A DNA stretch of 64,000 nt, taken from positions 3,615,304 through 3,679,303 of the forward strand of contig KB906767.1 of assembly GCA_000381625.1 (NCBI GenBank), in the 5' to 3' direction. The stretch comes from Bryobacterales bacterium KBS 96 (GTDB lineage: Bacteria; Acidobacteriota; Terriglobia; Bryobacterales; Bryobacteraceae). A program made the position numbers and the translations under genes. Positions 1-64,000 of the stretch are shown here, one piece after another (within the stretch, counting starts at the first letter, position 1; every line of letters starts with the position of its first letter). The notes beneath the pieces are model-generated. The model did no database searches. It worked only from the letters and a program-made list of their open reading frames with translations, and was not told the DNA's origin.

Positions 1-300
1 CATTTCCCGAACACGTTCGGCAATTGCGGCTACGTGTTCCGCACAATAGTAGGCGTGCAGGCTGAAAGCCATCTTCAGCTCGTAAATGGGCATCGCCGCA
101 ATTCGCGAAGTAAAGATACCGTGCAATCGCTTCATGGCCCAGCGAACTCGTTTGAGTCGCTGCACCGATTCCCGGATCGTTAGTCCCTTCGTCATCGCCC
201 GGTCGATCGAATCGAGACCGGCGAGGGGAGGTAGACCAGCAAATCCTCGGTATCCTTCCGCTAGTTTGCGAACAGCTTCTTCTGAAGGCGCTTTTTGCAT
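1..300 (-). CDS. conserved hypothetical protein, N-terminal part only
   Basis: The first 100 codons of a minus-strand gene run off the left edge. The ATG at 298-300 is preceded by GGGGA a few bases upstream. The visible protein is soluble and basic, with runs such as RLKRVRWAMKRL and a segment ending HAYYCAEHVAAIAERVREM. It has no signal peptide or membrane segment. I do not recognise a named domain. The His/Cys/Glu-rich helical segment is vaguely like the start of ferritin-like helical proteins, but that is a guess. It is divergent from the AraC regulator across a 158-bp gap, so the regulator may control it. Confidence 0.6.
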   Translation of the reverse strand, partial: MQKAPSEEAVRKLAEGYRGFAGLPPLAGLDSIDRAMTKGLTIRESVQRLKRVRWAMKRLHGIFTSRIAAMPIYELKMAFSLHAYYCAEHVAAIAERVREM

Positions 301-383
301 AATCCCCGTGCAGGCGTTGCTAAACGAACAATGCTTGAGCGTAGCCCGCCAGACCGAGCGCGTCCTTCCGCCGATTGACCACC

Positions 384-412
384 TTGTGTACTGGGTTTGC
401 AAAGGTAATAAT
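384..412 (+). promoter_or_regulatory. candidate promoter of the AraC-type gene
   Basis: TTGTGT at 384-389 and AATAAT at 407-412 are separated by 17 bases in the divergent intergenic region, about 45 bases before the start codon at 459. The boxes are only moderately close to the sigma-70 consensus, so this is a candidate. Confidence 0.35.
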
Positions 413-458
413 AATCACAGACATCGCCCACTGCACGGCGCTCGCGGGAGAGGCAGGG

Positions 459-1337
459 ATGAAGGCCTATTTTGAAAAGATTCCGATGGGAACATCCTCC
501 CTCTTTTTGTTCGAGCGTAGAGACGAGAGCTTCCCTTTTGATTGGCATTATCACCCGGAATTTGAATTGACTCTGATTGTGGATAGCAGCGGCCGACGCT
601 TCGTCGCTGACAGCAGCGCCGATTACGGACCGGGTGATTTTGTGCTGCTGGGGCCCAACCTGCCTCATAGCTGGCGGTCTGCTGCCGCAGCCTCGGATCT
701 CCGCCCCAGGCATACGGCGGTTGTGGCTCAGTTCCGGCCTGATTTTCTCGGACCTGGTTTTTTTGAATTAGACGAGATGGCGCCAATTGCGCGGCTTCTG
801 AAGTCGTCCGCTTTGGGTCTAGGATTCGGTCACACCGCCGCTGGCCGGGATGCGGCGGAAAGATTCATGCAGCTCTCTTCGTTACCCCCAACGCGCCGTG
901 TGATTCTGCTGCTATCGATTCTCTGCGATCTTGCGAACGATCCTGGCGCACAGCGCCTATCGACGGGCCATGTCCTTCCGTTGTGCCGCCCTGACGATCA
1001 GGAACGAATCAACGTCCTCTGCCGGCAATTGGAGCGTTCTTTCAACGAAGAGGTCGATTTCAAGGCACTGGCACGCCTCATTCACATGGATCAGGCTTCG
1101 CTGTGCAGATTTTTCAAGCGCGCGACCGGGCGCACCTTGACTACCTATGTCACCGAACTTCGGGTCGCCGCCGCCGCGCGGCTGTTGATTGAAACCGACC
1201 TCAGTCTTCTGGAGATCAGTTTTCGAGTAGGATTCGGTAACTATTCGAATTTTAACCGCCAATTCAAGAAGGTCAGAGGACTTACTCCAAAGGACGTTCG
1301 CCGTCAGTTTCACGTTGTGGAGACTGTGGCGAGCTAA
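459..1337 (+). CDS. AraC family transcriptional regulator with cupin sensor domain
   Basis: This 292-residue regulator has the usual two-part layout. The N-terminal third is a cupin/AraC-binding fold with the WHYHPEFEL motif near residue 30 and GPGDFVLLGPNLPHSW further on. The last 100 residues carry the paired helix-turn-helix: FKALARLIHMDQASLCRFFKR, then LLEISFRVGFGNYSNFNRQFKK. The ATG at 459 was chosen because GGGAGAGG lies 6-13 bases upstream; a longer in-frame start at 375 lacks a ribosome site and would precede the cupin by 28 odd residues. The family binds small sugars or related ligands and activates neighbouring genes. Likely targets are the divergent gene at 1-300 or the SGNH hydrolase downstream. 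The ligand cannot be told from sequence. Confidence 0.9.
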   Translation: MKAYFEKIPMGTSSLFLFERRDESFPFDWHYHPEFELTLIVDSSGRRFVADSSADYGPGDFVLLGPNLPHSWRSAAAASDLRPRHTAVVAQFRPDFLGPGFFELDEMAPIARLLKSSALGLGFGHTAAGRDAAERFMQLSSLPPTRRVILLLSILCDLANDPGAQRLSTGHVLPLCRPDDQERINVLCRQLERSFNEEVDFKALARLIHMDQASLCRFFKRATGRTLTTYVTELRVAAAARLLIETDLSLLEISFRVGFGNYSNFNRQFKKVRGLTPKDVRRQFHVVETVAS

Positions 1338-1393
1338 CCTCGCGCCGGCGAACGCCAGGCTCTGCCAGTGATGGCTTAGCTACATTGAAAACA

Positions 1394-2077
1394 ATGTTTC
1401 GCGCGAAAGCAATACTTCTGACGGCGCTTGTGGTTTCAGGCGTTTCGGCGTCGGCGTATGCCGCAGGTAAGTTTCGGAATAGACAAGTGAAGCGTGAGGA
1501 TATCGAATGGTGCGACGTCTGGATGCCTGACATGAACCGTCACGAACTTCCCCGCGTCCTCCTGATCGGTGATTCGATTACACGGGCTTATTACAAAGGA
1601 GTCGAACAGAACCTGCGAGGTAAGGCATATTGCGCTCGCATTGCCACGTCAAAGGCGGTAGGCGATCCAGCGCTCACGGCGGAACTTCACGCTTTTCTGC
1701 CGGAAGCGAAATTCGACGTGATCCATTTCAATATTGGAATGCACGGGTGGGGCTATTCGGAGGACGAGTATCGAAAGTATTTGCCGGAACTGCTGAAAGA
1801 GATTCGCAAGGACGCGCCCGGCGCCAAGCTGATTTGGGCGAGCACGACGCTCGTACGAAAAGATCAAGGCGCCGGTGCAACCAACGCTCGTATCCGCGCC
1901 CGGAATGCCATCGCGCAGAAGTATTTTGCTCGTGAGCGAATTCCTATCGACGATTTGTCCACGCTAATGGCCGCGCATCAGGATTTGCATTCCGACGATG
2001 TTCACTTCAACAGCGAAGGGGCTAGTTTACAAGCGAAGCAGGTGGCGCTGGAAATTGAAAAATTGCTTCCGCAATGA
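1394..2077 (+). CDS. exported SGNH/GDSL-type hydrolase
   Basis: A 227-residue protein with a cleavable signal peptide (MFRAKAILLTALVVSGVSASAYA). The SGNH blocks are visible: block I VLLIGDSIT near residue 52 supplies the nucleophile Ser and oxyanion Asp context, block III is FNIGMHGWG (Asn replaced in a variant context), and block V is DDVHFNSEG with the catalytic Asp-x-x-His. Family members are esterases or acetyl-hydrolases acting on polysaccharides and lipids, here in the periplasm or outside. A TTG at 1385 would add three residues; neither start has a convincing ribosome site. It follows the AraC gene by 56 bases on the same strand and may share its regulation. Confidence 0.85.
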   Translation: MFRAKAILLTALVVSGVSASAYAAGKFRNRQVKREDIEWCDVWMPDMNRHELPRVLLIGDSITRAYYKGVEQNLRGKAYCARIATSKAVGDPALTAELHAFLPEAKFDVIHFNIGMHGWGYSEDEYRKYLPELLKEIRKDAPGAKLIWASTTLVRKDQGAGATNARIRARNAIAQKYFARERIPIDDLSTLMAAHQDLHSDDVHFNSEGASLQAKQVALEIEKLLPQ

Positions 2078-2124
2078 CCTTGATCAATTTTCGCGAGTCC
2101 GATGAGGCGCAGATCTGGCTCGGA

Positions 2125-2154
2125 TTGCGGAATCCACCACGAGTTCGCTACCTT
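2125..2154 (+). promoter_or_regulatory. candidate promoter of tRNA-Ser
   Basis: TTGCGG at 2125-2130 and TACCTT at 2149-2154 are 18 bases apart, and the tRNA begins 7 bases after the second box, which fits a start close to the mature 5' end. Confidence 0.4.
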
Positions 2155-2160
2155 GAATAT

Positions 2161-2250
2161 GGAGGAATGGCCGAGTGGTTGAAGGCGGCGGTCTTGAAAA
2201 CCGTTAACGGGGTGACTCGTTCGGGGGTTCGAATCCCTCTTCCTCCGCCA
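2161..2250 (+). tRNA. tRNA-Ser (anticodon UGA)
   Basis: A class II tRNA with a long variable arm and encoded CCA (2248-2250). The acceptor stem GGAGGAA at 2161-2167 pairs with TTCCTCC at 2240-2246. The anticodon loop CTTGAAA at 2193-2199 gives TGA at 2195-2197. The T arm contains GGTTCGAATCC. The long variable loop and the anticodon both identify serine. It decodes UCA and, by wobble, UCG. Confidence 0.97.
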
Positions 2251-2452
2251 GAAACGAGCTCGGCTGTCCCTAAGCCATTTGCCCGAACCCGCCCGCTTGC
2301 GCAAGGCGGCGCCCTGCCAAGGCAACCTGCATTCAGAGCCGCCGCACGAGAGGGTGCGGGTTTTGCGCTTCGAGCAATCAGGCTTCGAAGCTTCTCTTCT
2401 CCGGCTCACCGCTTTTGAGTTCCTCAGCTTTTCTTCCGAGACTCCAATTCTG

Positions 2453-4090
2453 TCAATGAGCCGGAAGTGAGAACAAATAGGAAATGAGCGCGCTCTGGTC
2501 GGATGGGGCAAAGCGGTAAGGCGGCATAATACTGCCGGGCGACAGCTTTTGAGGATCGTCGAAATGCCGCGCGATCCATTCCTTGGACCGCCGGCTCGAA
2601 ATTCCGTTGAGGGGCGGCCCCATGTCGCCGCCGGTTCCATTTACCTTATGGCAGCCGCCGCACCCGCTTGTCACGAATGTTTCAGCCCCGTCCGACGCAT
2701 TCGAGGGAGCGCTCATCAGTCTCGCCGCATTCTCCGGCGTGAGCTTCAGCAGAAAAGCGGAGAGGGCGTTCAGTCCGGCATCCGGCAAGTGAATTGGCGG
2801 CATATTGCTCCCCGGAATGAGCTGGCTCGGATTTTTGAAATGCTCGATCATCCACTCCGCTGAACGGCGCACGGGAAGGCTGGCCAGATTGGGGCCGACT
2901 TTCGGATCGCCATCGATCAAGTTATGACAGGACTCGCAGTGTTCCTGCCGGAAATAGCCGACTCCGGCCAATTCCTCTGGTGAGAACGACGCCCAACTCT
3001 CCGAATCGCCTTTGGAAGTCAATCCATCTGTATTAGCGGATGGAGTTGTGATAATGGCCGCCATTGTAAGCGCGCCCCAGCCTGCGATTGCAAGGATCGT
3101 AATGGCGATGGCGGCGGTACGCTGGCGTAGCCGCCGGACCCGGCTGCGATCCAGGAACGGAACGGCGAACAGTACTGCGATGAACGCGGTCGGGAGCACT
3201 ACGCTCCCGATGGGCTCTAGCGGCCCGCGAAAGAATTTCAAGGCTTGAAAAAGAAAGAGAAAGTACCAATCGGGCCTGGGAATGTAGGTGGTGTCGGTCG
3301 GGTCGGCCAGTCTCTCGAGCGGCACGCCGATCAGCAGACTTGCCAGAAACAAAATCACGAAAGTGATAAAGATCGCAACGGTATCGCGAAAGACCTGGCG
3401 TGGAAAGAATTTAACGGACGGATGCTCGTCCGAAGGCGCCGGAGCGATCCCATGACGCCTTACCAGATAGATGTGAACGACGACCAACAAGGCCATCAGC
3501 CCAGGCAGGATCAGCGTGTGAAGGTCGTAAAAACGTGCGAACGTCACTACGCCGACCCCGTCCTCGGCGCCCATCAATCGCCGCAAATATCCCCCAATAA
3601 ACGGCGCCTGACTGGCGATTGTGGCCGTTACGCTGGTTCCCCAGTAGGCCTTATTGTCCCAGGGAAGAAGGTACCCGGTAAGTCCAAATGCAAGCGTTAT
3701 CAGGAACAGTGTCACACCTACAACCCATGTGGTTTCGCGCGGCTTTTTGTAGGCGCCGTAGAGAAACACCTGCACCATGTGAATCGCTACAACCACGATC
3801 ATCATGGTCGCGCCCCAATGGTGCAACCCACGTATCATCCGCCCCGCGGTAACAGAGCGCATGATATAAGTCAGGCTGTTATACGCTTCTCCTGGCGTGG
3901 GCGCGAAATTGAAAGCCAGCAAAATTCCGCTAAATGCCTGGGTCAGAAACAGGAAGATCGCGATGCTTCCGAAGACGTGAGGCCAACCTGTTGATGCCGG
4001 AATATCTTCAAACAGGAAGCTGCGGATAAATGTCTCGAAACCCGTACGCTGTTCTATCCAGTCCGCAGCGCGACGAGCGACGCCTTTCAT
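2453..4090 (-). CDS. qcrB: cytochrome b (b6-like) fused to two c-type haem domains
   Basis: This is the quinol-oxidising core subunit of a bc-type complex in the inner membrane. Residues about 1-345 are cytochrome b: helix B has haem ligands His90 and His104 (13 residues between), helix D has His191 and His206 (14 between, the b6-type spacing), and the Qo motif reads PDWY at 273-276 instead of PEWY. After the last membrane helix (about 325-348) come two homologous monohaem cytochrome c domains, CESCH at 385-389 and CGGCH at 477-481, each ending in a PGSNMPP/PGSIMPP segment whose Met is the likely sixth ligand. The complex would thus carry its own cytochrome c1 substitute. The gene follows qcrA with a 2-base gap, clearly one operon. 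The start ATG is fixed by that neighbour. Confidence 0.93.
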   Translation of the reverse strand: MKGVARRAADWIEQRTGFETFIRSFLFEDIPASTGWPHVFGSIAIFLFLTQAFSGILLAFNFAPTPGEAYNSLTYIMRSVTAGRMIRGLHHWGATMMIVVVAIHMVQVFLYGAYKKPRETTWVVGVTLFLITLAFGLTGYLLPWDNKAYWGTSVTATIASQAPFIGGYLRRLMGAEDGVGVVTFARFYDLHTLILPGLMALLVVVHIYLVRRHGIAPAPSDEHPSVKFFPRQVFRDTVAIFITFVILFLASLLIGVPLERLADPTDTTYIPRPDWYFLFLFQALKFFRGPLEPIGSVVLPTAFIAVLFAVPFLDRSRVRRLRQRTAAIAITILAIAGWGALTMAAIITTPSANTDGLTSKGDSESWASFSPEELAGVGYFRQEHCESCHNLIDGDPKVGPNLASLPVRRSAEWMIEHFKNPSQLIPGSNMPPIHLPDAGLNALSAFLLKLTPENAARLMSAPSNASDGAETFVTSGCGGCHKVNGTGGDMGPPLNGISSRRSKEWIARHFDDPQKLSPGSIMPPYRFAPSDQSALISYLFSLPAH

Positions 4091-4092
4091 TG

Positions 4093-4593
4093 CTAAATTC
4101 CTCGCGCCTGCCGCACGGGCTTAATCCAGATCCGTGTTCCTTCGAGCCTGGTTTCATATCGATCTAGTGGCCGCGATGCAGGACCGGTGATCACTTTCCC
4201 TGTAATTGAAAACCATGAACCGTGACATGGACACGCAAAGGCACGGCGTGCTACTTCCCAGTGATAGGCGCAGCCCAGGTGCGTACACCAAGGCGAGAAA
4301 GCCGTTATCGTTCCATCGTCGTTCTTGACGACCCACGCGCTCCCTTTTTCGCTTCGGATCTTCCACCCATCCACGCGATTGCTGCGGAATGTCACTTCTC
4401 GGGGGGATTCCGGGCGGATCTGTACAAGATCGCCGGCATCGACCCACCCGGTGCTTACAGTTTCGCGGCGGGGGTGAAACAGGTAAATGAGTGCCGGTAC
4501 GCCTAATGCGGCGGCAATTAACGATGTGAGGCCGTAGATGGCTCCCACTAAGTACGTTCTACGGCTTGGTGTTGCCTTTACTTCGTACATCAT
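4093..4593 (-). CDS. qcrA: Rieske [2Fe-2S] protein of the bc complex
   Basis: A 166-residue Rieske protein. One N-terminal membrane anchor spans about residues 14-38 after a basic stretch (PSRRTYL). The soluble domain holds box I CTHLGC (103-108) and box II CPCHGSWF (121-128), giving two Cys and two His ligands for the high-potential cluster. It passes electrons from quinol at the cytochrome b Qo site to the c haems, here fused on QcrB. It is the first gene of the qcrA-qcrB pair. No separate cytochrome c1 gene is present, in line with the haem domains on QcrB. Confidence 0.95.
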   Translation of the reverse strand: MMYEVKATPSRRTYLVGAIYGLTSLIAAALGVPALIYLFHPRRETVSTGWVDAGDLVQIRPESPREVTFRSNRVDGWKIRSEKGSAWVVKNDDGTITAFSPWCTHLGCAYHWEVARRAFACPCHGSWFSITGKVITGPASRPLDRYETRLEGTRIWIKPVRQARGI

Positions 4594-4612
4594 ATTGAAC
4601 CGGCCATCGATA

Positions 4613-4644
4613 TGGCGCTAAACAAATCGTATTAAGTAGCGCCA
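4613..4644. promoter_or_regulatory. inverted repeat upstream of qcrA
   Basis: TGGCGCTA at 4613-4620 and TAGCGCCA at 4637-4644 are perfect inverted copies with a 16-base A/T-rich spacer, 20-51 bases before the qcrA start codon. It could be an operator for a dimeric regulator or a hairpin in the transcript leader. The rest of the qcrA-ppk gap shows nothing I can name. Confidence 0.4.
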
Positions 4645-4791
4645 ATAAGGGTGTCGATTCGATGTAAATAATCCGTAAACCGGGAGGACTGCGATGCGAA
4701 GCTCGGAAGCCTCAGGCTCTTGCGTCTGGTTCAATGCAGTCGATTGCGAACTATTGAAGGTGAAGTAAAGGACCGGTAAAGAAAGCCGCCG

Positions 4792-6921
4792 CTATCCGCC
4801 ATGATGCTCCATAAACCAGCCCTGGCTGCTGAATAGCTTCTTTCCGGATTGCTTTGGAACATGCGTGAACGCGCCATCGGACGCCATCAGCCAGGAGCCG
4901 GCTTGATCGTCAAGATAGCGTTGCAGGATTTCGCCCCGCAATCGCCGGGCAAGCTTAGGGGATTCAATCGGATAGAGCACCTCGACCCGCCGATTGAGAT
5001 TTCGAGGCATCATGTCGGCGCTGCCGAGATAGATCTTCTCATTTCCTCCGTTACGGAAATAAAAGATACGACTGTGCTCCAGAAAACGGCCGATGATGCT
5101 CTTCACGCGGACGTTCTCGCTGACGCCGGGAATGCCGGGCCGCAACGAGCAGACGCCGCGTACAATCAAATCCACCTGCACGCCCACTTTCGACGCCTCG
5201 TAAAGCCACCGGATCATGCCGGCGTCTTCGAGCGCGTTCATCTTCAGAATGATGTGTCCATCGCCACTCTTCTTATGCTCGAGTATTTCCTGTTTGATCA
5301 GGTGCTCCAGTCCTCCCCGGAGGCTGTGTGGAGCAACCAGCAATTTTCTGTACGATTTCTTCGCCGAATAGCCCGTGAGGTGATTGAAAAGGTCGCTGAC
5401 GTCAGCGCCGATTTCCTCGTCGCACGTGAGCAGACCTAGATCTGTATAGAGCCGGGCAGTTTGCGGATTGTAGTTACCCGTGCCTAAATGCAGATACCGC
5501 CGGATCGCGGCGCCCTCCCGCCGTACTACCATTGCGATTTTTGCATGTACCTTTAACCCGAGCAGTCCATAGACCACATGGACGCCTTCCCCTTCGAGCT
5601 TTTGCGCCCATTCGATATTGCTCTCCTCGTCGAAACGGGCCTTCAGTTCCACCAGGACGGCCACCTGCTTGCCGTTCTCGATCGCTTCGAGCAGCGCTTC
5701 AACAATAGGCGATTTCGGACCAACCCGGTACAGGGTCATCTTGATGGCCATCACGTCCGGGTCGCGGGCGGAAACGCGCAGGAAGTCGACCACCGGCTGG
5801 AACGATTCGTACGGATGGTGCAGCAAAATGTCCGCTTGCTGAATCAGCGCGAACATGTCGGATTTCGCGGCGACGACTAATCCTTGGGGAACGGACGGCG
5901 TGAAGGGCCGGTCCTTGAGATCCGGCCGCTCCAGGTTCAACAGTGCGCGAAACCGGCTGAGATCAATCGGCCCATCGACCCGGTACACGTCATTGTGATC
6001 CAATTCGAGATTCATCGTGAGCAGGTCGATGAGCTTCTGCGACATTGCATGATGGATCTGCAGCCGCACCGCGTCGCGGAACCGGCGCCTCCACACCGCT
6101 TCCTGAATGCTTTCGAGTAAATCGTCTGTTTCGAGCTCCTGAATAGCGAGCTCCGCGTCGCGGGTCACATGGAAAACGCTGGTTTCAACAATCTCCATCT
6201 CTGGAAAGAGCGTTCCGATACTGTCGATAATCAATTGCTCTAGCCAGACGAATGCGAGTTCCCCCTGCGGCGCCGGAACCGGCACGAGCTGCGGGAGCGA
6301 GCCCGGCACCTTCACGCGCGCAAAACGCTCCACGCCATCCCCGTTTGTGACTACGGCCGCCACATTTAAACTCAGATTCGAAATATGCGGAAACGGGCGG
6401 CCCGGATCGACCGCCAACGGCGTGAGCACCGGATAGACAATTCGATGAAAGTAGTCGGCGGCGGCCGCTTCCTGTTGCGGGTTCAGCTCTTCAAGCTTCA
6501 AAATGGCGATGCCGGCTTTTCGCAGAGCCGGAGTGAGATCGTCGCGCAGGAGCGAATAGATTTCGTCCATCAGCGCGGTGACGTCCTGCCGGATGAGTTC
6601 AAGCTGAACGCCGGGCGATTTGCCGTCGATGCTTAACTCCAGATTGCGCGTCTCAATTTGCTGCCACAGCCCGGCAACCCGGACCATAAAAAATTCGTCA
6701 ATGTTCGATCCGAGGATGGATATGAATTTGAAACGCTCCAATAACGCGTTAGAGGCGCTGGCGGCTTCGGCGAAAACGCGCCGCTGGAAAGCAAGCAGAC
6801 TCAGGTCGCGGTTTATGTAGAGATCTGTCGCATCCAGCCGGGGCGCTGGCCCGTGCACTGTCGCTGGTGCTACATCGGCAATTGAACGACTGAGCGGGTT
6901 TCGGGCGCTCGAGGGTGTCAT
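4792..6921 (-). CDS. ppk1: polyphosphate kinase 1
   Basis: About 709 residues with the four PPK1 domains in order: N-terminal (YINRDLSLLAFQRRV, about 37-51), head, and the two phospholipase-D-like C-terminal catalytic domains. LKVHAKI carries the His that is autophosphorylated in the family, and FLEHSRIFYF carries the second conserved His. It makes and degrades polyphosphate from ATP in the cytoplasm. The ATG at 6921 leaves a 36-residue lead before the conserved core. A GTG at 6960 is an alternative that adds 13 residues. No ppx is next to it, and the gene appears to be a single unit. Confidence 0.93.
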   Translation of the reverse strand: MTPSSARNPLSRSIADVAPATVHGPAPRLDATDLYINRDLSLLAFQRRVFAEAASASNALLERFKFISILGSNIDEFFMVRVAGLWQQIETRNLELSIDGKSPGVQLELIRQDVTALMDEIYSLLRDDLTPALRKAGIAILKLEELNPQQEAAAADYFHRIVYPVLTPLAVDPGRPFPHISNLSLNVAAVVTNGDGVERFARVKVPGSLPQLVPVPAPQGELAFVWLEQLIIDSIGTLFPEMEIVETSVFHVTRDAELAIQELETDDLLESIQEAVWRRRFRDAVRLQIHHAMSQKLIDLLTMNLELDHNDVYRVDGPIDLSRFRALLNLERPDLKDRPFTPSVPQGLVVAAKSDMFALIQQADILLHHPYESFQPVVDFLRVSARDPDVMAIKMTLYRVGPKSPIVEALLEAIENGKQVAVLVELKARFDEESNIEWAQKLEGEGVHVVYGLLGLKVHAKIAMVVRREGAAIRRYLHLGTGNYNPQTARLYTDLGLLTCDEEIGADVSDLFNHLTGYSAKKSYRKLLVAPHSLRGGLEHLIKQEILEHKKSGDGHIILKMNALEDAGMIRWLYEASKVGVQVDLIVRGVCSLRPGIPGVSENVRVKSIIGRFLEHSRIFYFRNGGNEKIYLGSADMMPRNLNRRVEVLYPIESPKLARRLRGEILQRYLDDQAGSWLMASDGAFTHVPKQSGKKLFSSQGWFMEHHGG

Positions 6922-6960
6922 GAATAGGTGGTCTCTGGCTCTGGCGGCTTCAACTTTCAC

Positions 6961-7189
6961 AGGTTAGCTCTTCTAGCCGAAGCCGCGTGGCATTCCCCCG
7001 CAGCCGAGTGGTCTCCGGGGCCTGTACCCGCTGCGCCGTGGGCGCTGGAGCCCCCATTTTGCCCGCCGGAACGCCCGTCCATACTGCTTGCGAAGCGCCC
7101 GAAACTCTCAGAGTTGCGATTTTATAGGCTTTTTGAGCCTACTCGGAACAAAAAAACGCCGAAAATCAGCACTTTTTGACGTTTTCCGC
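6961..7189. other. intergenic stretch between ppk1 and hup
   Basis: About 380 bases lie between ppk1 and hup. The ppk1-proximal part is GC-rich with no convincing gene, repeat or RNA. The hup-proximal part is A-rich and holds the promoter listed separately. Confidence 0.5.
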
Positions 7190-7218
7190 TTTACAAGAGG
7201 TAGCGGCTAACTTATGAT
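7190..7218 (+). promoter_or_regulatory. promoter of the HU gene
   Basis: TTTACA at 7190-7195 and TATGAT at 7213-7218 are exactly 17 bases apart, a good sigma-70-type match. Transcription would begin near 7225, giving a leader of roughly 115 bases before hup. Confidence 0.55.
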
Positions 7219-7339
7219 CGAGTAGGATTAGAGGGACTCAAACATTTCTTGGCAATTCTGTTTGAATACAAAGCACAGGCAGAATGCGGGATGCGAGTTC
7301 ACCACAACAACTAACGTTTGATTCTGTAGGGAGATCAAG

Positions 7340-7645
7340 ATGGCCGAGACAAGAATGACCCAAACTGCGATCGTCAAAGAACTGGCGGAGGCGTGCGAGG
7401 TCAGCAACAAAGTAGCCAAGCAGTTTCTGGAACACTTTGCGGCGATGGCCGTGCGGGAGACCAAAAAACACGGCGTGTTCGTGATGCCCGGCATTGGGCG
7501 CTTGGTCCGCAGCGACCGCAAGGCGCGCATGGGGCGTAATCCGGCGACGGGCGAAGCAATTAAGATTCCGGCTAAAAAAGTCGTGAAGTTCCGGATTGCC
7601 AAGTCGGTGAAGGACTCCATCGTACCGCCAAAGAAAAAGGCGTAG
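7340..7645 (+). CDS. HU/IHF family DNA-binding protein
   Basis: A 101-residue nucleoid protein. The core LAEACEVSNKVAKQFLEHFAAM is the HU dimerisation helix pair, and GRLVRSDRKARMGRNPATGE is the family's beta-arm DNA-binding signature (RxGRNPxTGE). The tail is Lys-rich (VPPKKKA). GGGAGATCAAG precedes the ATG. It bends DNA and compacts the nucleoid. It has its own promoter and ends in a strong bidirectional terminator. Confidence 0.95.
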   Translation: MAETRMTQTAIVKELAEACEVSNKVAKQFLEHFAAMAVRETKKHGVFVMPGIGRLVRSDRKARMGRNPATGEAIKIPAKKVVKFRIAKSVKDSIVPPKKKA

Positions 7646-7665
7646 ACAAACAGCCGGCATAGAAC

Positions 7666-7696
7666 AAACCCCCGCGAGGCTATCGCGGGGGTTTTG
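7666..7696. terminator. bidirectional intrinsic terminator
   Basis: A 12-bp stem (AAACCCCCGCGA with TCGCGGGGGTTT) with a 5-base loop, T-rich on the plus side and with an A-run that gives U residues on the minus side. It lies between the convergent hup and tatA genes and can serve both. Confidence 0.9.
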
Positions 7697-7761
7697 CTTC
7701 ATTTAGAACTCTTTCGTACGATGGCCGCGCTCAACGTGCGAGCGCGCGCCGGTCATCTGTT

Positions 7762-7932
7762 TCAGGCCTGCTTTTTCTCTTCAGGTTCCTCGTCGCTCTT
7801 CAAAGCGCCCTTAAAATGCTTAATACCTTCGCCCAAACCTTTGGCCACCTCGGGGATCTTCTTGCCGCCAAACAGCAGCACCGCGACTACGAGAATGATC
7901 AAAAGCTCGGGAAGGCCGATGGATCGTAACAT
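7762..7932 (-). CDS. tatA: Sec-independent translocase subunit TatA/TatE
   Basis: A 56-residue protein with the TatA plan: one N-terminal membrane helix ([19 protein letters not shown]), the hinge FGGKKIPE, an amphipathic helix ([15 protein letters not shown]), then a charged tail. It forms the pore-like element that moves folded twin-arginine substrates. The ATG at 7932 has AGGAGG upstream; an in-frame start ten codons earlier has none. No tatB/tatC follow. The gene is beside two CRTAC1 proteins that have twin-arginine-like leaders. Confidence 0.93.
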
Positions 7933-8148
7933 TGATCCTCCTTGTCCGGCTGATATCCTCATTGTAGGTACGGCGTTGCGCGACCGTCAAGTTAACATTG
8001 CCCGGCTCGACGTCCACGCGCCCCGAAATCGCGGGCTCCCTCCTCCTGTTTTAGCGGCGGCCGCCGCGAGCGTCCTATAATCGGCAGTTAAGCGACTCAC
8101 GCCGGCATCTCCATAATTGCCTTTCCGGACCGGCAAGATAGCACATAA

Positions 8149-9855
8149 ATGAAGTTCACTAGAAGAGAATGGATGTGGTTTGGCGTAGGGTTAGGCGCCT
8201 CACGGCTGCTTGGAGCCCAAGGCGTCGCGCCCGTGGCGGCGCCCCTATTCATTGAGCAGCTTCCTTCGTCGAGCGGCATTGAGTGGAAACACGAAAACGC
8301 AATGTCGCCCAACCGCTATCTGCCCGAAACGATGGGGCCGGGCTGCGCCTTTCTCGATTTCGACAACGACGGATGGATGGACATATACATGGTGAACAGC
8401 GGTCCATGCGACTTCTGGACGCCGCCCAAACCCATTCGCAACGCCTTGTACAAAAACAATCGCGACGGCACGTTCACGGATGTCACTGAAAAGGCCGGCG
8501 TTACCGGTGGAACGTTCGGCATGGGCGTGGCTGTTGGCGATTACGACAACGACGGCTGGCCGGACATCTTTGTGACTTCATACGGGAATTGCATTCTGTA
8601 CAAGAACAATCATGATGGCACGTTCATGGACGTTACCCAAAAGGCCGGCCTGACGACCCCTGGCTGGACCACGAGCGCCGTCTGGTTCGATTACGACAAT
8701 GACGGCAAGCTCGACCTCTTTGTTTGCAGTTTCGTCGATTATTCGTCTACTCATAAGTTCGAATGCGGCGACAACAAGCTCCACCGGCACTATTACTGCA
8801 TTCCGCGCATTTTCAGGGGAACGCCAAGTTTCCTCTATCACAACAACGGAGACGGCACCTTCACCGAGGTCGGCAAAGGGACGGATATCGCGAAGGCCAT
8901 CGGCAAGAGCCTCGGCGTGGTCGCAACCGACGTCAACAATGACGGACGAATGGATCTGTTCGTCGCCAACGACACCGTTCAGAATTTCCTGTTTATGAAC
9001 CGCGGCCCTGGCCCGAACGGAACGTGGAAATGGGAAGAGATCGCGTTACAGGCAGAAGTGGGGTTCAGCGACAACGGGCAGCCGCGTTCCGGAATGGGGG
9101 TCGACGCAGCCGACGTCAATGGCGATGGGTGGCAGGATCTGTTTGTCGCAAATGTCGATCAGGAGATGTTCTCCGTCTATCAGAACAACAAGGACGAGAC
9201 ATTTCGCGACGTCGCCCATGTCGACGGCGTGGCGCAGGCCACCCGGTTATTGAGTGGATGGGGGCTGAAGTATTTCGATTACGACAACGACGGAGCGATT
9301 GATCTGATCCTGGCAAATGGCCATCCGGACGACATGATTGAGAACTATTCGCTGCAGGTCCGGTATAAAGAGCCGCTTTTGCTTTTTCATCAAGGAGAAG
9401 ATGGCAAGCTGCACAACGTTAGCGATCGAGGCGGCCCCGCGTTCCATCGCATGTTCCCGGCGCGGGGGTTAACGGTTGGCGACTACAACAACGATGGAGC
9501 CATTGATGTCCTTATCTGCAACAACGGGGGCGCGCCGGTGCTGTTGAAGAATAACGCGGCCCAGGGCAACAACTGGCTCGGGCTGAAACTCGAAGGAGTT
9601 ACTTGCAATCGTGACGCGGTTGGCGCGCGGATCGTCTGGACGGCGGGCGGTAAAGTTCGTCATCGCTTGAAGAACAACGGCGGCAGCTATCTTTCTTCAC
9701 ATGATCCCCGCGAGGTTCTCGGCATCGGCAAGGCGGCAAAAATCGACTCGGTTGAAATCCACTGGCCCGGCCCCAGTAAACAAGTGGACCGAATCACCAA
9801 CCCTCCGCTCAACAAATACGTCAGAGTTGTTGAGGGCAAGGGAGTCGTAGCATGA
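8149..9855 (+). CDS. Tat-exported CRTAC1 family protein (FG-GAP/VCBS repeats plus UnbV/ASPIC)
   Basis: A 568-residue exported protein. The leader [20 protein letters not shown] has a twin-arginine-like start. At least seven calcium-binding FG-GAP/VCBS loops follow, such as [54 protein letters not shown] and DYNNDGAID, forming a beta-propeller. The C-terminal 90 residues are the UnbV/ASPIC domain ([18 protein letters not shown], then VEIHWPGP). The family is common in Acidobacteria and related to cartilage acidic protein 1. Its role in bacteria is not established; extracellular binding is likely. A homologous gene lies at 11945, and the two bracket a two-component system. Confidence 0.92.
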
Positions 9856-9929
9856 AAGTAGTGTGGCTCTCGTGGAAATCTGTCCGGCGGATGCGAATGC
9901 GCGCCGATAGCTGGTAATCATTAAATTCT

Positions 9930-11306
9930 ATGGTTAAGTCCCCAACTCTGCGCTTGCTGGTTGGGCTGCTGGTTACACTGGCCGCTGTCGCGGTGTATTC
10001 CTGGTACACACTTCGTCAACTGAACGGCCTGCGCCAATTACAGACCGACACCATCGATCGCAACCGGCGGGATTCCCTGCAACTCCTTCGGATGCAGAAC
10101 GACTTGAGCCAGATTGGACTTGCGCTGCGGGATATGGCTTCGGGCGGCGAACCGTATGGCATCGCCGCTTATGAAAACGAACTCGCGGGCAAGCGGGCCG
10201 ATCTCGAAGACGCCCTGAAGACCGAGGCGCGACTCTCGCCCGACAACCGTTCTCCGCAACAGCAGAAAGAGTTGACAAACGCTCTGCGGCAGTTCTGGCA
10301 AACCACGGGGGAAACGTTCGCGTTTGCCAAAGCGGGACAGGAGAAGCGCGCGCAGCAACTGGCCGCGACTACTTTGCCCGCGCAACAATCGGCCCTTGCA
10401 AGCGTGGTCGCCCGGCTGCTTTTTAAGAATAACGAGGCGGAAGAGCAAGCCGCCGCGCGTGTGGCGATCATTTACAATCGTGTGGGCCGCAATATCTACG
10501 CCTTCCTTGCAGCGATGCTTGTGGGCATCATTCTGACCAGCCTTTATCTGATCGATTCCATCAAGCGGCTGTTTGCGGAAGTGGAATCGCTTTCCCAGCA
10601 GCGCCGGATTCTGGCCGCCAAATTGATTACGGTGCAAGAGGAAGTGCTGCGGTCGGTCTCGCGCGAGCTGCACGATGAGTTCGGGCAGATCCTGACAGCA
10701 GTAGGCGCCATGCTCGGGCGCGCGGAGCGAAAAGGTTTGCCGCCGGATTCACCGCTTCGCGCGGAACTCACCGAGGTTCGCCAGATTACTCAGGAAACGC
10801 TCGAAAAAATGCGAGCGCTGTCGCAAATGCTGCATCCGGCCGTGCTCGACGACTACGGTCTGGTGAAAGGCCTCGATTGGTACACTCAGTTGTTTCAAAA
10901 GCAGACCGGTATCGAGACAACTCTCGATGTGAATGGAGACATTCAGCGCATTACCGGACAGGCGGCCATTCATTGCTTCCGCATCGTTCAGGAAGCGTTG
11001 AACAACGCCGCGAAACACGCGAAAACCATGCGGGCGGAAGTCAGCCTCGACTTCGGCCCCGACCAGCTCACCGCGGCGGTCCGGGATTACGGAGTTGGTA
11101 TCGTGCAAGATAGGAAGGCTCGCGAACCCGGCCTTGGGCTTGTCGCAATGAAAGAGCGTGCCGAACTGCTCCGCGGAAGTCTTTCAGTCGAGAAAGCTTT
11201 GGGCGGCGGCACGGTAGTGAAACTACATCTTCCTCTACCTCAGGAGGAAGGTCAGGCGTATCTAACACAGCAGAGACAGGAGGCGCAAACCGCCACTCAT
11301 GATTGA
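9930..11306 (+). CDS. NarX/DegS-like sensor histidine kinase (HisKA_3)
   Basis: A 458-residue membrane kinase. Membrane helices are at about 8-26 and 188-208, with a roughly 160-residue Gln/Ala-rich helical sensor domain between them (four-helix-bundle like). A coiled linker leads to the HisKA_3 motif SRELHDEFGQ with the phospho-acceptor His248. The ATPase domain carries the N box (EALNNAAKHA) and G boxes (DYGVGI, GLGLVAMKERA). It phosphorylates the overlapping response regulator. The gene ends 8 bases inside that gene, so translation is coupled. The signal sensed is unknown. Confidence 0.93.
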   Translation: MVKSPTLRLLVGLLVTLAAVAVYSWYTLRQLNGLRQLQTDTIDRNRRDSLQLLRMQNDLSQIGLALRDMASGGEPYGIAAYENELAGKRADLEDALKTEARLSPDNRSPQQQKELTNALRQFWQTTGETFAFAKAGQEKRAQQLAATTLPAQQSALASVVARLLFKNNEAEEQAAARVAIIYNRVGRNIYAFLAAMLVGIILTSLYLIDSIKRLFAEVESLSQQRRILAAKLITVQEEVLRSVSRELHDEFGQILTAVGAMLGRAERKGLPPDSPLRAELTEVRQITQETLEKMRALSQMLHPAVLDDYGLVKGLDWYTQLFQKQTGIETTLDVNGDIQRITGQAAIHCFRIVQEALNNAAKHAKTMRAEVSLDFGPDQLTAAVRDYGVGIVQDRKAREPGLGLVAMKERAELLRGSLSVEKALGGGTVVKLHLPLPQEEGQAYLTQQRQEAQTATHD

Positions 11307-11928
11307 CGACATCACTGTTCTATTAGCCGACGACCATGCTTTGGTTCGCCGCGGATTTCGAAAGATTCTGGAAGACGACGAGTTCATTCGCGTCGTGGGC
11401 GAAGCCAGCAATGGCGTTGAGGCTATCCAGAAAGCGCAGGATCTGAAGCCCAAGGTTGTCGTGATGGATCTTTCCATGCCCGAGTTGGACGGGGTCCAAG
11501 CCACGAAGGAAATTTTGAAGCACGTGCCTGAAACCGCCGTGCTCGTCCTCAGCATGCATGCCGACGACAACTACGTGCGGAATGCTCTGGATGCCGGGGC
11601 CCGCGGTTATCTACTCAAGAACGCCATCGATGTGGATTTGGTTGGCGCCATTAAAACTGTTGCGGAAGGCCGCCGGTATATGGGCTCCGGTTTGAGATAT
11701 CCGTCGGCTGAATCCGACGACGAACTGGAACGGCTCACTGCCCGCGAAAAGCAAGTGCTTCAACTGATCGCGCAAGGCAAATCGAATAAAGAGATTGCGG
11801 CTCTGCTCGATCTGAGCGTGAATACCGTCTCCGTGCATCGCGCGAACCTCATGGAGAAAATGAATATCCATCGCACCGCGGAACTAGTGCTGTTCGCCAT
11901 CCGCAAGGGATTGGTCGCGCCGCAGTAA
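11299..11928 (+). CDS. NarL/FixJ-type response regulator
   Basis: A 209-residue regulator. The receiver has the acidic pair DD near residues 11-12, phospho-acceptor Asp57 in VVVMDLSMPE, and the Lys in YLLKNA. The C-terminal LuxR-type helix-turn-helix (LTAREKQVLQLIAQGKSNKEIA then VNTVSVHRANLMEKMNI) binds DNA. It is the partner of the preceding kinase. The CRTAC1 gene starts 16 bases after its stop and so is a plausible co-transcribed output. Confidence 0.95.
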   Translation: MIDDITVLLADDHALVRRGFRKILEDDEFIRVVGEASNGVEAIQKAQDLKPKVVVMDLSMPELDGVQATKEILKHVPETAVLVLSMHADDNYVRNALDAGARGYLLKNAIDVDLVGAIKTVAEGRRYMGSGLRYPSAESDDELERLTAREKQVLQLIAQGKSNKEIAALLDLSVNTVSVHRANLMEKMNIHRTAELVLFAIRKGLVAPQ

Positions 11929-11944
11929 GTCCTGGCGCGGAGTA

Positions 11945-13609
11945 ATGGAGAGGCGGAAGTTTTTATCGGGTTGCTTCGGCGCGACCCTACTTGGCGCGGA
12001 AGCGGCTCCGGGATTTCGATTCACCGATATCACTCAATCCAGCGGCATCCACTTCAATCACCACAGCGGCGCCTTCGGGAAGAAATACTTGCCGGAAACT
12101 CTCGGACCCGGATGCGCCTTCATTGACTACGACAACGATGGCTTTCAAGACATTCTGTTCATCGACGGAATGGACTGGCCCGGCCACCCGCATGGCGGCA
12201 GACACGGCTCGCTCCGCTTATATCGCAACAACCGGAACGGAACGTTCACGGACGTTACGCGCCAGGCGGGTCTTGACGTGGAACTGTACGGGCTAGGTAT
12301 CGCCGTCGGGGATTACAACAACGACGGATTCACCGACATCTATGTGACTACCGTCGGACAAAATCGATTGTTCCGCAACACCGGCAAAGGGCGGTTCGTC
12401 GATGTTACGCGCCAGAGCGGGCTTGGCGGCCGGCGTAGCTTCTCCACATCGAGTCTGTGGTTCGACTACGATCGCGACGGCTATCTCGACTTATTTGTCT
12501 GCAATTACGTCCGCTGGTCGCCGGAGGTGGACATCTTCTGCAGCGCGGATGGAAAGCAGAAGTCCTACTGCACTCCCGAGGCGTATCACGGCACCACTTG
12601 TTGGCTATTTCGTAACCGCGGTGACGGCACGTTTGAAGACGTTACCGCGAGCGCCGGCCTGTTTGACAGCAGTTCGAAATCGCTCGGTGTGGCCGTCCTC
12701 GATTACGATAACGACAACTGGCTGGATCTCTTCGTAGCGAATGATACGCAGCCGAACAAACTGTATCGCAATCAACGGAACGGAACGTTTCAGGAAGTGG
12801 CGCTTCGCGCCGGCATCGCGTTCAGCGCCGATGGTAAAGCCCGGGCGGGAATGGGAGTGGATGTCGCCGATTTCGATAATTCGGGACGGTCCAGCGTCGT
12901 CATTACAAATTTCGATCGTGAGATGCTGGCGCTCTACCGTGGCTCGAAGAATGGAGAATTCAAAGATCTCGCGCCCGGTAGCAATTTAGGCCCGGCCACG
13001 CTGCACAGCTTGGGATTCGGGTGCTTCTTTTTCGATGCCGACCTTGATGGGAATCTCGATCTGCTCGTTGTCAATGGTCATATAGACGACGTGGTGCAGC
13101 GGGTGACGGACACGCCGTATGCACAACGGCCGCATCTATTTCTGAACGGAGGCTCCGGCAAATTGCACGATGTGGCCGATCGGCTCGGCGGCGGATTCGC
13201 GAATCCAAAGATCGGACGCGGCGCAGCTTACGGCGACATCGATAACGACGGTGATCTCGACGTACTAATCACCACAAATCGCGGACCGGCCTACCTATAC
13301 CGCAACGATCAGCTCTCGGGGAACCGCAGCGTCCGGTTCCGCCTGGTGGGCACGAAGTCTAACCGTAGCGGTATTGGCGCTCTTGTGCGGATTTTCTATG
13401 GAGATCTAAAGGGCTCCAGGCGAGTGAAGAGCGGTTCCAGCTACCTGTCTCAATCCGAGTTGCCGGTGACCTTCGGTGTGGGCCGGCACAAAGTTGTGGA
13501 TCGCGCTGTTATCGAATGGCCTAGCGGGCGAGTGGAGGAGTTCAAAAATCTGGTAGCCGGCCGCGCCTACATTGCAACGGAAGGAAAGGGGATTCGCGAG
13601 GGCTGGTAA
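11945..13609 (+). CDS. second Tat-exported CRTAC1 family protein
   Basis: A 554-residue paralogue of the protein at 8149. It begins MERRKFLSGCFGATLLG, a twin-arginine leader (RRKFL). Calcium loops DYDNDGFQD, DYNNDGFTD, DYDRDGYLD, DYDNDNWLD, DADLDGNLD and DIDNDGDLD follow, and the C terminus is a UnbV/ASPIC domain (VRFRLVGTKSNRSGIGALV, then VIEWPSG). It lacks the Asp-rich loop in one repeat (DFDNSGRSS), a degenerate copy. It is joined to the response regulator by a 16-base gap. Function is unknown; extracytoplasmic binding is likely. Confidence 0.92.
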   Translation: MERRKFLSGCFGATLLGAEAAPGFRFTDITQSSGIHFNHHSGAFGKKYLPETLGPGCAFIDYDNDGFQDILFIDGMDWPGHPHGGRHGSLRLYRNNRNGTFTDVTRQAGLDVELYGLGIAVGDYNNDGFTDIYVTTVGQNRLFRNTGKGRFVDVTRQSGLGGRRSFSTSSLWFDYDRDGYLDLFVCNYVRWSPEVDIFCSADGKQKSYCTPEAYHGTTCWLFRNRGDGTFEDVTASAGLFDSSSKSLGVAVLDYDNDNWLDLFVANDTQPNKLYRNQRNGTFQEVALRAGIAFSADGKARAGMGVDVADFDNSGRSSVVITNFDREMLALYRGSKNGEFKDLAPGSNLGPATLHSLGFGCFFFDADLDGNLDLLVVNGHIDDVVQRVTDTPYAQRPHLFLNGGSGKLHDVADRLGGGFANPKIGRGAAYGDIDNDGDLDVLITTNRGPAYLYRNDQLSGNRSVRFRLVGTKSNRSGIGALVRIFYGDLKGSRRVKSGSSYLSQSELPVTFGVGRHKVVDRAVIEWPSGRVEEFKNLVAGRAYIATEGKGIREGW

Positions 13610-13636
13610 AGCTGGCTCATTTCGGCAAACCGCGCT

Positions 13637-14026
13637 TTACCGATTGGTTTCATAAGCGGGTTCGGCATAGCGCCGCAAAATCGTCGGCAGATTCTGCGAG
13701 AAGGCCGATCGCGCCAGCACCACATCGCAGCCCTTCTGCTGTGCGGCCATCTTCAAATCCGCCTGCACGTGTGAAACGTACCCGACCAGGCTGATCTTGC
13801 TGGTGGCGTCGTTCGCTTTCAGCTTCTCGATCACGTCAAGCGGCTCCAGATTGTTGGCGTTCAGATCGAGAATGATGACGGCGGGATTGTCTTTGGCCTT
13901 TTCCAGCGCGTCCTGCTCCGTCTTCACGAACACCGTTTCGAGGCCAACTCTTTTGGCCGCTTCTTGTATCTTTGCGATAAACATCAAGTCGCTGAGTATC
14001 GCGACAATTTTCTTTTTGTTGGGCAT
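13637..14026 (-). CDS. stand-alone receiver-like protein, probably degenerate
   Basis: A 129-residue CheY-fold protein with no output domain. It has the candidate phospho-acceptor Asp54 in VIILDLNANN and an acidic residue near position 13 (LSDLMF), but only one of the usual acidic pair. The conserved Lys of beta-5 is replaced in VLARSAF (Arg-Ser). The ATG at 14026 (MPNKKK) begins the fold properly. A longer frame adds 17 residues without a ribosome site. It is convergent with the CRTAC1 gene and is 200 bases upstream of, and divergent from, zwf. It may be a protein-binding pseudo-receiver. Confidence 0.75.
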   Translation of the reverse strand: MPNKKKIVAILSDLMFIAKIQEAAKRVGLETVFVKTEQDALEKAKDNPAVIILDLNANNLEPLDVIEKLKANDATSKISLVGYVSHVQADLKMAAQQKGCDVVLARSAFSQNLPTILRRYAEPAYETNR

Positions 14027-14226
14027 TGCTGCTAAGGCACCGGCTCTGGAGCGAGAGAAAAACTCTCCCCAAGCCAATCTCGGATAGGACGGAAGGTTAA
14101 TCTTGATCTTACCTTAGTGGGACGCATTCTCCCGAAGTAAGTTTCCATGTGCTCCGCGGGAGACCGGCATTGCATGCCATTCGGAGGGTTCCGAAGTCGC
14201 GTATGCCAATGGTATCGTTGTGACAA

Positions 14227-15759
14227 ATGGCCGACGCGAATCCGTTTCAAGACCCGCTGCGCTTCGAACGCCGTGTGCCGCCTTGTGCGATTGTGATTTT
14301 CGGCGCTAACGGCGATCTCACCAAGCGCAAGCTTTTGCCCGCGCTATACCGGTTGGCTTACGAGCGACGCATTCCGCAAAACTTCGCCATGGTTGGCAAC
14401 TCGCGAACCCCTATGTCCGACGAGGATTTCCGCCAAAAGATGAAGGAATCCGTCCAGAAATTCATCGAAAACTCTCCCTTCGATGAATCTGTCTGGGAGT
14501 CGTTCGAACAGACGCTTTACTATGTCGCGGGCGATCTGAAGGACACCAGGTGCTATCAGGCCATCCAGAAGAAACTCGCCGAGGCGGAGCAGCAGAACCA
14601 GACCGGCGACAACGTTCTGTATTACCTTTCGACTCAGCCCAGCTATTACGAGATTGTGATTGAGCAACTCGGAAAACACACCATGAATCGCGGAAAGGGC
14701 TGGCGCCGCATTGTTATCGAGAAGCCTTTTGGGCACGATCTGGCAAGCGCGCACAAACTGAACCAGCAGACTCACGAAGTTTTCCCGGAAGAAGATGTCT
14801 ACCGCATCGATCACTACCTCGGCAAGGAGACGGTCCAAAATATCCTGGCGTTCCGGTTCGGCAATGGAATCTTTGAACCGCTCTGGAATCGCCGCTATGT
14901 AAACAACGTGCAGATCACGGCGGCCGAGTCGATCGGCGTCGAAGGCCGCGGCGCATACTACCAGGAAGCCGGCGCGCTGCGCGACATGATACAGAACCAT
15001 CTGCTACAGGTGATGGCGACCGTGACGATGGAGCCGCCCACCGTTTTTGACGCCACGAACGTGCGTGATGAGCGCGCCAAACTGCTTCGCGCCATCCGTG
15101 TGATGAAGCCGGAGCAGGTTCCGCTTTACGCAGTGGCCGGTCAGTACGGGCCTGCCAAAATCGGCGGCCAGCAAGTGCCGGGTTTCCGCCAGGAGGAAGG
15201 CGTCGATCCGGAATCGCAAACCGACACCTATGCGGCGGGCACGTTCTTTGTCGATAACTGGCGCTGGGCCGGCGTGCCTTTCTATATTCGAAGCGGCAAG
15301 CGGCTGCCGAAGCGAGTTACCGATATCGCTATTCAGTTCAACGCCCCGCCGCTCGCGATGTTTCAGCAGGAAACGCGCATGGGCCCGCGCGCGCCACGCC
15401 CCAATCTTCTGGTCTTGCGCATTCAGCCCGAGGAAGGGATTTCGCTCCGGTTTCTTTCGAAAAGTCCGGGCAGCGGCATGCGTGTACGTCCGGTATCGAT
15501 GGATTTCAACTACGGTTCCAGTTTCGGAGAGCGCTCTCCGTCGGCCTACGAGACTCTTCTCGTCGATGTGATGACGGGCGACCCCACGCTTTACACCCGG
15601 CAGGATATGGTGGAGGCAAGTTGGAAGGTTGTGCAGCCCATTCTCGATGTCTGGCAGAACCAGAAGTTCAACTTTCCCAACTACGACGCCGGCACATGGG
15701 GACCGAGAGAATCGGATGAGATGCTGGCGCGCCAAGGCCATGTCTGGAGGACGCCATGA
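14227..15759 (+). CDS. zwf: glucose-6-phosphate 1-dehydrogenase
   Basis: A 510-residue enzyme of the oxidative pentose phosphate pathway, oxidising glucose-6-phosphate to 6-phosphogluconolactone with NADP. The Rossmann motif GANGDLTKRKL is near residue 26 and the active-site signature RIDHYLGKE near 195. The C-terminal domain is full length. Its stop overlaps the opcA start (ATGA). It is the first gene of zwf-opcA-pgl-capA. Confidence 0.97.
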   Translation: MADANPFQDPLRFERRVPPCAIVIFGANGDLTKRKLLPALYRLAYERRIPQNFAMVGNSRTPMSDEDFRQKMKESVQKFIENSPFDESVWESFEQTLYYVAGDLKDTRCYQAIQKKLAEAEQQNQTGDNVLYYLSTQPSYYEIVIEQLGKHTMNRGKGWRRIVIEKPFGHDLASAHKLNQQTHEVFPEEDVYRIDHYLGKETVQNILAFRFGNGIFEPLWNRRYVNNVQITAAESIGVEGRGAYYQEAGALRDMIQNHLLQVMATVTMEPPTVFDATNVRDERAKLLRAIRVMKPEQVPLYAVAGQYGPAKIGGQQVPGFRQEEGVDPESQTDTYAAGTFFVDNWRWAGVPFYIRSGKRLPKRVTDIAIQFNAPPLAMFQQETRMGPRAPRPNLLVLRIQPEEGISLRFLSKSPGSGMRVRPVSMDFNYGSSFGERSPSAYETLLVDVMTGDPTLYTRQDMVEASWKVVQPILDVWQNQKFNFPNYDAGTWGPRESDEMLARQGHVWRTP

Positions 15760-16766
15760 GCAGCGTTGCCCTTCCGGCCCAGCCGGAACGCATTATGAAA
15801 GAACTGGCGCGCGTTTGGACCTCGCTCGCTGAAGAAGAACGCCATCAGGGAGGCCCGACGGTCCTTCGAGCATGCGCCATGACCCTCATTGTCGCGACCG
15901 ACGATGAGGACGAGGAGAGCCTTGCGGCATCGCAAACGTTGACAGAGCTGATGCACGCGCATCCGAGCCGCGCTATCGTACTGCGGTCCAGCGATCGTGC
16001 CGGCGAAGGACTCTCCGCGCACGTTTTTGCTCAGTGCTGGAAGCCGTTTGGTAAAGCGCAGCAGATTTGCTGTGAGCAGATCGAGATCGCCGCAAGGCCC
16101 GATCAATGGCTCGACGTGGGCCCCACGGTTCTCGGCATTATCGTCCCGGATCTTCCCGTAGTGGTTTGGTGCCGCCAGAAATCGGCGCTGCGATCGAGCG
16201 CCAACGACCGCGCGCAAGTGGGTCTCGAATCCGTGCTTTCGTTAGCGACCAAAACAATCGTCGATACGCGCGGCATTCCCGTGCCGGAAGCGTTGGCAAG
16301 AATGCGCGAATGGAAGCAGCGAGGCCGTATCGTCGGCGATTTGGAATGGACGCGCCTGACCCCCTGGCGCCAGACAATCGCTCACGCCTTCGAGGATTTC
16401 GATGCGCTTTCGGAACTGAAAAATATTCGCACTGTCGAAATCGCCTATACCGATGAAGTGGCTCCCGCGAGCGCGCTGTACGCGGCTGCATGGCTCGAAA
16501 ATGGCATCGCAGCAAACGCAGCGCTTCGACGCGAAGAAGGCTTCGGGCCGGGGCTCCACCGCATTTCGCTCAAGTCCGGCAACACATCGATTGAACTCGA
16601 GCGCACCGGCCCAACCTGCATACGCCTGAATGTGGGCGACAAGGAACAGCAGATCAGCATGGCGGGCTCGTCCCTCTACGAACTGATGCACGAAGAGCTG
16701 ACCGTGCTCGGACCGGACGCCGTCTTCGATGCCGCATTCGAAAAAGTGGGGGAGATCCGATCCTGA
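15756..16766 (+). CDS. opcA: glucose-6-phosphate dehydrogenase assembly protein OpcA-like
   Basis: A 336-residue soluble protein matching the OpcA family in length and context: an alpha/beta region with LRACAMTLIVATDDEDE, then IIVPDLPVVVWCRQK, and a C-terminal beta-rich part. OpcA is best known from cyanobacteria and actinobacteria, where it binds and activates glucose-6-phosphate dehydrogenase. It overlaps zwf by 4 bases and pgl by 1 base, so the three are translationally coupled. Confidence 0.85.
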   Translation: MSSVALPAQPERIMKELARVWTSLAEEERHQGGPTVLRACAMTLIVATDDEDEESLAASQTLTELMHAHPSRAIVLRSSDRAGEGLSAHVFAQCWKPFGKAQQICCEQIEIAARPDQWLDVGPTVLGIIVPDLPVVVWCRQKSALRSSANDRAQVGLESVLSLATKTIVDTRGIPVPEALARMREWKQRGRIVGDLEWTRLTPWRQTIAHAFEDFDALSELKNIRTVEIAYTDEVAPASALYAAAWLENGIAANAALRREEGFGPGLHRISLKSGNTSIELERTGPTCIRLNVGDKEQQISMAGSSLYELMHEELTVLGPDAVFDAAFEKVGEIRS

Positions 16767-17488
16767 TGACTCACGAGGCGCTGGAAATCGCGGAAAGCCC
16801 GGAAGCCGCTGCGAACGCATGCGCCGCTTGGATACTTGACGAACTGCGGGCTGTCGTCAGCGCTTCTGGGCGCGCCAGAATTGCGATTTCCGGCGGCTCG
16901 ACACCCAACGTGATGTTCGACACGCTTGGCAGGACTCCCTTCGATTGGTCAAATGTGCATATCTTCTGGGTGGATGAGCGCTGCGTCCCCCCGACCGATT
17001 CGCGAAGCAATTTCAAAGCGGCAAGCGAGCGATTTCTTCAGCCGGCGTCGGTTCCTTTCGCAAACATACACCGCATTCATGGCGAACTTTCTCCAACTGA
17101 GGGCGCCGCGCTATATCTCAAGGACATCCAGGCGCACTTTGAGATTTCAACCGGCTTGCCTGAGTTCGATATCGTGCATCGGGGCATGGGGCCCGACGCG
17201 CATACTGCGAGTCTGTTTCCTGGCGAACCTCTGATTAACGATCGCGAGAATGCCGTCGCTGCTGTCTACGTGAAGAAGTTAGATATGCACCGGGTGACGC
17301 TCCTGCCGGGAGCGCTGCTGGCCGCGAGAAAGACAGTCATGCTGGTTGCCGGAGACGATAAGGCCGAGGCTCTCCGGAACGTCCTTCGGGGCCCGGACGA
17401 TCCACTTCGTTACCCGTGCCAGTTGGGCGCACGGAATTCGCCCCGTGCTCTCTGGTTCATCGATCGCGCGGCATCCGCCAGGCTGTGA
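16766..17488 (+). CDS. pgl: 6-phosphogluconolactonase
   Basis: A 240-residue DevB-type lactonase hydrolysing 6-phosphogluconolactone to 6-phosphogluconate. Family motifs: ISGGSTP near residue 38, FWVDERCVPPTDSRSNF near 70, and GMGPDAHTASLFPG, where most relatives have PDGHTAS. It is coupled to opcA by a TGATG junction and to the next gene by a GTGA overlap. Confidence 0.94.
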   Translation: MTHEALEIAESPEAAANACAAWILDELRAVVSASGRARIAISGGSTPNVMFDTLGRTPFDWSNVHIFWVDERCVPPTDSRSNFKAASERFLQPASVPFANIHRIHGELSPTEGAALYLKDIQAHFEISTGLPEFDIVHRGMGPDAHTASLFPGEPLINDRENAVAAVYVKKLDMHRVTLLPGALLAARKTVMLVAGDDKAEALRNVLRGPDDPLRYPCQLGARNSPRALWFIDRAASARL

Positions 17489-18492
17489 CCGGCGTTCGCA
17501 TCTGGGCCGTCATCGTTCTCGCCTCGATGTTGAGCGTCTGGGCTTCGTGTTCGGGGCCCCCCGTCTTATCACCGCGAATACCGGCTATCCGCCCACCTGT
17601 CGAGAATACCTTTCTATTCGCCGGAGACGTGATGCTGACGCGAGACGTCGGCCGCAGAATCCGGGAGAAGAAAGATCCCGCGTGGCCTTTCCGGCAAATC
17701 GCTCCGTACCTGGCATCCGCGGACCTAACGTTCGTCAATCTGGAATCGCCGTTCTCCGATAAGGGAAAGCGCACCGAGCACGGGCTGATTTTTAACGCAG
17801 ATCCCGCGAACATCGCGGGACTGCTGTTGGCCGGCGTTGACATTGCTTCCGTTGCAAACAATCACTCGCGCGATTGCGGGTCCCATGGCGTCGAGTTCAC
17901 GTATCGCTGGTTGAAAAGCCACGGCATCGAGCCGGTCGGTACCGGCGAATCGGCTGCCGAGGCTCATCGCGGCGTTGTTTTGACGCGCCATGGCGTTCGG
18001 TTCGGGTTTCTCGCCTATACCTACGATCAAAAGAACGGAAACTGGCGCAATACGGACGATCGCATCGCCGATATTGACATTCCTACTATGAAGCGGGACG
18101 CCGCGGAGATGAACCGCCGCTGCGATGTGCTCATCGTTTCCATGCACAATGGCATCGAGTATCAAAAGAGACCCAATCGGAATCAGATCGATTTTGCGCA
18201 CGCCGCAATCGATGCGGGCGCCACGCTTGTCATCGGCCATCATCCGCACGTGACGCAGCCGATGGAATGCTACGGGCAGGGAGTGATCTTCTATTCGCTA
18301 GGCAATTTTGTCTTTGACCAGTTCCAGCGCCAGGAAACGCAGAAAGGCGCCATCGCGCGCGTGCAGTTTCTCGGCCGGTACGTTGAATCGGCCGAAATGA
18401 TACCGGTGCAGATCACGCGAGATGGACCCATTTTGGCGAAAAGCCTACATCCGGCGCCCGCAGATCCCCATGACGGCGGGGCGGCGCGATAG
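17485..18492 (+). CDS. CapA/PgsA-type metallophosphatase lipoprotein
   Basis: A 335-residue protein from the GTG at 17485, which overlaps the pgl stop by 4 bases. The N terminus is a lipoprotein signal with lipobox WASC (Cys22). The CapA fold motifs are present: LFAGDVMLTRDVG, FVNLESPF, VANNHSRDCG, MHNGIEYQ, IGHHPHVTQP and YSLGNFVFD, which supply the metal ligands of a calcineurin-like phosphoesterase. CapA was named from poly-gamma-glutamate capsule systems, but many homologues have no known substrate. It is the last gene of the pentose phosphate operon; a functional link is unclear. Confidence 0.88.
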   Translation: MTGVRIWAVIVLASMLSVWASCSGPPVLSPRIPAIRPPVENTFLFAGDVMLTRDVGRRIREKKDPAWPFRQIAPYLASADLTFVNLESPFSDKGKRTEHGLIFNADPANIAGLLLAGVDIASVANNHSRDCGSHGVEFTYRWLKSHGIEPVGTGESAAEAHRGVVLTRHGVRFGFLAYTYDQKNGNWRNTDDRIADIDIPTMKRDAAEMNRRCDVLIVSMHNGIEYQKRPNRNQIDFAHAAIDAGATLVIGHHPHVTQPMECYGQGVIFYSLGNFVFDQFQRQETQKGAIARVQFLGRYVESAEMIPVQITRDGPILAKSLHPAPADPHDGGAAR

Positions 18493-18615
18493 ACGGATAA
18501 CTCGTCGGCAAGATGCTGCCGTTTGCTGGTTTGCTCGAACAGAGGCTAGGAGGGAAGCTGTGTTATTCTGATGGACGCGGCGGGTAGCCGCAGCCTGCCT
18601 TTCCCCTTGCACGCT

Positions 18616-18691
<76 letters not shown>

Positions 18692-18710
18692 AGTTTTTCT
18701 TCACTCGCTC

Positions 18711-21161
18711 TTATTCCATTCGCAATGCCGTCATTGGGTCCACCGACGCGGCGCGCCGTGCCGGGAACCAAGCGGCGGGGAAGCTGACGAGGATCAAGAC
18801 AATACCGCTGGCGCCAAGCGTCAGGGGATCCCACGCTCGCACGCCGACGAGCATCTTTGCGACGAACTGTCCGCTAATAATGGCGCCTGCAAGCCCAAAT
18901 GCAAGGCCGAGCGCATACAACACCGATGCGCGGCCGACAATCAGTCCGAGCACGTCACCCAGTCGCGCGCCAAGCGCCATGCGGACGGCGATGTCGCGGG
19001 TCCGCTGCTGCACGCCATAGGAGAGAACGGCATACAATCCGGCCGCCGCCACGAGCAGGGCCAACCCCGCAAACACTCCGAGCAGGACCAATATAAGCTG
19101 GCGATTCTGAACCGAGTGCGCGACGACGTTATCCATGGTCTCGATGAAAAAGAGCGTCTGGTTTGAGTTCACCTGATGAATTTCGGACTGAACACCTCGT
19201 GCCAGAGCCGTAGGATCGCCGTCGGTCCTGATCGCGAAAACCATGATTGTTCGAAGCAGAAATTTCGACCAGAGAGTGTCGGGCGGAATCTGCCGGTAGC
19301 ACAGATAGATCTCCGGATCGGGCGGCTGCGCGAGAGCGTGTTGACGGCTACCCCGCACCACTCCGACAATTGTCAGCGGGTGAGCGGTGGGATCGGGATC
19401 GTCGAACGCGATTTGGTGGCCGATGGGATTCTGGCCGTTAAAGTAGCGGCGCGCCAGCACGTCGTTGATAACGGCGACCCGCGGCGTGGTCGACGTGTCC
19501 TTACCGTTGAAGAAACGGCCACGGACTAGCGGAATCTGGAGAGCGCGAAAGTAGCCGTCGCTCGCGGCGTTCAGCGCCGCATGGGGAGGGTTCTGTGGGT
19601 CGGGAGACGGCTGCCCAAGGAGAACAAAACTAAAGGATGAGGAACCGTGGCCGAGGGGCAGAAACGTCACGACTCCCGCCGACTGGACTCCGGGCAGGCG
19701 GCGGATGCGATCCAGTTCGGGTTCATAAACGGCCGTCGCGAGGTCGCGGCCTTTGTACGCATTTTCGGTGATGTTTGTCGTCAGCGTGAGCACGTTCCGC
19801 GCATTGAAGCCCCGGTCTTCCTGAAGAAGGTGGTAGAGCGTCCGCAATAGCAGACCGGAGGTCGCGAGCAGCACAACAGCCAGGCTGAGTTGGCCGACCA
19901 CAAGTAAATCTCGAAGCCACTGCGCGCGATGGCTCCCGCCGGCGGCCGTTGCGGTCTGCCGCAGAGCCGCTTCAATGTCTTGCCGCACCGTTTGCAGGAT
20001 CGGCGCCAGCCCAAAAAGCACTGCGGTAAATCCCGCAACGCCGAATAGCGCAAGGCAAACTTCGCCGTGCAGTTCAATCTCATTTGCGCGCGGAAGTATA
20101 TTGGCAGCAAGGCCCTTGATGATGCCTAACGATTCGTAGGCCAACGCCAAACCGGCCCCTGTGCCGGCGAGGGCGAGCAGCAGGCTTTCCGTGAATAGCT
20201 GGCGGCCGATGCGAAGCCGCCCCCCGCCGAGCGCGGCGCGAATGGCCATCTCGCGCTTCCTGGCAACGGCGCGAGTTAGCTGGAGATTGGCCACGTTCGC
20301 GCAGGTGATCAGCAACAGCACACCGACTGCTCCAAGCAGAGCCCAAAGAGCCATGCTCACATCGCCAGTCACCAGGTCTTGGTATAACGTCGCCTCAATG
20401 CGCCTTCCCTTGTCCTCGGCGGGATAGGTAGACGCAAGCCGCTGCGCGATGGTAGCCGATTCGGAGCGCGCAGCCGAAAGCGTCGTGCCTGGCCTAAGCC
20501 GCGCAATGACGTTCAAAAAGCTCACGCCTCGTTGATGGACAAGATCCAGAGCAGGATGCAGCGTGGTCCACATTCCACTGTCTGTGTCCTGCGGAAAGCT
20601 GAAGCCACGCGGCATCACGCCCACAATCGTGCAAGGTTTTCCATTGAGGTCGGCGGTCTTGCCGATCATCCCGGCATCGCCGCCAAATGAATCGGCCCAG
20701 ATTTTCGCGCTCAACACCAGAACGCATGGTTTTCCAGGTTTATCTTCACCGGGCAGAAATGCTCGGCCCAGCAAGGGACGCGTGCCAAGCACATCGAAGA
20801 GGTTCGCGGTGGTCTCGATGGAATCCACCCGCAGTGGCTCGGCGTTTGGCGGCCGCAGTGACGAACTTTGCAGATTGTATGCCGCCATGGCGGAGAAGGA
20901 ATGGCTTTGAGCGCGCCAGTCCTCAAAATTCGGAAGAGAAACGCTGCCCGCTTCTCCCGTCGGATTTAGTGTCTTCAGGTCCACCAGGGCGCGTGCGTGC
21001 GGGTAAGGCAACGGTCGCAGCAGCACCGAATCGATTACTGAAAACATCAGCGCATTGGCTCCCGCGCCCAGCGCCAGGATGAGAACGGCAAGCAGCGTAT
21101 GCGCAGGGCTTCGGCGTAATTGGCGAATGCCGTAGCGCAAATCTTGCCGGATACTTTGCAT
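18711..21161 (-). CDS. ADOP family ABC-type permease (FtsX/MacB-like, duplicated)
   Basis: An 816-residue membrane protein of the acidobacterial duplicated orphan permease type. It starts with DLRYGIRQLRRSPAHTLLAVLILALGAGANALMF-like sequence (conserved lead into helix 1), then a MacB periplasmic core, a first FtsX block of three helices around 270-400, a mid helix near 430, a second periplasmic domain, and a second FtsX block at the C terminus ending in SVDPMTALRME. No ATPase gene is beside it, as is usual for this family. The substrate is unknown; efflux or macromolecule export is the usual suggestion. No PadR regulator is adjacent. Confidence 0.92.
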   Translation of the reverse strand: MQSIRQDLRYGIRQLRRSPAHTLLAVLILALGAGANALMFSVIDSVLLRPLPYPHARALVDLKTLNPTGEAGSVSLPNFEDWRAQSHSFSAMAAYNLQSSSLRPPNAEPLRVDSIETTANLFDVLGTRPLLGRAFLPGEDKPGKPCVLVLSAKIWADSFGGDAGMIGKTADLNGKPCTIVGVMPRGFSFPQDTDSGMWTTLHPALDLVHQRGVSFLNVIARLRPGTTLSAARSESATIAQRLASTYPAEDKGRRIEATLYQDLVTGDVSMALWALLGAVGVLLLITCANVANLQLTRAVARKREMAIRAALGGGRLRIGRQLFTESLLLALAGTGAGLALAYESLGIIKGLAANILPRANEIELHGEVCLALFGVAGFTAVLFGLAPILQTVRQDIEAALRQTATAAGGSHRAQWLRDLLVVGQLSLAVVLLATSGLLLRTLYHLLQEDRGFNARNVLTLTTNITENAYKGRDLATAVYEPELDRIRRLPGVQSAGVVTFLPLGHGSSSFSFVLLGQPSPDPQNPPHAALNAASDGYFRALQIPLVRGRFFNGKDTSTTPRVAVINDVLARRYFNGQNPIGHQIAFDDPDPTAHPLTIVGVVRGSRQHALAQPPDPEIYLCYRQIPPDTLWSKFLLRTIMVFAIRTDGDPTALARGVQSEIHQVNSNQTLFFIETMDNVVAHSVQNRQLILVLLGVFAGLALLVAAAGLYAVLSYGVQQRTRDIAVRMALGARLGDVLGLIVGRASVLYALGLAFGLAGAIISGQFVAKMLVGVRAWDPLTLGASGIVLILVSFPAAWFPARRAASVDPMTALRME

Positions 21162-21487
21162 TGCGTTGACGGTTCAGTATCGCAATTTCATGTCCACGTT
21201 TGGGAATTGGCAAATGCTGGCAACTGCATCGTGATCGCACTGGAATACCAAGAGATGTGGGGCGGCAGTGTTCATTTCCGGGCAGCTTATGTCCCGAACC
21301 GGACGCCATGCCCCAACTCGTCAGCGGAAAACAAGGCTATTCATACATCGAAGTTTATTCGGGATTCGGCGAATCGTTTGCTTGTGTCGTCCATCTAAAG
21401 GGCTGCCGGTCCGATTCCCCCGGCTGGACCGCACGTCCCGCGGATGGCTCGGCCCTTCCCCCCGGCGCCCGCCATCCGCACGCTGGT
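21162..21487. other. intergenic stretch upstream of the ADOP permease
   Basis: About 365 bases between two same-strand genes. Open frames here do not look like protein. Apart from the hairpin at 21488-21527, I see no repeat or RNA gene. It must hold the ADOP promoter, which I could not place with confidence. Confidence 0.4.
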
Positions 21488-21527
21488 ATCAGTCTTTGTC
21501 GCGGCTCGAAGCCGCGAGAGGACTGAT
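21488..21527 (-). terminator. large hairpin after the small exported protein gene
   Basis: ATCAGTC at 21488-21494 pairs with GACTGAT at 21521-21527, and inside it an 8-bp stem TCGCGGCT/AGCCGCGA closes a 3-base loop, with a 4/3 internal loop. It begins at the stop codon of the gene at 21527-21826. There is no U-run, so it may be a 3'-stabilising structure or Rho-linked end and not a classical terminator. Confidence 0.45.
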
Positions 21528-21826
21528 TACCGGTACCCTTCACGTCTTATCGGAGTTTTGCCATGATCGCGATTGTCATGACGATCGTGGTTGGAGCTTC
21601 GTGCCCAGCGATCCTGTTGATGATCCTGTCGCGCATGCTCGCGCCGGTCCTGCTGCAAGTGTTCGCGGTTATCTCGATCGCCGCGAGACAAATAGCTGTT
21701 GTTTGTGTATCTCCGGCCGTCGTAATCGTGGGTTGCGAAGCGGTCCTGCGCGCTTGCGACCGATGGCTGAAAAAGGCCGACTGCGGCCGTCAATATCAAT
21801 AGGGGCAATCCTAATTTTTTGAACAT
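21527..21826 (-). CDS. small exported Asp/Arg/His-rich protein
   Basis: A 99-residue protein with a clear signal peptide (MFKKLGLPLLILTAAVGLF...SVASA, cleavage near residue 26). The mature part is very hydrophilic and low in complexity, rich in Asp, Arg, His and Gln (DRDNREHLQQDRREHARQD), possibly metal- or polyanion-binding. AAGGAGG lies in front of the ATG, which supports a real gene. I do not recognise a family. Confidence 0.65.
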   Translation of the reverse strand: MFKKLGLPLLILTAAVGLFQPSVASAQDRFATHDYDGRRYTNNSYLSRGDRDNREHLQQDRREHARQDHQQDRWARSSNHDRHDNRDHGKTPIRREGYR

Positions 21827-22048
21827 AGCGAGCCTCCTTCCCGGCTCTCTTCCTTCGCGGCGTTTTGTCCGCTCTCTGCCTGTTTGGATGTATGAAGTGA
21901 ATCAGGAATTGCAACGAAGAGGCATTGTGAACCACATTTAACAACTTCAGGAAACCTTCAGATTAGAGGCAAACACGAGTGCCGATGAGATGCATCGGGT
22001 GACGCATGCCTCGCCTCTACAACAGACATGAATTACGTGATATCGCCG

Positions 22049-22846
22049 TTAATGACTGTGAATCACAGCTTTTCGCGTGCCCGCTAGAGTCGATAACAGA
22101 GACTCACGCGGCATGTTTTTGATGATCGGCTGAACGGCCCATCCAAGCCCAAGCGGAACAGTGCGCGAGAGCGAGAGCGTGCGGCATTCCGCGTATACGC
22201 CATCGGGCGCTTGCTCCAGGCTCCAATAAGCCGTAAAGCGCCACAGGAATCCGTGTCCTTGTCCGGGAGGCAGTTCGCGTTCCGTTGCCGTACCCGGATC
22301 CTCAATTTCCGAGACCTTCGTCGAGGCGGACTCTCCATGCCAATCGCCAGGCTTGTCCTGCGAATAGCGAGCGGTAACGTCGGCATCGAGAACAACCGTG
22401 ATAGCGCTCTTCTTGCGCAATCGCCAACGACCTCGAACCATATTGCCGCTGCGTTCAACGGTTCGAGACGCGATGACTTCCGGGTAGTACTCTTTATGCT
22501 TGTTGAAATCCTCGAGGACGTTGACTACCTGCTCAACTTTTGCGCCCGGCACGAACATCGCGCCGAGCCAGTCGTACACCAGACCGTCCGGCACGGAAAC
22601 GCTGCCGTCATCCGACATAGGGAGTACGACAGACTGCCCTCCGTGCGCCGATTTCTTTTCTTGTGCATGCTCGTCGAGCCACAGGTAAGATCGGCGTCCC
22701 TGCCAGCGCTGTTGTAATTCGGCGCGCACTTTGGCATCGTATTGCTCAAAGGCGGAATTAGCCTTCGGACTCAAGGTCGTCATCAATTGCGCGTAGCAAG
22801 GAATAGAGCAAAGAACTGTAGCGGCGATTGAAAGGCGGCGAATCAA
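22049..22846 (-). CDS. exported SRPBCC/START-like protein of unknown function
   Basis: A 265-residue protein with a signal peptide (MIRRLSIAATVLCSIPCYAQ). The mature part resembles the polyketide-cyclase/START helix-grip fold: VPDGLVYDWLGAMFVPGAKVEQVVNVLEDF near residue 90, followed by YYPEVIASRTVERSGN and beta strands, then a C-terminal helix (PRESLLSTLAGTRKAV). Such folds bind hydrophobic ligands. It starts 31 bases after the ilvN stop on the same strand and could be read through from it, though a functional link is not obvious. Confidence 0.7.
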   Translation of the reverse strand: MIRRLSIAATVLCSIPCYAQLMTTLSPKANSAFEQYDAKVRAELQQRWQGRRSYLWLDEHAQEKKSAHGGQSVVLPMSDDGSVSVPDGLVYDWLGAMFVPGAKVEQVVNVLEDFNKHKEYYPEVIASRTVERSGNMVRGRWRLRKKSAITVVLDADVTARYSQDKPGDWHGESASTKVSEIEDPGTATERELPPGQGHGFLWRFTAYWSLEQAPDGVYAECRTLSLSRTVPLGLGWAVQPIIKNMPRESLLSTLAGTRKAVIHSH

Positions 22847-22877
22847 ATCTCAGTCTATCGGCATGCCATCCGGTGGT

Positions 22878-23360
22878 TCAGGAAACAAGCGCCACCAGGC
22901 CCGAGCGCACCAGCTCCAAAGTTCCGTAACGGCTCAGACGCGATGCGAATTCATCCATCGTTGACGGACACGCGGCAGCTTGCAGTTCGAGCCCGGCCTG
23001 AGCGGGGCCGGCGATGCGCGCGCCGAAATCGTGAGCGACCTGCATGGCGGCGGCCGCGCTCTCGCGATTAAACGCGTGCAGTCTCGCCAGCACCATTTCC
23101 TGGGCGAGCACGGGTTGGCCGGTGACATCCACCGCCGAAACAATGGGGATCAACTTATTCAATCTGGCGATGACGCGCGCACAAGCCTTTGGGTCGGCGC
23201 CGGTTTCAAACACGACTGTTGCTCTGGTGAGCAACGGATCTTCACATGGCGCCGCGGTCAGACTGACGATGTTGTAACCAAGACCGCCGAGGACCCCAAC
23301 CACCCGCGCGAGGGCGCCGGGTTTGTTTTCAAGCAATAGTGACACAGTCTGCGTATTCAT
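22878..23360 (-). CDS. ilvN: acetolactate synthase small (regulatory) subunit
   Basis: A 160-residue protein with the ACT domain at the N terminus (VSLLLENKPGALARVVGVLGGLGYNI), the site where valine binds in the family, followed by the C-terminal domain that contacts the catalytic subunit. It regulates acetolactate synthase, the first step to valine, leucine and isoleucine. The ATG at 23360 is chosen because the ACT domain starts there and AGGAAG lies 10 bases upstream. No ilvB or ilvC is nearby. A leader peptide and terminator upstream suggest its own attenuation control. Confidence 0.9.
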   Translation of the reverse strand: MNTQTVSLLLENKPGALARVVGVLGGLGYNIVSLTAAPCEDPLLTRATVVFETGADPKACARVIARLNKLIPIVSAVDVTGQPVLAQEMVLARLHAFNRESAAAAMQVAHDFGARIAGPAQAGLELQAAACPSTMDEFASRLSRYGTLELVRSGLVALVS

Positions 23361-23388
23361 CGACCGCGCTTCCTTTTGCGATCCGCCC

Positions 23389-23431
23389 AAAAGAAAAGCC
23401 ACCTGGCGGATCGTTATTACCCGCCGGTGGC
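23389..23431 (-). terminator. attenuator terminator of ilvN
   Basis: On the minus strand GCCACCGGCGG pairs with CCGCCAGGTGGC (one bulged base), loop of 11, followed at once by TTTTCTTTT. It lies between the leader peptide stop (23462) and ilvN (23360), the position of an attenuator terminator. Confidence 0.85.
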
Positions 23432-23512
23432 TTACCGGTTCCGAACTACGCAACCGGATGGTCAGACGGGCGCCGCGATAATAATCGCGGCGTTTTGAAT
23501 GACGATCCGGTT
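23432..23512 (-). promoter_or_regulatory. alternative leader hairpins of the ilvN attenuator
   Basis: AACCGGAT (23505-23512) can pair with ATCCGGTT (23452-23459), enclosing a perfect 9-bp hairpin CGCCGCGAT/ATCGCGGCG that covers the Ile-Ile-Ile codons of the leader. The CCGGTT of the second arm can instead pair with a following AACCGG at 23433-23441, close to the 5' arm of the terminator. These are the 1:2 and 2:3 pairings expected of an attenuator. Confidence 0.65.
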
Positions 23513-23521
23513 AAGGGACAT
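23462..23521 (-). CDS. branched-chain amino acid leader peptide
   Basis: A 19-codon frame reads MSLNRIVIQNAAIIIAAPV and stops. Seven of its 19 residues are Ile or Val, with three Ile codons in a row, the hallmark of ilv leader peptides. It starts about 30 bases downstream of a good promoter, ends 31 bases before a strong terminator hairpin, and precedes ilvN. Ribosome stalling at Ile/Val codons when charged tRNA is scarce would favour the antiterminator and allow ilvN expression. The ribosome site (GGCGAG, about 9 bases upstream) is modest. Confidence 0.82.
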   Translation of the reverse strand: MSLNRIVIQNAAIIIAAPV

Positions 23522-23548
23522 AAATTTATCTCGCCGAAGCGAAATTTG

Positions 23549-23577
23549 AAGATACAACGTCCGCGCGCATTACGCAA
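23549..23577 (-). promoter_or_regulatory. promoter of the ilvN leader
   Basis: On the minus strand TTGCGT (23572-23577) and TATCTT (23549-23554) are separated by exactly 17 bases, about 27 bases upstream of the leader peptide start. Confidence 0.55.
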
Positions 23578-23660
23578 GCGCGTTAGTTTCAGGGGTCCTA
23601 TCCGCAAGTTTTCGGATGACCAGGTCGCCGCGATCGCATAAGGCCAACCAGCATGTGCGC

Positions 23661-24674
23661 TCAGCGGAAATGATAAAGCAGAATGCCGTATCCCACGCCC
23701 GCCTGGTCGGCGGGATGTGCCACCTGAAACGCCATGAACCGGCCATCGGTGGATACTACCGGATTTGACGATTTGTATCCTTCGTAGTCGTTGAAATGAG
23801 TCAGGCGCTGGAAATTCTTGCCCGTGCCGTCGAGCCGCAGTTTCCAGATATCGATATTGCCGGCGCCATGCTTTCCGCCCAGCGTATTCACCTGGCGATC
23901 CCCTTCGACATTTGTATAGAGCCCGTCAGGATAGATGCCCTCGCACTCGTTGTATGTGCCTGGAGCTTTTGACATATTCTCCACATCCCTATTCTGGAGA
24001 TCGATGGTCATGACCGATGCCAGCCCCTTGGGTTCATAGCAAGTAAAGGTCATTTTCCGGTCGTTGTCGAAGAAATCCTGCGCTTCGATCACACAATCCT
24101 TGGAGCGGCTTTCATACACCACGTGCTTGTTCGTCAGTTGCGCCGAATCACCCGACACATCCACGTCGGCCACATACAACTGCGACTGCTCCGGCGCAAG
24201 CGAAGGATCCTGAGCGTGTGTCACCGAGTATGAAATCTTCAGCGTCTTTTTCGAAATTGCGGCGCCTTCCGACATCTTCTGGCCGAGACTCAGTGGTTTG
24301 GACCCCGTTTTTCTGCTCAGATACCAAAGTTCGTTGTCGCGCGAACGGCTGCTGTGGATGTCGCTAAAGCGGGCGGGGCCGATCAAGATGTAGTCTCCGG
24401 AAACCAGGTGCATCACCCGTAAAAACGCCGCTCCCGGCACATTGCACGTAAGGCACCGGATGATACGCGTGCGCAAATCAATCACGAAGGCATCGCCGAA
24501 GCTCTTGCCCATAAACGCGATTCGCTGGTTATCGGGCGAGATATCGGCGCGCTCACCGAAATGAGTCAAAATTTCGATGTTCGCCGGCAAATGATCGAGC
24601 GGATTGCCGGATTTTCGCTGCGCGAGAAGCGGGAGAGATAACAGAAGGCTGAAGGCCAAGTACTTTGAACGCAT
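23661..24674 (-). CDS. exported TolB-like beta-propeller protein
   Basis: A 337-residue protein with a signal peptide (MRSKYLAFSLLLSLPLLAQ). The mature part carries WD40-like/PD40 strand motifs typical of TolB-type propellers, for example GERADISPDNQRIAFMGK near residue 40 and SSNPVVSTDGRFMAFQVAH near 310. It has Cys pairs (RCLTCNV). It lies 20 bases after the small membrane protein and TonB-like genes on the same strand, so it may be part of an envelope-energising group. Its substrate is unknown. Confidence 0.72.
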   Translation of the reverse strand: MRSKYLAFSLLLSLPLLAQRKSGNPLDHLPANIEILTHFGERADISPDNQRIAFMGKSFGDAFVIDLRTRIIRCLTCNVPGAAFLRVMHLVSGDYILIGPARFSDIHSSRSRDNELWYLSRKTGSKPLSLGQKMSEGAAISKKTLKISYSVTHAQDPSLAPEQSQLYVADVDVSGDSAQLTNKHVVYESRSKDCVIEAQDFFDNDRKMTFTCYEPKGLASVMTIDLQNRDVENMSKAPGTYNECEGIYPDGLYTNVEGDRQVNTLGGKHGAGNIDIWKLRLDGTGKNFQRLTHFNDYEGYKSSNPVVSTDGRFMAFQVAHPADQAGVGYGILLYHFR

Positions 24675-24694
24675 AGGACAAACTGAAGCCTATC

Positions 24695-24928
24695 CTACTC
24701 GATCTTGCTCTTCACTTGCGCCAGCCACGTCTTCAGCGCAATTGCCCCGATGATCAACAGTGCGATGTAGAGCGGATCTCCATGCAAAGTTGCGAGGCAA
24801 AGCACGCCGAGCGCCGCGTAAAGCACCATGGCCGTGCGCAGCGACACTCCCGGTTTCGGGGCATCGATTTTTGCGCCCTCGTCCCGCGTCCCTTCTTCTT
24901 CGTTATCTGGATCGTCGAAAACCATCAT
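24695..24928 (-). CDS. small membrane protein downstream of the TonB-like gene
   Basis: A 77-residue protein with an acidic N terminus (DDPDNEEEGTRDEG) and two closely spaced hydrophobic segments (about 33-48 and 52-67). Its ATG overlaps the stop of the upstream TonB-like gene (ATGA), which strongly supports translation. I recognise no family; it may assist the TonB-like protein. Confidence 0.7.
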   Translation of the reverse strand: MMVFDDPDNEEEGTRDEGAKIDAPKPGVSLRTAMVLYAALGVLCLATLHGDPLYIALLIIGAIALKTWLAQVKSKIE

Positions 24929-26013
24929 TCGGAGGGCATGTTGTAGTTGAACGAGAACTGCAAGCGTATGAACTCGCCCTTGAAGTCGACGGGAAGCGGC
25001 GGCAACGGGTTCGACATGCTGAGACCGGCCACCGCCGCCCGGTCGAGGGGTTCGCGCCCTGATGGATCGGCGATCACGAGTTTAGGAATGGATCCGTTGC
25101 GGTTAATCATGAACTGGATCGTCGTTCGGCCTCGCAGCACGCCCATGCGGGCGCTCTCCGGTAGTACGCTGAACCAGTGCCGGCGCACGATGGCGAGAAT
25201 CTGCGCCAGGTACGGTCGAAAATCGGCTCCCTGGGGGTCGCTTTGCAGTTCGATGGCGGAGTGCATCTGGCCAGTCGCCGGCAATAGCCCCGGGAGCGAC
25301 GGGAGCCGTGTATTCGGGCCGTCATCGCTGATCTGAAGCCGGGTTGTGTTGGAATCCTTCGCCATGGAACGAATCACATCCTGCAGCGAGTTCTTCGGCG
25401 GAGCGAGTTTCCGCTGTGAGGGCGCAGCGGATCCAATGGTTGGCATGGTATTTCTCGCCTCCTGCCGTGGAGGCGCCGGAGCGAGTACAGAATCGGTGGC
25501 TCCGGCAGGCAGTTGTGGCGGGGTTTCGCTCGCCTGGATGGCGGGTGGCTGCTCCTTTATTTCAGGAGCGGTCTGCCGGGCGTGGGTGTCCGGCTTGTTC
25601 TTCGGAACCTCAAGTTTACGGACACTGCCGGGCGGCGGGGCGACAACGCGCCGGGAGGCTTGTTGTCGCGCCAGGAGGTCGGCCAGATCGAACTGCTTCG
25701 AAACTTTGTTGCGATTAGGGGCCTTCTGCGTTAGCAGATCCGGTGGCATATACAAGGGCGTTATCGTGTGAACGACCTCGCGCTCGGGTTCCGGCGGCTG
25801 GGCGGTCAGGGAGCCCCAATAAAGAATTGGGACCAACAGCACCAGGTGGAAGGCGAGCGACAGACCGAGCGAACGGAGCCACTGCCGCTCTTTCTCGCTG
25901 CTGCGCCAATTCAGGAGCAGATCCAAAGCCGGTTCCGGATCGCCGGCGGGCGTTTGCTGGGAAGCCGCGCGTGCCGCCACAGGATCGGCCGCGGGTGGAG
26001 AGGTCCTAATCAT
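24925..26013 (-). CDS. TonB family energy-transducing protein
   Basis: A 362-residue protein. One membrane helix (LGLSLAFHLVLLVPILYWG, about 49-67) follows a 48-residue cytoplasmic part. A long Pro/Gln/Ala-rich periplasmic linker (about 70-240) leads to a C-terminal TonB-like domain (TTIQFMINRNGSIPKLVIADPSG, then LPPLPVDFKGEFIRLQFSFNYN). It would transmit proton-motive force to outer-membrane receptors such as the one at 58263. ExbB/ExbD are not nearby. It lies 71 bases downstream of the lipid A operon and overlaps a small membrane protein gene. Confidence 0.88.
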   Translation of the reverse strand: MIRTSPPAADPVAARAASQQTPAGDPEPALDLLLNWRSSEKERQWLRSLGLSLAFHLVLLVPILYWGSLTAQPPEPEREVVHTITPLYMPPDLLTQKAPNRNKVSKQFDLADLLARQQASRRVVAPPPGSVRKLEVPKNKPDTHARQTAPEIKEQPPAIQASETPPQLPAGATDSVLAPAPPRQEARNTMPTIGSAAPSQRKLAPPKNSLQDVIRSMAKDSNTTRLQISDDGPNTRLPSLPGLLPATGQMHSAIELQSDPQGADFRPYLAQILAIVRRHWFSVLPESARMGVLRGRTTIQFMINRNGSIPKLVIADPSGREPLDRAAVAGLSMSNPLPPLPVDFKGEFIRLQFSFNYNMPSE

Positions 26014-26084
26014 ACTGCCCGGTAATGACGCCGGATTTGAAGACGTTCACGTTACTTCGAAGGTTGCCGCGATCCTCGATGCGT

Positions 26085-27053
26085 TCACGTCCGGCGCCGG
26101 ATCGTCTCTCTTACTAAGTCCCCGTGTTCCTTAATGTTATCAAGAATGGCCTCGGCGACGCGCAGCGCTTTCGCGGCCTGGAGCCCGTCGACGCGGGGCT
26201 TGGAACGGGTCCGAACGCATTCGAAGAATGCCTCCAGTTCGAGTTGCAGCGGTTCGGCCTTTTCCACTGGTAACGAAGAAAAACCGATGTCGGGCCTTCC
26301 CGGCGCTTGCGGATGAACGGCGAACGAGAGCGCATCCTGTCGCGCATAGTCGAGCGAAATGTATTGATTTGGTTGAAAAAGACGCAGTTTGCGAACTTTT
26401 TCGGTGGATACTCTGCTGGCGGTGAGGTTCGCCACGCATCCGCCCGGAAATGCCAGCCGGACATTCGCGATATCGACGTTGGCGGACAGGACCGAGATAC
26501 CGGCCGCGCGAATTTCGGAAGGCTGTTCGCAAGTCAGGTTCAACACGATGTCGAGATCGTGAATCATCAGATCGAGCACAACATCTACGTCCAGGCTGCG
26601 CGGCGTGAACACGCTCAGACGGTGGACTTCAAAGAAGAGCGGGATGGTAACGGCGCGCTCCAGCGCCATCACTGCCGGATTGAATCGCTCAAGATGGCCA
26701 GCTTGTAAAACGCACGCGTTCTCTTTAGCCAGTTTCGCCAACCGCTCACCCGCGGCGGCCGAATCGGCGATCGGCTTCTCGACAAGCACATCCACGCCTG
26801 CCTGCAGGAGGTGTGAAGCGATGCCTTCGTGGGTGCTGGTGGGAGTGGCGACAATTGCCGCTTCGACCTTTGCGGTTGCTTCGTCCAATGTTGTGAACGC
26901 CGTGGTGTGATGCTCTTCCGCAAGGCCCTGCGCTCGATGATGGTCGGTATCGAAAATGCCGGTCAACTCGATGCCAGGCAACCGGCCGGCGATCCGAACG
27001 TGATTGCGCCCGAAGGCGCCCGCGCCGATAACAGCTACGCGGATTGTCCTCAC
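26085..27053 (-). CDS. Gfo/Idh/MocA family oxidoreductase in the lipid A operon
   Basis: A 322-residue NAD(P)-dependent oxidoreductase. The Rossmann start is VAVIGAGAFGRNHVRIAGRLPG, the second motif is VLVEKPIADS near residue 90, and the C-terminal substrate domain follows. Its GTG overlaps the lpxI stop (GTGA). Oxidoreductases of this family in lpx operons include GnnA, which oxidises UDP-GlcNAc at C3 so that an aminotransferase (GnnB) can make GlcNAc3N for amide-linked lipid A. GnnB is not visible here, so that role is only a possibility. Confidence 0.88.
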   Translation of the reverse strand: MRTIRVAVIGAGAFGRNHVRIAGRLPGIELTGIFDTDHHRAQGLAEEHHTTAFTTLDEATAKVEAAIVATPTSTHEGIASHLLQAGVDVLVEKPIADSAAAGERLAKLAKENACVLQAGHLERFNPAVMALERAVTIPLFFEVHRLSVFTPRSLDVDVVLDLMIHDLDIVLNLTCEQPSEIRAAGISVLSANVDIANVRLAFPGGCVANLTASRVSTEKVRKLRLFQPNQYISLDYARQDALSFAVHPQAPGRPDIGFSSLPVEKAEPLQLELEAFFECVRTRSKPRVDGLQAAKALRVAEAILDNIKEHGDLVRETIRRRT

Positions 27054-27892
27054 TGCGCTTGTTCCTGCGGCTGATAGCTGGCGATGGCGATCGATGCGAT
27101 GTTGGCGCGTTCAAGGAACTCCGCTTTGTCGATTACTAGAGTGCGGCCGGCATCCATGGCTAATGCGGTGGTTCCGGTTTCTACCATGGTCTCGATCGTG
27201 TGCGGGCCCACAACAGGCACGTCGAACAGCATGTGCGCCCGGTCGCGGGACACTTTCACAAGCCGCAGCGGCTTGCCATTCGTCAGCGTCGCGGCCCGCC
27301 GCAGCATGGCGTCGGTACCCTCCATGGCCTCGGCGGCAACGCACGCTTTTTCACTGATCGCCACGCTCTGGCCGATATCGACAGATGCGAGCGCCTGAGC
27401 GACACGGCGGCCATAACGTATATCCGCCTCTTCCTCTTTCGTCGGCTTTCTTTGAGTGAGAATGCCTTCTTCCGCCAAAAGCGGCTTCAATAAACGCGTG
27501 GAATCGACCAGCTCGATACCTTCGTCGCGCAGAATTTTCTGGACGCCTCCGATCAATGCGCTGGTGTTCTTCTCTTTCAAGGATGTCAGTAATTTCAGAA
27601 GGCGCCAGTCGGGCGTCAGCGACGAGAAAATGCTCGCGTGTTTCACCTGACCGGTCATCATCACTTCTCGAATGCCTTCGCGCTTCAGGATATCGATCAG
27701 CTTGCTGAGCTGCGCAATCGTGATCCAGTGGACCGGAGCGCCCAGCGTTTCGATTTCCGGCGCCGCTTCGTTTTCGATGGCGATAACGACGATACTGTGG
27801 CCGAGGCTGCGGGCTGTTTCAAGCGCCAGAATCGGAAACCGGCCGTTGCCAGCGATCAGGCCGTAAGGTTCGGTGGCCGTGTCCGGACTCAC
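27050..27892 (-). CDS. lpxI: UDP-2,3-diacylglucosamine pyrophosphatase LpxI
   Basis: A 280-residue LpxI/DUF1009 protein (GLIAGNGRFPILALETARSLGH at the N terminus, MTGQVKHASIF near 80, then the C-terminal catalytic domain with VDIGQSVAISEKACVAAEAMEGTD and DVPVVGPHTIETM). It hydrolyses UDP-2,3-diacylglucosamine to lipid X in lipid A synthesis, in place of LpxH. The GTG start overlaps the lpxA stop by 4 bases. It sits between lpxA and the Gfo/Idh gene. Confidence 0.94.
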   Translation of the reverse strand: MSPDTATEPYGLIAGNGRFPILALETARSLGHSIVVIAIENEAAPEIETLGAPVHWITIAQLSKLIDILKREGIREVMMTGQVKHASIFSSLTPDWRLLKLLTSLKEKNTSALIGGVQKILRDEGIELVDSTRLLKPLLAEEGILTQRKPTKEEEADIRYGRRVAQALASVDIGQSVAISEKACVAAEAMEGTDAMLRRAATLTNGKPLRLVKVSRDRAHMLFDVPVVGPHTIETMVETGTTALAMDAGRTLVIDKAEFLERANIASIAIASYQPQEQAQ

Positions 27893-28665
27893 TTGATGAA
27901 CCCTTGTTTTGAATCGCGAATAAAGTCGAGCAACTCAGCCACTTCGGCAGTTTGCGGAACTTCCTCGGAAATGCGGTCGAGCGCCTGCGACGTATTCAAC
28001 CCGGCCCTGGTCAATATGCGGAAGGCATTCTGCAGAGGCTCTATCTGGCCGGCGGCAAAGCCTCGCCGTTCGAGCCCCGTACGGTTCGCGCCGAATACGC
28101 CCACTTCGCGCTTGGTCGCGATTGTCGAAAACGGAAGCACGTTCTGGTTGATGACGCTGTAGCTGCCCACCATCGCATGCCGTCCGATATGGCAAAACTG
28201 ATGAATGCCGCAGTGGCCGCCAATGTTGGCCCACTCGTCCACGCGCACATGTCCGGCGAACGTGACGCCATTCGCCAGCACAATGTGGTCGGCAAGGACG
28301 ACGTCGTGCGCCACATGCACGTAGGCCATCAGTAAATTATCGTTGCCGATGGAGGTTAGCATTCCACCGCCTTCGGTGCCGCGATGAATGGTAACGAATT
28401 CCCGGATCTTGTTCCGATGGCCAATGCGTGTCCCGGACGCCTCCCCTTTATATTTCAGGTCTTGTGGAGCGACGCCGACGGTCGAATACGGATAAAAAAT
28501 GTTATCTTCGCCTATTTCGAGTTTCCCTTCGAGGAATACGTTCCCCATCAGTCGCGTGCGAGCGCCCACGCTGACACCGGAGCTAACGACGCAATAGGGG
28601 CCGATGTCCGCATCGGAGGCGATTTCAGCTTTGGGATCTACTATGGCAGTGGAGTGGATCGCCAT
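27889..28665 (-). CDS. lpxA: UDP-N-acetylglucosamine acyltransferase LpxA
   Basis: A 258-residue left-handed beta-helix enzyme built from hexapeptide repeats (IHSTAIVDPKAEIASDADIGPYCVV and on). HIS-rich HVAHDVVLADHIVLANGVTFAGHV contains the catalytic His region, and the C-terminal helices carry RTGLERRGF. It adds the first acyl chain to UDP-GlcNAc (or its 3-amino analogue). It is 7 bases downstream of fabZ. Confidence 0.95.
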   Translation of the reverse strand: MAIHSTAIVDPKAEIASDADIGPYCVVSSGVSVGARTRLMGNVFLEGKLEIGEDNIFYPYSTVGVAPQDLKYKGEASGTRIGHRNKIREFVTIHRGTEGGGMLTSIGNDNLLMAYVHVAHDVVLADHIVLANGVTFAGHVRVDEWANIGGHCGIHQFCHIGRHAMVGSYSVINQNVLPFSTIATKREVGVFGANRTGLERRGFAAGQIEPLQNAFRILTRAGLNTSQALDRISEEVPQTAEVAELLDFIRDSKQGFIK

Positions 28666-28672
28666 CCGCGTT

Positions 28673-29143
28673 TTATGCGAGTTGCGGCTCGGGCTCTTTC
28701 ACATCCGCCGAAGACGGCTTGTCGGCGAGCTTGCACATGACCACCGCCTCGGCCACCACCGTTCCGTCTACGGTGGCGATGCCCTGCATCTTGGCGACGG
28801 TCGCTTTTCGTCGGGTCAGCGTCATCTCAATGCGGAGTTGATCGCCGGGCACCACGGGCTTGCGGAATTTCGCTTCTTCGACGGACGCCAGAAGCACCAG
28901 CTTCTCATTCCGGTTCGGAATCGATTTCAACACCAGCACGCCGGCCACTTGCGCCATCGCTTCGACAATCAGGACGCCCGGCATCACGGGAAAATTAGGG
29001 AAGTGTCCCATGAAATGCGGCTCGTTGCCAGTGACGTTCTTGATGCCAACTATTCGATCCTCGCTCATTTCAAGAATGCGATCCACCATTAGCATCGGAT
29101 ACCGATGCGGTAATATTTCGCGGATCTCCTGAATGTCCATCAT
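28673..29143 (-). CDS. fabZ: 3-hydroxyacyl-ACP dehydratase FabZ
   Basis: A 156-residue hot-dog fold dehydratase of fatty acid synthesis. [14 protein letters not shown] holds the N-terminal signature, [20 protein letters not shown] holds the catalytic His and Glu. The start at 29143 (second ATG at 29140) matches the family; a longer frame has 64 extra residues that overlap the divergent peptidase gene. It heads the operon fabZ-lpxA-lpxI-gfo, which links fatty acid supply and lipid A. Confidence 0.95.
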
Positions 29144-29165
29144 GATTTTGCGCGGCGAAGCCGCT

Positions 29166-29171
29166 ATTATA
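29166..29171 (-). promoter_or_regulatory. candidate -10 box of the fabZ operon
   Basis: A perfect TATAAT on the minus strand lies 23 bases before the fabZ start in the 35-base gap to the divergent peptidase gene. The -35 region falls inside the peptidase gene and is weak. The transcript leader would be very short. Confidence 0.35.
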
Positions 29172-29178
29172 ACAGCCG

Positions 29179-30330
29179 ATGCACCCGTTCCTGAGCCTTG
29201 CCGCCAGCCATCAACAAGAGATTGTGGCGCTTTTGCGCGAGATGGTCGAGTGCGAATCGCCGAGCGATGAACCGGAAGCGGTGAACCGGTTCGTCGATCT
29301 GCTGGTTGAGCGGACGCGCGACATCGGCGTCGCAAAAACCTTCCGCGCGGGCCGTTTCGGAAAGCACGTGCGAATTGAATTCAAGCTGCCCGGAAGCCGG
29401 CCGGGAAGACGGAAAGACGGGCAATTGCTGGCGCTGGGCCATTCCGATACCGTTTGGCCGCTCGGGACCCTCCGGCAAATGCCCTTTCGCCAGGAGGAAG
29501 GACGGCTTTGGGGCCCCGGCGTTCTCGATATGAAGGCGGGGCTTGCTTTTTTCCTGTATGCCGTCGGCATGCTTCGCGAACTGGACGTGCCGGTGGCGCG
29601 CCGTGTCGCGCTACTGGTAGTTTCCGACGAAGAGGTAGGGAGCGGCACTTCCCGCGCAATTACCGAGGCTGAGGCAAAAAGGAGCGCCGCCGTGCTTGTG
29701 CTGGAGCCAGGCACGGGACTGACAGGCAAGCTGAAGACGTCCCGCAAAGGGGTGGGCGCCTTCAACCTGCGCGTGGAAGGGCAGGCCGCGCACGCCGGAG
29801 TAGACTTCACCAACGGCGCGAGCGCGATCGTCGAACTGGCGCGGCAAATTGAGAAGATTTCGGGATTCACGGATCTGGAGCGGGGCATTACGGTGAATCC
29901 CGGTATTATCGGCGGCGGGACGCGAACCAACGTCGTGGCAGCCGAAGCGGAAGCCGCAATTGACATCCGCATTGTCCGCGAGCGTGATGCCGCGCGCCTG
30001 GCAATGCAGTTTCAGAAGCTCCGTCCGTTTGACAAGCGCTGCCGCCTTACCGTTACAGGAGGCTTGAACAGGCCGCCCATGGAACGGACGAAAGCAATGG
30101 CAGCGCTGTTCTCGCAGGCGAAGGAACTGGCCGTGGGACTCGGAGTGAGTTTAGAGGAGTCGTCGACGGGCGGAGGCTCGGATGGCAATTTCACCGCTGC
30201 CGTTGGGACCCCGACGCTCGACGGCTTGGGGGGCGTGGGCGAAGGAGCGCACGCAGCCAACGAAAGCATTCTTGTTGATCGCATTGCGGATCGCACCGCG
30301 CTGCTGGCGAGGCTGATTCAGTCTTTATGA
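29179..30330 (+). CDS. M20 family metallopeptidase (carboxypeptidase G2-like)
   Basis: A 383-residue zinc peptidase without a signal peptide. Metal-site motifs are [13 protein letters not shown] (His, Asp), [11 protein letters not shown] (Asp), [10 protein letters not shown] (catalytic and ligand Glu), VLEPGTG, and AHAAN near the C terminus (His). The lid domain is present ([17 protein letters not shown]). It probably cleaves N-acyl amino acids or C-terminal glutamate; the substrate is unknown. It is divergent from fabZ and ends overlapping the convergent BON gene by 6 bases. Confidence 0.92.
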
Positions 30331-30858
30331 CGCCGGAGACTGCACCTGCAATTTATCGATCACTTGCTGCACGCCGGAAATGGAGCTGACCGTCGCTTCC
30401 GCGCGCCGTTTGTCGTCGACTGTTGGAACCGTGCCGTAAAGCGTTACGACGTGTCCAGCCGCGTCCACATCGATTTTGGTGACCGTTTTCAATCCGACAT
30501 CATTGATGAGCGCCGACTTCACGCGCGTGATCAGCGCCAGCCGGCCGGCTTCGTCCTTGGCCTCGTTTCCCGCCTGCCGCGCATCGCGTGCGGCGGAGTG
30601 AAGCTTTTGAGCGGCTTCGTCGGCCGCCGGGCCATTCATCGCGTTCTGGGCGTGCTGATCGAGCTCGCGTGTTTCCCGCTTGGCTGCATGCGCGAGCTCT
30701 TTTGCGGCCTTGTCGGCTTTTTGGGCGGCGTCTTTCGCTTCTTTCTGAATGTCTTTCGCGTGAATGTCGGAGTTCGACTTATTGTTTTTCGTGCAGGAGG
30801 ATAGCAATACCGGCACGGCCACAAAGCAACAGATCGCAAAAAGTCTATTGATGGTCAT
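30325..30858 (-). CDS. BON-domain lipoprotein
   Basis: A 177-residue lipoprotein. The signal MTINRLFAICCFVAVPVLLSSC ends in the lipobox LSSC. An Ala/Lys/Glu-rich helical stretch (KDIQKEAKDAAQKADKAAKE) resembles coiled-coil stress proteins, and the C-terminal BON domain (LITRVKSALINDVGLKTVTKIDVDAAGHVVTLYGTV) binds membranes. The ATG at 30858 has GGAGG upstream. Relatives such as OsmY act in envelope stress. Expression signals were not identified. Confidence 0.85.
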   Translation of the reverse strand: MTINRLFAICCFVAVPVLLSSCTKNNKSNSDIHAKDIQKEAKDAAQKADKAAKELAHAAKRETRELDQHAQNAMNGPAADEAAQKLHSAARDARQAGNEAKDEAGRLALITRVKSALINDVGLKTVTKIDVDAAGHVVTLYGTVPTVDDKRRAEATVSSISGVQQVIDKLQVQSPAS

Positions 30859-30958
30859 GACCGGGCCTCCGCATCCGTTTGATCTCCAAGCGGCGCTTTT
30901 GTTTCCTTGACACGCCGGTACTGTCGCTACCTTCCCCTCATCTGATACCATTTTGCGA

Positions 30959-32092
30959 ATGCTGATTTTGGCTGCTATCCTCGCGATCCTTGTCTACGGA
31001 CTGGTTGCGCCAATGCTTGGCGCTTTAATGCCCTCTTATCATCTGACCGGCGATCAGAACGGCGTCCTTGCGCTGGTGCAGGCGTTGGGATTGATCGTGG
31101 CCTCGCTGGCCGCCGGCCCGGTCATCGACATTAAAGGGAACAAAACGGCTCTAACGGCGGGCTTGGGGCTTGTGGCGATCTCATTGTTTTGGCTGCCGAA
31201 CGCCGGAAGCTATAACGTCTTGCTGGTTGTCTATTTCATCCTGGGCTTGGGCGGCGGCACCGTTGTGACGGGAGCGACTGCCTTGGCCGGCGGAGTGAAT
31301 GAGCAGCGCCGCGGTTCCGTGCTGAATTTTCTGAATCTCTTCTTTGGTTTGGGCGGCATCATCACTCCGTTTTTCTCGGGCTATATGCGCGGCGATCAGC
31401 TTTGCTACATCGTGGCATCGCTGACCACATTGACGTTACTCGTCCACGTGGTCACAAAGATGCCCGCGCCATCTGGCGAAGCGGCATTTAAGCTGTCCGA
31501 GGCCGTTGGGCTGCTCGGCCGGCCCACTCTCCTGCTGCTGTCATTCTTTCTTTTCTTATATGTTGCCTGCGAGGTCGGCATCTGGAACTGGCTGAAAATC
31601 TATCTTGTTTCTCCGGCGGTCGGCCTCAATGCGACTACTGCCTCGAATGTCGTGGGCTTCGGGTTTGCATTCGGGCTGCTCGTCGGCCGTGTTGTCGTCT
31701 CACGGATTCTGATCAAGGTATCGGCCGTCTCGGTCACATTCGCCGCGGCGATCTTTATGGCGATCATGACACTTGCCATGCTGCATGTAGAATCGTCCGT
31801 TCTGGTAGCTGTTATCGTCTTCTGCGTGGGTCTGGCGATGGCTCCGATGTTCCCGACGATCCTGGCGATGGTCGGCGATGCGTTTCCGCGTGGCACGGCA
31901 AGTGCAACAGGAATTGCCATAACGTTTGGCTGGATCGGGTTGGCTGTCAGTTCGCCGATGATCGGGAAAATCTCCGGTCCGACGAACGGAAATCTTCAAA
32001 ACGGTCTGCTGCTGTTGCCGATTTTCTCAGTACTTATGGTGCTGGTGAATTTGGTACTGCGGCCGGCCCTGAGGAGATCCGCCGCGGCGTGA
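30959..32092 (+). CDS. MFS transporter
   Basis: A protein of about 377 residues with roughly 12 membrane helices, from MLILAAILAILVYGLVAPMLGALM onward. The loop between helices 2 and 3 reads GPVIDIKGNKTALTAG. It resembles the FucP/glucose-type branch of the major facilitator superfamily, but no substrate can be read. A TTG two codons earlier is possible. It is divergent from the BON gene with about 100 bases between. Confidence 0.85.
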   Translation: MLILAAILAILVYGLVAPMLGALMPSYHLTGDQNGVLALVQALGLIVASLAAGPVIDIKGNKTALTAGLGLVAISLFWLPNAGSYNVLLVVYFILGLGGGTVVTGATALAGGVNEQRRGSVLNFLNLFFGLGGIITPFFSGYMRGDQLCYIVASLTTLTLLVHVVTKMPAPSGEAAFKLSEAVGLLGRPTLLLLSFFLFLYVACEVGIWNWLKIYLVSPAVGLNATTASNVVGFGFAFGLLVGRVVVSRILIKVSAVSVTFAAAIFMAIMTLAMLHVESSVLVAVIVFCVGLAMAPMFPTILAMVGDAFPRGTASATGIAITFGWIGLAVSSPMIGKISGPTNGNLQNGLLLLPIFSVLMVLVNLVLRPALRRSAAA

Positions 32093-32163
32093 CTTTGCCA
32101 CCCGATTTGGTTAGAATCGTCAGACAGTTACAAACGGTTACAAAAAAAGAGGAGGGTAGGGTT

Positions 32164-32661
32164 ATGGCGTTTTGTGTACAGTGCGGGGCGGAAGCGCCCG
32201 GAAATTTCTGCCCCCGTTGCGGGGCTTCTATTGCAGAGCCTGCTGCTGCCGGAGGATACACAGCTTCGGGAGCTCAGGCCGGGTACGCGTCGCCGCCTCC
32301 CGCGGCGGCAGCGGGCATGTCCGACAATACGGCTAGCGCGCTCTGCTACCTCGTAGGACTGGTTACCGGCATTATCTTTTTGGTGATGGCTCCCTACAAC
32401 AAGAACAAAACTGTCCGGTTCCACGCCTTCCAGTCGATCTTTTTTCATGTCGGCATCATCGTCGCCATGATAGGACTCACGATTCTTGGAACATTCCTGA
32501 GTCTGCTCACTCATGGACTGGCGGGCCTGCTGACACTGGTGCTGTGGCCGCTATTCATGCTGGCCATTTTCGCTCTCTGGCTGTACCTGATGTGGGCCGC
32601 ATACAACAACAAAATGGTCGTCCTTCCGATCGTTGGGCCGCTCGCACAGAAGCAGGCCTAA
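32164..32661 (+). CDS. zinc-ribbon membrane protein (DUF4870-like)
   Basis: A 165-residue protein. The first 20 residues are a zinc ribbon with two CxxC pairs (FCVQCGAEAPGNFCPRCG). A Gly/Ala/Pro-rich linker follows, and about 55-155 holds three to four membrane helices with the motif NKTVRFHAFQSIF typical of the DUF4870/Tic20-like group. GGAGGG precedes the ATG. Function is unknown. Confidence 0.82.
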   Translation: MAFCVQCGAEAPGNFCPRCGASIAEPAAAGGYTASGAQAGYASPPPAAAAGMSDNTASALCYLVGLVTGIIFLVMAPYNKNKTVRFHAFQSIFFHVGIIVAMIGLTILGTFLSLLTHGLAGLLTLVLWPLFMLAIFALWLYLMWAAYNNKMVVLPIVGPLAQKQA

Positions 32662-32761
32662 CCACAACGCCGCGAAGTCCGCAATCCGTTGTAGCGGCCA
32701 GGCATGCCTTCGCCCGCTTCTGGATTTAACCGTTCCCGGAAAAGGCACGTCTCATACTAGA

Positions 32762-33820
32762 GTGGTGAGACGTGTTTTCTTTTTTGTGCTCGCGGCATGC
32801 TGTATGACGGCGGCGAGCGCCGACGATATTTCCCCCCGCATCGGCCTGATTCAGATCTATGGGGCGCACAAGGTGTCCCTCGATAAGATCCGCACTGCCC
32901 TTGGCGTGCATGAAGGAAGCCCGCTCCCCCCGTCCAAGAGCGGCGTGGAGGAGCGACTGGATAAGCTTTCGGGCGTTGTTGCGTCTCGCCTGGAGGCCAC
33001 CTGTTGCGTGGACGGCAAGTCGATCTTGTACGTGGGCATCGAAGAGAAAGACTCACCTCACTTCGATTTCCGGCCCGAGCCCCAAGGCAACGCGACGCTT
33101 CCCAAGGATCTGGTATCCGAATACGAGGATTTCCTGGATACCGTTAACCAGAGCATCCGCCTTGGAGAAACCGGCGAGAGCCTGAGCAACGGATATTCGG
33201 TGATGGACAATCCAGGCGCGCGCAAGCACCAGCAGGCTTTTGTCTCTTTTGCGGCAAGGGATCTGAACGCGCTGCATCAAGTCATCCGGGAGTCCAGCGA
33301 TCCGGATCAGCGGGCGATTGCTGCCTACGTTCTCCAATATGGCCCACGCGGTCCCCGTACGACAACCCAGATCGTCAACGATCTGCAATATGCGTTACAG
33401 GACGGCGACGACACCGTGCGTAAGAATGCGATTCGCGCCCTCACGGCGATGTATGTGGGAGCGAAGTTCCATCCTGAAGACAAAGTAACCGTTCAGCCTA
33501 CGTGGTTCGTGGAGTTGCTGAATTCAATTGACTGGAGCGATCGCCGCAACGCCACGCAGGCGCTGGTCGATATGACCGAGGACCACAACGCCGACACGCT
33601 CAACTTGATTCGCGACCGCGCGTTGCCCTCCGTGGTTGAAATGGCAAACTGGACCGATCTGGCAAGTGCGCTCCCCGCTTTCATTCTGACCGGACGCCTG
33701 GCTGGCCTGAGCGAGAAAGAGATTCAGGCGGCGTGGGTTGGCGGGAACCGGGAGGAAGTCATCAAGCAGGTGGCGAAATCGGAGAAAAAGCCGTTTCTAC
33801 CGTTTGTCAAGCTGCCATAA
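32762..33820 (+). CDS. exported protein with POTRA-like and HEAT-like regions
   Basis: About 352 residues from GTG 32762 (a second GTG lies at 32765). A signal peptide (RRVFFFVLAACCMTAASA) is followed by a domain that looks like a POTRA unit: IGLIQIYGAHKVSLDKIRTALGVHEG, then LYVGIEEKD. The middle and C-terminal parts are helical with ARM/HEAT-type pairs (VNDLQYALQDGDDTVRKNAIRALTAMY, NATQALVDMTEDHNADTLNLI). HEAT-like solenoids bind proteins. A POTRA unit without a barrel is unusual. I know no named family. Confidence 0.72.
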   Translation: MVRRVFFFVLAACCMTAASADDISPRIGLIQIYGAHKVSLDKIRTALGVHEGSPLPPSKSGVEERLDKLSGVVASRLEATCCVDGKSILYVGIEEKDSPHFDFRPEPQGNATLPKDLVSEYEDFLDTVNQSIRLGETGESLSNGYSVMDNPGARKHQQAFVSFAARDLNALHQVIRESSDPDQRAIAAYVLQYGPRGPRTTTQIVNDLQYALQDGDDTVRKNAIRALTAMYVGAKFHPEDKVTVQPTWFVELLNSIDWSDRRNATQALVDMTEDHNADTLNLIRDRALPSVVEMANWTDLASALPAFILTGRLAGLSEKEIQAAWVGGNREEVIKQVAKSEKKPFLPFVKLP

Positions 33821-33924
33821 GCGCCTCAGGCGCTGAATCACCGGGCAACCGGACGCACTAACGTGCGGCGGCTCCGTTTCAGGGCTTTCTGTCGGCGGCA
33901 ATGCGGCTGAACCTAAACCTAGGC

Positions 33925-34149
33925 CTATTCGTGCGCCTGCAGGGGCAGCCCGTTTGGCAACGCCCTCATAGGCAGATGCGGTTGATGATCCTGTTCAACC
34001 CGGACCCGGACGTCGCAGGCACAGCAATCGCTGCAACGGCTGCAACGTTCGCATAAGTGATTTTCGCAAGCGTCAAGCGTGCAATACACGCAGATGGTGG
34101 TAGAGGGTTCTCCACAGATGGCGCACGTAAATGCAGTACTTCCATTCAT
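33925..34149 (-). CDS. small Cys-rich putative zinc-binding protein
   Basis: A 74-residue protein with five CxxC-like pairs (CAICG, CVYC, CENHLCERCSRCSDCCACD), suggesting two or more zinc sites, similar in pattern to B-box or ribbon motifs. The ATG overlaps the stop of the upstream gene (ATGA). It is the last gene of the FecR operon. Role unknown. Confidence 0.65.
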   Translation of the reverse strand: MNGSTAFTCAICGEPSTTICVYCTLDACENHLCERCSRCSDCCACDVRVRVEQDHQPHLPMRALPNGLPLQAHE

Positions 34150-34781
34150 TGCATGTGGGATCTCCGTGTTCCCGTGGGCGCCGGCTCTCTGCTGATGATA
34201 CCGCGGCAGCGCTGCGCCTCTTCATCCGCGATCTTGAACTCCTGTTCGCGTTCCACCGAGAGATCGGTCAGGTACTCTCGAAGCCTCTGGCGGTTGCTGA
34301 AATCCTGTGAGATCAAAGCCGCGAGCTGGTCCGCCATGCGCGGCTCTCCGTATTTGCGAATACCCTGCTCGAGCGACCGCGCCACATTTTCGAGCGCCTC
34401 CATACGGAAATAGGCGTCGATTGCGAGCGAGAGGCTGTCTGTGCGGGCGGCGAGGGCTTGGGACGCGCGAACGGCATCTTTGACGCGATCCTGCGTGTCC
34501 TGATATTGGCTCACGTACGTTGGGGGCGCGCCGTTGTCGATCCATTGCTTCGGGTGCATCTGATCCAACAACGGCTTCAGTTTTTCAATCTCGCTGTTCA
34601 AATTGGAGAGCATCCGCTTAACATCCCAGGGCGCTTCGAGTCCCTGCGGACGCGCTGCAGGTGGAGGCGTGGGCACGGTCTGGACGGCTGCGCCGGGTTG
34701 AGTTGGCTGCTTGGTTTGCGGAGCGCTGAGAGCCGGGATCGCCAACGCCGTGGCGACCAGGGCCAGCCAATGAGGGGCCAT
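34146..34781 (-). CDS. exported coiled-coil protein
   Basis: A 211-residue protein with a signal peptide (MAPHWLALVATALAIPALSA), a Pro-rich linker (about 22-50) and a long helical part with heptads (MLSNLNSEIEKLKPLLDQM, then RMADQLAALISQDFSNRQRLREYL). The ATG at 34781 has GGAG upstream. It lies 23 bases after the FecR gene and overlaps the Cys-rich gene. No family recognised. Confidence 0.68.
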   Translation of the reverse strand: MAPHWLALVATALAIPALSAPQTKQPTQPGAAVQTVPTPPPAARPQGLEAPWDVKRMLSNLNSEIEKLKPLLDQMHPKQWIDNGAPPTYVSQYQDTQDRVKDAVRASQALAARTDSLSLAIDAYFRMEALENVARSLEQGIRKYGEPRMADQLAALISQDFSNRQRLREYLTDLSVEREQEFKIADEEAQRCRGIISREPAPTGTRRSHMQ

Positions 34782-34804
34782 CTTGCTCCATTGTAGCGGC
34801 AAAC

Positions 34805-35566
34805 CTAATCGAGCCCGGACGCCACGATATTCCTGGCCACCATCTGGTCGGAAACGGCGTCACTTGCAAAATTCTTCCCTAGGCCTGGGATGGCCGCTCC
34901 GAGTGTTTTGATAATCGAGTGGAATGCGTATCGATAAAGAGAGCCACGGTCCAATCGGCGCGAAATCAGCGGTTCGTCGGCGTCAACGGCAATCGCATCA
35001 CCCGCTTTGACGATTTCGGGAGCACCGCGCGGCAATAAAGCGTGTTGCACGAAGATCTCGCCCTGTTCCACGTCAACGCGCGTGCTGTCGTCCTCGTCGT
35101 CAACCGCGAGAGTGAAGACGGCTCCGCCACGGGCGGTGATGATGGCGACTGGCGTGATGACACGATATTGAGACGGTTGATCCGCTGAAATGTGAAGCTG
35201 AACGCGCACTCGGCCCGTCGTGACATCCAGCAAATCCTGGGGATTGCCAACGTTCTCGCGGAAGGTCACCAGCGAGTTGGCGAAGACCTCGAAATCGGCG
35301 CCGCCGGCTGCCGCGAACCTGGCGTAGCCATCTTGACCTGTGATGATGGGCTTCGTTACACCAATGCGCTCAGCTTGGCCGATCGCCCAGTCCTGACCGT
35401 TCTTGTCCGTCGAGACCTGGCCGGAAGCTGAGATAACCAGCGCCGCATCCTTCTGAGCGGCAGAGTAATCTATATCGGAAGCAATTGCGCCAGACAACAA
35501 AAACGGAACAAGAACGAACGACCAAAGCCACCGGCGGTGACGGAGATAGTCGCGGCTCGCCAACAC
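34805..35566 (-). CDS. exported FecR-domain protein
   Basis: A 253-residue protein starting at GTG 35566, with a signal peptide (LWSFVLVPFLLSGAIAS). The FecR beta-sandwich is about 40-200: VISASGQVSTDKNG, GYARFAAAGGADFEVFANSLVTF, LLDVTTGRVRVQLH, then VITPVAIITARGGAVFTLAV. In the FecR family this part senses envelope signals or binds other proteins; no sigma factor is beside it, so here it may be a structural or surface protein. It is first in a three-gene operon. Confidence 0.82.
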   Translation of the reverse strand: MLASRDYLRHRRWLWSFVLVPFLLSGAIASDIDYSAAQKDAALVISASGQVSTDKNGQDWAIGQAERIGVTKPIITGQDGYARFAAAGGADFEVFANSLVTFRENVGNPQDLLDVTTGRVRVQLHISADQPSQYRVITPVAIITARGGAVFTLAVDDEDDSTRVDVEQGEIFVQHALLPRGAPEIVKAGDAIAVDADEPLISRRLDRGSLYRYAFHSIIKTLGAAIPGLGKNFASDAVSDQMVARNIVASGLD

Positions 35567-35645
35567 GGATAGGCTAGCAAAAAAATTCGGCGCCTATCGC
35601 CGCCGTGAGTAATGCAATTATGCGCGTTTTCTAAGATAAGGGAGC

Positions 35646-36749
35646 ATGCGGATCGGCATCACCTGTTATCCAACCTATGGCGGAAGCGGCATTGTCGCCA
35701 CCGAGCTTGGCCTGGAGCTCGCCAATCGCGGTCATGACGTGCATTTCATCACGTATGCCAATCCAATTCGCCTGGATCCCGATACGCCGCGTGTGTATTA
35801 CCACGAGGTGGAAGTTTCCTCCTACCCGTTATTCCAGTACCCGCCGTACGCAACGGCGCTGGCGTCGCGCATGGCCGAAATAGCCGAGCACCACAAACTC
35901 GACGTGCTCCACGTTCACTACGCGATTCCGCACTCGGTTTCTGCATTTCTCGCGCAGCAGATGACGACGCATCGCCGCCTTCCGTTCGTGACGACCCTGC
36001 ACGGCACCGACATCACCATTGTCGGTGCTGACCGGAGCTACTTCCTCGTGACCAAGTTTTCCATCGAGCGATCGGACGGCATCACCACCATTAGCGAATA
36101 TATGCGGCGGCGCACGGAGGAGTTCTTTGGCATTACGAAGCCCATTGAAGTGATTCACAATTTCGTGAACTGCTCGATTTACAAACCCAATCCTGAAGCG
36201 AGAGCGGGACAGAAGCGGATCATCCATATTTCGAATTTTCGGCCCGTCAAACGCATTCTTGATTGCGTTCGCGCACTCCATAAAGTCCGGCAGCACGTGG
36301 ACGCGCATCTGTACATGGCTGGGGACGGACCCGATCGAGGCGCGGCAGAAGCGTTAGCGATCGAACTTGGCATCGCTGAAGAAATTACATTTTTAGGCAA
36401 ACAAGATCATGTCGAACGCCTGATTCCGCGCATGCACGCGCTGCACTTGCCGAGCGAGCTTGAAGCGTTTGGGCTCGTGGCGCTGGAGGCAATGGCTTGC
36501 GGCGTCCCTCCCGTGGCAACTCGGACTGGCGGCGTTCCCGATCTCATCGCCGATGGAGTGGACGGATTCATGGAAGACGTGGGCGATATCGATGCGCAGG
36601 CCGGGCGCTTGATCGAACTCCTGACGAATGAAGCGCTGCACTCTAGAATGGCGGCTGCCGCGCGACGAAAAGCCGAGGCGCAATTTTGCACGGACTTGAT
36701 TATCCCGAAGTACGAGAATTTCTACCGAAAGGTGATCGAGGGCGCATAG
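35646..36749 (+). CDS. bshA: N-acetyl-alpha-D-glucosaminyl L-malate synthase BshA
   Basis: A 367-residue GT4 glycosyltransferase making GlcNAc-malate, the first step of bacillithiol synthesis. The N terminus MRIGITCYPTYGGSGIVAT is characteristic of BshA. HGTDITIVG near residue 120, the donor-site AGDGPDRG near 227 and the EAFGLVALEAMACGVPPV loop near 276 are intact. bshB and bshC are not in the window. It is convergent with mutL, with a 3-base gap. Confidence 0.93.
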   Translation: MRIGITCYPTYGGSGIVATELGLELANRGHDVHFITYANPIRLDPDTPRVYYHEVEVSSYPLFQYPPYATALASRMAEIAEHHKLDVLHVHYAIPHSVSAFLAQQMTTHRRLPFVTTLHGTDITIVGADRSYFLVTKFSIERSDGITTISEYMRRRTEEFFGITKPIEVIHNFVNCSIYKPNPEARAGQKRIIHISNFRPVKRILDCVRALHKVRQHVDAHLYMAGDGPDRGAAEALAIELGIAEEITFLGKQDHVERLIPRMHALHLPSELEAFGLVALEAMACGVPPVATRTGGVPDLIADGVDGFMEDVGDIDAQAGRLIELLTNEALHSRMAAAARRKAEAQFCTDLIIPKYENFYRKVIEGA

Positions 36750-36752
36750 GCG

Positions 36753-38753
36753 TCAGATCCGGTGAAAGCTGCGCAGGATATCTTTGGTGCTGTAGCGCAG
36801 CACGATAGGACGGCCATGCGGGCAGGTCATCGGATATTCACAGCCGGCAAGCGAATGCAGCAGCCATTCGACCTTGGTGGGTTCTAGCCTGGTGTTGATT
36901 TTGATGGCGGCGCGGCAAGCGATCGTAGCGGCGAGATCGCGGCGGATCTCGTCAAGCGTCGCCGACCTCAGTTCTTTTTCGGCGATTTCGAGGATTTCGA
37001 CGATCACCTTCTCGATATCGCTCGAATGCAACCCGGCGGGCGCGGCCTTCACGGCGATGGTTCGCTGGCCGAACGGCTCTGTTTCAAAACCGGTCGCATT
37101 GAGTTCGTCCGCAATACGGGAATACTCAAACTGCTGGCCGGCGGAGAGCTGCAGCACAATGGGCATGAGTAATTGCTGTACCTCCATCCGGCCCGCTGCC
37201 CGCTGCCGGAGCACTTTTTCGAACAGAATGCGCTCGTGCGCGACGTGCTGGTCGATGATCCACAATCCGTCACGTCCGGCCGCGATGATGAAACTTTCGT
37301 GGAGTTGTCCGAGAGGTCGTAAATCCGGCAACGCCGCGAGGCTGTCGACTCGCTCCCATTCCGGAGAAACGTGAAGCAGGCCGCCATGGGTATCGGGAAT
37401 GCGCTTGGCAAATGGCTCGCGAGCTTCCGCTCGCGGCAATGGCTCCGCCTCGGTTGACTCGACGGCTGCATGAGGTTGGGCCACCGCGATCTCGGGCAGC
37501 ATAGTCTCCTCCGCCGAGACGGCTAGCGCCAGTTCGCTCGGAAGTTCGATGACCTGGCTTTCGAGCATGCGGGAAAACTCCGAAAACGGGAGCGTGCCGG
37601 CTGCTTGGGATGGGTACGAGCGCGAGCCTTCCCGCGGCTGCATGGGCGATTCCTGAGGAAGAGGGATTGCCGACACGGGCCGATGCTGCATCAACGTTTC
37701 GCGAATCGTGTCACGCATGAAATCGTGTACGAAAGAGCCGTGCCGGAATCGCACTTCGGTCTTGGCGGGATGGACATTCACGTCCACTTCGCCGGAATCG
37801 CAGGTGAGAAACAGGAGCGCAAACGGGTAGCAGCCCGACGGCATCAAATTATGAAAAGCGGCCGAAATCGCATGCATCAACAACTTGTCGCGAATGAGGC
37901 GCCCATTCACGAAGAGAAAAATAGAATTGCGATTGAGTTTTTGTACGTGCGGCCCGGAAATGAGTCCTTCAAGGCGGAACTCCGTGATTTCAGATTCAGG
38001 TAGCGCTGCCTGCTCCGGCTGTTGCGCATGAGGAACATAGGGAGGCGGCAGGCGAAGCTCTCGCGTGTGCGGCTCGAGATCGACAAGATCGTCGATAGTG
38101 CCAGAGCCGAATACCTGAAACGCACGTTCCTTTAGCGTCAAAACGGGCGTCACATGAAGGAGTTCTCTGCCTTCGTGATAAAGTTCGAACCGCTTGTCCG
38201 GATGGGCAAGGCTGTAATGCGTCACCAGCGAGCCGACATGCGCGAGTTCGGTTTGATCGGAACGAAGGAATTTCTTGCGCGCGGGCACGTTAAAGAAGAG
38301 GTCGCGCACGGCAATGGTAGTCCCGACAGGGCGCGCAAGCTCGTCGCAACGCAGCAGCTTGCCGCCCGCGAGTTCGACGGCCGCTCCGGTCTGTTCGTCG
38401 GCGGACCGCGTCTCGAGTAACAGACGGCTGACGGAAGCGATGGAAGGCAGGGCCTCTCCGCGAAATCCCAGCGTTGCGATGGCGAGCAGGTCTTTAACAT
38501 CGCTGAGTTTGCTGGTGGCATGCCGTTCAAACGCAAGCATGGCATCGTCGCGCAACATTCCGCTGCCGTTGTCCGCAATGCGAAGGAGGCGGCGACCTGC
38601 ATTTTCGGCATCGATGCGAACCTCCGTCGAGCCGGCGTCGAGCGAGTTCTCTAGCAACTCTTTGACAACGGAAGCAGGCCGCTCCACCACTTCGCCGGCG
38701 GCGATTTTGTTGGCGACGTTGTCGGAAAGTATCCGGATGCGGCCCATATTCAT
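36753..38753 (-). CDS. mutL: DNA mismatch repair protein MutL
   Basis: A 666-residue MutL. The GHKL ATPase part has NKIAAGEVVERPASVVKELLENSLDAG, DNGSGM, FRGEALPSIASVS and TTIAVRDLFFNVPARKKFL. The C-terminal part has the endonuclease signature DQHVAHERILFE and the metal site CPHGRP, so it is the nicking type used by bacteria that lack MutH. A variable linker (about 345-480) joins them. mutS is not adjacent. Confidence 0.96.
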   Translation of the reverse strand: MNMGRIRILSDNVANKIAAGEVVERPASVVKELLENSLDAGSTEVRIDAENAGRRLLRIADNGSGMLRDDAMLAFERHATSKLSDVKDLLAIATLGFRGEALPSIASVSRLLLETRSADEQTGAAVELAGGKLLRCDELARPVGTTIAVRDLFFNVPARKKFLRSDQTELAHVGSLVTHYSLAHPDKRFELYHEGRELLHVTPVLTLKERAFQVFGSGTIDDLVDLEPHTRELRLPPPYVPHAQQPEQAALPESEITEFRLEGLISGPHVQKLNRNSIFLFVNGRLIRDKLLMHAISAAFHNLMPSGCYPFALLFLTCDSGEVDVNVHPAKTEVRFRHGSFVHDFMRDTIRETLMQHRPVSAIPLPQESPMQPREGSRSYPSQAAGTLPFSEFSRMLESQVIELPSELALAVSAEETMLPEIAVAQPHAAVESTEAEPLPRAEAREPFAKRIPDTHGGLLHVSPEWERVDSLAALPDLRPLGQLHESFIIAAGRDGLWIIDQHVAHERILFEKVLRQRAAGRMEVQQLLMPIVLQLSAGQQFEYSRIADELNATGFETEPFGQRTIAVKAAPAGLHSSDIEKVIVEILEIAEKELRSATLDEIRRDLAATIACRAAIKINTRLEPTKVEWLLHSLAGCEYPMTCPHGRPIVLRYSTKDILRSFHRI

Positions 38754-38900
38754 TCAGTATGGCGGAGGCGCTTCTTTTCAAAGAAGACTTAGCGTATTGA
38801 TACCGCTAGACCGCCCACCGCCGCAGCGAATTGTCCGGCTGCTTGCCGCAGCGCCTGTTACCCGATCCCCCACTCCCGCCCTGTTTTCAATCACTTATAT

Positions 38901-38945
38901 GGGGACGGACCCTTGTGCTGCTGGCTGGGAATGAGGGACGGACCC
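38901..38945 (+). repeat. two REP-like copies upstream of the RAYT gene
   Basis: GGGGACGGACCC at 38901-38912 and GGGACGGACCC at 38935-38945 are direct copies of the motif found elsewhere in the window (40409, 44719, 44763, 53738). They lie 50-100 bases before the transposase start. The rest of the 243-base gap after mutL has no gene. Confidence 0.7.
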
Positions 38946-38996
38946 TAATTTCTCTGCGAGGATTTCCGGCCAGCTCCCACTACATCTGAGAAACCC

Positions 38997-39686
38997 ATGG
39001 CGCGGATATCCCGTCTCGTTCTGGAAAATGTGGCGCATCACGTGGTCGCTCGCGGTGTCGGTCAGATGCGCATCTTTCGCAACGGCTTCGACAAGCGCAA
39101 GTACCTGATGCGCTTCGCTCTCATTGCCGAAGAGGAAAAGGTGCTGGTCCACGCCTATTGTTTGATGGATAACCACGTCCATCTCATCGTCACACCCTCC
39201 GATCCGAACGGCCTCGCGCGCTTGTTCCGCCGCATGCACACCTGGTGGGCAATGAAACTCAACCGCTGGCTGGAGCGTTCCGGCCACGTTTTCCAGAACC
39301 GCTTCCACTCCTCACCGCTCGACGAGAACCATTACTGGACGGCCATGCGCTACGTCGAAGTAAATCCCCGTCGCGCGGGACTTCCCGGGCAACTCGAAGA
39401 TTGGGAACTCTCGTCGGCGAAGGCGCATCTGACCGGAGCACAAGACCCGCTGGTTCCCTTGGCGGAAGAGATCGGACGCAGGCGCTTCACCGCCGCGCAA
39501 TGGCGAGAATTCCTCGATGGCGCCGACGCGGAGAAGGAGCGTGCGCTGCGTTCGGCTCTCAAAGGCTCGCGCCCTTGCGGAGCCACCGAGTGGATCGTCG
39601 CCTTGCAAGAAAAGTTCAAGCGCAAGCCGTCCTCATCCCCCCGCGGACGGCCTGGAGGCGTGCTGCACTCTCCTACGATCGCATAA
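38997..39686 (+). CDS. REP-associated tyrosine transposase (RAYT, Y1_Tnp)
   Basis: A 229-residue HUH single-strand nuclease. The metal-binding HVH motif is at residues 60-62 (MDNHVHLIV) and the catalytic Tyr at 119 (MRYVEVNPRRAGL). Length and the conserved WWAMKLNRWLERSGHVFQNRFHSSP stretch fit RAYT proteins. These act on REP palindromes and are usually single-copy and non-self-mobile. Copies of the REP-like motif are upstream in direct orientation and 720 bases downstream in the opposite orientation. Confidence 0.92.
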   Translation: MARISRLVLENVAHHVVARGVGQMRIFRNGFDKRKYLMRFALIAEEEKVLVHAYCLMDNHVHLIVTPSDPNGLARLFRRMHTWWAMKLNRWLERSGHVFQNRFHSSPLDENHYWTAMRYVEVNPRRAGLPGQLEDWELSSAKAHLTGAQDPLVPLAEEIGRRRFTAAQWREFLDGADAEKERALRSALKGSRPCGATEWIVALQEKFKRKPSSSPRGRPGGVLHSPTIA

Positions 39687-39750
39687 CAGCACGGTTCTGG
39701 AATTCGGGCTCTCGTTGAGCCAAAAACGGCGAGAGTTCGCGTCAATTAAG

Positions 39751-40314
39751 TTAAGCCTTTGTGGCGCGAAAGCGGAATGCTCGCGCCCCCACGTCAACCT
39801 GAACGTTTGCGAATCCCGCTGCTTGGAGCCGATCCGGGAAGCTTTTGGGATCGACCACAACCATCGTGTCAAACAAATGAAGCAGGCCGAAGATTCGGCT
39901 ATAGAGGCTGTCAGTGCCCGCAAATGTAGCGCCTGGACGCAAAACGCGGGCAACTTCCGCCAATAGCCGGTCTTGCAGTTCGGCCGAGGGAACGTGATGT
40001 AGCATCGTAAAACTCACGGCTGCGTCGAAGCTCGCGTCAGGGAACGACATCGCCGTTGCATCTTCGTTCAACACCGTAACGTTTCGGCCGTCGAGGCGGC
40101 GCGACAGCGACTTTGCTAAAGCAGCGTCGATCTCCACGCATGTCAACTGATCGACACGGCTGCAAATCAGATCTGTCGTAATACCGGGCCCGGGTCCGAT
40201 TTCGAGAACCCGCGAGCCTAGTGCAACTCCGTCCAGGGCCCATGGAAGTATTTTCGTCTCCACGGTTTTCCTCCACAGCGCGGAACGGCAGATCCACCTG
40301 TGAACCGAGTTCAT
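39751..40314 (-). CDS. class I SAM-dependent methyltransferase
   Basis: A 187-residue methyltransferase. The AdoMet motif I is VLEIGPGPGITTDLI near residue 37, motif II/acidic loop LTCVEID, motif IV ASFDAAVSFTMLHHV near 100, then ARVLRPGATF. It lies between the RAYT gene and a REP copy. An ATG four codons earlier (40326) is also possible. The substrate is unknown. Confidence 0.82.
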   Translation of the reverse strand: MNSVHRWICRSALWRKTVETKILPWALDGVALGSRVLEIGPGPGITTDLICSRVDQLTCVEIDAALAKSLSRRLDGRNVTVLNEDATAMSFPDASFDAAVSFTMLHHVPSAELQDRLLAEVARVLRPGATFAGTDSLYSRIFGLLHLFDTMVVVDPKSFPDRLQAAGFANVQVDVGARAFRFRATKA

Positions 40315-40408
40315 GTTAGTGACCACATGGGGATAGCAACACCTACTGTAATACTCGCTTACAGCTCGGGAACGGTTGGGGAGGGATCAATCGACGCGCG
40401 CCGGAGAT

Positions 40409-40421
40409 GGGGTCCGTCCCC
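40409..40421 (-). repeat. REP-like copy in the opposite orientation
   Basis: GGGGTCCGTCCCC, the exact reverse complement of GGGGACGGACCCC, lies between the methyltransferase and the anti-sigma gene. It faces the copies at 38901-38945 across the RAYT gene. Confidence 0.7.
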
Positions 40422-40463
40422 ATGAACTCGGAAGTAGAGAGGCGAGGCGTTTGTTAGGTAGTT

Positions 40464-41102
40464 TTACTTCGCCCGAAGGCCGAACTCGCGCAACAGGTCT
40501 CCGTAGGTCGCCCCGTTCGATCCAACTGAGTAAAGACGCACAAAGTAGTTGTCTCGATGGTTCAGAGTGGGCAGCGAAACGGCAACGGACTCGTTGCGAA
40601 CGGAAGCCGGTCCGTGCCAGACCTCTCTTCCGCTTGAATCGACTAGCTGAACAACGACCGCTCCCGTCCGAAGGTCTGTCGAATTGAGTCGAAGGTCAAG
40701 TGGATGCCCAGTGGCGACACTCGCGATGTCTACTCCGCGCCAAGCTGAGACGTTAACTCGAAGGGGAATCGCTTTGTGGCGCCGCGGAATGGGTCCGGGA
40801 ACAAACGAAATTGCGACAAATAGCATAGCGCCCGCAGAAGCCCACGCGAGTCTTCCTGGCGTGAACCAGGAACCGCGTTGGGCGCCCTGTTTTTCCGTCC
40901 GGAGGCTCCCTTCCCGGCTTAATTCCTCGGAAGCCGCCCGGAACACAGCGGCATAGCTCTCGAGATCTTCCAAGCGTGCAATGCAGTCATTGCATCCTAG
41001 AATGTGGCCTTCAATAACTTCTATCTCTTCCCAGCTCGAATTCCGAACAGAATAACGTTCTAAAACGTCCTCTGACGGATGACTCAAATCAACGTACAGC
41101 AT
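40464..41102 (-). CDS. zinc-finger anti-sigma factor
   Basis: A 212-residue membrane protein. The N terminus carries the ZAS motif HILGCNDC (His33, Cys37, Cys40), which binds sigma factors. A membrane helix lies at about 82-100. The periplasmic part (about 105-212) is a beta-rich domain (VRVNVSAWRGVDI, VQLVDSSGREVWHGPASV) resembling sensor domains of other ECF anti-sigma proteins. It is 48 bases after the sigma gene, the usual order. The signal it senses is unknown. Confidence 0.82.
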   Translation of the reverse strand: MLYVDLSHPSEDVLERYSVRNSSWEEIEVIEGHILGCNDCIARLEDLESYAAVFRAASEELSREGSLRTEKQGAQRGSWFTPGRLAWASAGAMLFVAISFVPGPIPRRHKAIPLRVNVSAWRGVDIASVATGHPLDLRLNSTDLRTGAVVVQLVDSSGREVWHGPASVRNESVAVSLPTLNHRDNYFVRLYSVGSNGATYGDLLREFGLRAK

Positions 41103-41150
41103 ACGGATGGGTCGAATCGGCCTCGCCTCCTATTCACATTCACATAGCAT

Positions 41151-41840
41151 TCAACTAGCCTGGCTTCTGACAAGAACGGAGAATACCCCGCTCGCCAGCT
41201 TCTTCTTTCCTATCTCCCCGAATCTTGCCTTGGCTCGGGACTTCAGAAGTCGAAACTGTGTTTCGCTCAAATCCATCTCCCGGCAGATCTGTTCTTGCGG
41301 CTCTTCTTTCAAATAGAAACGTTCCAGGATATCGCGGTCCCGCGCTGACAGGCTTTGGAGCACTGCCTTCATGAGATCTACCTTCTGCCTGGCAATAGCC
41401 TGTTCTTCCGGCCCGTCCTTGCGATCCACTACTGTAGCAGTGGGTTCGAGTTCAATTTGATCCCGGCGTTTATGCACAGCCTGATCGATGTAGGTTGCAA
41501 CCTGCCGCCTTACGATTGTTCGAACGAAGCCCATCAATCGCTCCGGCTCCCGCAGCTCACCCTTACGGATCGCGTGAACGACGGTCAGAAATGAATCGTG
41601 AACCCGATCCTCTAATTCTTCCGGTCCCAACTGCCGGCACAAATAGTACCGGATACCCCGGCTAAATACTTGATAAAGATGCTCCAGCCCGGCATCGTCG
41701 CCGGCTTTTATTTGAGCGACAAGCGTGGCCCAATCGGCCGCTTGGCTGCTGGTTTTCGCGGGCGCAGTCTTCACAGGGGCTTCGAGCGGAGTAACACCGC
41801 TGGGAGTGCCGGAGGAAGATGTATCGCGGATAGCCAACAT
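41151..41840 (-). CDS. ECF-type sigma factor
   Basis: A 229-residue sigma-70 family protein. Region 2 is about 50-130 (YLCRQLGPEELEDRVHDSFLTVVHAI, then LMGFVRTIVRRQVATYID), and region 4 about 160-215 (LSARDRDILERFYLKEEPQEQICREMDLSETQFRLLKSRAKARF). There is no region 3. A Ser/Thr/Pro-rich 40-residue N-terminal extension is unusual. Its ribosome site AAGGAG overlaps the stop of the CHAT gene, so the two are coupled. Confidence 0.92.
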   Translation of the reverse strand: MLAIRDTSSSGTPSGVTPLEAPVKTAPAKTSSQAADWATLVAQIKAGDDAGLEHLYQVFSRGIRYYLCRQLGPEELEDRVHDSFLTVVHAIRKGELREPERLMGFVRTIVRRQVATYIDQAVHKRRDQIELEPTATVVDRKDGPEEQAIARQKVDLMKAVLQSLSARDRDILERFYLKEEPQEQICREMDLSETQFRLLKSRAKARFGEIGKKKLASGVFSVLVRSQAS

Positions 41841-41849
41841 TGAAAAAAA

Positions 41850-44306
41850 TTACTCCTTGGAAATCACTGAATAAGCGCCCCAGAAAGAGGCCAAACGCCG
41901 ATAATCCGAAGCTGCCCTCATGTCCAGTTGCGCGCTTGCGAGCGCGGCTGCGGCCCGTGTGGGCAGTGGAGTCGCCGACTGACCCGCACTCGTCAAATGG
42001 CGGTAAAACGCCGTAAAAAAAGCGCCTGCGTCGTCCGGCGTCGGCCACGAGCTGACAACGACTGCGCTCGCTCCCGCAAGCAGCCAAGCCCGGCTCAGTC
42101 CCGTCAATCCCACTCCTGCAACCGTTCTGCCTCGCTGCGAATCGCAGCCACTGAGCACAACGAGGCTTCCTGGCACGCGATAGGTTGCGATGAGTTCGGG
42201 CGTGAGTAATTCCGGCAAACCATCAGCCCCAAGTGAAAGAGCGAGCGCTGCATTCTCCGGTTTGCCTGCCGGAGAGATTACGTGGACCGCGAAGTGAATT
42301 ACTGTGGGACCGGCCTCAAAAGCCGCTGCAATGTCCATTGATGACGCGTGAACACCTGTCAGCAATTGAACGTGGTGAAAATGTGACGCGGCGCTTCTGA
42401 GTTCGTGCCCGCTTCCGACAAGCCGCTCGAGGGGACTCGTCGGCTGCGGTCGAGCGAAGAAGGATGTTAGTCGAAATGAAGGCGCCAGGCGGGCATCCGC
42501 GGAATTGTACACGGCATCGCCGATACCTACGAACTCGGCATTGCCGGGAAGTGGAGTCTGTGGATCGGCCAGCGACAATTCGCTCGCGACATACCGAATT
42601 GTATGAGCGGCGATTAGCGGCGCCGGTCCGGATGATCGCTCGCGATCCTCTTTTTTCGGCAAAGATGCCGGCAACGCCGCAAAGGGAACGCCCGACAGTT
42701 GTGGTCCGTCATTTACCAGCATCCAGTGATGCCGTTTCCGAATGTCAGCCGGCAGTTGACCGAATAGGGTGCGGGACAGCGCGATGCCAGAGGGTCCCAT
42801 GTTTTCTCCGCACCGGACCCGAGCAGTCCAGGCCTTGGCGGCCTGTTCAATGTCGCTTGACGGTGGGAGTTTGCAAAGAAAGATTGAATTGCGAGTGACC
42901 GCCCAAAGCCAGGATCTGGCGGCCCCGAGCCCGAAACTGAGCAAAACATCGTCGTCGTTTAAATTCCCCTGGATATTGGCAAGTGTTTTCTGGGAGCGAA
43001 TTTTCTCCGGCTTCTCCGATAAACTCCGCGGTTCCAGGCCGAGTTGCACTTGCAAATCGGCTAACCGCGCATGCAATGCAGCGGTTCGTTTCTCGCCTCC
43101 GGTCGCCCCCGAAAGGATCGTCGCAGCTTCCGCGGAACGTAAGTCGTCCAGGATTTTGTAATATTGCGCCGGCAAACGGTTGCTTTGCTGCCACGCCACG
43201 GTGCGATGCTCACGAAGATCCGCTGCCCGGTTAAGGGCGAGCGTCAGAAACGCTTCGGCCGCGAGCGCCGAACTGTGCCGCTGCATCGCCAACTGAGCTT
43301 CCAGATCGCTGCAATCGGCATACACGGAGTTAATAAACGCAATCGTGCCGGTCTGTGCAATCTCACCCGGCGGCGCTTCTTCGCGCCAGATGGACGCCAA
43401 TTCCACGGCTTGTCGAAAATCATCCAGCGCTTCGTCGTCACGGTGCGATGCCGCGAGCATCTGCCCGCGCAGGTGGACGATCTGATATCGAGGGATGGTC
43501 TTCAGGGCAGGCGATTTTTTCGCGAACGTATCGTCCAGACGCCGAAGCCCTTCAGCCGCATTGCCCTGCCAATATTCGAGTTCGGCCAGCTTGGCCTGGG
43601 TCACCGGAAGCAGTTCATCGTGCTGAAGCAGGCGGATCCGATAGGCGTCCGTCAACGCTCGCTTCGCTCCGGGCAGGTCGTGAACCTCCATTAGCGCTTC
43701 GCCCAGATGATCCTCAACGAGCGCTTCTGACCGGAAATCGTTAGTTCGTTGGCAAATCGAGATCGCCTGTTGGTACGCCGATTTGGCCTCCTCGTCGTGC
43801 CGAGCTTCTGTTTCCAGGGAGGCGATCTGAATAAGCGCCTTCACCAGAAGATCGGATATGTGCGCCTTTTCAAAAATGGCCTTTGCCTCGGCTACATTGG
43901 CGCTGGCCGCTTCTACGTTATGAAGTTGAAGGTAGACCGAGGAAAGGTCGAACAGCGCCGCGCCCGTGAGTCTTGGATCTCCCAGGTCCGAAGCGAGTCG
44001 GCGAACATCTGAATATGTGGCGATTGCCTCCCGATATTCGAACAGGCGTAGCTGGCACCCCCCTATGTCTAGCCGTGCTCGAACCTCCATTCTGCGGTCG
44101 CCGCGATCATGAGCAAGAGCGGCTATTTTTACAAAAGCCGCTTCGGCGGACGCAAATTGTCCGTCGTTACGTAGCCGCACCGCTTCCTGGAACGCCGAAG
44201 CAAGTGAATTTAATTGTGATGGGGTGTGCCGAATGGATCCCGCGCCTTGCGGGAGTGCGCGCAACCACAACGATGCGCTCAGCACAATCAGACACGTCAG
44301 CGGCAC
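41850..44306 (-). CDS. TPR-CHAT peptidase-like protein
   Basis: An 818-residue protein starting at GTG 44306, with a hydrophobic lead (LTCLIVLSASLWL) that may be an export signal. About 30-330 is a series of TPR units (ARLDIGGCQLRLFEYREAI, AALFDLSSVYLQLHNVEAA and so on). About 440-818 is the CHAT domain, a caspase-like clan CD peptidase, with the His in VIHFAVHV (675) and Cys721 in VVLSGCDSQRG both intact. CHAT proteins cleave partners on a signal read by the TPR array. It heads an operon with an ECF sigma and anti-sigma factor, 9 bases upstream of the sigma gene. Cleavage of a regulator is an inference. Confidence 0.87.
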   Translation of the reverse strand: MPLTCLIVLSASLWLRALPQGAGSIRHTPSQLNSLASAFQEAVRLRNDGQFASAEAAFVKIAALAHDRGDRRMEVRARLDIGGCQLRLFEYREAIATYSDVRRLASDLGDPRLTGAALFDLSSVYLQLHNVEAASANVAEAKAIFEKAHISDLLVKALIQIASLETEARHDEEAKSAYQQAISICQRTNDFRSEALVEDHLGEALMEVHDLPGAKRALTDAYRIRLLQHDELLPVTQAKLAELEYWQGNAAEGLRRLDDTFAKKSPALKTIPRYQIVHLRGQMLAASHRDDEALDDFRQAVELASIWREEAPPGEIAQTGTIAFINSVYADCSDLEAQLAMQRHSSALAAEAFLTLALNRAADLREHRTVAWQQSNRLPAQYYKILDDLRSAEAATILSGATGGEKRTAALHARLADLQVQLGLEPRSLSEKPEKIRSQKTLANIQGNLNDDDVLLSFGLGAARSWLWAVTRNSIFLCKLPPSSDIEQAAKAWTARVRCGENMGPSGIALSRTLFGQLPADIRKRHHWMLVNDGPQLSGVPFAALPASLPKKEDRERSSGPAPLIAAHTIRYVASELSLADPQTPLPGNAEFVGIGDAVYNSADARLAPSFRLTSFFARPQPTSPLERLVGSGHELRSAASHFHHVQLLTGVHASSMDIAAAFEAGPTVIHFAVHVISPAGKPENAALALSLGADGLPELLTPELIATYRVPGSLVVLSGCDSQRGRTVAGVGLTGLSRAWLLAGASAVVVSSWPTPDDAGAFFTAFYRHLTSAGQSATPLPTRAAAALASAQLDMRAASDYRRLASFWGAYSVISKE

Positions 44307-44334
44307 AGCCAGCCGCCGGCAATGCCGGATGAAG

Positions 44335-44384
44335 AGTGGCAGGATTTAACTCAATTTTGGGAGTCTCGCTAAAATCCTACCACT
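44335..44384. promoter_or_regulatory. 13-bp inverted repeat upstream of the CHAT operon
   Basis: AGTGGCAGGATTT (44335-44347) and AAATCCTACCACT (44372-44384) are inverted copies with one mismatch and a 24-base spacer. It lies just upstream of the GTG start and could be an operator or a leader hairpin. Confidence 0.5.
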
Positions 44385-45167
44385 ATTTATGCTTATTGCT
44401 CAAGAATTACGAGCCTAATTAGGCCTCAAATTCGGGGCTAATCCGGACATTGTTAGAAGCGAAACACAAGGCCAAGAACGTCGATAATAATTGGTTCATG
44501 CATGTGAACAGTCCCTTTCCATGCATGAGCGTAAAAGCAGCCAAACATCTTTCGTATCGTTGAGCGGAGCTAAGTCACTGAAAAGACGCCGGATATTTTA
44601 CAAAGGTTCCTGTGAATCAAAATTGAGAAGTGAATTCGTGCCGGTTCGGATTCCCATTTGGAACCGGAGGGCCCAAATCGATATCGCCGATCTGCCGAGC
44701 AGGAGCGGCGCTAAGAAAGGGGACGGACCCCATGTGGTAGGTCGAAACTGGCGGTCGGGAACGGGGACGGACCCCCAGCCCGGCGTTATCCTACGCTTGG
44801 AACCTGCTGGCGGAGTCGCCGCCCGGCTTTCCCTTTCCGTCCCAGGCATTCGCGGGAGAATAGGCGCTTCCGCCCCGACAGAAAGAAATGTATAGATTTG
44901 TAATCAAATCGTTGCGCCCTACGTATTCGTGTTGATTGGATGCTGCCAAATGGAATGTCTCTGCGGAAACGATACATTTACCTTCGCGTTGAGTGCAGCG
45001 GGACTTCCGAACCGGCATCGCTCCCGACTTGGCCGGCAAAGCTCCGATCGGTTTTGCCCTGACTTGGCTCCGTCCTTCTGAATTCGGTATAGTAATGAAT
45101 TAGCAGGCGTTTACTGTTCCAGGCGAAGTGTCTCCTGGCGTTCCCTGGCTCTTCCGCACGAAAACCA
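44385..45167. other. long intergenic stretch between the CHAT operon and ffh
   Basis: About 780 bases without a convincing gene. The frames here have no start context and odd composition. It holds an A/T-rich part near 44385-44640, which may contain promoters, two REP-like copies (listed separately), and the region before ffh. A 5-bp inverted pair GTTCA/TGAAC lies around TGCATG near 44500. Confidence 0.5.
44719..44776 (+). repeat. two direct REP-like copies
   Basis: GGGGACGGACCCC at 44719-44731 and again at 44763-44775 (with an extra C), 44 bases apart, same orientation, in the intergenic stretch before ffh. Confidence 0.75.
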
Positions 45168-46544
45168 ATGTTCGACAACTTATCGGATAAGCTGCAGCGC
45201 GTCTTCAAGAACCTGCGCGGCGAAGGGAAATTGACGGCCGAAAACATGGAGGATGCGCTCCGCGAGATTCGCGTGGCTCTCCTCGAAGCCGACGTTCACT
45301 TCAAAGTCGTCAAGCAGTTCATCGAACAGGTGCGGGGCAAAGCCATGGGCGAAGAGGTGCTTACCGCGCTTTCTCCGGGGCAGCAGGTTGTGAAAATTGT
45401 TCGCGATGAGCTGACCAAAATGCTTGGCAGCCATCAGTCGAAACTGCGGTTTAATAACGAGCCGCCGACCGTGGTGCTGATTGTTGGATTGCAGGGATCG
45501 GGAAAAACAACCAGTGCCGGGAAACTCGCGCGGTTTCTGACCAAGGAGGGCCACAAGCCCCAACTGGTTTCGGTTGACGTATACCGGCCAGCGGCCCGCC
45601 AACAACTCAGCATTTTGGCCAAGCAGGTGAATGTTCCCGTATACGAGGGAGCGGCGGAAGAAACGAAACCACTCGATCTGGCGCGCTCCGCCCGTCGCGA
45701 ATCGGTTCAGGCCGGGCGGGATGTCCTGCTGGTCGACACAGCCGGACGCCTGCACATCGATGAAGAGTTGATGCAGGAGCTTCAGCAACTGAAAGAAGCA
45801 CTGAATCCGACGGAAATTTTGTTCGTCGCCGACGCCATGACCGGCCAGGACGCGGTGAAAACAGCCGATGAGTTCCACAAGCGTCTGGGGATCACCGGTA
45901 TCATTCTCACCAAGATGGATGGCGATGCCAGGGGCGGCGCGGCTCTGTCGATTCGTTCGGTCACCGGGCAGTCGTTGAAATTTGTCGGCGTTGGCGAGAA
46001 GACCGACGCACTCGAAGCGTTCTACCCCGACCGCGTCGCCTCGCGCATCCTGGGCATGGGCGACGTGCTCTCGTTAATCGAAAAGGTCGAGCAAACCATC
46101 GATCAAAAAGAGGCCGAGAAGATCCAGGAGAAGCTGATCACCGGCGACGAGTTCACGCTTGAGGACTTTCGCGACCAGATGAAGCAGATCCGCAAGCTGG
46201 GTCCGCTCGAAAATATTCTTAAGATGATGCCCGGCATGGGCTCGTTGACGGACCAGTTGAAGGACACCAAAATCGACGAGAAAGAGATCAACCGGGTGGT
46301 TGCGATTATCGACTCGATGACGCCGCGCGAGCGCCGGAATCACATGATTATTAACGGTTCCCGGCGGAGGCGGATCGCCAAAGGCAGCGGGACGTCAGTG
46401 CAGGACGTGAACAGCCTGCTGAAGCAATACTCGCAAACACGTAAAATGATGAAGAGCTTCGCGGGCGGAGGCGGCATGCTGGCCAAGAAACTGGCAAAGA
46501 TGAAGCTGCCGAATTTACCCGGAATGTTTAATGCCGGCCAATAG
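45168..46544 (+). CDS. ffh: signal recognition particle protein Ffh
   Basis: A 458-residue SRP54. The N domain is followed by the GTPase: LIVGLQGSGKTTSAGK (P loop) near residue 104, DVYRPAARQQL, LLVDTAGRLHIDEELM, and ILTKMDGDARGGAALS. The M domain (about 320-450) is Met-rich (MMPGMGSL, RKMMKSFAGGGGML) and binds 4.5S RNA and signal sequences. It targets membrane proteins co-translationally. It is the first gene of the ffh-rpsP-khpA-rimM-trmD-rplS run. Confidence 0.97.
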   Translation: MFDNLSDKLQRVFKNLRGEGKLTAENMEDALREIRVALLEADVHFKVVKQFIEQVRGKAMGEEVLTALSPGQQVVKIVRDELTKMLGSHQSKLRFNNEPPTVVLIVGLQGSGKTTSAGKLARFLTKEGHKPQLVSVDVYRPAARQQLSILAKQVNVPVYEGAAEETKPLDLARSARRESVQAGRDVLLVDTAGRLHIDEELMQELQQLKEALNPTEILFVADAMTGQDAVKTADEFHKRLGITGIILTKMDGDARGGAALSIRSVTGQSLKFVGVGEKTDALEAFYPDRVASRILGMGDVLSLIEKVEQTIDQKEAEKIQEKLITGDEFTLEDFRDQMKQIRKLGPLENILKMMPGMGSLTDQLKDTKIDEKEINRVVAIIDSMTPRERRNHMIINGSRRRRIAKGSGTSVQDVNSLLKQYSQTRKMMKSFAGGGGMLAKKLAKMKLPNLPGMFNAGQ

Positions 46545-46604
46545 AGGCTCGCGGTCCTAAACGGGACCCTGAACAGAAAATCTCGAAAGGTAAGAGAAAG
46601 CAGA

Positions 46605-46850
46605 ATGTTAGCAATTCGACTGGCGCGGTTCGGCGCCAAAAAGAAGCCCACGTACCGCGTCGTCGTGATTGAACGCGAACGCGCGCGCGACAGCCGCTCC
46701 GTGGAAGTAGTTGGTTACTATAATCCCGTTACGCAGCCGCCGCAAGTGACGTTCGATCACGAGCGAATCAATCACTGGCTGAAGTGCGGCGCCCAGCCCT
46801 CCGACACCGTGTCGCGGCTGTTGAAGGCGAATCCCGCGACAGCAGCGTAG
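46605..46850 (+). CDS. rpsP: 30S ribosomal protein S16
   Basis: 81 residues with the family N terminus (LAIRLARFGAKKKPTYRVVVIERERARDSR) and the NPVTQPP segment. A GGTAAGAG stretch precedes the ATG. It is part of the conserved rpsP-rimM-trmD-rplS order. Confidence 0.96.
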   Translation: MLAIRLARFGAKKKPTYRVVVIERERARDSRSVEVVGYYNPVTQPPQVTFDHERINHWLKCGAQPSDTVSRLLKANPATAA

Positions 46851-46895
46851 AGCTGACAGGCAGGCCAAGGCCTGTTCCTACCGGACGAGGTGGCC

Positions 46896-47144
46896 ATGGA
46901 CGAGAAGAGCAGCGTGAAAACGCTGGTAGAAGATATTGCAAAGGCGCTGGTAGATATACCGAACGAAGTGGTGGTTAAGGAACTGGACGGCGAGCAGGTC
47001 ACCGTTTTTGAATTGCGCGTAGCGCAGGGCGACCTGGGCAAAGTGATCGGCAAGCAAGGCCGGACCGCCCGTTCCATCCGAACGCTTCTGGGCGCCGTCG
47101 GCACAAAGCTGAACCGGCGCTTCGCGCTGGAGATCCTTGAGTAG
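46896..47144 (+). CDS. khpA: KH-domain RNA-binding protein KhpA
   Basis: An 82-residue single KH domain protein with the loop [18 protein letters not shown] (GxxG type). It sits between rpsP and rimM as in most bacteria. The ATG at 46896 has GGACGAGG upstream; a GTG two codons earlier is possible. KhpA usually pairs with KhpB; it binds RNA and affects ribosome and division-related transcripts. Confidence 0.93.
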
Positions 47145-47162
47145 GTTTGGTGCGAATAGGCT

Positions 47163-47681
47163 GTGACTGACGATCGGGTCGTGGTGGCGGAAATTCTGCG
47201 GGCACGGGGCAACCGCGGCGAGGTGCTCGCCGAATCGCTGACCGATGTGCCCGGCCGGATTGAGACGCTGAAGCAGGCGCAGGCGCGGCTGGCGAACGGA
47301 TCGGATGTTTCCGTGGAAATCGAGCAGGCGTGGCGACATAAGGAGTTGTGGGTCCTGAAATTCGCGGGAGTCGGTTCGATCGATGAGGCCGAGCGATTTC
47401 GTGGCGCCGACTTATGGGTTCCGTTCAGCGAACGCGGTCAATTGCCGGAAGGTGAATTTTTTCGGTCCGACCTGGTGGGCTGCGAACTGAACGATGAGCG
47501 GACCGGCGAGCGTATCGGCGTTGTCCGGGGCTGGCAGCAGTACGGCGGTCCGCCGCTAATGGAAGTGGATGTTCAAGGCCGGGAGGTCTTGGTCCCTTTT
47601 GTTCCGTCGATCTGCCGAAAGGTGGATCTCGCGGAAAAATCCATTTCGATTGCGGCGCCTGAAGGTCTATTGGAGTTGTAA
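47163..47681 (+). CDS. rimM: 16S rRNA processing protein RimM
   Basis: 172 residues from GTG 47163. The N-terminal RimM domain (VVVAEILRARGNRGEVLAESLTD) and the C-terminal PRC barrel (DLVGCELNDERTGERIGVVRGWQQYGGPPLMEVD) are both complete. It matures the 30S head through S19. It follows khpA by 18 bases. Confidence 0.95.
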   Translation: MTDDRVVVAEILRARGNRGEVLAESLTDVPGRIETLKQAQARLANGSDVSVEIEQAWRHKELWVLKFAGVGSIDEAERFRGADLWVPFSERGQLPEGEFFRSDLVGCELNDERTGERIGVVRGWQQYGGPPLMEVDVQGREVLVPFVPSICRKVDLAEKSISIAAPEGLLEL

Positions 47682-47724
47682 AACGGCAGGTGCGTGTTGT
47701 TTACCAGCGTGCCGGAGATTCCGG

Positions 47725-48432
47725 ATGAGATTCCATATTGTTACGATCTTTCCGGAGTTTTTCGGTAGTCCGTTTCAGCATGGCGTAGTCGCCAGGGCGC
47801 AGCGGGCCGGGCGGTTGGATATCCAGATTCACGATTTGCGAAACTGGACATACGACCGGCATCGTACGGTGGACGATCGCCCGTTTGGCGGAGGCGAAGG
47901 CATGCTGCTGAAGCCGGAGCCGCTATTTGAGGCAGTGGAATCGATACTGCCGGAGCGCACGAACCGGAGGCGGATCGTGCTGCTGTCGGCGCAGGGAAGG
48001 CTCTTCGACCAGCCAATGGCAGTGGAGTTTTCGGCACTCGATGAGCTGCTGCTGATTTGCGGACGATACGAGGGCGTGGATGAACGGGTGGCCGAACATC
48101 TGGCCGACGCGGAAGTTTCGATAGGCGATTACGTGTTGAGCGGTGGAGAGTTGGGGGCAGCGGTGATCGTCGATGCGGTGGCGCGATTGCTTCCGGGCGT
48201 GCTCGGAAATGAAGAATCTTCGCGGAACGAGTCGTTCAGCGAACGAAGCGAAGGTTTGTTGGATTGCCCGCAGTACACACGGCCGGCCGATTTTCGCGGC
48301 TGGAAGGCGCCGGATGTGCTGCTGGGCGGAAACCATGCAGAGATCAGGCGGTGGCGCCGCGCGGCGTCGCAAGCCAAAACAGAGCGGTTGCGGCCGGATT
48401 TACTCGGCGCCGGCCGCCAGGAAAAGGATTAA
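47725..48432 (+). CDS. trmD: tRNA (guanine-N1-)-methyltransferase TrmD
   Basis: A 235-residue SPOUT methyltransferase making m1G37 in tRNA. MRFHIVTIFPEFF opens the protein, with DDRPFGGGEGMLL near residue 50, RYEGVDERV near 115 and IGDYVLSGGELGA near 134 forming the knot AdoMet site. The start at 47725 matches the family; the frame is open for 52 codons upstream inside rimM but lacks conservation. Confidence 0.96.
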   Translation: MRFHIVTIFPEFFGSPFQHGVVARAQRAGRLDIQIHDLRNWTYDRHRTVDDRPFGGGEGMLLKPEPLFEAVESILPERTNRRRIVLLSAQGRLFDQPMAVEFSALDELLLICGRYEGVDERVAEHLADAEVSIGDYVLSGGELGAAVIVDAVARLLPGVLGNEESSRNESFSERSEGLLDCPQYTRPADFRGWKAPDVLLGGNHAEIRRWRRAASQAKTERLRPDLLGAGRQEKD

Positions 48433-48447
48433 GGATTAAGGACGAAC

Positions 48448-48798
48448 ATGCAGAACGCATTACTGAGCAAGTTCATTAGCAAGCAGAAGCGCCAGGATGC
48501 GCATCCGGAGTTTCGGCCGGGCGATACCATTCGAGTGCACGTGCGGATCAGAGAAGGCGAGAAAGAGCGTTTGCAAGCCTTCGAGGGCACGGTGATTGCT
48601 CGCAAAAACACGGGCGTCGGCGAAACCATCACAGTCCGCAAGGTCAGCTTCGGCCAGGGCGTGGAAAGAATATTTCCGCTGCACGCGCCGGTCGTGGATC
48701 ACATCGACCTGGTCCGGACGGGCCGCGTGCGCCGGGCAAAGCTTTATTACCTTCGCAATCTGCGAGGAAAGGCCGCGCGCCTGAGAGAGCGGACGTAG
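48448..48798 (+). CDS. rplS: 50S ribosomal protein L19
   Basis: 116 residues, with [35 protein letters not shown]-like core and a C-terminal [19 protein letters not shown]. It is 15 bases after trmD and part of the same operon. Confidence 0.96.
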
Positions 48799-48817
48799 CG
48801 GCATCGGGCGCGCCGTT

Positions 48818-49576
48818 GTGGCCCAGGGACGAGGGGAACCAGACCGTAATCCTCGCCGCGTGGCGCGGTCGAGCGCCACGAGCGATAGGTCTATCCGGTG
48901 CGTCTCTACTTACGAGAATCTGGCGCGGGAGCGCGGCTACACTTGCATCGCCGGCGTGGATGAGGTCGGACGGGGATCTTTGTTTGGACCGGTCTTTGCG
49001 GCCGCCGTCGTCCTGAATCCGGAGCGGCCAATTCGCGGGCTGAAGGACAGCAAGGTGCTTGACGCCGGCGAGCGTGCGGATCTGGCTGCTGAGATCCAGC
49101 GAAAATGTTTGGGATGGGCCGTTGGGGCCGCCGATGCATTTGAAATCGATCAGATCAATATCTATCAGGCTTCGCGGCTTGCCATGCGCAGGGCCGTTGA
49201 GGCCCTGGCGCTCCGGCCGGACTATTTGCTGATCGATGCCCTGAAAATCGACGTGCCAATTGCACAGGAACCGCTGATTGACGGCGATGCCCGGTGCCGC
49301 GCAATTGCCGCCGCGTCCATTGTCGCCAAAGTACTTCGGGATGCATGCATGGGCCGCTGGCAGGCAATTTTCCCTGCATACAATCTCGCCAGCAATAAAG
49401 GCTATTCGACGCCAGATCACCGTAAGGCCCTTTGGGAGCATGGCCCGACAGCCCTCCACCGCTTCAGCTTCGAGCCAGTGCGGATGAGTTGCCGGGAGGT
49501 CTGGTGGAGCGGTTATCGCGGCGATGCCGCGCAACAGGATCTCTTTGCGGAAACCGCGGTTGGAGGCGGCGCTTGA
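48818..49576 (+). CDS. rnhB: ribonuclease HII
   Basis: About 210-250 residues. The signature IAGVDEVGRGSLFGPV contains the first catalytic Asp-Glu pair, followed by LKDSKVL and DALKIDVPI, then AAASIVAKVLRD. It removes ribonucleotides from DNA. No ATG lies before the core: GTG at 48818 and GTG at 48860 are the candidates, and the 30-odd residues before VSTYENLARERGY look unconserved. The true start may thus be downstream of 48818. Confidence 0.92.
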   Translation: MAQGRGEPDRNPRRVARSSATSDRSIRCVSTYENLARERGYTCIAGVDEVGRGSLFGPVFAAAVVLNPERPIRGLKDSKVLDAGERADLAAEIQRKCLGWAVGAADAFEIDQINIYQASRLAMRRAVEALALRPDYLLIDALKIDVPIAQEPLIDGDARCRAIAAASIVAKVLRDACMGRWQAIFPAYNLASNKGYSTPDHRKALWEHGPTALHRFSFEPVRMSCREVWWSGYRGDAAQQDLFAETAVGGGA

Positions 49577-49590
49577 ACACAGGACCGCAA

Positions 49591-49896
49591 ATGACGCAAC
49601 CCGCTCCACAGCCAGGCCCGGAGGAACAGTCTCCCGATCGTTCGCGCTTGTTGAAGTGGCATAAACGGGTGCTCGGGTTGTGTCTTGCGCTTTTCGCGAT
49701 TGAGCTCGGCGTGTTTCTTATCGTATTTCCGTGGCTGCGATCATGGGACCTGAATTGGGTTCCGCTGCAATCGCCCGAAATGCGCGCAATCTGGATGAGC
49801 CCTTATTTTCGCGGGGCATTGACCGGTTTGGGCCTGGTGAACCTGTATGTCGGATTTGAAGAACTTCTCCGGCAGCTACGGTCCTTGTTTCAGTAG
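49591..49896 (+). CDS. small membrane protein between rnhB and lepB
   Basis: A 101-residue protein with two hydrophobic segments (VLGLCLALFAIELGVFLIVF and the ALTGLGLVNLYVGFEELL region) and a Pro-rich start. The ATG at 49591 has AGGA upstream; a TTG at 49573 overlapping the rnhB stop is an alternative. Same strand and close spacing to rnhB and lepB suggest an operon. No family recognised. Confidence 0.7.
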   Translation: MTQPAPQPGPEEQSPDRSRLLKWHKRVLGLCLALFAIELGVFLIVFPWLRSWDLNWVPLQSPEMRAIWMSPYFRGALTGLGLVNLYVGFEELLRQLRSLFQ

Positions 49897-49960
49897 AGCG
49901 GCGAATCGATATGCCCGGACTGGCGCTTTCCAGAACATGCGCCACGTTCCGGACGATACA

Positions 49961-50806
49961 ATGAATTTTTCAGGAATGCAGATTGAAAGCGAACCAATCG
50001 CGGCGCCGGATAAACCGCCTGAGCCGCCGGAGCGCCGGCAACCGCCGTCGCGAGGGTTCGTTGCCGAGTGGACAGTCACGATCCTGATCATGCTGTTTGC
50101 GTCGACGACCCTCGCCTGGTCGTATGTCATCCCGACCGGTTCAATGGAGAGCAATCTTCTGATCGGCGATCACATCATTGTCGATAAGCTGGCGTATGCG
50201 CCGGCGGGCCCGGTCAGCAAATACCTGCTGCCATATGAAGCGCCAAAGCGCGGCGACATCATCGCCTTTGAGTACCCCGCTGATACATCACAGCTTTTCG
50301 TGAAGCGAGTCATCGGCTTGCCGGGCGATCGCCTGAAATTGGTAAATCAGCAGGTGTACATCAACGACAAGAAATTGTACGAACCCTACGTTCAACACAC
50401 CAGCGGATTCTTCGATCCTTACCGCGACAACTTCCCGGGCGACGTCTCGATGCTCGATGTAGTGCCAGACACCAGGCGGGACACGCTTCTGCGGGACATG
50501 CTACAGCATCACGTGGTGAACGGCGAGGTAGTGGTCCCGCCGAATTCCTATTTCGCAATGGGCGACAATCGCGACAATTCGCTCGATAGCCGCTACTGGG
50601 GATTTGTTCCGCGCGATTATATTGTGGGCAAGCCGGTGTTGATTTACTGGTCGTACAATACGACGACCGCCATGCTAATGCCGGATTCGGCACGGGGCTT
50701 CGAAACGCACCTGATCGACCTGGTTGAGCATTTCTTCACGAAAACCCGGTGGAATCGAACGTTGCGGCCGGTCCGAGGATTCCGCTACCCGCAACAGACG
50801 CAGTAG
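49961..50806 (+). CDS. lepB: signal peptidase I (first copy)
   Basis: A 281-residue type I signal peptidase. One membrane helix (about 37-57) precedes the catalytic Ser61 in IPTGSMESN; the general base Lys115 lies in FVKRVIGLPGD. Box E is AMGDNRDNSLDSRYWGFV. A 45-residue insertion (YRDNFPGDVSMLDVVPDTRRDTLL) sits before box D. The ATG at 49961 has GGACGA upstream. It removes leader peptides at the outer face of the inner membrane. A close paralogue follows after 15 bases. Confidence 0.93.
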   Translation: MNFSGMQIESEPIAAPDKPPEPPERRQPPSRGFVAEWTVTILIMLFASTTLAWSYVIPTGSMESNLLIGDHIIVDKLAYAPAGPVSKYLLPYEAPKRGDIIAFEYPADTSQLFVKRVIGLPGDRLKLVNQQVYINDKKLYEPYVQHTSGFFDPYRDNFPGDVSMLDVVPDTRRDTLLRDMLQHHVVNGEVVVPPNSYFAMGDNRDNSLDSRYWGFVPRDYIVGKPVLIYWSYNTTTAMLMPDSARGFETHLIDLVEHFFTKTRWNRTLRPVRGFRYPQQTQ

Positions 50807-50821
50807 ACTTCGAGACAACGA

Positions 50822-51718
50822 ATGGCAGAAAAGGCTGAGGCGAAGGTCGCCCCGAACACTGAAGGTCCGAACAACCAAAAGAAGGCCGGGGAACCGCCCC
50901 GGAGGGCGATAGCGGAGTGGACCGTCACCATCCTGCTGCTTCTCTTCGGCATAACCACGCTGGTGCAGGCGTTTGTGATTCCAACGGGATCCATGGAAGA
51001 CTCGTTATTGATCGGCGATCACCTGTTAGTAGATAAGCTTGCCTACTCTCCCGAGGGGCCGGTCAGCAAGTACCTGCTGCCGTATGAGAAGCCAAAACAC
51101 GGGGACATCATTGTGTTCCGCTACCCGGCGGACATCACCCAAACGTTCGTGAAGCGCACCATCGGCGTGCCTGGCGATCGCATCAAAATCGTGAATCAGG
51201 TCGTTTACCGGAACGAAATTCCGTTGAAGGAGCCGTACGTCTACCATAAGAGCGGCATGATGGATCCTTACCGGGACAACTTCCCTAGCGAGCCGCCGCC
51301 ATACACATACGATCCGGCGCGGGATCCTCTCCTGCGCGATATGCTGGAGCACCATGTCGTCAACGGGGAGGTCGTCGTCCCGCCGGGCTGCTATTTTGCC
51401 ATGGGCGACAACCGCGACAATTCGCTCGACAGCCGCTACTGGGGCTTCGTCCCCCTCGACAACATCATCGGGAAACCCCTGCTGATTTACTGGTCGTACG
51501 ACGCGACCACGGAACAATTGACGGATGCCTCGGTGGGAGCTACGGTCGGCCACATTGAAGATCTCTTTCTGCATTTCTTCACGCGAACGCGATGGAACCG
51601 AACCTTCAAGATCCTTCGTGGATTCCCGGATAAGGATCTGCCGAAGGCGGCTGCGACGCCTGGAACAAACCAGCCGGGCGTGAGCACTCCCGCGCCCGCC
51701 GGAGTGCCTCCAAACTGA
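50822..51718 (+). CDS. lepB: signal peptidase I (second copy)
   Basis: A 298-residue paralogue of the preceding gene, with the same insertion and very similar core: membrane helix about 33-52, Ser57 in IPTGSMEDS, Lys111 in FVKRTIGVPGD, and AMGDNRDNSLDSRYWGFVP. It has a longer Pro/Ala-rich tail (about 270-298). The pair looks like a tandem duplication; each may process different substrates. Confidence 0.93.
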   Translation: MAEKAEAKVAPNTEGPNNQKKAGEPPRRAIAEWTVTILLLLFGITTLVQAFVIPTGSMEDSLLIGDHLLVDKLAYSPEGPVSKYLLPYEKPKHGDIIVFRYPADITQTFVKRTIGVPGDRIKIVNQVVYRNEIPLKEPYVYHKSGMMDPYRDNFPSEPPPYTYDPARDPLLRDMLEHHVVNGEVVVPPGCYFAMGDNRDNSLDSRYWGFVPLDNIIGKPLLIYWSYDATTEQLTDASVGATVGHIEDLFLHFFTRTRWNRTFKILRGFPDKDLPKAAATPGTNQPGVSTPAPAGVPPN

Positions 51719-51735
51719 ACCGGTTCCAGCGGCGC

Positions 51736-52356
51736 ATGGGTCAAAATTCTGGTCCAACACCGGCCGGCCGGGCCGGATGGCCTCCACGAATCATTGGGCA
51801 CATGTTCGGTTACGTCATGGCCTGGGTCAATGAACCGGCGAACCGGCTGGCTGTTGAACTGCTGGGCGTCCGTCCAGGTGACACTGTCCTCGATATCGGC
51901 AGCGGTCCCGGCGAGACGGTGCGCCATTTGGTGCGCCATCATCAGGCCGGTTTCGTGGCCGGGCTGGATATCTCGCCAACCATGGGCCAGTGGGCTGCCC
52001 GGCGCAACCGCGAGTTAATCGAGAGTGGCCGCGCGGAGATTTGCTGCGGGTCGGTCCGCTCAATTCCTTATCCGGAAAGCCATTTCGATAAGATCCTCGC
52101 CTGTCATTCTTTTCACTTCTGGCCTAATCCCTATAACGACCTTCTTGAGGTGGCGCGAGTACTGAAGCCGGAAGGTAAGCTCGCAATTTTGCTACGGCTC
52201 CGGAGGCGGCGCGGCCGGGCCGGCCTCACCGATGAGGACGTGCAGCAGGTGCTCCGGCTTCTCTGGGTCGCTGGTTTCACGGCAGACGTTCAGCAGCGGC
52301 TCCGTTTATTGTTTTTTGGCAGCGGGCTGTGCATTGTGGCGACAAAGCGCCTATAA
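51736..52356 (+). CDS. class I SAM-dependent methyltransferase
   Basis: A 206-residue methyltransferase: motif I TVLDIGSGPGETVRHLV near residue 49, VAGLDIS, then SHFDKILACHSFHFWPN and ARVLKPEGKLAIL. It follows the lepB copies by 17 bases. The substrate is unknown; a small molecule is likely by family. Confidence 0.85.
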   Translation: MGQNSGPTPAGRAGWPPRIIGHMFGYVMAWVNEPANRLAVELLGVRPGDTVLDIGSGPGETVRHLVRHHQAGFVAGLDISPTMGQWAARRNRELIESGRAEICCGSVRSIPYPESHFDKILACHSFHFWPNPYNDLLEVARVLKPEGKLAILLRLRRRRGRAGLTDEDVQQVLRLLWVAGFTADVQQRLRLLFFGSGLCIVATKRL

Positions 52357-52556
52357 CCTATGGCAGAATCGTAGAATTGATCCCTTCGGACGAGATCTGC
52401 CGGACCGTGTTGGTGCGTTCACGGCTCGAAAGAGCAGCTTTCGAGGACAACCAACCGGCGGTGTGAGCCGTCAGTAATATCACGGGAACAGGCGAATTCG
52501 CATGTTAGCCTGAAGAGCGGAATCTCCGCATCGGGCGCTTCCGTCCACAGGGAAAA

Positions 52557-53126
52557 ATGGAATCAACAGGAGCTTATCGAGGAATGGTACAGAAATTCAG
52601 AGGCGCCGCGCTGTTCTTGCTGGCGGTGGCGCTTTCGGTGACGGCCGCGCACGCGCAGACGCTTAAGGTAGCCATTGTCAATGCACAGAAAGCGGTAGCC
52701 GACACCCAGGAAATTAAAAAGGCTCAGGCGGATTTGGGCGCCAAGTACCAGCCGCGCCAGCAGGAGATCGAAAAGTTGCAGACCGATCTCCAGCAGATCC
52801 AGGGGCAATTGCAGGCACAGAACTTGACGCCGGTGAAGGAACAGGAACTCACGCTCGACGGCCAGCAGAAGCAGAAAAAGCTTCAGCGGTTGAGCGAGGA
52901 TTTGCAACAGGACTTTAACCAGGATCGCGCCGACGTGCTCGGCCGGGCCGGCCCCCATATGCAGGCTGTGATCAAAAAACTAGCTGAAGAAAAGGGCTTG
53001 GATGTCGTCATAGATACGAGCAACACGCTCTACTATAAACCGGCGCTCGACATGACCGCCGAGGCAACCGCGGCATACGATAAGGCCTACCCGGTTACCA
53101 CGGCCGCCCCGACGGCGGCAAAATAG
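52557..53126 (+). CDS. OmpH/Skp family periplasmic chaperone
   Basis: A 189-residue protein with a signal peptide (MVQKFRGAALFLLAVALSVTAAHA from the second ATG at 52584; the first ATG at 52557 has a slightly better ribosome site). The mature part starts VAIVNAQKAVADTQE and forms a long coiled coil (about 55-150, LQTDLQQIQGQLQAQ, KLQRLSEDLQQDF), ending in the VDVVIDTSNTLYYKP type strand. Skp holds unfolded outer-membrane proteins. A 200-base gap without recognisable features precedes it. Confidence 0.88.
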   Translation: MESTGAYRGMVQKFRGAALFLLAVALSVTAAHAQTLKVAIVNAQKAVADTQEIKKAQADLGAKYQPRQQEIEKLQTDLQQIQGQLQAQNLTPVKEQELTLDGQQKQKKLQRLSEDLQQDFNQDRADVLGRAGPHMQAVIKKLAEEKGLDVVIDTSNTLYYKPALDMTAEATAAYDKAYPVTTAAPTAAK

Positions 53127-53229
53127 CGCGCGTATCCGGCCGCCAGCGTCGCCTTCGGCTAGCGCTAAGAAACGCCGGGAGGTGTGGGGAGAACGCAACT
53201 AGGGCTGTTCTTGCTATTGACTCGGGAGA

Positions 53230-53712
53230 ATGGAAATGGCCAGTTACCTGGACCAATATGGTGTTGGCGATGAGCGGCGCATCCGCCTCATCAAGCGTAT
53301 CGCGATCGCTGTTTTGATTGTTCTGGTGGTGGCGATCGCGCTATATCTCTTTTTGAAGAATTACCCTGAGAAGCAAACCATCAAGCACTTCCTTGCCGAA
53401 GTCAATGCGGGACAGCTTCAGACCGCATATCAAAGTTGGGGCTGCACGAACGCCCACCCATGCCCGAACTACACCTATCAGAAATTTCTTGAGGACTGGA
53501 GTAAGAAGTCCGGCGCGAGCGGCGATTGGAAAATCGCTAAAGTTGACGGCTGTAAGTCCGGTGTCATTGTCACGGTGAGCAAACAGGGCGCCGAGCCCGC
53601 TCCGTTGTGGGTCGAGCGAGGCGATCAGGCGCTCAGTTTCTCACCCTGGCCGGAATGCCAGGGAAAGAAGTGGCGCTTTAAGCAATTCTTCCATCGCATT
53701 TTCGGCGGCTAG
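53230..53712 (+). CDS. membrane-anchored protein of unknown function
   Basis: A 160-residue protein with one membrane helix (IAIAVLIVLVVAIALYLFL, about 24-42) and a periplasmic part with six Cys (WGCTNAHPCPNYTYQKFLEDW, VDGCKSG, PECQGKKW) that resembles DUF4878/NTF2-like lipocalin folds (TIKHFLAEVNAGQLQTAYQSW). Start MEMASYLDQ. No function is known. Confidence 0.75.
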   Translation: MEMASYLDQYGVGDERRIRLIKRIAIAVLIVLVVAIALYLFLKNYPEKQTIKHFLAEVNAGQLQTAYQSWGCTNAHPCPNYTYQKFLEDWSKKSGASGDWKIAKVDGCKSGVIVTVSKQGAEPAPLWVERGDQALSFSPWPECQGKKWRFKQFFHRIFGG

Positions 53713-53737
53713 AAGGCGTAATTTTTATTCCGTTGGC

Positions 53738-53750
53738 GGGGACGGACCCC
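53738..53750 (+). repeat. REP-like copy
   Basis: GGGGACGGACCCC in the 248-base gap after the gene at 53230, same motif as at 38901 and 44719. The rest of the gap holds no gene I can support. Confidence 0.7.
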
Positions 53751-53960
53751 ACTTCCTGGGCTCAACGGCAATAGAAGCGTCCGGCCTAAGGAAGCGGATA
53801 TGTTCCCAAAATCGAATATCCGACCGAGCTGTAGTTGAAATCGTTAGCTGCCGGAGTAATTAGTGACCGGCGTGATGCAGGCCGCATGGTGCGTTCCAAA
53901 GCGCTGGCCGCGCGGTGGTTAAAATCGCCAGCGTAACCGAAGTTGTAAATTCACCAACGA

Positions 53961-54458
53961 TTACTTGCCGGAGGGGACATTCGCTTTTTCCAAGCTGGCT
54001 CGGATACGCTCTCGGGTTTGGCCAATCTGGTCCTTCAGCTCGCTATCACTGTTGTTCGCTTCGAACATCTGCAGTAAGAATAGCGTTGCGCGCGGTTGAC
54101 GATCATTTGCTCTAGCAATCAAAGTTGGTTCCTCGAAGGCCTTCTCCATAATTGTCAGAGCGGTGGTCAGCTCCGCTTCGGTTGGTGTTATCGTTCCACG
54201 CATACCGAGGATCTTGATGATGTTCACAGCTGCTTCGTCGCCCATTTGGTGCAAGTGAAAGGCGCCGACCGTCAATGCAGGGCTGCCCTCCCGTAGGACT
54301 GTCTCAACCATCTGCAGCCTCATATCCTCCGGAGAGGTAATAGATGAGGAGGAGTTGTGTTTCCAGTCAAAAGACGTACCGTCTGGGGCTTGAGCATAGC
54401 TGACACCTAATGCAAAGAATGACAAAAATATTGTTAGTTTCGCGGTTAGTAGGCTCAT
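53961..54458 (-). CDS. exported helical protein of unknown function
   Basis: A 165-residue protein with a signal peptide (MSLLTAKLTIFLSFFALGVSYAQA). The mature part is helical (MVETVLREGSPALTVGAFHLHQMGDEAAVNIIKIL, ELTTALTIMEKAF), suggesting a solenoid-like bundle. The ATG at 54458 has GAGGAT upstream. It lies just downstream of the truncated gene on the same strand. No family recognised. Confidence 0.68.
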   Translation of the reverse strand: MSLLTAKLTIFLSFFALGVSYAQAPDGTSFDWKHNSSSSITSPEDMRLQMVETVLREGSPALTVGAFHLHQMGDEAAVNIIKILGMRGTITPTEAELTTALTIMEKAFEEPTLIARANDRQPRATLFLLQMFEANNSDSELKDQIGQTRERIRASLEKANVPSGK

Positions 54459-54465
54459 TTTATCC

Positions 54466-54864
54466 TCAGTTCGAAAAATTAATACCATCAGTCATGCTAC
54501 TGGTGCCATGACCAAAACTGGTACCCGTGAACGTCCACGTGTGTGAATGAACCGGGTAGCTTGCAGTGCCCACTTTTATCGAATAGTTTTGGGTCGTTCC
54601 TGTCTGGGTAAAAGTCGATTCAGCAATACACGTTCCGATGGGGTCGTCATTGAAGGTGCCATCCGATCCTGCCTTCGCATTTTGACAGTCTGCCACAATG
54701 TTAGAAGGGCCACAAACATTGCCGGAGTAGGAATTAGGGCTGGTGATTTGCACACCATTAACAAACACTGCAGCTACTGTTCCGGACTCGAAAGGTATCA
54801 GCGGCACCACGGTCGATATGAGATTCCCCGTAGCACCTGTGATCTGGTATCTAACATTGCCAAG
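54466..54864 (-). pseudogene. 3' part of an exported-protein gene, cut by a repeat element
   Basis: About 132 codons read as protein (NVRYQITGATGNLISTVV near the break, FVNGVQITSPNSYSG, CQNAKAGSDGTFNDD, SYPVHSHTWTFTGTSFGHG) and end at the stop. The 5' part is replaced by the minisatellite at 54865. Upstream the frame runs through repeat units of low-complexity Arg/Ser/Pro/Cys. The family is not recognised; the style is that of acidobacterial exported beta proteins. Confidence 0.6.
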
Positions 54865-55370
54865 GCAACTTCGGGCAACTTCGGGGCAACTTCGGGGGCA
54901 ACTTCGGGGACGGGGGCAACTTCGGGGACGGAGAGATATGGTACGAAGAGAGAAATCGGCGCCTAAGCCGCCCTGTTTGGAGCGCAACACGCAGTTCGGG
55001 CTTAGCTTGTGGCACGGCCAGAGGAGCATGCCTGGTCCAGTGCCGCACACATTGGAGTCAATGCTCCTTCCGTGCTGCTGGATTGGCAGTTCTAAACCAA
55101 CTCCGGCGGACGGTACAGATGGAGCTCGCTCTTGGCAAAGCCCGAAGAGCTGGCGGGCATTCGTCCTCTACAGCGCAGAACGTTTACCGAACGGCCGGTC
55201 GGCAGCCCCGAGTTTGTGGTGAGACTCGAACCGCCGCCCCTTGGCGCCGCGCCAAGGCCAGCGCACTCGCTCCGAATGCGTGCTCGCCATCTCGCGATAA
55301 TTCACTTCGTACCATATCTCTCCGTCCCCGAAGTTCCCCCCGAAGTTCCCCCCGAAGTTCCCGAAGTTCC
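54865..55370. mobile_element. structured non-coding element with minisatellite arms
   Basis: The left arm has five CAACTTCGGG units (54866-54926), the right arm four inverted CCGAAGTT units (55328-55368). Just inside lies a perfect 31-bp inverted repeat, 54918-54948 with 55305-55335, containing GGGGACGGA. The 356 bases between hold further nested inverted pairs: TTCGGGCTT/AAGCCCGAA (54995, 55138), GCACGG/CCGTGC (55012, 55070), AGGAGCAT/ATGCTCCT (55022, 55061), and a hairpin CCTTGGCG/CGCCAAGG near 55239. No protein is encoded. It looks like a MITE-like or REP-derived element. It separates two 5'-truncated gene remnants. Confidence 0.62.
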
Positions 55371-55663
55371 CGTTTCTGCTGAGACAGCTAGTGGCGTGGT
55401 GGCAGATACTGGCGGCCGGCCAATTGGTCGAGAGCAATCCGCACTCATCATTCTTTTTCTTGTTTTCGGGCATGCACGGCATCCACATTATTGTCGGCCT
55501 CGCGGGATTGTTCGCGTTGCTATACCGGACACGCGAGCCGGCGAGCGGCCCGCGCTGGCAGATGAACACGCGCGTTCTCGCCAACGCCGTGGCGCTGTTC
55601 TGGCATTACCTGGACGGCTTATGGATCGTGCTGTTTGCGCCGCTGCTGTTCGTGAAGAGGTAA
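55371..55663 (+). pseudogene. 3' remnant of cytochrome c oxidase subunit III
   Basis: The frame starting right after the repeat reads LLRQLVAWWQILAAGQ, then SNPHSSFFFLFSGMHGIHIIVGLAGL, ALFWHYLDGLWIVLFAPLLF. This is the last three membrane helices of a haem-copper oxidase subunit III (GMHGIHII and WHYLDGLWI motifs). The N-terminal helices are missing. No other oxidase gene is near. It would not be functional. Confidence 0.72.
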
Positions 55664-55739
55664 GGCTTTCGGGAATGGCCGTTGGCTTGATCGCCGAGAG
55701 ACTGCTGCTCGCGCGCGTCCCGTGTTTCGGTGGTCTCGA

Positions 55740-57380
55740 TTACTGGCTGATCGTGAACGCGTAAAGCGAGTCCCCGGCAGCAACAACCAGATATTGGCGT
55801 CCGTCCAGCAGGAACGTCTCTGGACCGTTGCTGATTTCGGCCGCCAATCCCGCATGCCAAAGAATTTTTCCGTTTGCAGGATCGAACGCGATCAGATGAC
55901 CCGAGCCATCCCCAGTGAAAAGTAAATGTCCCGCAGTCGTCAGTATCCCTTTGGGGAATCCGCTGGACGGAAAACGATGGGACCAGACCGCTTTGCCCGT
56001 CTTGTAGTCGATGGCCTGTAGTTCCGTGCCATAAGAGCCGATCTCCCGTTCCGCGCCCGCATATCCCTCAGGGTGCGGATCAGTATCGGTAAGATAGAAG
56101 ACGCTGAAAGAGGCTTCAGTATTTACATAAAATAGATTTGTTTCCGGGTCAAAACTCGGAGGCGGCCAATTCGTCGCACCGCCGGATGCGGGCGAGACAA
56201 GCACGCCACTGATGGTTGCTTCCTTCTCCGAGTTCCCAATTGGCTGTCCTTGGGAGTTAACCCCTTTCGACCAGTTCAACGTTTTTAACAACGGAGCCGT
56301 CACCAGATTCTCGCCGTTCGTCCGATCAAGCACGAAGAAATAGCCGTTCCGTTCGGCCTGCGCGAGCATTTTGCGCGGCTTTCCCTCGAATGCTCCATCG
56401 AACAGCACCGGAGTTTCTGCGGCATCCCAGTCGTGCGTGTCATGGGGCGATCCCTGAAAATACCAGACCAATTTCCCCGTATCGACATTCAACGCGACAA
56501 TCGAGCAGGTGTATAGATTGGCTCCCTCGCGGCTCCGACCGGACTCTACCGGATTCGGATTGCCCGTCCCAATGTAATAGAGGTGCAACTCCGGATCATA
56601 CGTTCCGGGTATCCACGTCATTCCGCCACCGTGCCGCATTGAATACTCATCAGGCCACGTTTCAGAGCCTGCGTCGCCCTTCTTCAATGGTTCGCTCCAC
56701 CATTTCCACTGGAGAGCGCCGGTTTCCGGATCGTGAGCTTCGAGGAATCCGGGAACGTCGAGAGAATCGCCGCCCGTTCCCACTATCACGTGACCGCCAA
56801 CGACGATTGGCGCCGGCGTGGAGAAATACTCCTGCTTCACATCGGCGATTTGGACGTGCCATCGCTCCTTTCCGGTGCTCGCTTCGAGCGAAACGAGATA
56901 ATTATCGGGCGTCTCGAAGAATAGCCAGTTTCCGTAGATGCCCATGCCGCGGTTTCCGATGTGGATGCCGCCAGTGGTCTTCCAGAAGTAATGCCACAAC
57001 TGGTGGCCCGATCGGGCGTCGACGGCCCAGGCATTATCCGGCGTGGAGAAATAGAGGATTCCCTTCACCATCAGCGGAGTGGCTTTGATCTCCGGGGGAG
57101 TGGAACTGTTTGGCGCCGGGTCTGACCCTTTTCCGCCAACAATTGTTCCGTCGCCAGGTACGTCCGTCACGCGATGTTCCCACTCGAGCGTGAGTCCCTT
57201 GACATTCGATTGGTTGATCTGAGTAAGCGTACTGAAACGCCGCCCGGAATAGTCGCCGTTATAAGTTGGCCACGCATCCGTAGCCGGCCTTGTCAGTAAT
57301 GCCGGATCCAGCATCTGCGCGTCGAGCGCCAACGGCAGCAAACCGAGGCAGGCAGCAATTAGAAGTCGATTCATCTTCAT
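55740..57380 (-). CDS. PQQ-dependent dehydrogenase, quinoprotein type
   Basis: A 546-residue exported protein (signal peptide MKMNRLLIAACLGLLPLALDA). It has the eight-bladed PQQ propeller: WPTYNGDYSGRRFSTLTQINQSNV near residue 38, repeated Trp-docking-like units (AWAVDARSGHQLWHY, LVSLEASTGKERWHV, LIAFDPANGKILWHAG), and GGMTWIPGTYDPELHLYYIGTGNP. It would oxidise an alcohol, aldose or related substrate in the periplasm and pass electrons to the cytochrome c encoded upstream, which its start overlaps by 4 bases (ATGA). The substrate is not certain. Confidence 0.9.
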   Translation of the reverse strand: MKMNRLLIAACLGLLPLALDAQMLDPALLTRPATDAWPTYNGDYSGRRFSTLTQINQSNVKGLTLEWEHRVTDVPGDGTIVGGKGSDPAPNSSTPPEIKATPLMVKGILYFSTPDNAWAVDARSGHQLWHYFWKTTGGIHIGNRGMGIYGNWLFFETPDNYLVSLEASTGKERWHVQIADVKQEYFSTPAPIVVGGHVIVGTGGDSLDVPGFLEAHDPETGALQWKWWSEPLKKGDAGSETWPDEYSMRHGGGMTWIPGTYDPELHLYYIGTGNPNPVESGRSREGANLYTCSIVALNVDTGKLVWYFQGSPHDTHDWDAAETPVLFDGAFEGKPRKMLAQAERNGYFFVLDRTNGENLVTAPLLKTLNWSKGVNSQGQPIGNSEKEATISGVLVSPASGGATNWPPPSFDPETNLFYVNTEASFSVFYLTDTDPHPEGYAGAEREIGSYGTELQAIDYKTGKAVWSHRFPSSGFPKGILTTAGHLLFTGDGSGHLIAFDPANGKILWHAGLAAEISNGPETFLLDGRQYLVVAAGDSLYAFTISQ

Positions 57381-58174
57381 TTCAGAGTGACCAGATATGC
57401 CAAGAGATTGTGTATGTCGGCATCGGTATATCTCGTCAGCATGTCGGAATGTACTTTTAGCGGATCATTCACCTCCACGGCTGGAACGTCTCCGTTCCGG
57501 GTAAATGAGTGGTATTCGCCTTTGGAATCCCGTAGGGCGACACTAAAGTCGTCAATGGCTTCGAGCGCGCCACTGAAAGTTCGACCCGAGGCCAGCGTAA
57601 CGGTCACGGTCAAGGCAGTGCTGCCCGTTCTGGCGGACTGGCCGCGGTGGTCTCCGCGCGGCATCAGAATCATGCCCTGTAATGCCGCTGGATCATGCTT
57701 TGATCCGATGCCCTTCAAGTCGCCCGCAACCGAATGACAGGTTGCGCACTTACCGGCGCCGTCGAAGTAGGCTTGACCCGCCTTCGCGTTACCGGTCACG
57801 ATATTAAGGATTTGATATCCCCCGCGTTCGGCGGCGGCATGGATTGAGTTGTGAAGGAAATCGGCTATATCCGAAATCTGCGAGGGGGCCAAGGAAAACT
57901 TCGGCATACCGGCGCCCGGACGTCCGTTGAGGATCACCGGCCCGATCTTATCGCCATGATTATCGTCGAGGACCAGCACCGAACGAAGGAGGTCCGGGCC
58001 GCCTTGTCCACCATTTGCACGAGTCCCATGACAAAAGCTGCAAGTTGTAACAAACGTCTTTTGGCCACGCTCTATCGGCCTTGGATCGCCCGGTGGCGTC
58101 TGTGCGATAAGTGGCAGAGTGGCGCCGGCCAGCAAAGCCATGGCTACCCCAATCGTCCTTCTTCTATGACTCAT
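57377..58174 (-). CDS. dihaem cytochrome c with an inserted beta domain
   Basis: A 265-residue exported protein (MSHRRRTIGVAMALLAGATLPLIAQ). Haem motif CSFCH is near residue 46 and CATCH near 146. After the second haem site comes a segment of about 65 residues, LTVTVTLASGRTFSGALEAIDDFSVALRDSKGEYHSF, that looks like a small beta barrel (Sm-like in pattern), and the C-terminal helix (DIHNLLAYLVTLK) closes the cytochrome fold. It is the electron acceptor partner of the downstream PQQ dehydrogenase. Confidence 0.88.
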   Translation of the reverse strand: MSHRRRTIGVAMALLAGATLPLIAQTPPGDPRPIERGQKTFVTTCSFCHGTRANGGQGGPDLLRSVLVLDDNHGDKIGPVILNGRPGAGMPKFSLAPSQISDIADFLHNSIHAAAERGGYQILNIVTGNAKAGQAYFDGAGKCATCHSVAGDLKGIGSKHDPAALQGMILMPRGDHRGQSARTGSTALTVTVTLASGRTFSGALEAIDDFSVALRDSKGEYHSFTRNGDVPAVEVNDPLKVHSDMLTRYTDADIHNLLAYLVTLK

Positions 58175-58262
58175 TCATTCCTCCATTTGGAAACTATCTG
58201 GTAGTTACCGAACGGACGATTAGCGTAGCTACCGTGGTTATACAAAACCGGCTAGATAGCGC

Positions 58263-61200
58263 TCAAAAGGTAAACTTTAGCGCAAACTGAAGAATACGCC
58301 CCGGAGAGGCTGTCCGGATTTGCCCATATGTAGGAGAATTGAGCGTCGGGTCCGGATTCCCAAAGTTAGCGTGGTTGAAAAGATTGAATGCTTCGGTCCG
58401 GAACTGGACTGCGATTGTTTCTGTGATCGGAAACCTTTTCACCAGCGCTGCGTCGGTGTTAAAGCTCCCCGGACCGGTCATGGAATTGTACCCGACGGAG
58501 CCGAATTTTCCAATCGCGTTGGGAACAAACGCCGCAGTATTGAAGTATTCTGCAACCGTGGCAGACGTTGAACGACCCCCGGATATTCCAGCAGTCGGCA
58601 GCACTTGATCCGGCCGGTCATTCCCTACGCCGGTCATTGAGTTATCCGTTCCGGTGTAAAGATTGTACGGGAACCCGCTGCGAACGCTGGTCACTCCCGA
58701 AAACTCCCAGCCGTTTGTGAAGCTCCCTGCCAGATTATGCTCGGCAAACTTAGGCAGTTCGTATACCCAAGAGATAGTGGCGCTGTGCCGGACGGAGCTA
58801 TTGGTGCGAGCGTACTCGGCATAAGCATCCAGCTCATTTTGAATGCGTTGCCTGGCTCCATCATCGTTCCAAGACATTGAATTCGCCAGAGAATAATTCC
58901 CGGATACCGTCCAACCGTGGCTGAATCGCTTCTCCGCAACGATCTGCATTGAGTCGTACTTACGCGTCGCGTCTGTCTTGCAAAAATAAACGTCCTGATA
59001 ATACGGCGCCATAGGATATCGCGAGTTCACGTTCTGCACGGTCGAAAGCGGTTGCCCATCGGCGTCCACTCCAGGAATGTAGGTCGCAGGATTAACTCCT
59101 GGGCATCGCCAGAGTGCAAGAGCGTGACTGCCGACATATGAGATGGAGCCTTTGAAGTCATTCCCCAGTTGATGTTCAACCGTAACGTTCCACTGCTCCG
59201 AATAGCCGTTCCGGTAGTCGATGGCGTCCGGAGATGGATTGATTGGGTATAACGAAGACACGTCGTACTGCGTACCTTGTTTAAATGTTAAGAATGGATC
59301 TGTTCGGCCCTGGAACGGGTTCGCGAAACTCGGCGGATAGTTCAGCGTGGTAAGCAATATGAACGGCGGCCTTTCGCTTGCATTGTTCACCTGCTGAAGA
59401 TCTACGGGAACGCTGAAGATTCCAAAGGATGACCGAACGACCGTCTTACCGTTTCCGAACAGATCGTAAGAAAATCCGACGCGCGGCCCTATCGTGCCCC
59501 AATCTGCGTAGTGGTTCGAGCCCACGCGGTCGGGCATGCCCGGATCTCCGGAATAGAGCTGTCCGGGAGGCATATTCGGATACAACGTGGAGTAGGTATT
59601 GGTGTAGAAATTCTGCGGAACCCAGAAAGCGATTTGGCCTGTGCGCTCCTTTGGATTTGCATTGAAATCCCAACGAAAACCGGCGTTCAATGTGAATCGT
59701 GACGTCACCTTATAATCGTCCTGCGCGTACCCAATGACGGAATAGCGGTTAATGCTAAGGTTATATTCGCTTCTCTGTAGGTAGCTTGCGGGTGAGCCGA
59801 TTAAATAGTCGCCTAGCGCATCGCCAGTAACATTACCGTTAAAGTCATAGCCACCAAGCGTGCCCCACTCCCCCCATTCCGCGTAACGTGACGTTCTGTA
59901 GCTGCCGCCGACCTTGATCGTGTGCCGCCCACGAACCATTGTTAGTCCATCCTCAAATCCGTACTTATTGCCCAGACTCCACGTTGTCCCGCTTCCCCCA
60001 TTGCCTACCGAAAAATAGTTGTCGACAGAAATACCCGGAACCTGGCTGGAATACGGCACCGGATGGTTCTGGAACCCCAAATCGCTGGCCGTTACATTCG
60101 TGAGCTGAGTCTGCAAACTAGGACTGTAATAGCGCTCAACGTATGCTCGAGCCTCGTTTACCATGCTGGGACCCAACGTCTGCGTGTGCGTTATGACTAG
60201 ATTCGATGGGTGAAGCGGGTTAGACTGGGTAAAACCAGGCAACGCCGGGGGCGTGATGTAATTTCCGTATGTAGTAAGACCTCGCACGGAAAGCCTGCTA
60301 TTCGCCGTGAAGGAGTGGTCTACGTTGAACAGATATTGATTGAATTCATCGACCGTGGGGAACGTGTAAATGTATTCGTTATTACCTGCATTCGATAGTG
60401 GCACAAACGCGCTCAATACCTTCTGGGCCGTTGGATCGAGGCGCGATTGCGGAATTTTGTTGCCGAGAAAGGGTTTGCCAGTTATGGGGTCCGTGAGAGT
60501 AATCCCTGTGCCAGAAAAATCTCCGGAACGCTGGGCGGCTGACGGTACAACCGACGTATTGGGAGAATTCCCCAGCCGCCCGCGCAGACCCGCGTAGCTG
60601 AAGAAAAAGAAGGTCTTGTTCTTAATGACCGGCCCGCCAATCGTCGCTCCAAACTGATTGTATTGATATTGGCTGATTGTCGAAGGATCAAAAAAGCTGC
60701 GAGCGTTAAACGCGTTATTGCGAATGAAATCGGACGCTGAGCCGTGGAATTGGTTCGTTCCCGACTTCGTTACTGCATTAAACATCGAAGTTCCAGCACC
60801 GAATTCCGCTTTGAAACCGGTCGTTAAAACAGAAACTTCTTCGATGGAATCGGGTGGCGGATAGCGCCCTGGAGAAGCCTCGTAGTTAGCGCCCGTAAAA
60901 TCGACGCCATCCAACTGGAAGACGTTATACATGGAGCGGCTTCCGTTTATGAAGATCCTGGAGCTATTATTTACACCCGAAGCAACAGACTGTGCGGAGG
61001 TATCAAATACATTGTCCCCGGTCATAATAGCTCCGGGTAGAAGCGCAGCCAAGCTCAGTATATTGCGGCCGACAAGCGGGATCTCGGTCATGCGCTTAGG
61101 ATCGATGGTATACCTGAGTCCTGAAACACTCGTGTCGATAATCGACGCTTCCCCCTTCACCGTCACCTGTTCTGAGACGGCTCCAATCGTCATCAGGACA

Positions 61201-61574
61201 TCATTTCGAGCGGATTGATTGGCGGATAGAACGATGCCTTCCTGGATGTATTTGCGAAAACCCGGCGCCTCTACTTCCAGACGATAGCTGCCAATGGGCA
61301 GCTCTAACAGTTGGTAGTATCCCGAACTGGAGGACGTTGCCATTCTTGCTAATCCCGTTGCTTCGTTGACTGCTGAGATTGTCGCTCCGGCGATGACGGC
61401 GGCCTGTTGGTCAACAACGTTACCGGAAAGGCGGGCCGTAACGCCCGCGGCGTGAAGCATCATTGCCTGGCTCGCGAGAGCCACAACAAGCATTAATCGG
61501 ATCCAGTCGGTGACCGTCGGTAACGCTCTTCTTAGTTTCGGTAAGTGCTGTTGGCGCAAGCGGTGTGATCGCAT
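58263..61574 (-). CDS. Oar-like TonB-dependent receptor with carboxypeptidase-regulatory-like domain
   Basis: About 1103 residues. After a basic lead and membrane-like signal (LMLVVALASQAMMLHA), the N-terminal CarboxypepD_reg-like beta sandwich (about 45-125, LSGNVVDQQAAVIAGATISAVNEATG) precedes a plug (about 130-260, ILLSANQSARNDV, LVGRNILSLAALLPG, INGSRSMYNVFQLDGVD) and a large 22-strand-type barrel ending in QFRTEAFNLFNHANFGNPDPTLNSP and FALKFTF. The ATG at 61574 has GGAGG upstream. It takes up large or complexed nutrients with TonB. It heads the PQQ dehydrogenase locus on the same strand. Confidence 0.92.
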   Translation of the reverse strand: MRSHRLRQQHLPKLRRALPTVTDWIRLMLVVALASQAMMLHAAGVTARLSGNVVDQQAAVIAGATISAVNEATGLARMATSSSSGYYQLLELPIGSYRLEVEAPGFRKYIQEGIVLSANQSARNDVLMTIGAVSEQVTVKGEASIIDTSVSGLRYTIDPKRMTEIPLVGRNILSLAALLPGAIMTGDNVFDTSAQSVASGVNNSSRIFINGSRSMYNVFQLDGVDFTGANYEASPGRYPPPDSIEEVSVLTTGFKAEFGAGTSMFNAVTKSGTNQFHGSASDFIRNNAFNARSFFDPSTISQYQYNQFGATIGGPVIKNKTFFFFSYAGLRGRLGNSPNTSVVPSAAQRSGDFSGTGITLTDPITGKPFLGNKIPQSRLDPTAQKVLSAFVPLSNAGNNEYIYTFPTVDEFNQYLFNVDHSFTANSRLSVRGLTTYGNYITPPALPGFTQSNPLHPSNLVITHTQTLGPSMVNEARAYVERYYSPSLQTQLTNVTASDLGFQNHPVPYSSQVPGISVDNYFSVGNGGSGTTWSLGNKYGFEDGLTMVRGRHTIKVGGSYRTSRYAEWGEWGTLGGYDFNGNVTGDALGDYLIGSPASYLQRSEYNLSINRYSVIGYAQDDYKVTSRFTLNAGFRWDFNANPKERTGQIAFWVPQNFYTNTYSTLYPNMPPGQLYSGDPGMPDRVGSNHYADWGTIGPRVGFSYDLFGNGKTVVRSSFGIFSVPVDLQQVNNASERPPFILLTTLNYPPSFANPFQGRTDPFLTFKQGTQYDVSSLYPINPSPDAIDYRNGYSEQWNVTVEHQLGNDFKGSISYVGSHALALWRCPGVNPATYIPGVDADGQPLSTVQNVNSRYPMAPYYQDVYFCKTDATRKYDSMQIVAEKRFSHGWTVSGNYSLANSMSWNDDGARQRIQNELDAYAEYARTNSSVRHSATISWVYELPKFAEHNLAGSFTNGWEFSGVTSVRSGFPYNLYTGTDNSMTGVGNDRPDQVLPTAGISGGRSTSATVAEYFNTAAFVPNAIGKFGSVGYNSMTGPGSFNTDAALVKRFPITETIAVQFRTEAFNLFNHANFGNPDPTLNSPTYGQIRTASPGRILQFALKFTF

Positions 61575-61904
61575 TTTATATCCTCCCCCACACGTCGGTC
61601 GAGCAGTAAGAGCAATCGAACTTGACAAGACGTGAAGGTAGTCTATACGATTTGGTAGTGGATCGCAACAAAATAATTCACTGAATACTTAACCTTGAAT
61701 TTGCCAGTGAAAAAGCAGGAGGCCGAACCTTTGATACCGCATGAATTGAAGCACAGTCGCCCGCTGACATATCGTGTTGGCAGGCATGCTCACGTTTCTA
61801 TCGAGCAAACTGTAACCATTGCCGGCTTTTGTTGGTCGGCTTACCGAAATGTCAATTGGCGAGCGTGCATCCTTAGATCCGAGATCCGAGAAACTATTTA
61901 AAAA
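61575..61904. other. divergent intergenic region between the receptor and the isomerase
   Basis: About 330 bases with no convincing gene. It must hold promoters for both directions. The receptor promoter candidate is listed separately. The isomerase-side part is A/T-rich but I could not place boxes. Confidence 0.4.
61640..61668 (-). promoter_or_regulatory. candidate promoter of the receptor/dehydrogenase locus
   Basis: On the minus strand TTGCGA (61663-61668) and TAGACT (61640-61645) are separated by 17 bases, about 65 bases before the receptor start. Confidence 0.4.
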
Positions 61905-62861
61905 ATGAACCGGCGTCAGTTCTTCTCAGTTTCCTTCTGTGCTATTGGCAGTGCAACTATAAGCCGATCTTTTGCCGCCGTCTTGCCCCACGTGGACTTT
62001 CCAGCCGACCCACGCGAACGGATTGCAGTTGCCTCATATCCCTTTCGGAAACTTCTGGATCCCCGTAAAGGTAAGTTGACTTTGCTCGAATTCCCAAGGA
62101 TGATTGTCGATCGCTATGGTGTTTCCGGCATTGAGCCTTTAGACGAACATTTTGCATCGACGGATGTGGATTATCTAACCAAGTTTCGTAACGCTCTTGG
62201 CCAAGCGAAAGCGCACATCGTTAATATTCCAGCAGGCTTGGGAGGAAGTCTCTACGATCCCGACAAGGCGAAAAGAACCAAGGCGATCAATAGAGCCATG
62301 CATTGGATCGATGTTGCCACTTTCCTTGGTTCGCCCAGCGTGCGACCGCATCTGCAAGGGACAAAACGCGTCAAAACTAATGTTAGGGTTGCCGCTGAGA
62401 GTCTACGAATTCTGGGGGAGTACGGCGCCCGGAAGAACGTCGTCGTCCACCTCGAAAATGATTCGCCGACTACGGAAGACGCGTTCCTCTTGACTGATGT
62501 TATCGGCAAAGCGAATACACCGTGGGTGCGTGCCTTACCTGACTTCGGAAACTCAATGGCCGCGCAAAAAGGGGCGGGCTACAATTACAGGGCGGTGACT
62601 GAGATGTTTCGGAATGCCTATGGCATCTGCCACGTGAAGGACTCGCTTCAGGACGGCAAGAGCCTCTTTCATGTCGATCCGTCACAAATGTTTCAGATCG
62701 CAAAGGATGCAAACTATTCCGGTTACTTCTCCATGGAATATGACTCAACTGGTGATCCGTACGAATCAACACAGCACCTGATCGACAGCACTCTTAAGGC
62801 GCTCGCTCCATATCCTGGGCAGACGGCATTCCGAACTTCCTCGGACAATCTGCTTAGCTAA
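61905..62861 (+). CDS. Tat-exported sugar phosphate isomerase/epimerase-like TIM barrel
   Basis: A 318-residue protein. The leader MNRRQFFSVSFCAIGSATISRSFA is twin-arginine-like. The rest is an AP-endonuclease-2/xylose-isomerase-like TIM barrel: VASYPFRKLL, GVSGIEPLDEHF, HLENDSP near residue 188, LPDFGN near 212, HVKD near 247 and FSMEYD near 285, with conserved Glu, Asp and His that bind a divalent metal. Export of such an enzyme fits the periplasmic oxidation locus beside it. Substrate unknown; isomerisation or dehydration of a sugar or its acid is likely. Confidence 0.82.
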   Translation: MNRRQFFSVSFCAIGSATISRSFAAVLPHVDFPADPRERIAVASYPFRKLLDPRKGKLTLLEFPRMIVDRYGVSGIEPLDEHFASTDVDYLTKFRNALGQAKAHIVNIPAGLGGSLYDPDKAKRTKAINRAMHWIDVATFLGSPSVRPHLQGTKRVKTNVRVAAESLRILGEYGARKNVVVHLENDSPTTEDAFLLTDVIGKANTPWVRALPDFGNSMAAQKGAGYNYRAVTEMFRNAYGICHVKDSLQDGKSLFHVDPSQMFQIAKDANYSGYFSMEYDSTGDPYESTQHLIDSTLKALAPYPGQTAFRTSSDNLLS

Positions 62862-62904
62862 GTTTCGAAAAGCGAGCACGGCACAGTGCGAAGCTCGATT
62901 TGGC

Positions 62905-64000
62905 TCACTGATTCGCTGACGTGCTGTTGGCTGTCTGAGGCAAAATGATCGGATCAACCGGGATGGGACCGTCCACCAGCACCAAATAGGCAATTCCGCC
63001 CGCTACCGTGATTGCCGCACTCAGCAGAAGCGCCTGCGAGAAGCTGCCCGTCCGCTGCACGATAAAGCCTGTCAGCATGGGAGCGAGCGCGCCCCCCAGG
63101 TATCCGCCAAAGTTTTGAATTGAGCCAAGCGACGCCGTGAAATGGCTTGGCGCGGCGATGGGCACGGCTGCCCAAGCGGCGCTGCTCGCAACGTAAACAA
63201 GAAACATCGAAATGGAAATCAGAGTGAGTATGACTGCGTTTACCGGGATCATCACCGTTCCGGCCGTACACCCGGCAATGCCAAACAGCGCCAGACAAAC
63301 CAGGAACTTGCGGCTGCCCATTGGCGTCATGCCGCGCCGCGTCAGGAAATCGCAGAGCCAGCCGCCAACAATTCCTCCCACAAATCCAAAGAAGAATGGG
63401 ATGGAAGCGACGACGCCCACTTCCGCGATACTCATGTGCCGTTCGTGTTCGAGATAGAACGGCAGCCAACTGACATAGAGCCAGAGCGTATAAATCGTGC
63501 CAAAGAAACCGCCGATCATGCCCCAGGTTGTCCGGTGAGCAAATAGATGCCTCCAATCGGCGAACGATGGACGGCGTGTCGTACTGTTTTCATCGCCCTC
63601 CGTTAAATAGCCGATCTCGTCCGGCGTGAGGTCAATTTCAGCAGGATCCCGGTGAACCCTCCACCATATGAGCGCCAGTACAATGCCAATCGCACCAACA
63701 ATGATGAACATCCAGCGCCAACTGATTGCCAACATCAGGAATGTCAATAGCGGCACCGCGATGAAGGTGCCAAGCGATGAGGCCGCCTGACAGAGACCCG
63801 TCGCAAACCCGCGCCGCTCCACCGCAAACCAATCGCGAACCACTCGCGCACCGCCGGGAAACAATGGCGCTTCGCCTATACCCAGTGCGAGCCTCGCGAC
63901 GATGAACGTGGCGAATCCGGTTACGAACCCGCCGGCTGCCTGAGCGACGGACCAACCCATAAGGCCCAAACCAAGCAGCTTGCGCGGGCCAAAACGGTCG
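62905..64000 (-). CDS. MFS transporter of the ACS (anion:cation symporter) type, cut by the window edge
   Basis: The minus-strand frame stays open to the right edge, where it reads DRFGPRKLLGLGLMGWSVAQ, the loop 2-3 signature of MFS proteins, so the start and first helices are outside the window. Inside are ten or so helices, with VARLALGIGEAPLFPGGARVVRDWFAVERRGFATGL in the helix 4-5 region, a hallmark of ACS transporters for hexuronates, tartrate or glucarate. It is beside the isomerase (convergent) and may import a sugar acid made in the periplasm. Confidence 0.88.
   Translation of the reverse strand, partial: DRFGPRKLLGLGLMGWSVAQAAGGFVTGFATFIVARLALGIGEAPLFPGGARVVRDWFAVERRGFATGLCQAASSLGTFIAVPLLTFLMLAISWRWMFIIVGAIGIVLALIWWRVHRDPAEIDLTPDEIGYLTEGDENSTTRRPSFADWRHLFAHRTTWGMIGGFFGTIYTLWLYVSWLPFYLEHERHMSIAEVGVVASIPFFFGFVGGIVGGWLCDFLTRRGMTPMGSRKFLVCLALFGIAGCTAGTVMIPVNAVILTLISISMFLVYVASSAAWAAVPIAAPSHFTASLGSIQNFGGYLGGALAPMLTGFIVQRTGSFSQALLLSAAITVAGGIAYLVLVDGPIPVDPIILPQTANSTSANQ

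What the first reader, a model, noticed from the sequence alone, without database searches (positions are those of the whole stretch)
23389..23577. Complete transcription attenuator with a leader peptide (MSLNRIVIQNAAIIIAAPV) in front of ilvN
Seen: on the minus strand a promoter (TTGCGT, 17 bases, TATCTT), a 19-residue peptide with four Ile/Val near its start plus III and a terminal Val, three alternative pairings (AACCGGAT/ATCCGGTT, CCGGTT/AACCGG, and the terminator GCCACCGGCGG/CCGCCAGGTGGC with a U-run), then ilvN. Known: such attenuators control ilv operons in enteric bacteria and some actinobacteria. Inference: ilvN here is controlled by charged Ile and Val tRNA. Attenuators of this kind are, as far as I know, rarely described in Acidobacteria.
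Basis: partly seen in the sequence, partly recalled or inferred. Interest (0 to 1): 0.75.

Follow-up and report, generated by a model that had tools for sequence, protein, structure and literature searches.

The report
Isoleucine-sensing attenuator before lone ilvN
A short stretch in front of a solitary acetolactate-synthase regulatory gene in a soil acidobacterium looks like a switch that lets the gene be read only when isoleucine (perhaps also valine) runs short; a similar switch is predicted before the main branched-chain amino acid genes in nearly all sampled genomes of its family, but none of it has been tested in cells.

Summary
In detail: a 19-codon leader ORF (23521..23462, minus), a terminator (23432..23397 plus U-tract) and an ilvN behind it. 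With an antiterminator criterion, it is the only hit in the 64 kb.

CCGGTT/AACCGG does not exclude the terminator; GCCCGUC, in the last leader codons, with GGCGGGU of the terminator's 5' arm does. That helix covaries over 60 attenuators. In silico it forms for stalls at codons 2-14, not from codon 15 to the stop, nor without a ribosome.

The gene is a stand-alone small-subunit paralog, not the operon ilvN. The genome has three such attenuators: before ilvBNC (Val-rich), before cimA (Ile, no Val) and here (Ile-rich). Before ilvB, 52 of 54 family regions examined pass the leader-plus-terminator test. A model of it gave one weak hit outside the family in 297 phylum genomes. Rfam has no matching family.

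It is classical ribosome-mediated attenuation in a lineage for which my searches found no report, with an unusual target. No transcript evidence exists.

The parts
23549..23577 (-). Promoter-like site TTGCGT-17-TATCTT
   Evidence: Sequence; 7 of 12 consensus matches, not listed by the scan; promoter + 5' UTR 94.7% identical in G001 against 71% just upstream. Weak.
23528..23545 (-). Small 5' UTR hairpin ATTTCGCTTCGGCGAGAT before the leader ATG; role unknown
   Evidence: Listed by the terminator-like scan; identical in G001.
23462..23521 (-). Leader ORF MSLNRIVIQNAAIIIAAPV*, 19 codons
   Evidence: G001 MSFNRIVIRNAAIIIAAPV, 57 of 60 bases identical.
23498..23506 (-). Regulatory codons 6-8, Ile-Val-Ile
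   Evidence: Stalls here leave the antiterminator in nascent RNA, P 0.90, 0.98, 0.88.
23477..23485 (-). Regulatory codons 13-15, ATT ATT ATC (Ile-Ile-Ile)
   Evidence: GATTATTATCG in 6 of 6 leaders of A4, always four codons before the stop; the three g5 leaders found later have Ile-Ile-Met-Ile or Ile-His-Met-Ile there. Antiterminator P 0.98, 0.65, 0 for stalls at codons 13, 14, 15.
23472..23491 (-). Hairpin GCCGCGAU-UAUU-AUCGCGGC holding the Ile codons; candidate pause hairpin (inference)
   Evidence: Both-side changes at 3 of 8 pairs in six sequences; covariation 0.342 vs 0.173 shuffled, 1 of 500, but the count of changed pairs is not beyond shuffles (153 of 500).
23505..23512 (-). Protector 5' strand AACCGGAT, pairs with 23459..23452 when no ribosome is present
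   Evidence: Predicted fold; without a ribosome antiterminator P is 0.09.
23452..23459 (-). Protector 3' strand ATCCGGTT
23465..23471 (-). Antiterminator 5' strand GCCCGUC, in the last leader codons
   Evidence: Seven pairs (two G-U) with 23425..23419; homologous helix covaries over 60 sequences.
23419..23425 (-). Antiterminator 3' strand GGCGGGU, in the terminator's 5' arm
23435..23457 (-).
   Evidence: Predicted folds of nascent RNA; 28 of 29 bases of 23461..23433 identical in G001.
23389..23432 (-). Intrinsic terminator AGCCACCGGCGGG-N-CCGCCAGGTGGCT plus U-tract
   Evidence: -24.4 kcal/mol; homologous helix covaries, 0.329 vs 0.201 shuffled, 0 of 500. Not listed by the simple scan.
22878..23360 (-). 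Regulated gene: stand-alone acetolactate synthase small-subunit paralog (called ilvN2 here), 160 aa
   Evidence: TIGR00119 89.8 bits, cut-off 56.9; NF008864 102.2 bits, below its 119; PF10369 and PF22629 above cut-off; ACT tree places it with other lone copies.

Best explanation
It is a ribosome-mediated transcription attenuator. RNA polymerase transcribes the leader while a ribosome translates the 19-codon peptide. If charged Ile-tRNA (or Val-tRNA) is scarce, the ribosome stalls at codons 6-8 or 13-14. GCCCGUC at the end of the ORF stays free, pairs with GGCGGGU of the emerging terminator 5' arm, the terminator is blocked, and ilvN2 is transcribed. If Ile and Val are plentiful, the ribosome runs on, covers GCCCGUC, the terminator forms and transcription stops near 23389. 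Without translation, AACCGGAT/ATCCGGTT keeps the antiterminator from forming. Shown here: the parts, their conservation and covariation, and the predicted folding logic. Inferred: stalling, termination and read-through in the cell, the kinetic choice, and the physiological role (more of a second AHAS small subunit when isoleucine is short).
For: Only place in the window with all three parts; 3 of 1000 shuffles. Leader conserved in G001. Similar attenuators precede ilvB: 58 of 74 upstream regions pass the leader-plus-terminator test (52 of 54 in the family), 56 with at least 6 antiterminator pairs, against 0-1 of 74 in each of ten shuffles. Terminator helix 91.1% paired, covariation 0/500. Antiterminator helix 86.4% paired, both-side changes at 5 of 7 pairs, 0/500. 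Real partners pair better than swapped ones, 0 of 5000 permutations. In L043 the motif stands behind a shifted stop codon, so it is kept as RNA rather than peptide. Stalls at codons 2-14 give the antiterminator (P 0.65-0.98), codon 15 to the stop 0; with footprints of 10 or 16 bases the boundary moves one codon either way. Ile/(Ile+Val) averages 0.81 in 13 leaders before cimA or lone ilvN genes and 0.47 in 51 ilvB leaders, p 7e-8; p 9e-6 with eight values from seven genera.
Against: No transcript or reporter data. The promoter is weak, and a better consensus match lies inside the leader ORF. At equilibrium the full-length window RNA always prefers the terminator (P 0.99-1.00), so the switch must be kinetic. 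The window's antiterminator duplex is among the weaker (-13.1 against a mean of -19.6 kcal/mol) and no better than with swapped partners (-14.4). The last Ile (codon 15) and Val19 lie outside the responsive stretch. The protector is not general: without a ribosome the cimA and G231 ilvB leaders form the antiterminator (0.91, 0.93). For the antiterminator helix a slide of +1 gives as many both-side changes (6 pairs, 14 cells) though only 64% pairing. Shuffle and swap controls do not allow for relatedness. The ribosome footprint is assumed. A3 was made from sequences picked for a leader and T-run.
Confidence: 0.85

Rival explanations
1. A plain intrinsic terminator of the upstream gene (337-aa ORF ending at 23661) with a chance Ile/Val ORF in front of it.
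For: The terminator lies about 230-270 bases behind that gene's stop on the same strand. R1 also matches ordinary terminators, such as those before TPR-repeat genes.
Against: Leader ORF, antiterminator and protector are all present; the arrangement precedes ilvB in 52 of 54 family regions and cimA in five genomes; chance 3 of 1000.
Confidence: 0.05
2. A ligand-binding riboswitch or protein-binding leader with the same terminator, the short ORF being incidental.
For: The region between stop codon and terminator is structured, and ilvB leaders of some bacteria are ppGpp riboswitches (PMC10272879, passages).
Against: No Rfam family matches. Between stop codon and terminator the sequence is poorly conserved across genera, whereas Ile/Val codons and the ORF-end pairing are kept. 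Codon content follows the downstream gene.
Confidence: 0.05
3. The leader controls translation or Rho-dependent termination rather than intrinsic termination.
For: In several genomes of genus g26 (sister family) an Ile/Val peptide ending VAVACPG* or VAVACLG* is kept without a T-run terminator, so this lineage may use another output there.
Against: The window has a strong terminator with a U-tract, conserved in G001, and ilvN2 has its own GGAAG upstream of the ATG, outside the hairpins.
Confidence: 0.05

Closest known systems
ilvL / ivbL attenuators of enterobacterial ilvGMEDA and ilvBN (recalled, not searched)
   Same: Leader peptide rich in Ile/Val/Leu; terminator or antiterminator chosen by ribosome position.
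   Different: Other sequences and operons; here the first gene behind the attenuator is a solitary small-subunit paralog, and one antiterminator strand lies in the last codons of the leader ORF.
ilvB-II motif (uORF) of Corynebacterium ilvBNC (PMC10272879, passages)
   Same: Short BCAA-rich uORF, terminator, predicted antiterminator, reporter response to rich vs minimal medium.
   Different: That paper reports one copy per genome, before ilvB; here R1 finds three in one genome, before ilvBNC, cimA and a lone ilvN paralog. No Rfam match.
Leader peptides before ilvB in Actinobacteria (PMC1262725, passages)
   Same: Short ORFs with Ile/Val/Leu codons and terminators before ilvB.
   Different: There the ORFs are said to overlap the terminators and the mode is called unclear; here an antiterminator is supported by covariation.
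ilvB-OMG and Leptospira ilvB motifs (PMC10272879 and PMC8632094, passages)
   Same: BCAA-rich uORFs before ilvB.
   Different: Leptospira or mixed phyla; an E <= 1 Rfam search of ten loci gave no such match, though I did not check that both motifs are in Rfam.

Membership tests
Classical ribosome-mediated transcription attenuator | Short leader ORF with regulatory codons for the pathway's amino acids | tested here: met
   5 Ile and 2 Val of 19 codons; conserved in G001.
Classical ribosome-mediated transcription attenuator | Intrinsic terminator between leader ORF and gene | tested here: met
   -24.4 kcal/mol hairpin and TTTTCTTTT; homologous helix covaries.
Classical ribosome-mediated transcription attenuator | Antiterminator that shares bases with the terminator | tested here: met
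   GCCCGUC/GGCGGGU; homologous helix covaries 0/500, swap test 0/5000. The window copy is weak.
Classical ribosome-mediated transcription attenuator | Ribosome position decides which hairpin forms | tested here: inconclusive
   In silico yes in nascent RNA; at full length the window terminator always wins at equilibrium; no experiment.
Classical ribosome-mediated transcription attenuator | Expression rises on starvation for the coded amino acid | not testable with these tools
   Needs a reporter or RNA-seq.
Known Rfam leader families (Rfam 15) | Match at gathering score, or E <= 1 | tested here: not met
   Window: only two tRNAs. Ten loci at E <= 1, window leader included as L217: two irrelevant weak hits.
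Acetolactate synthase small subunit (IlvN) | TIGR00119 above cut-off, ACT plus C-terminal domain | tested here: met
   89.8 bits vs 56.9; PF10369 and PF22629 above cut-off; NF008864 102.2 is below its 119.
Acetolactate synthase small subunit (IlvN) | Gene paired with a large-subunit gene | tested here: not met
   No ilvB among the neighbouring ORFs as read; the one ilvB at E <= 1e-200 lies elsewhere with its own ilvN.

The most novel reading that the evidence does not exclude
A subunit-swap circuit: the Ile-dominated attenuator makes a second AHAS regulatory subunit only when isoleucine is short. IlvN2 then replaces IlvN on the single IlvB and loosens valine feedback or shifts substrate use, so isoleucine can be made while valine is plentiful. 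In some relatives the same leader class drives a lone ACT-type small-subunit gene followed by ilvA. Where the ilvBNC-cimA operon broke up in this genus, each piece carries its own attenuator, whose Ile/Val codons match its branch.
Probability: 0.3. Interest if true: 0.75.

Novelty: new member of a known kind. Interest (0 to 1): 0.55.

Why it matters
It extends leader-peptide attenuation of branched-chain amino acid genes to the Bryobacteraceae and relatives, soil Acidobacteriota. [quoted passage not shown] It offers a natural experiment: after an operon split, leader codons look specialised, Val for ilvBNC and Ile for cimA and ilvN2. It also suggests a testable role for stand-alone AHAS small subunits; a study of AHAS evolution describes the two subunits as coded by a pair of linked genes (PMC5727371, passages).

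Tried and rejected
The first alignment with G001 compared opposite strands and was redone. The first leader table left minus-strand loci unturned and was redone. I first took the window attenuator for a recent copy of the genome's own ilvB leader; the lone-ilvN clade and the Ile-run leader shared with four other genera speak against that, but the likeness of MSLNRIV to MNLSRIV of the ilvB leader is unexplained. R1 matches in G002, G166 and G182 (terminators before TPR-repeat genes) and G013 (apparently inside a coding region) were set aside after reading them; weak R1 matches in G258, G265, G267, G270, G106:C442 and G027:C247 were not read.

MAFFT places the antiterminator of the sister family one column off, so undercounts it; the swap test does not use columns. 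In one search the script picked another overlapping ORF in L046.

Literature, what I saw: searches for attenuators in Acidobacteria gave no paper on this element; two of the papers listed (PMC2965389, PMC4833913) were seen as passages, the second giving only leader-gene statistics that include Acidobacteria. The cimA search listed one paper, not opened; the small-subunit search listed five, one seen as passages. Searches were wider listings. Most subscription journals are not held; Lopatovskaya et al. 2010 was seen only as a reference.

Rows dropped: 3 of 77 ilvB matches cut by a contig start (G004, G243, G255). Of 74 upstream regions, 58 entered A3: I excluded 15 by hand for lack of a leader or T-run, and the T-run pattern lost L062. 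R1 later matched some excluded ones (G028, G029, G035, G253), so the exclusions were not all true absences. L077 fails but is in A3. A second, weaker cimA match of G231 was left out. In one search the leaders of G007 and G249 were read by eye; G249's would fail the threshold. Of the three new g5 leaders only G134's entered that statistic.

Full report
What is there. The window is G000:C1:3615304-3679303. The one close relative of its ilvN found in the named genome collection is in a Bryobacteraceae MAG, on a contig of the same length as G001's, so I take family f1 to be Bryobacteraceae (Acidobacteriota, Terriglobia, Bryobacterales). On the minus strand, between a 337-aa ORF ending at 23661 and an ilvN at 23360..22878, lie a promoter-like site, a 19-codon ORF, several hairpins and a U-tract. 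The predicted fold of 176 bases is -76.7 kcal/mol, z -6.2, 0 of 200 shuffles as good. Five places in the 64 kb have an I/L/V-rich short ORF plus a terminator; only this one also has an antiterminator of at least 6 pairs. In 1000 shuffles of the region 8 have the first two and 3 all three. The promoter is 7 of 12 and was not returned by the scan, which listed a 9-of-12 site inside the leader ORF (23505..23478), 1 found against 0.9 expected. The simple terminator scan did not list this terminator, whose stem has a bulge.

Conservation. The gene and leader occur also in G001, of the same genus. Identity is 95% in the leader ORF, 97% in the spacer, 91% in the terminator, 95% in promoter plus 5' UTR, 88% in ilvN with 79% at third positions, and 71% upstream of the promoter. 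The leader is kept at least as well as the coding sequence.

The gene. It scores as an acetolactate synthase small subunit (TIGR00119 89.8 bits, cut-off 56.9), but below the cut-off of NF008864. Matches at E <= 1e-35 occur in 2 of 237 family genomes, both of this genus. The other ilvN of the genome, 43% identical, lies at C1:2870408 in ilvB-ilvN-ilvC. One ilvB was found at E <= 1e-200. An ACT-domain tree of 82 columns groups the window protein and its G001 ortholog with seven other lone copies, support 0.89, apart from 29 other ilvN of operon type; branches in the lone clade are long, above all G003's, so attraction of long branches is possible, and I did not check each of the 29 for a neighbouring ilvB. 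All 29 have Asn in the ENK motif; six of nine lone copies have Asp, but the window protein keeps Asn. That this residue bears on valine binding is recalled, not tested.

A family of attenuators. Upstream of the operon ilvB in the same genome is a second attenuator: MNLSRIVVALFVVVVVGTA*, a terminator GGGCCACCGGGCGGG...GCCAGCGGGTGGCCC and TTTTCATTTT. I took 74 ilvB upstream regions (77 of 101 genomes matched, 3 were cut off). Of these, 58 of 74 pass the leader-plus-terminator test, 52 of 54 in the family, against 0 or 1 of 74 in ten shuffles; 56 also have at least 6 antiterminator pairs. In the family the leaders end mostly in Ile/Val codons and Gly-Pro-Ala-stop.

Why Gly-Pro-Ala. The codons read GGCCCCGCC; CCCCGCC pairs with GGCGGGG in the terminator 5' arm. 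In the sister family (L091-L094, L098) the peptide ends Ser-Pro-Gly (CCCCGG) and the terminator has CCGGGG. L040 has UUCGCC with GGCGAA, L068 CCCCU with AGGGG. In L043 the stop codon lies ahead of the motif, yet CCCCGC remains. On 60 aligned sequences the helix is 86.4% paired, 5 of 7 pairs change on both sides, covariation 0.137 against 0.091 in shuffles, 0 of 500; a slide of +1 gives as many both-side changes (6 pairs, 14 cells) but 64% pairing and covariation 0.105. Swapping partners between genomes changes the summed energy from -1178 to a mean of -1052 (sd 14.5), 0 of 5000 as good. Neither control allows for relatedness. The terminator helix has covariation 0.329 against 0.201, 0 of 500, and at most 0.165 when slid. 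The window's own duplex, GCCCGUC/GGCGGGU, is -13.1 kcal/mol, weaker than the mean of -19.6 and than its swapped mean of -14.4.

How the window switch should work. I folded nascent RNA, up to the terminator 3' arm, from the edge of a ribosome assumed to cover 13 bases counted from the first base of the A-site codon. Antiterminator probability is 0.09 without a ribosome. It is 0.88-0.98 for stalls at codons 2-13, which include I6, V7, I8 and I13, 0.65 at I14 and 0 from I15 to the stop; with a footprint of 10 or 16 bases the boundary shifts by one codon (the 0.92 for codon 14 averages only the pairs present). Once the window terminator is complete it wins at equilibrium in every state tested, so the choice has to be kinetic (inference). 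The protector is not general: without a ribosome the cimA leader and a typical ilvB leader (G231) form the antiterminator, 0.91 and 0.93, and in G231 it can win even at full length.

Third copy and operon split. A covariance model of the 60 sequences (R1) finds three sites in the genome, besides a weak antisense match to one of them: ilvB leader 1.2e-14, C1:203916 at 1.2e-13, and the window at 6.7e-12. The new site has the leader MLTFLSIGIIIGAGITSPA* and precedes cimA (TIGR00977, 695 bits), citramalate synthase of the isoleucine route. Of 51 genomes with both genes placed, 48 have cimA 1.6-2.8 kb behind ilvB on the same strand; the exceptions are G000, G001 and G027, the last possibly by contig ends. 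In this genus the operon is split and each piece has an attenuator. G075, G074 and G079 (genus g33) also have Ile-rich leaders before cimA-like genes; I found none before the ilvB of G075.

Lone ilvN leaders. Leaders before lone small-subunit genes in G015, G007, G249 and G121 share GATTATTATCG with the window and G001, exactly four codons before the stop. The Ile codons sit in a hairpin with both-side changes at three of eight pairs among six sequences; covariation is reached in 1 of 500 shuffles, the number of changed pairs in 153 of 500. A model of these six (R2) hit 11 of 237 family genomes at E <= 0.001: the six, three new ones in genus g5 (Ile-Ile-Met-Ile or Ile-His-Met-Ile, again four codons before the stop), where leader, a 75-aa small-subunit gene and an ilvA-like gene follow each other, and two cimA leaders. 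An ilvA follows also in G015 and G121. G000 has no close match to that ilvA (38% over residues 2-312). G003 has a lone gene with an ilvB-like leader; G175 a lone gene whose leader looks decayed.

Codon content. Ile/(Ile+Val) in the last 18 residues averages 0.81 for 13 leaders of cimA or lone ilvN genes and 0.47 for 51 ilvB leaders of other genera (Mann-Whitney p 7e-8; eight values from seven genera, p 9e-6). The ilvB leaders of this genus have 1 Ile and 6-7 Val; among the 51 others two have at most 1 Ile and two have at least 7 Val, so this is extreme but not unique.

Extent. R1 hits 71 of 101 relatives at E <= 0.01; five of these have only weak or terminator-only hits (G166, G258, G265, G267, G270). 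In 297 phylum genomes at E <= 1e-5 it hits 4: G000, two of the same family, and G542, a weak hit before a gene that reads like pheA. The large searches use strict filters, so weak relatives may be missed.

Literature. Full-text searches found leader-peptide attenuators before ilvB in Corynebacterium and other Actinobacteria (PMC10272879, PMC1262725; passages), but no report for Acidobacteria or cimA. Enterobacterial ilvL and ivbL are recalled. I file the element as a new member of a known kind: classical attenuation, in a sequence family that Rfam does not match, with a stand-alone regulatory subunit as target.

Confidence. Attenuator: 0.85. Isoleucine as main signal: about 0.7. Subunit swap: 0.3.

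Noticed in passing
L096, L097, L100, L108, L109 (ilvB upstream, genus g26 of family f3): The Ile/Val leader peptide (..SLIIPVAVACPG* or CLG*) is kept but no T-run terminator follows; the output may be translational or Rho-dependent.
   Followed up: partly
L226 (G542:C9, another family of the phylum): Val-rich short ORF (VGVVVVVTVVRPTG*) and a terminator stand before a gene that reads like pheA (prephenate dehydratase, by eye); odd codon choice for that pathway.
   Followed up: no
L146:1762-3311, L160:1501-2933, L218-L220: Class-3 leader, short ACT-only small-subunit gene and ilvA in a row, in genera g15 and g5.
   Followed up: partly
window 22049-22846 (-): A 265-aa gene with weak similarity to Polyketide_cyc2 (below cut-off) follows ilvN2 closely (TTG start 3 bases behind the stop in G001, L033) and may share its transcript.
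   Followed up: no
window 23380-23388 (-): GGGCGGATC just after the U-tract is complementary to GATCCGCC of the terminator 3' arm, and GGCGGATC is kept in G001; a possible further alternative pairing.
   Followed up: no
window 23478-23505 (-): Promoter-like TCGTCA-16-TATTAT (9 of 12) inside the leader ORF; at chance frequency, but if used it would bypass the leader peptide.
   Followed up: no
window 23528-23545 (-): Small hairpin in the 5' UTR before the leader ATG, identical in G001; might affect leader translation.
   Followed up: no
L043 (G172 ilvB leader): Stop codon lies before the CCCCGC antiterminator strand, so the motif is kept outside the ORF.
   Followed up: partly
L154 (G175:C473): Lone small-subunit gene whose leader (MILLTQRIGISKASAMNVARAA*) lacks the Ile run and shows no clear terminator; looks like a decayed attenuator.
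   Followed up: no
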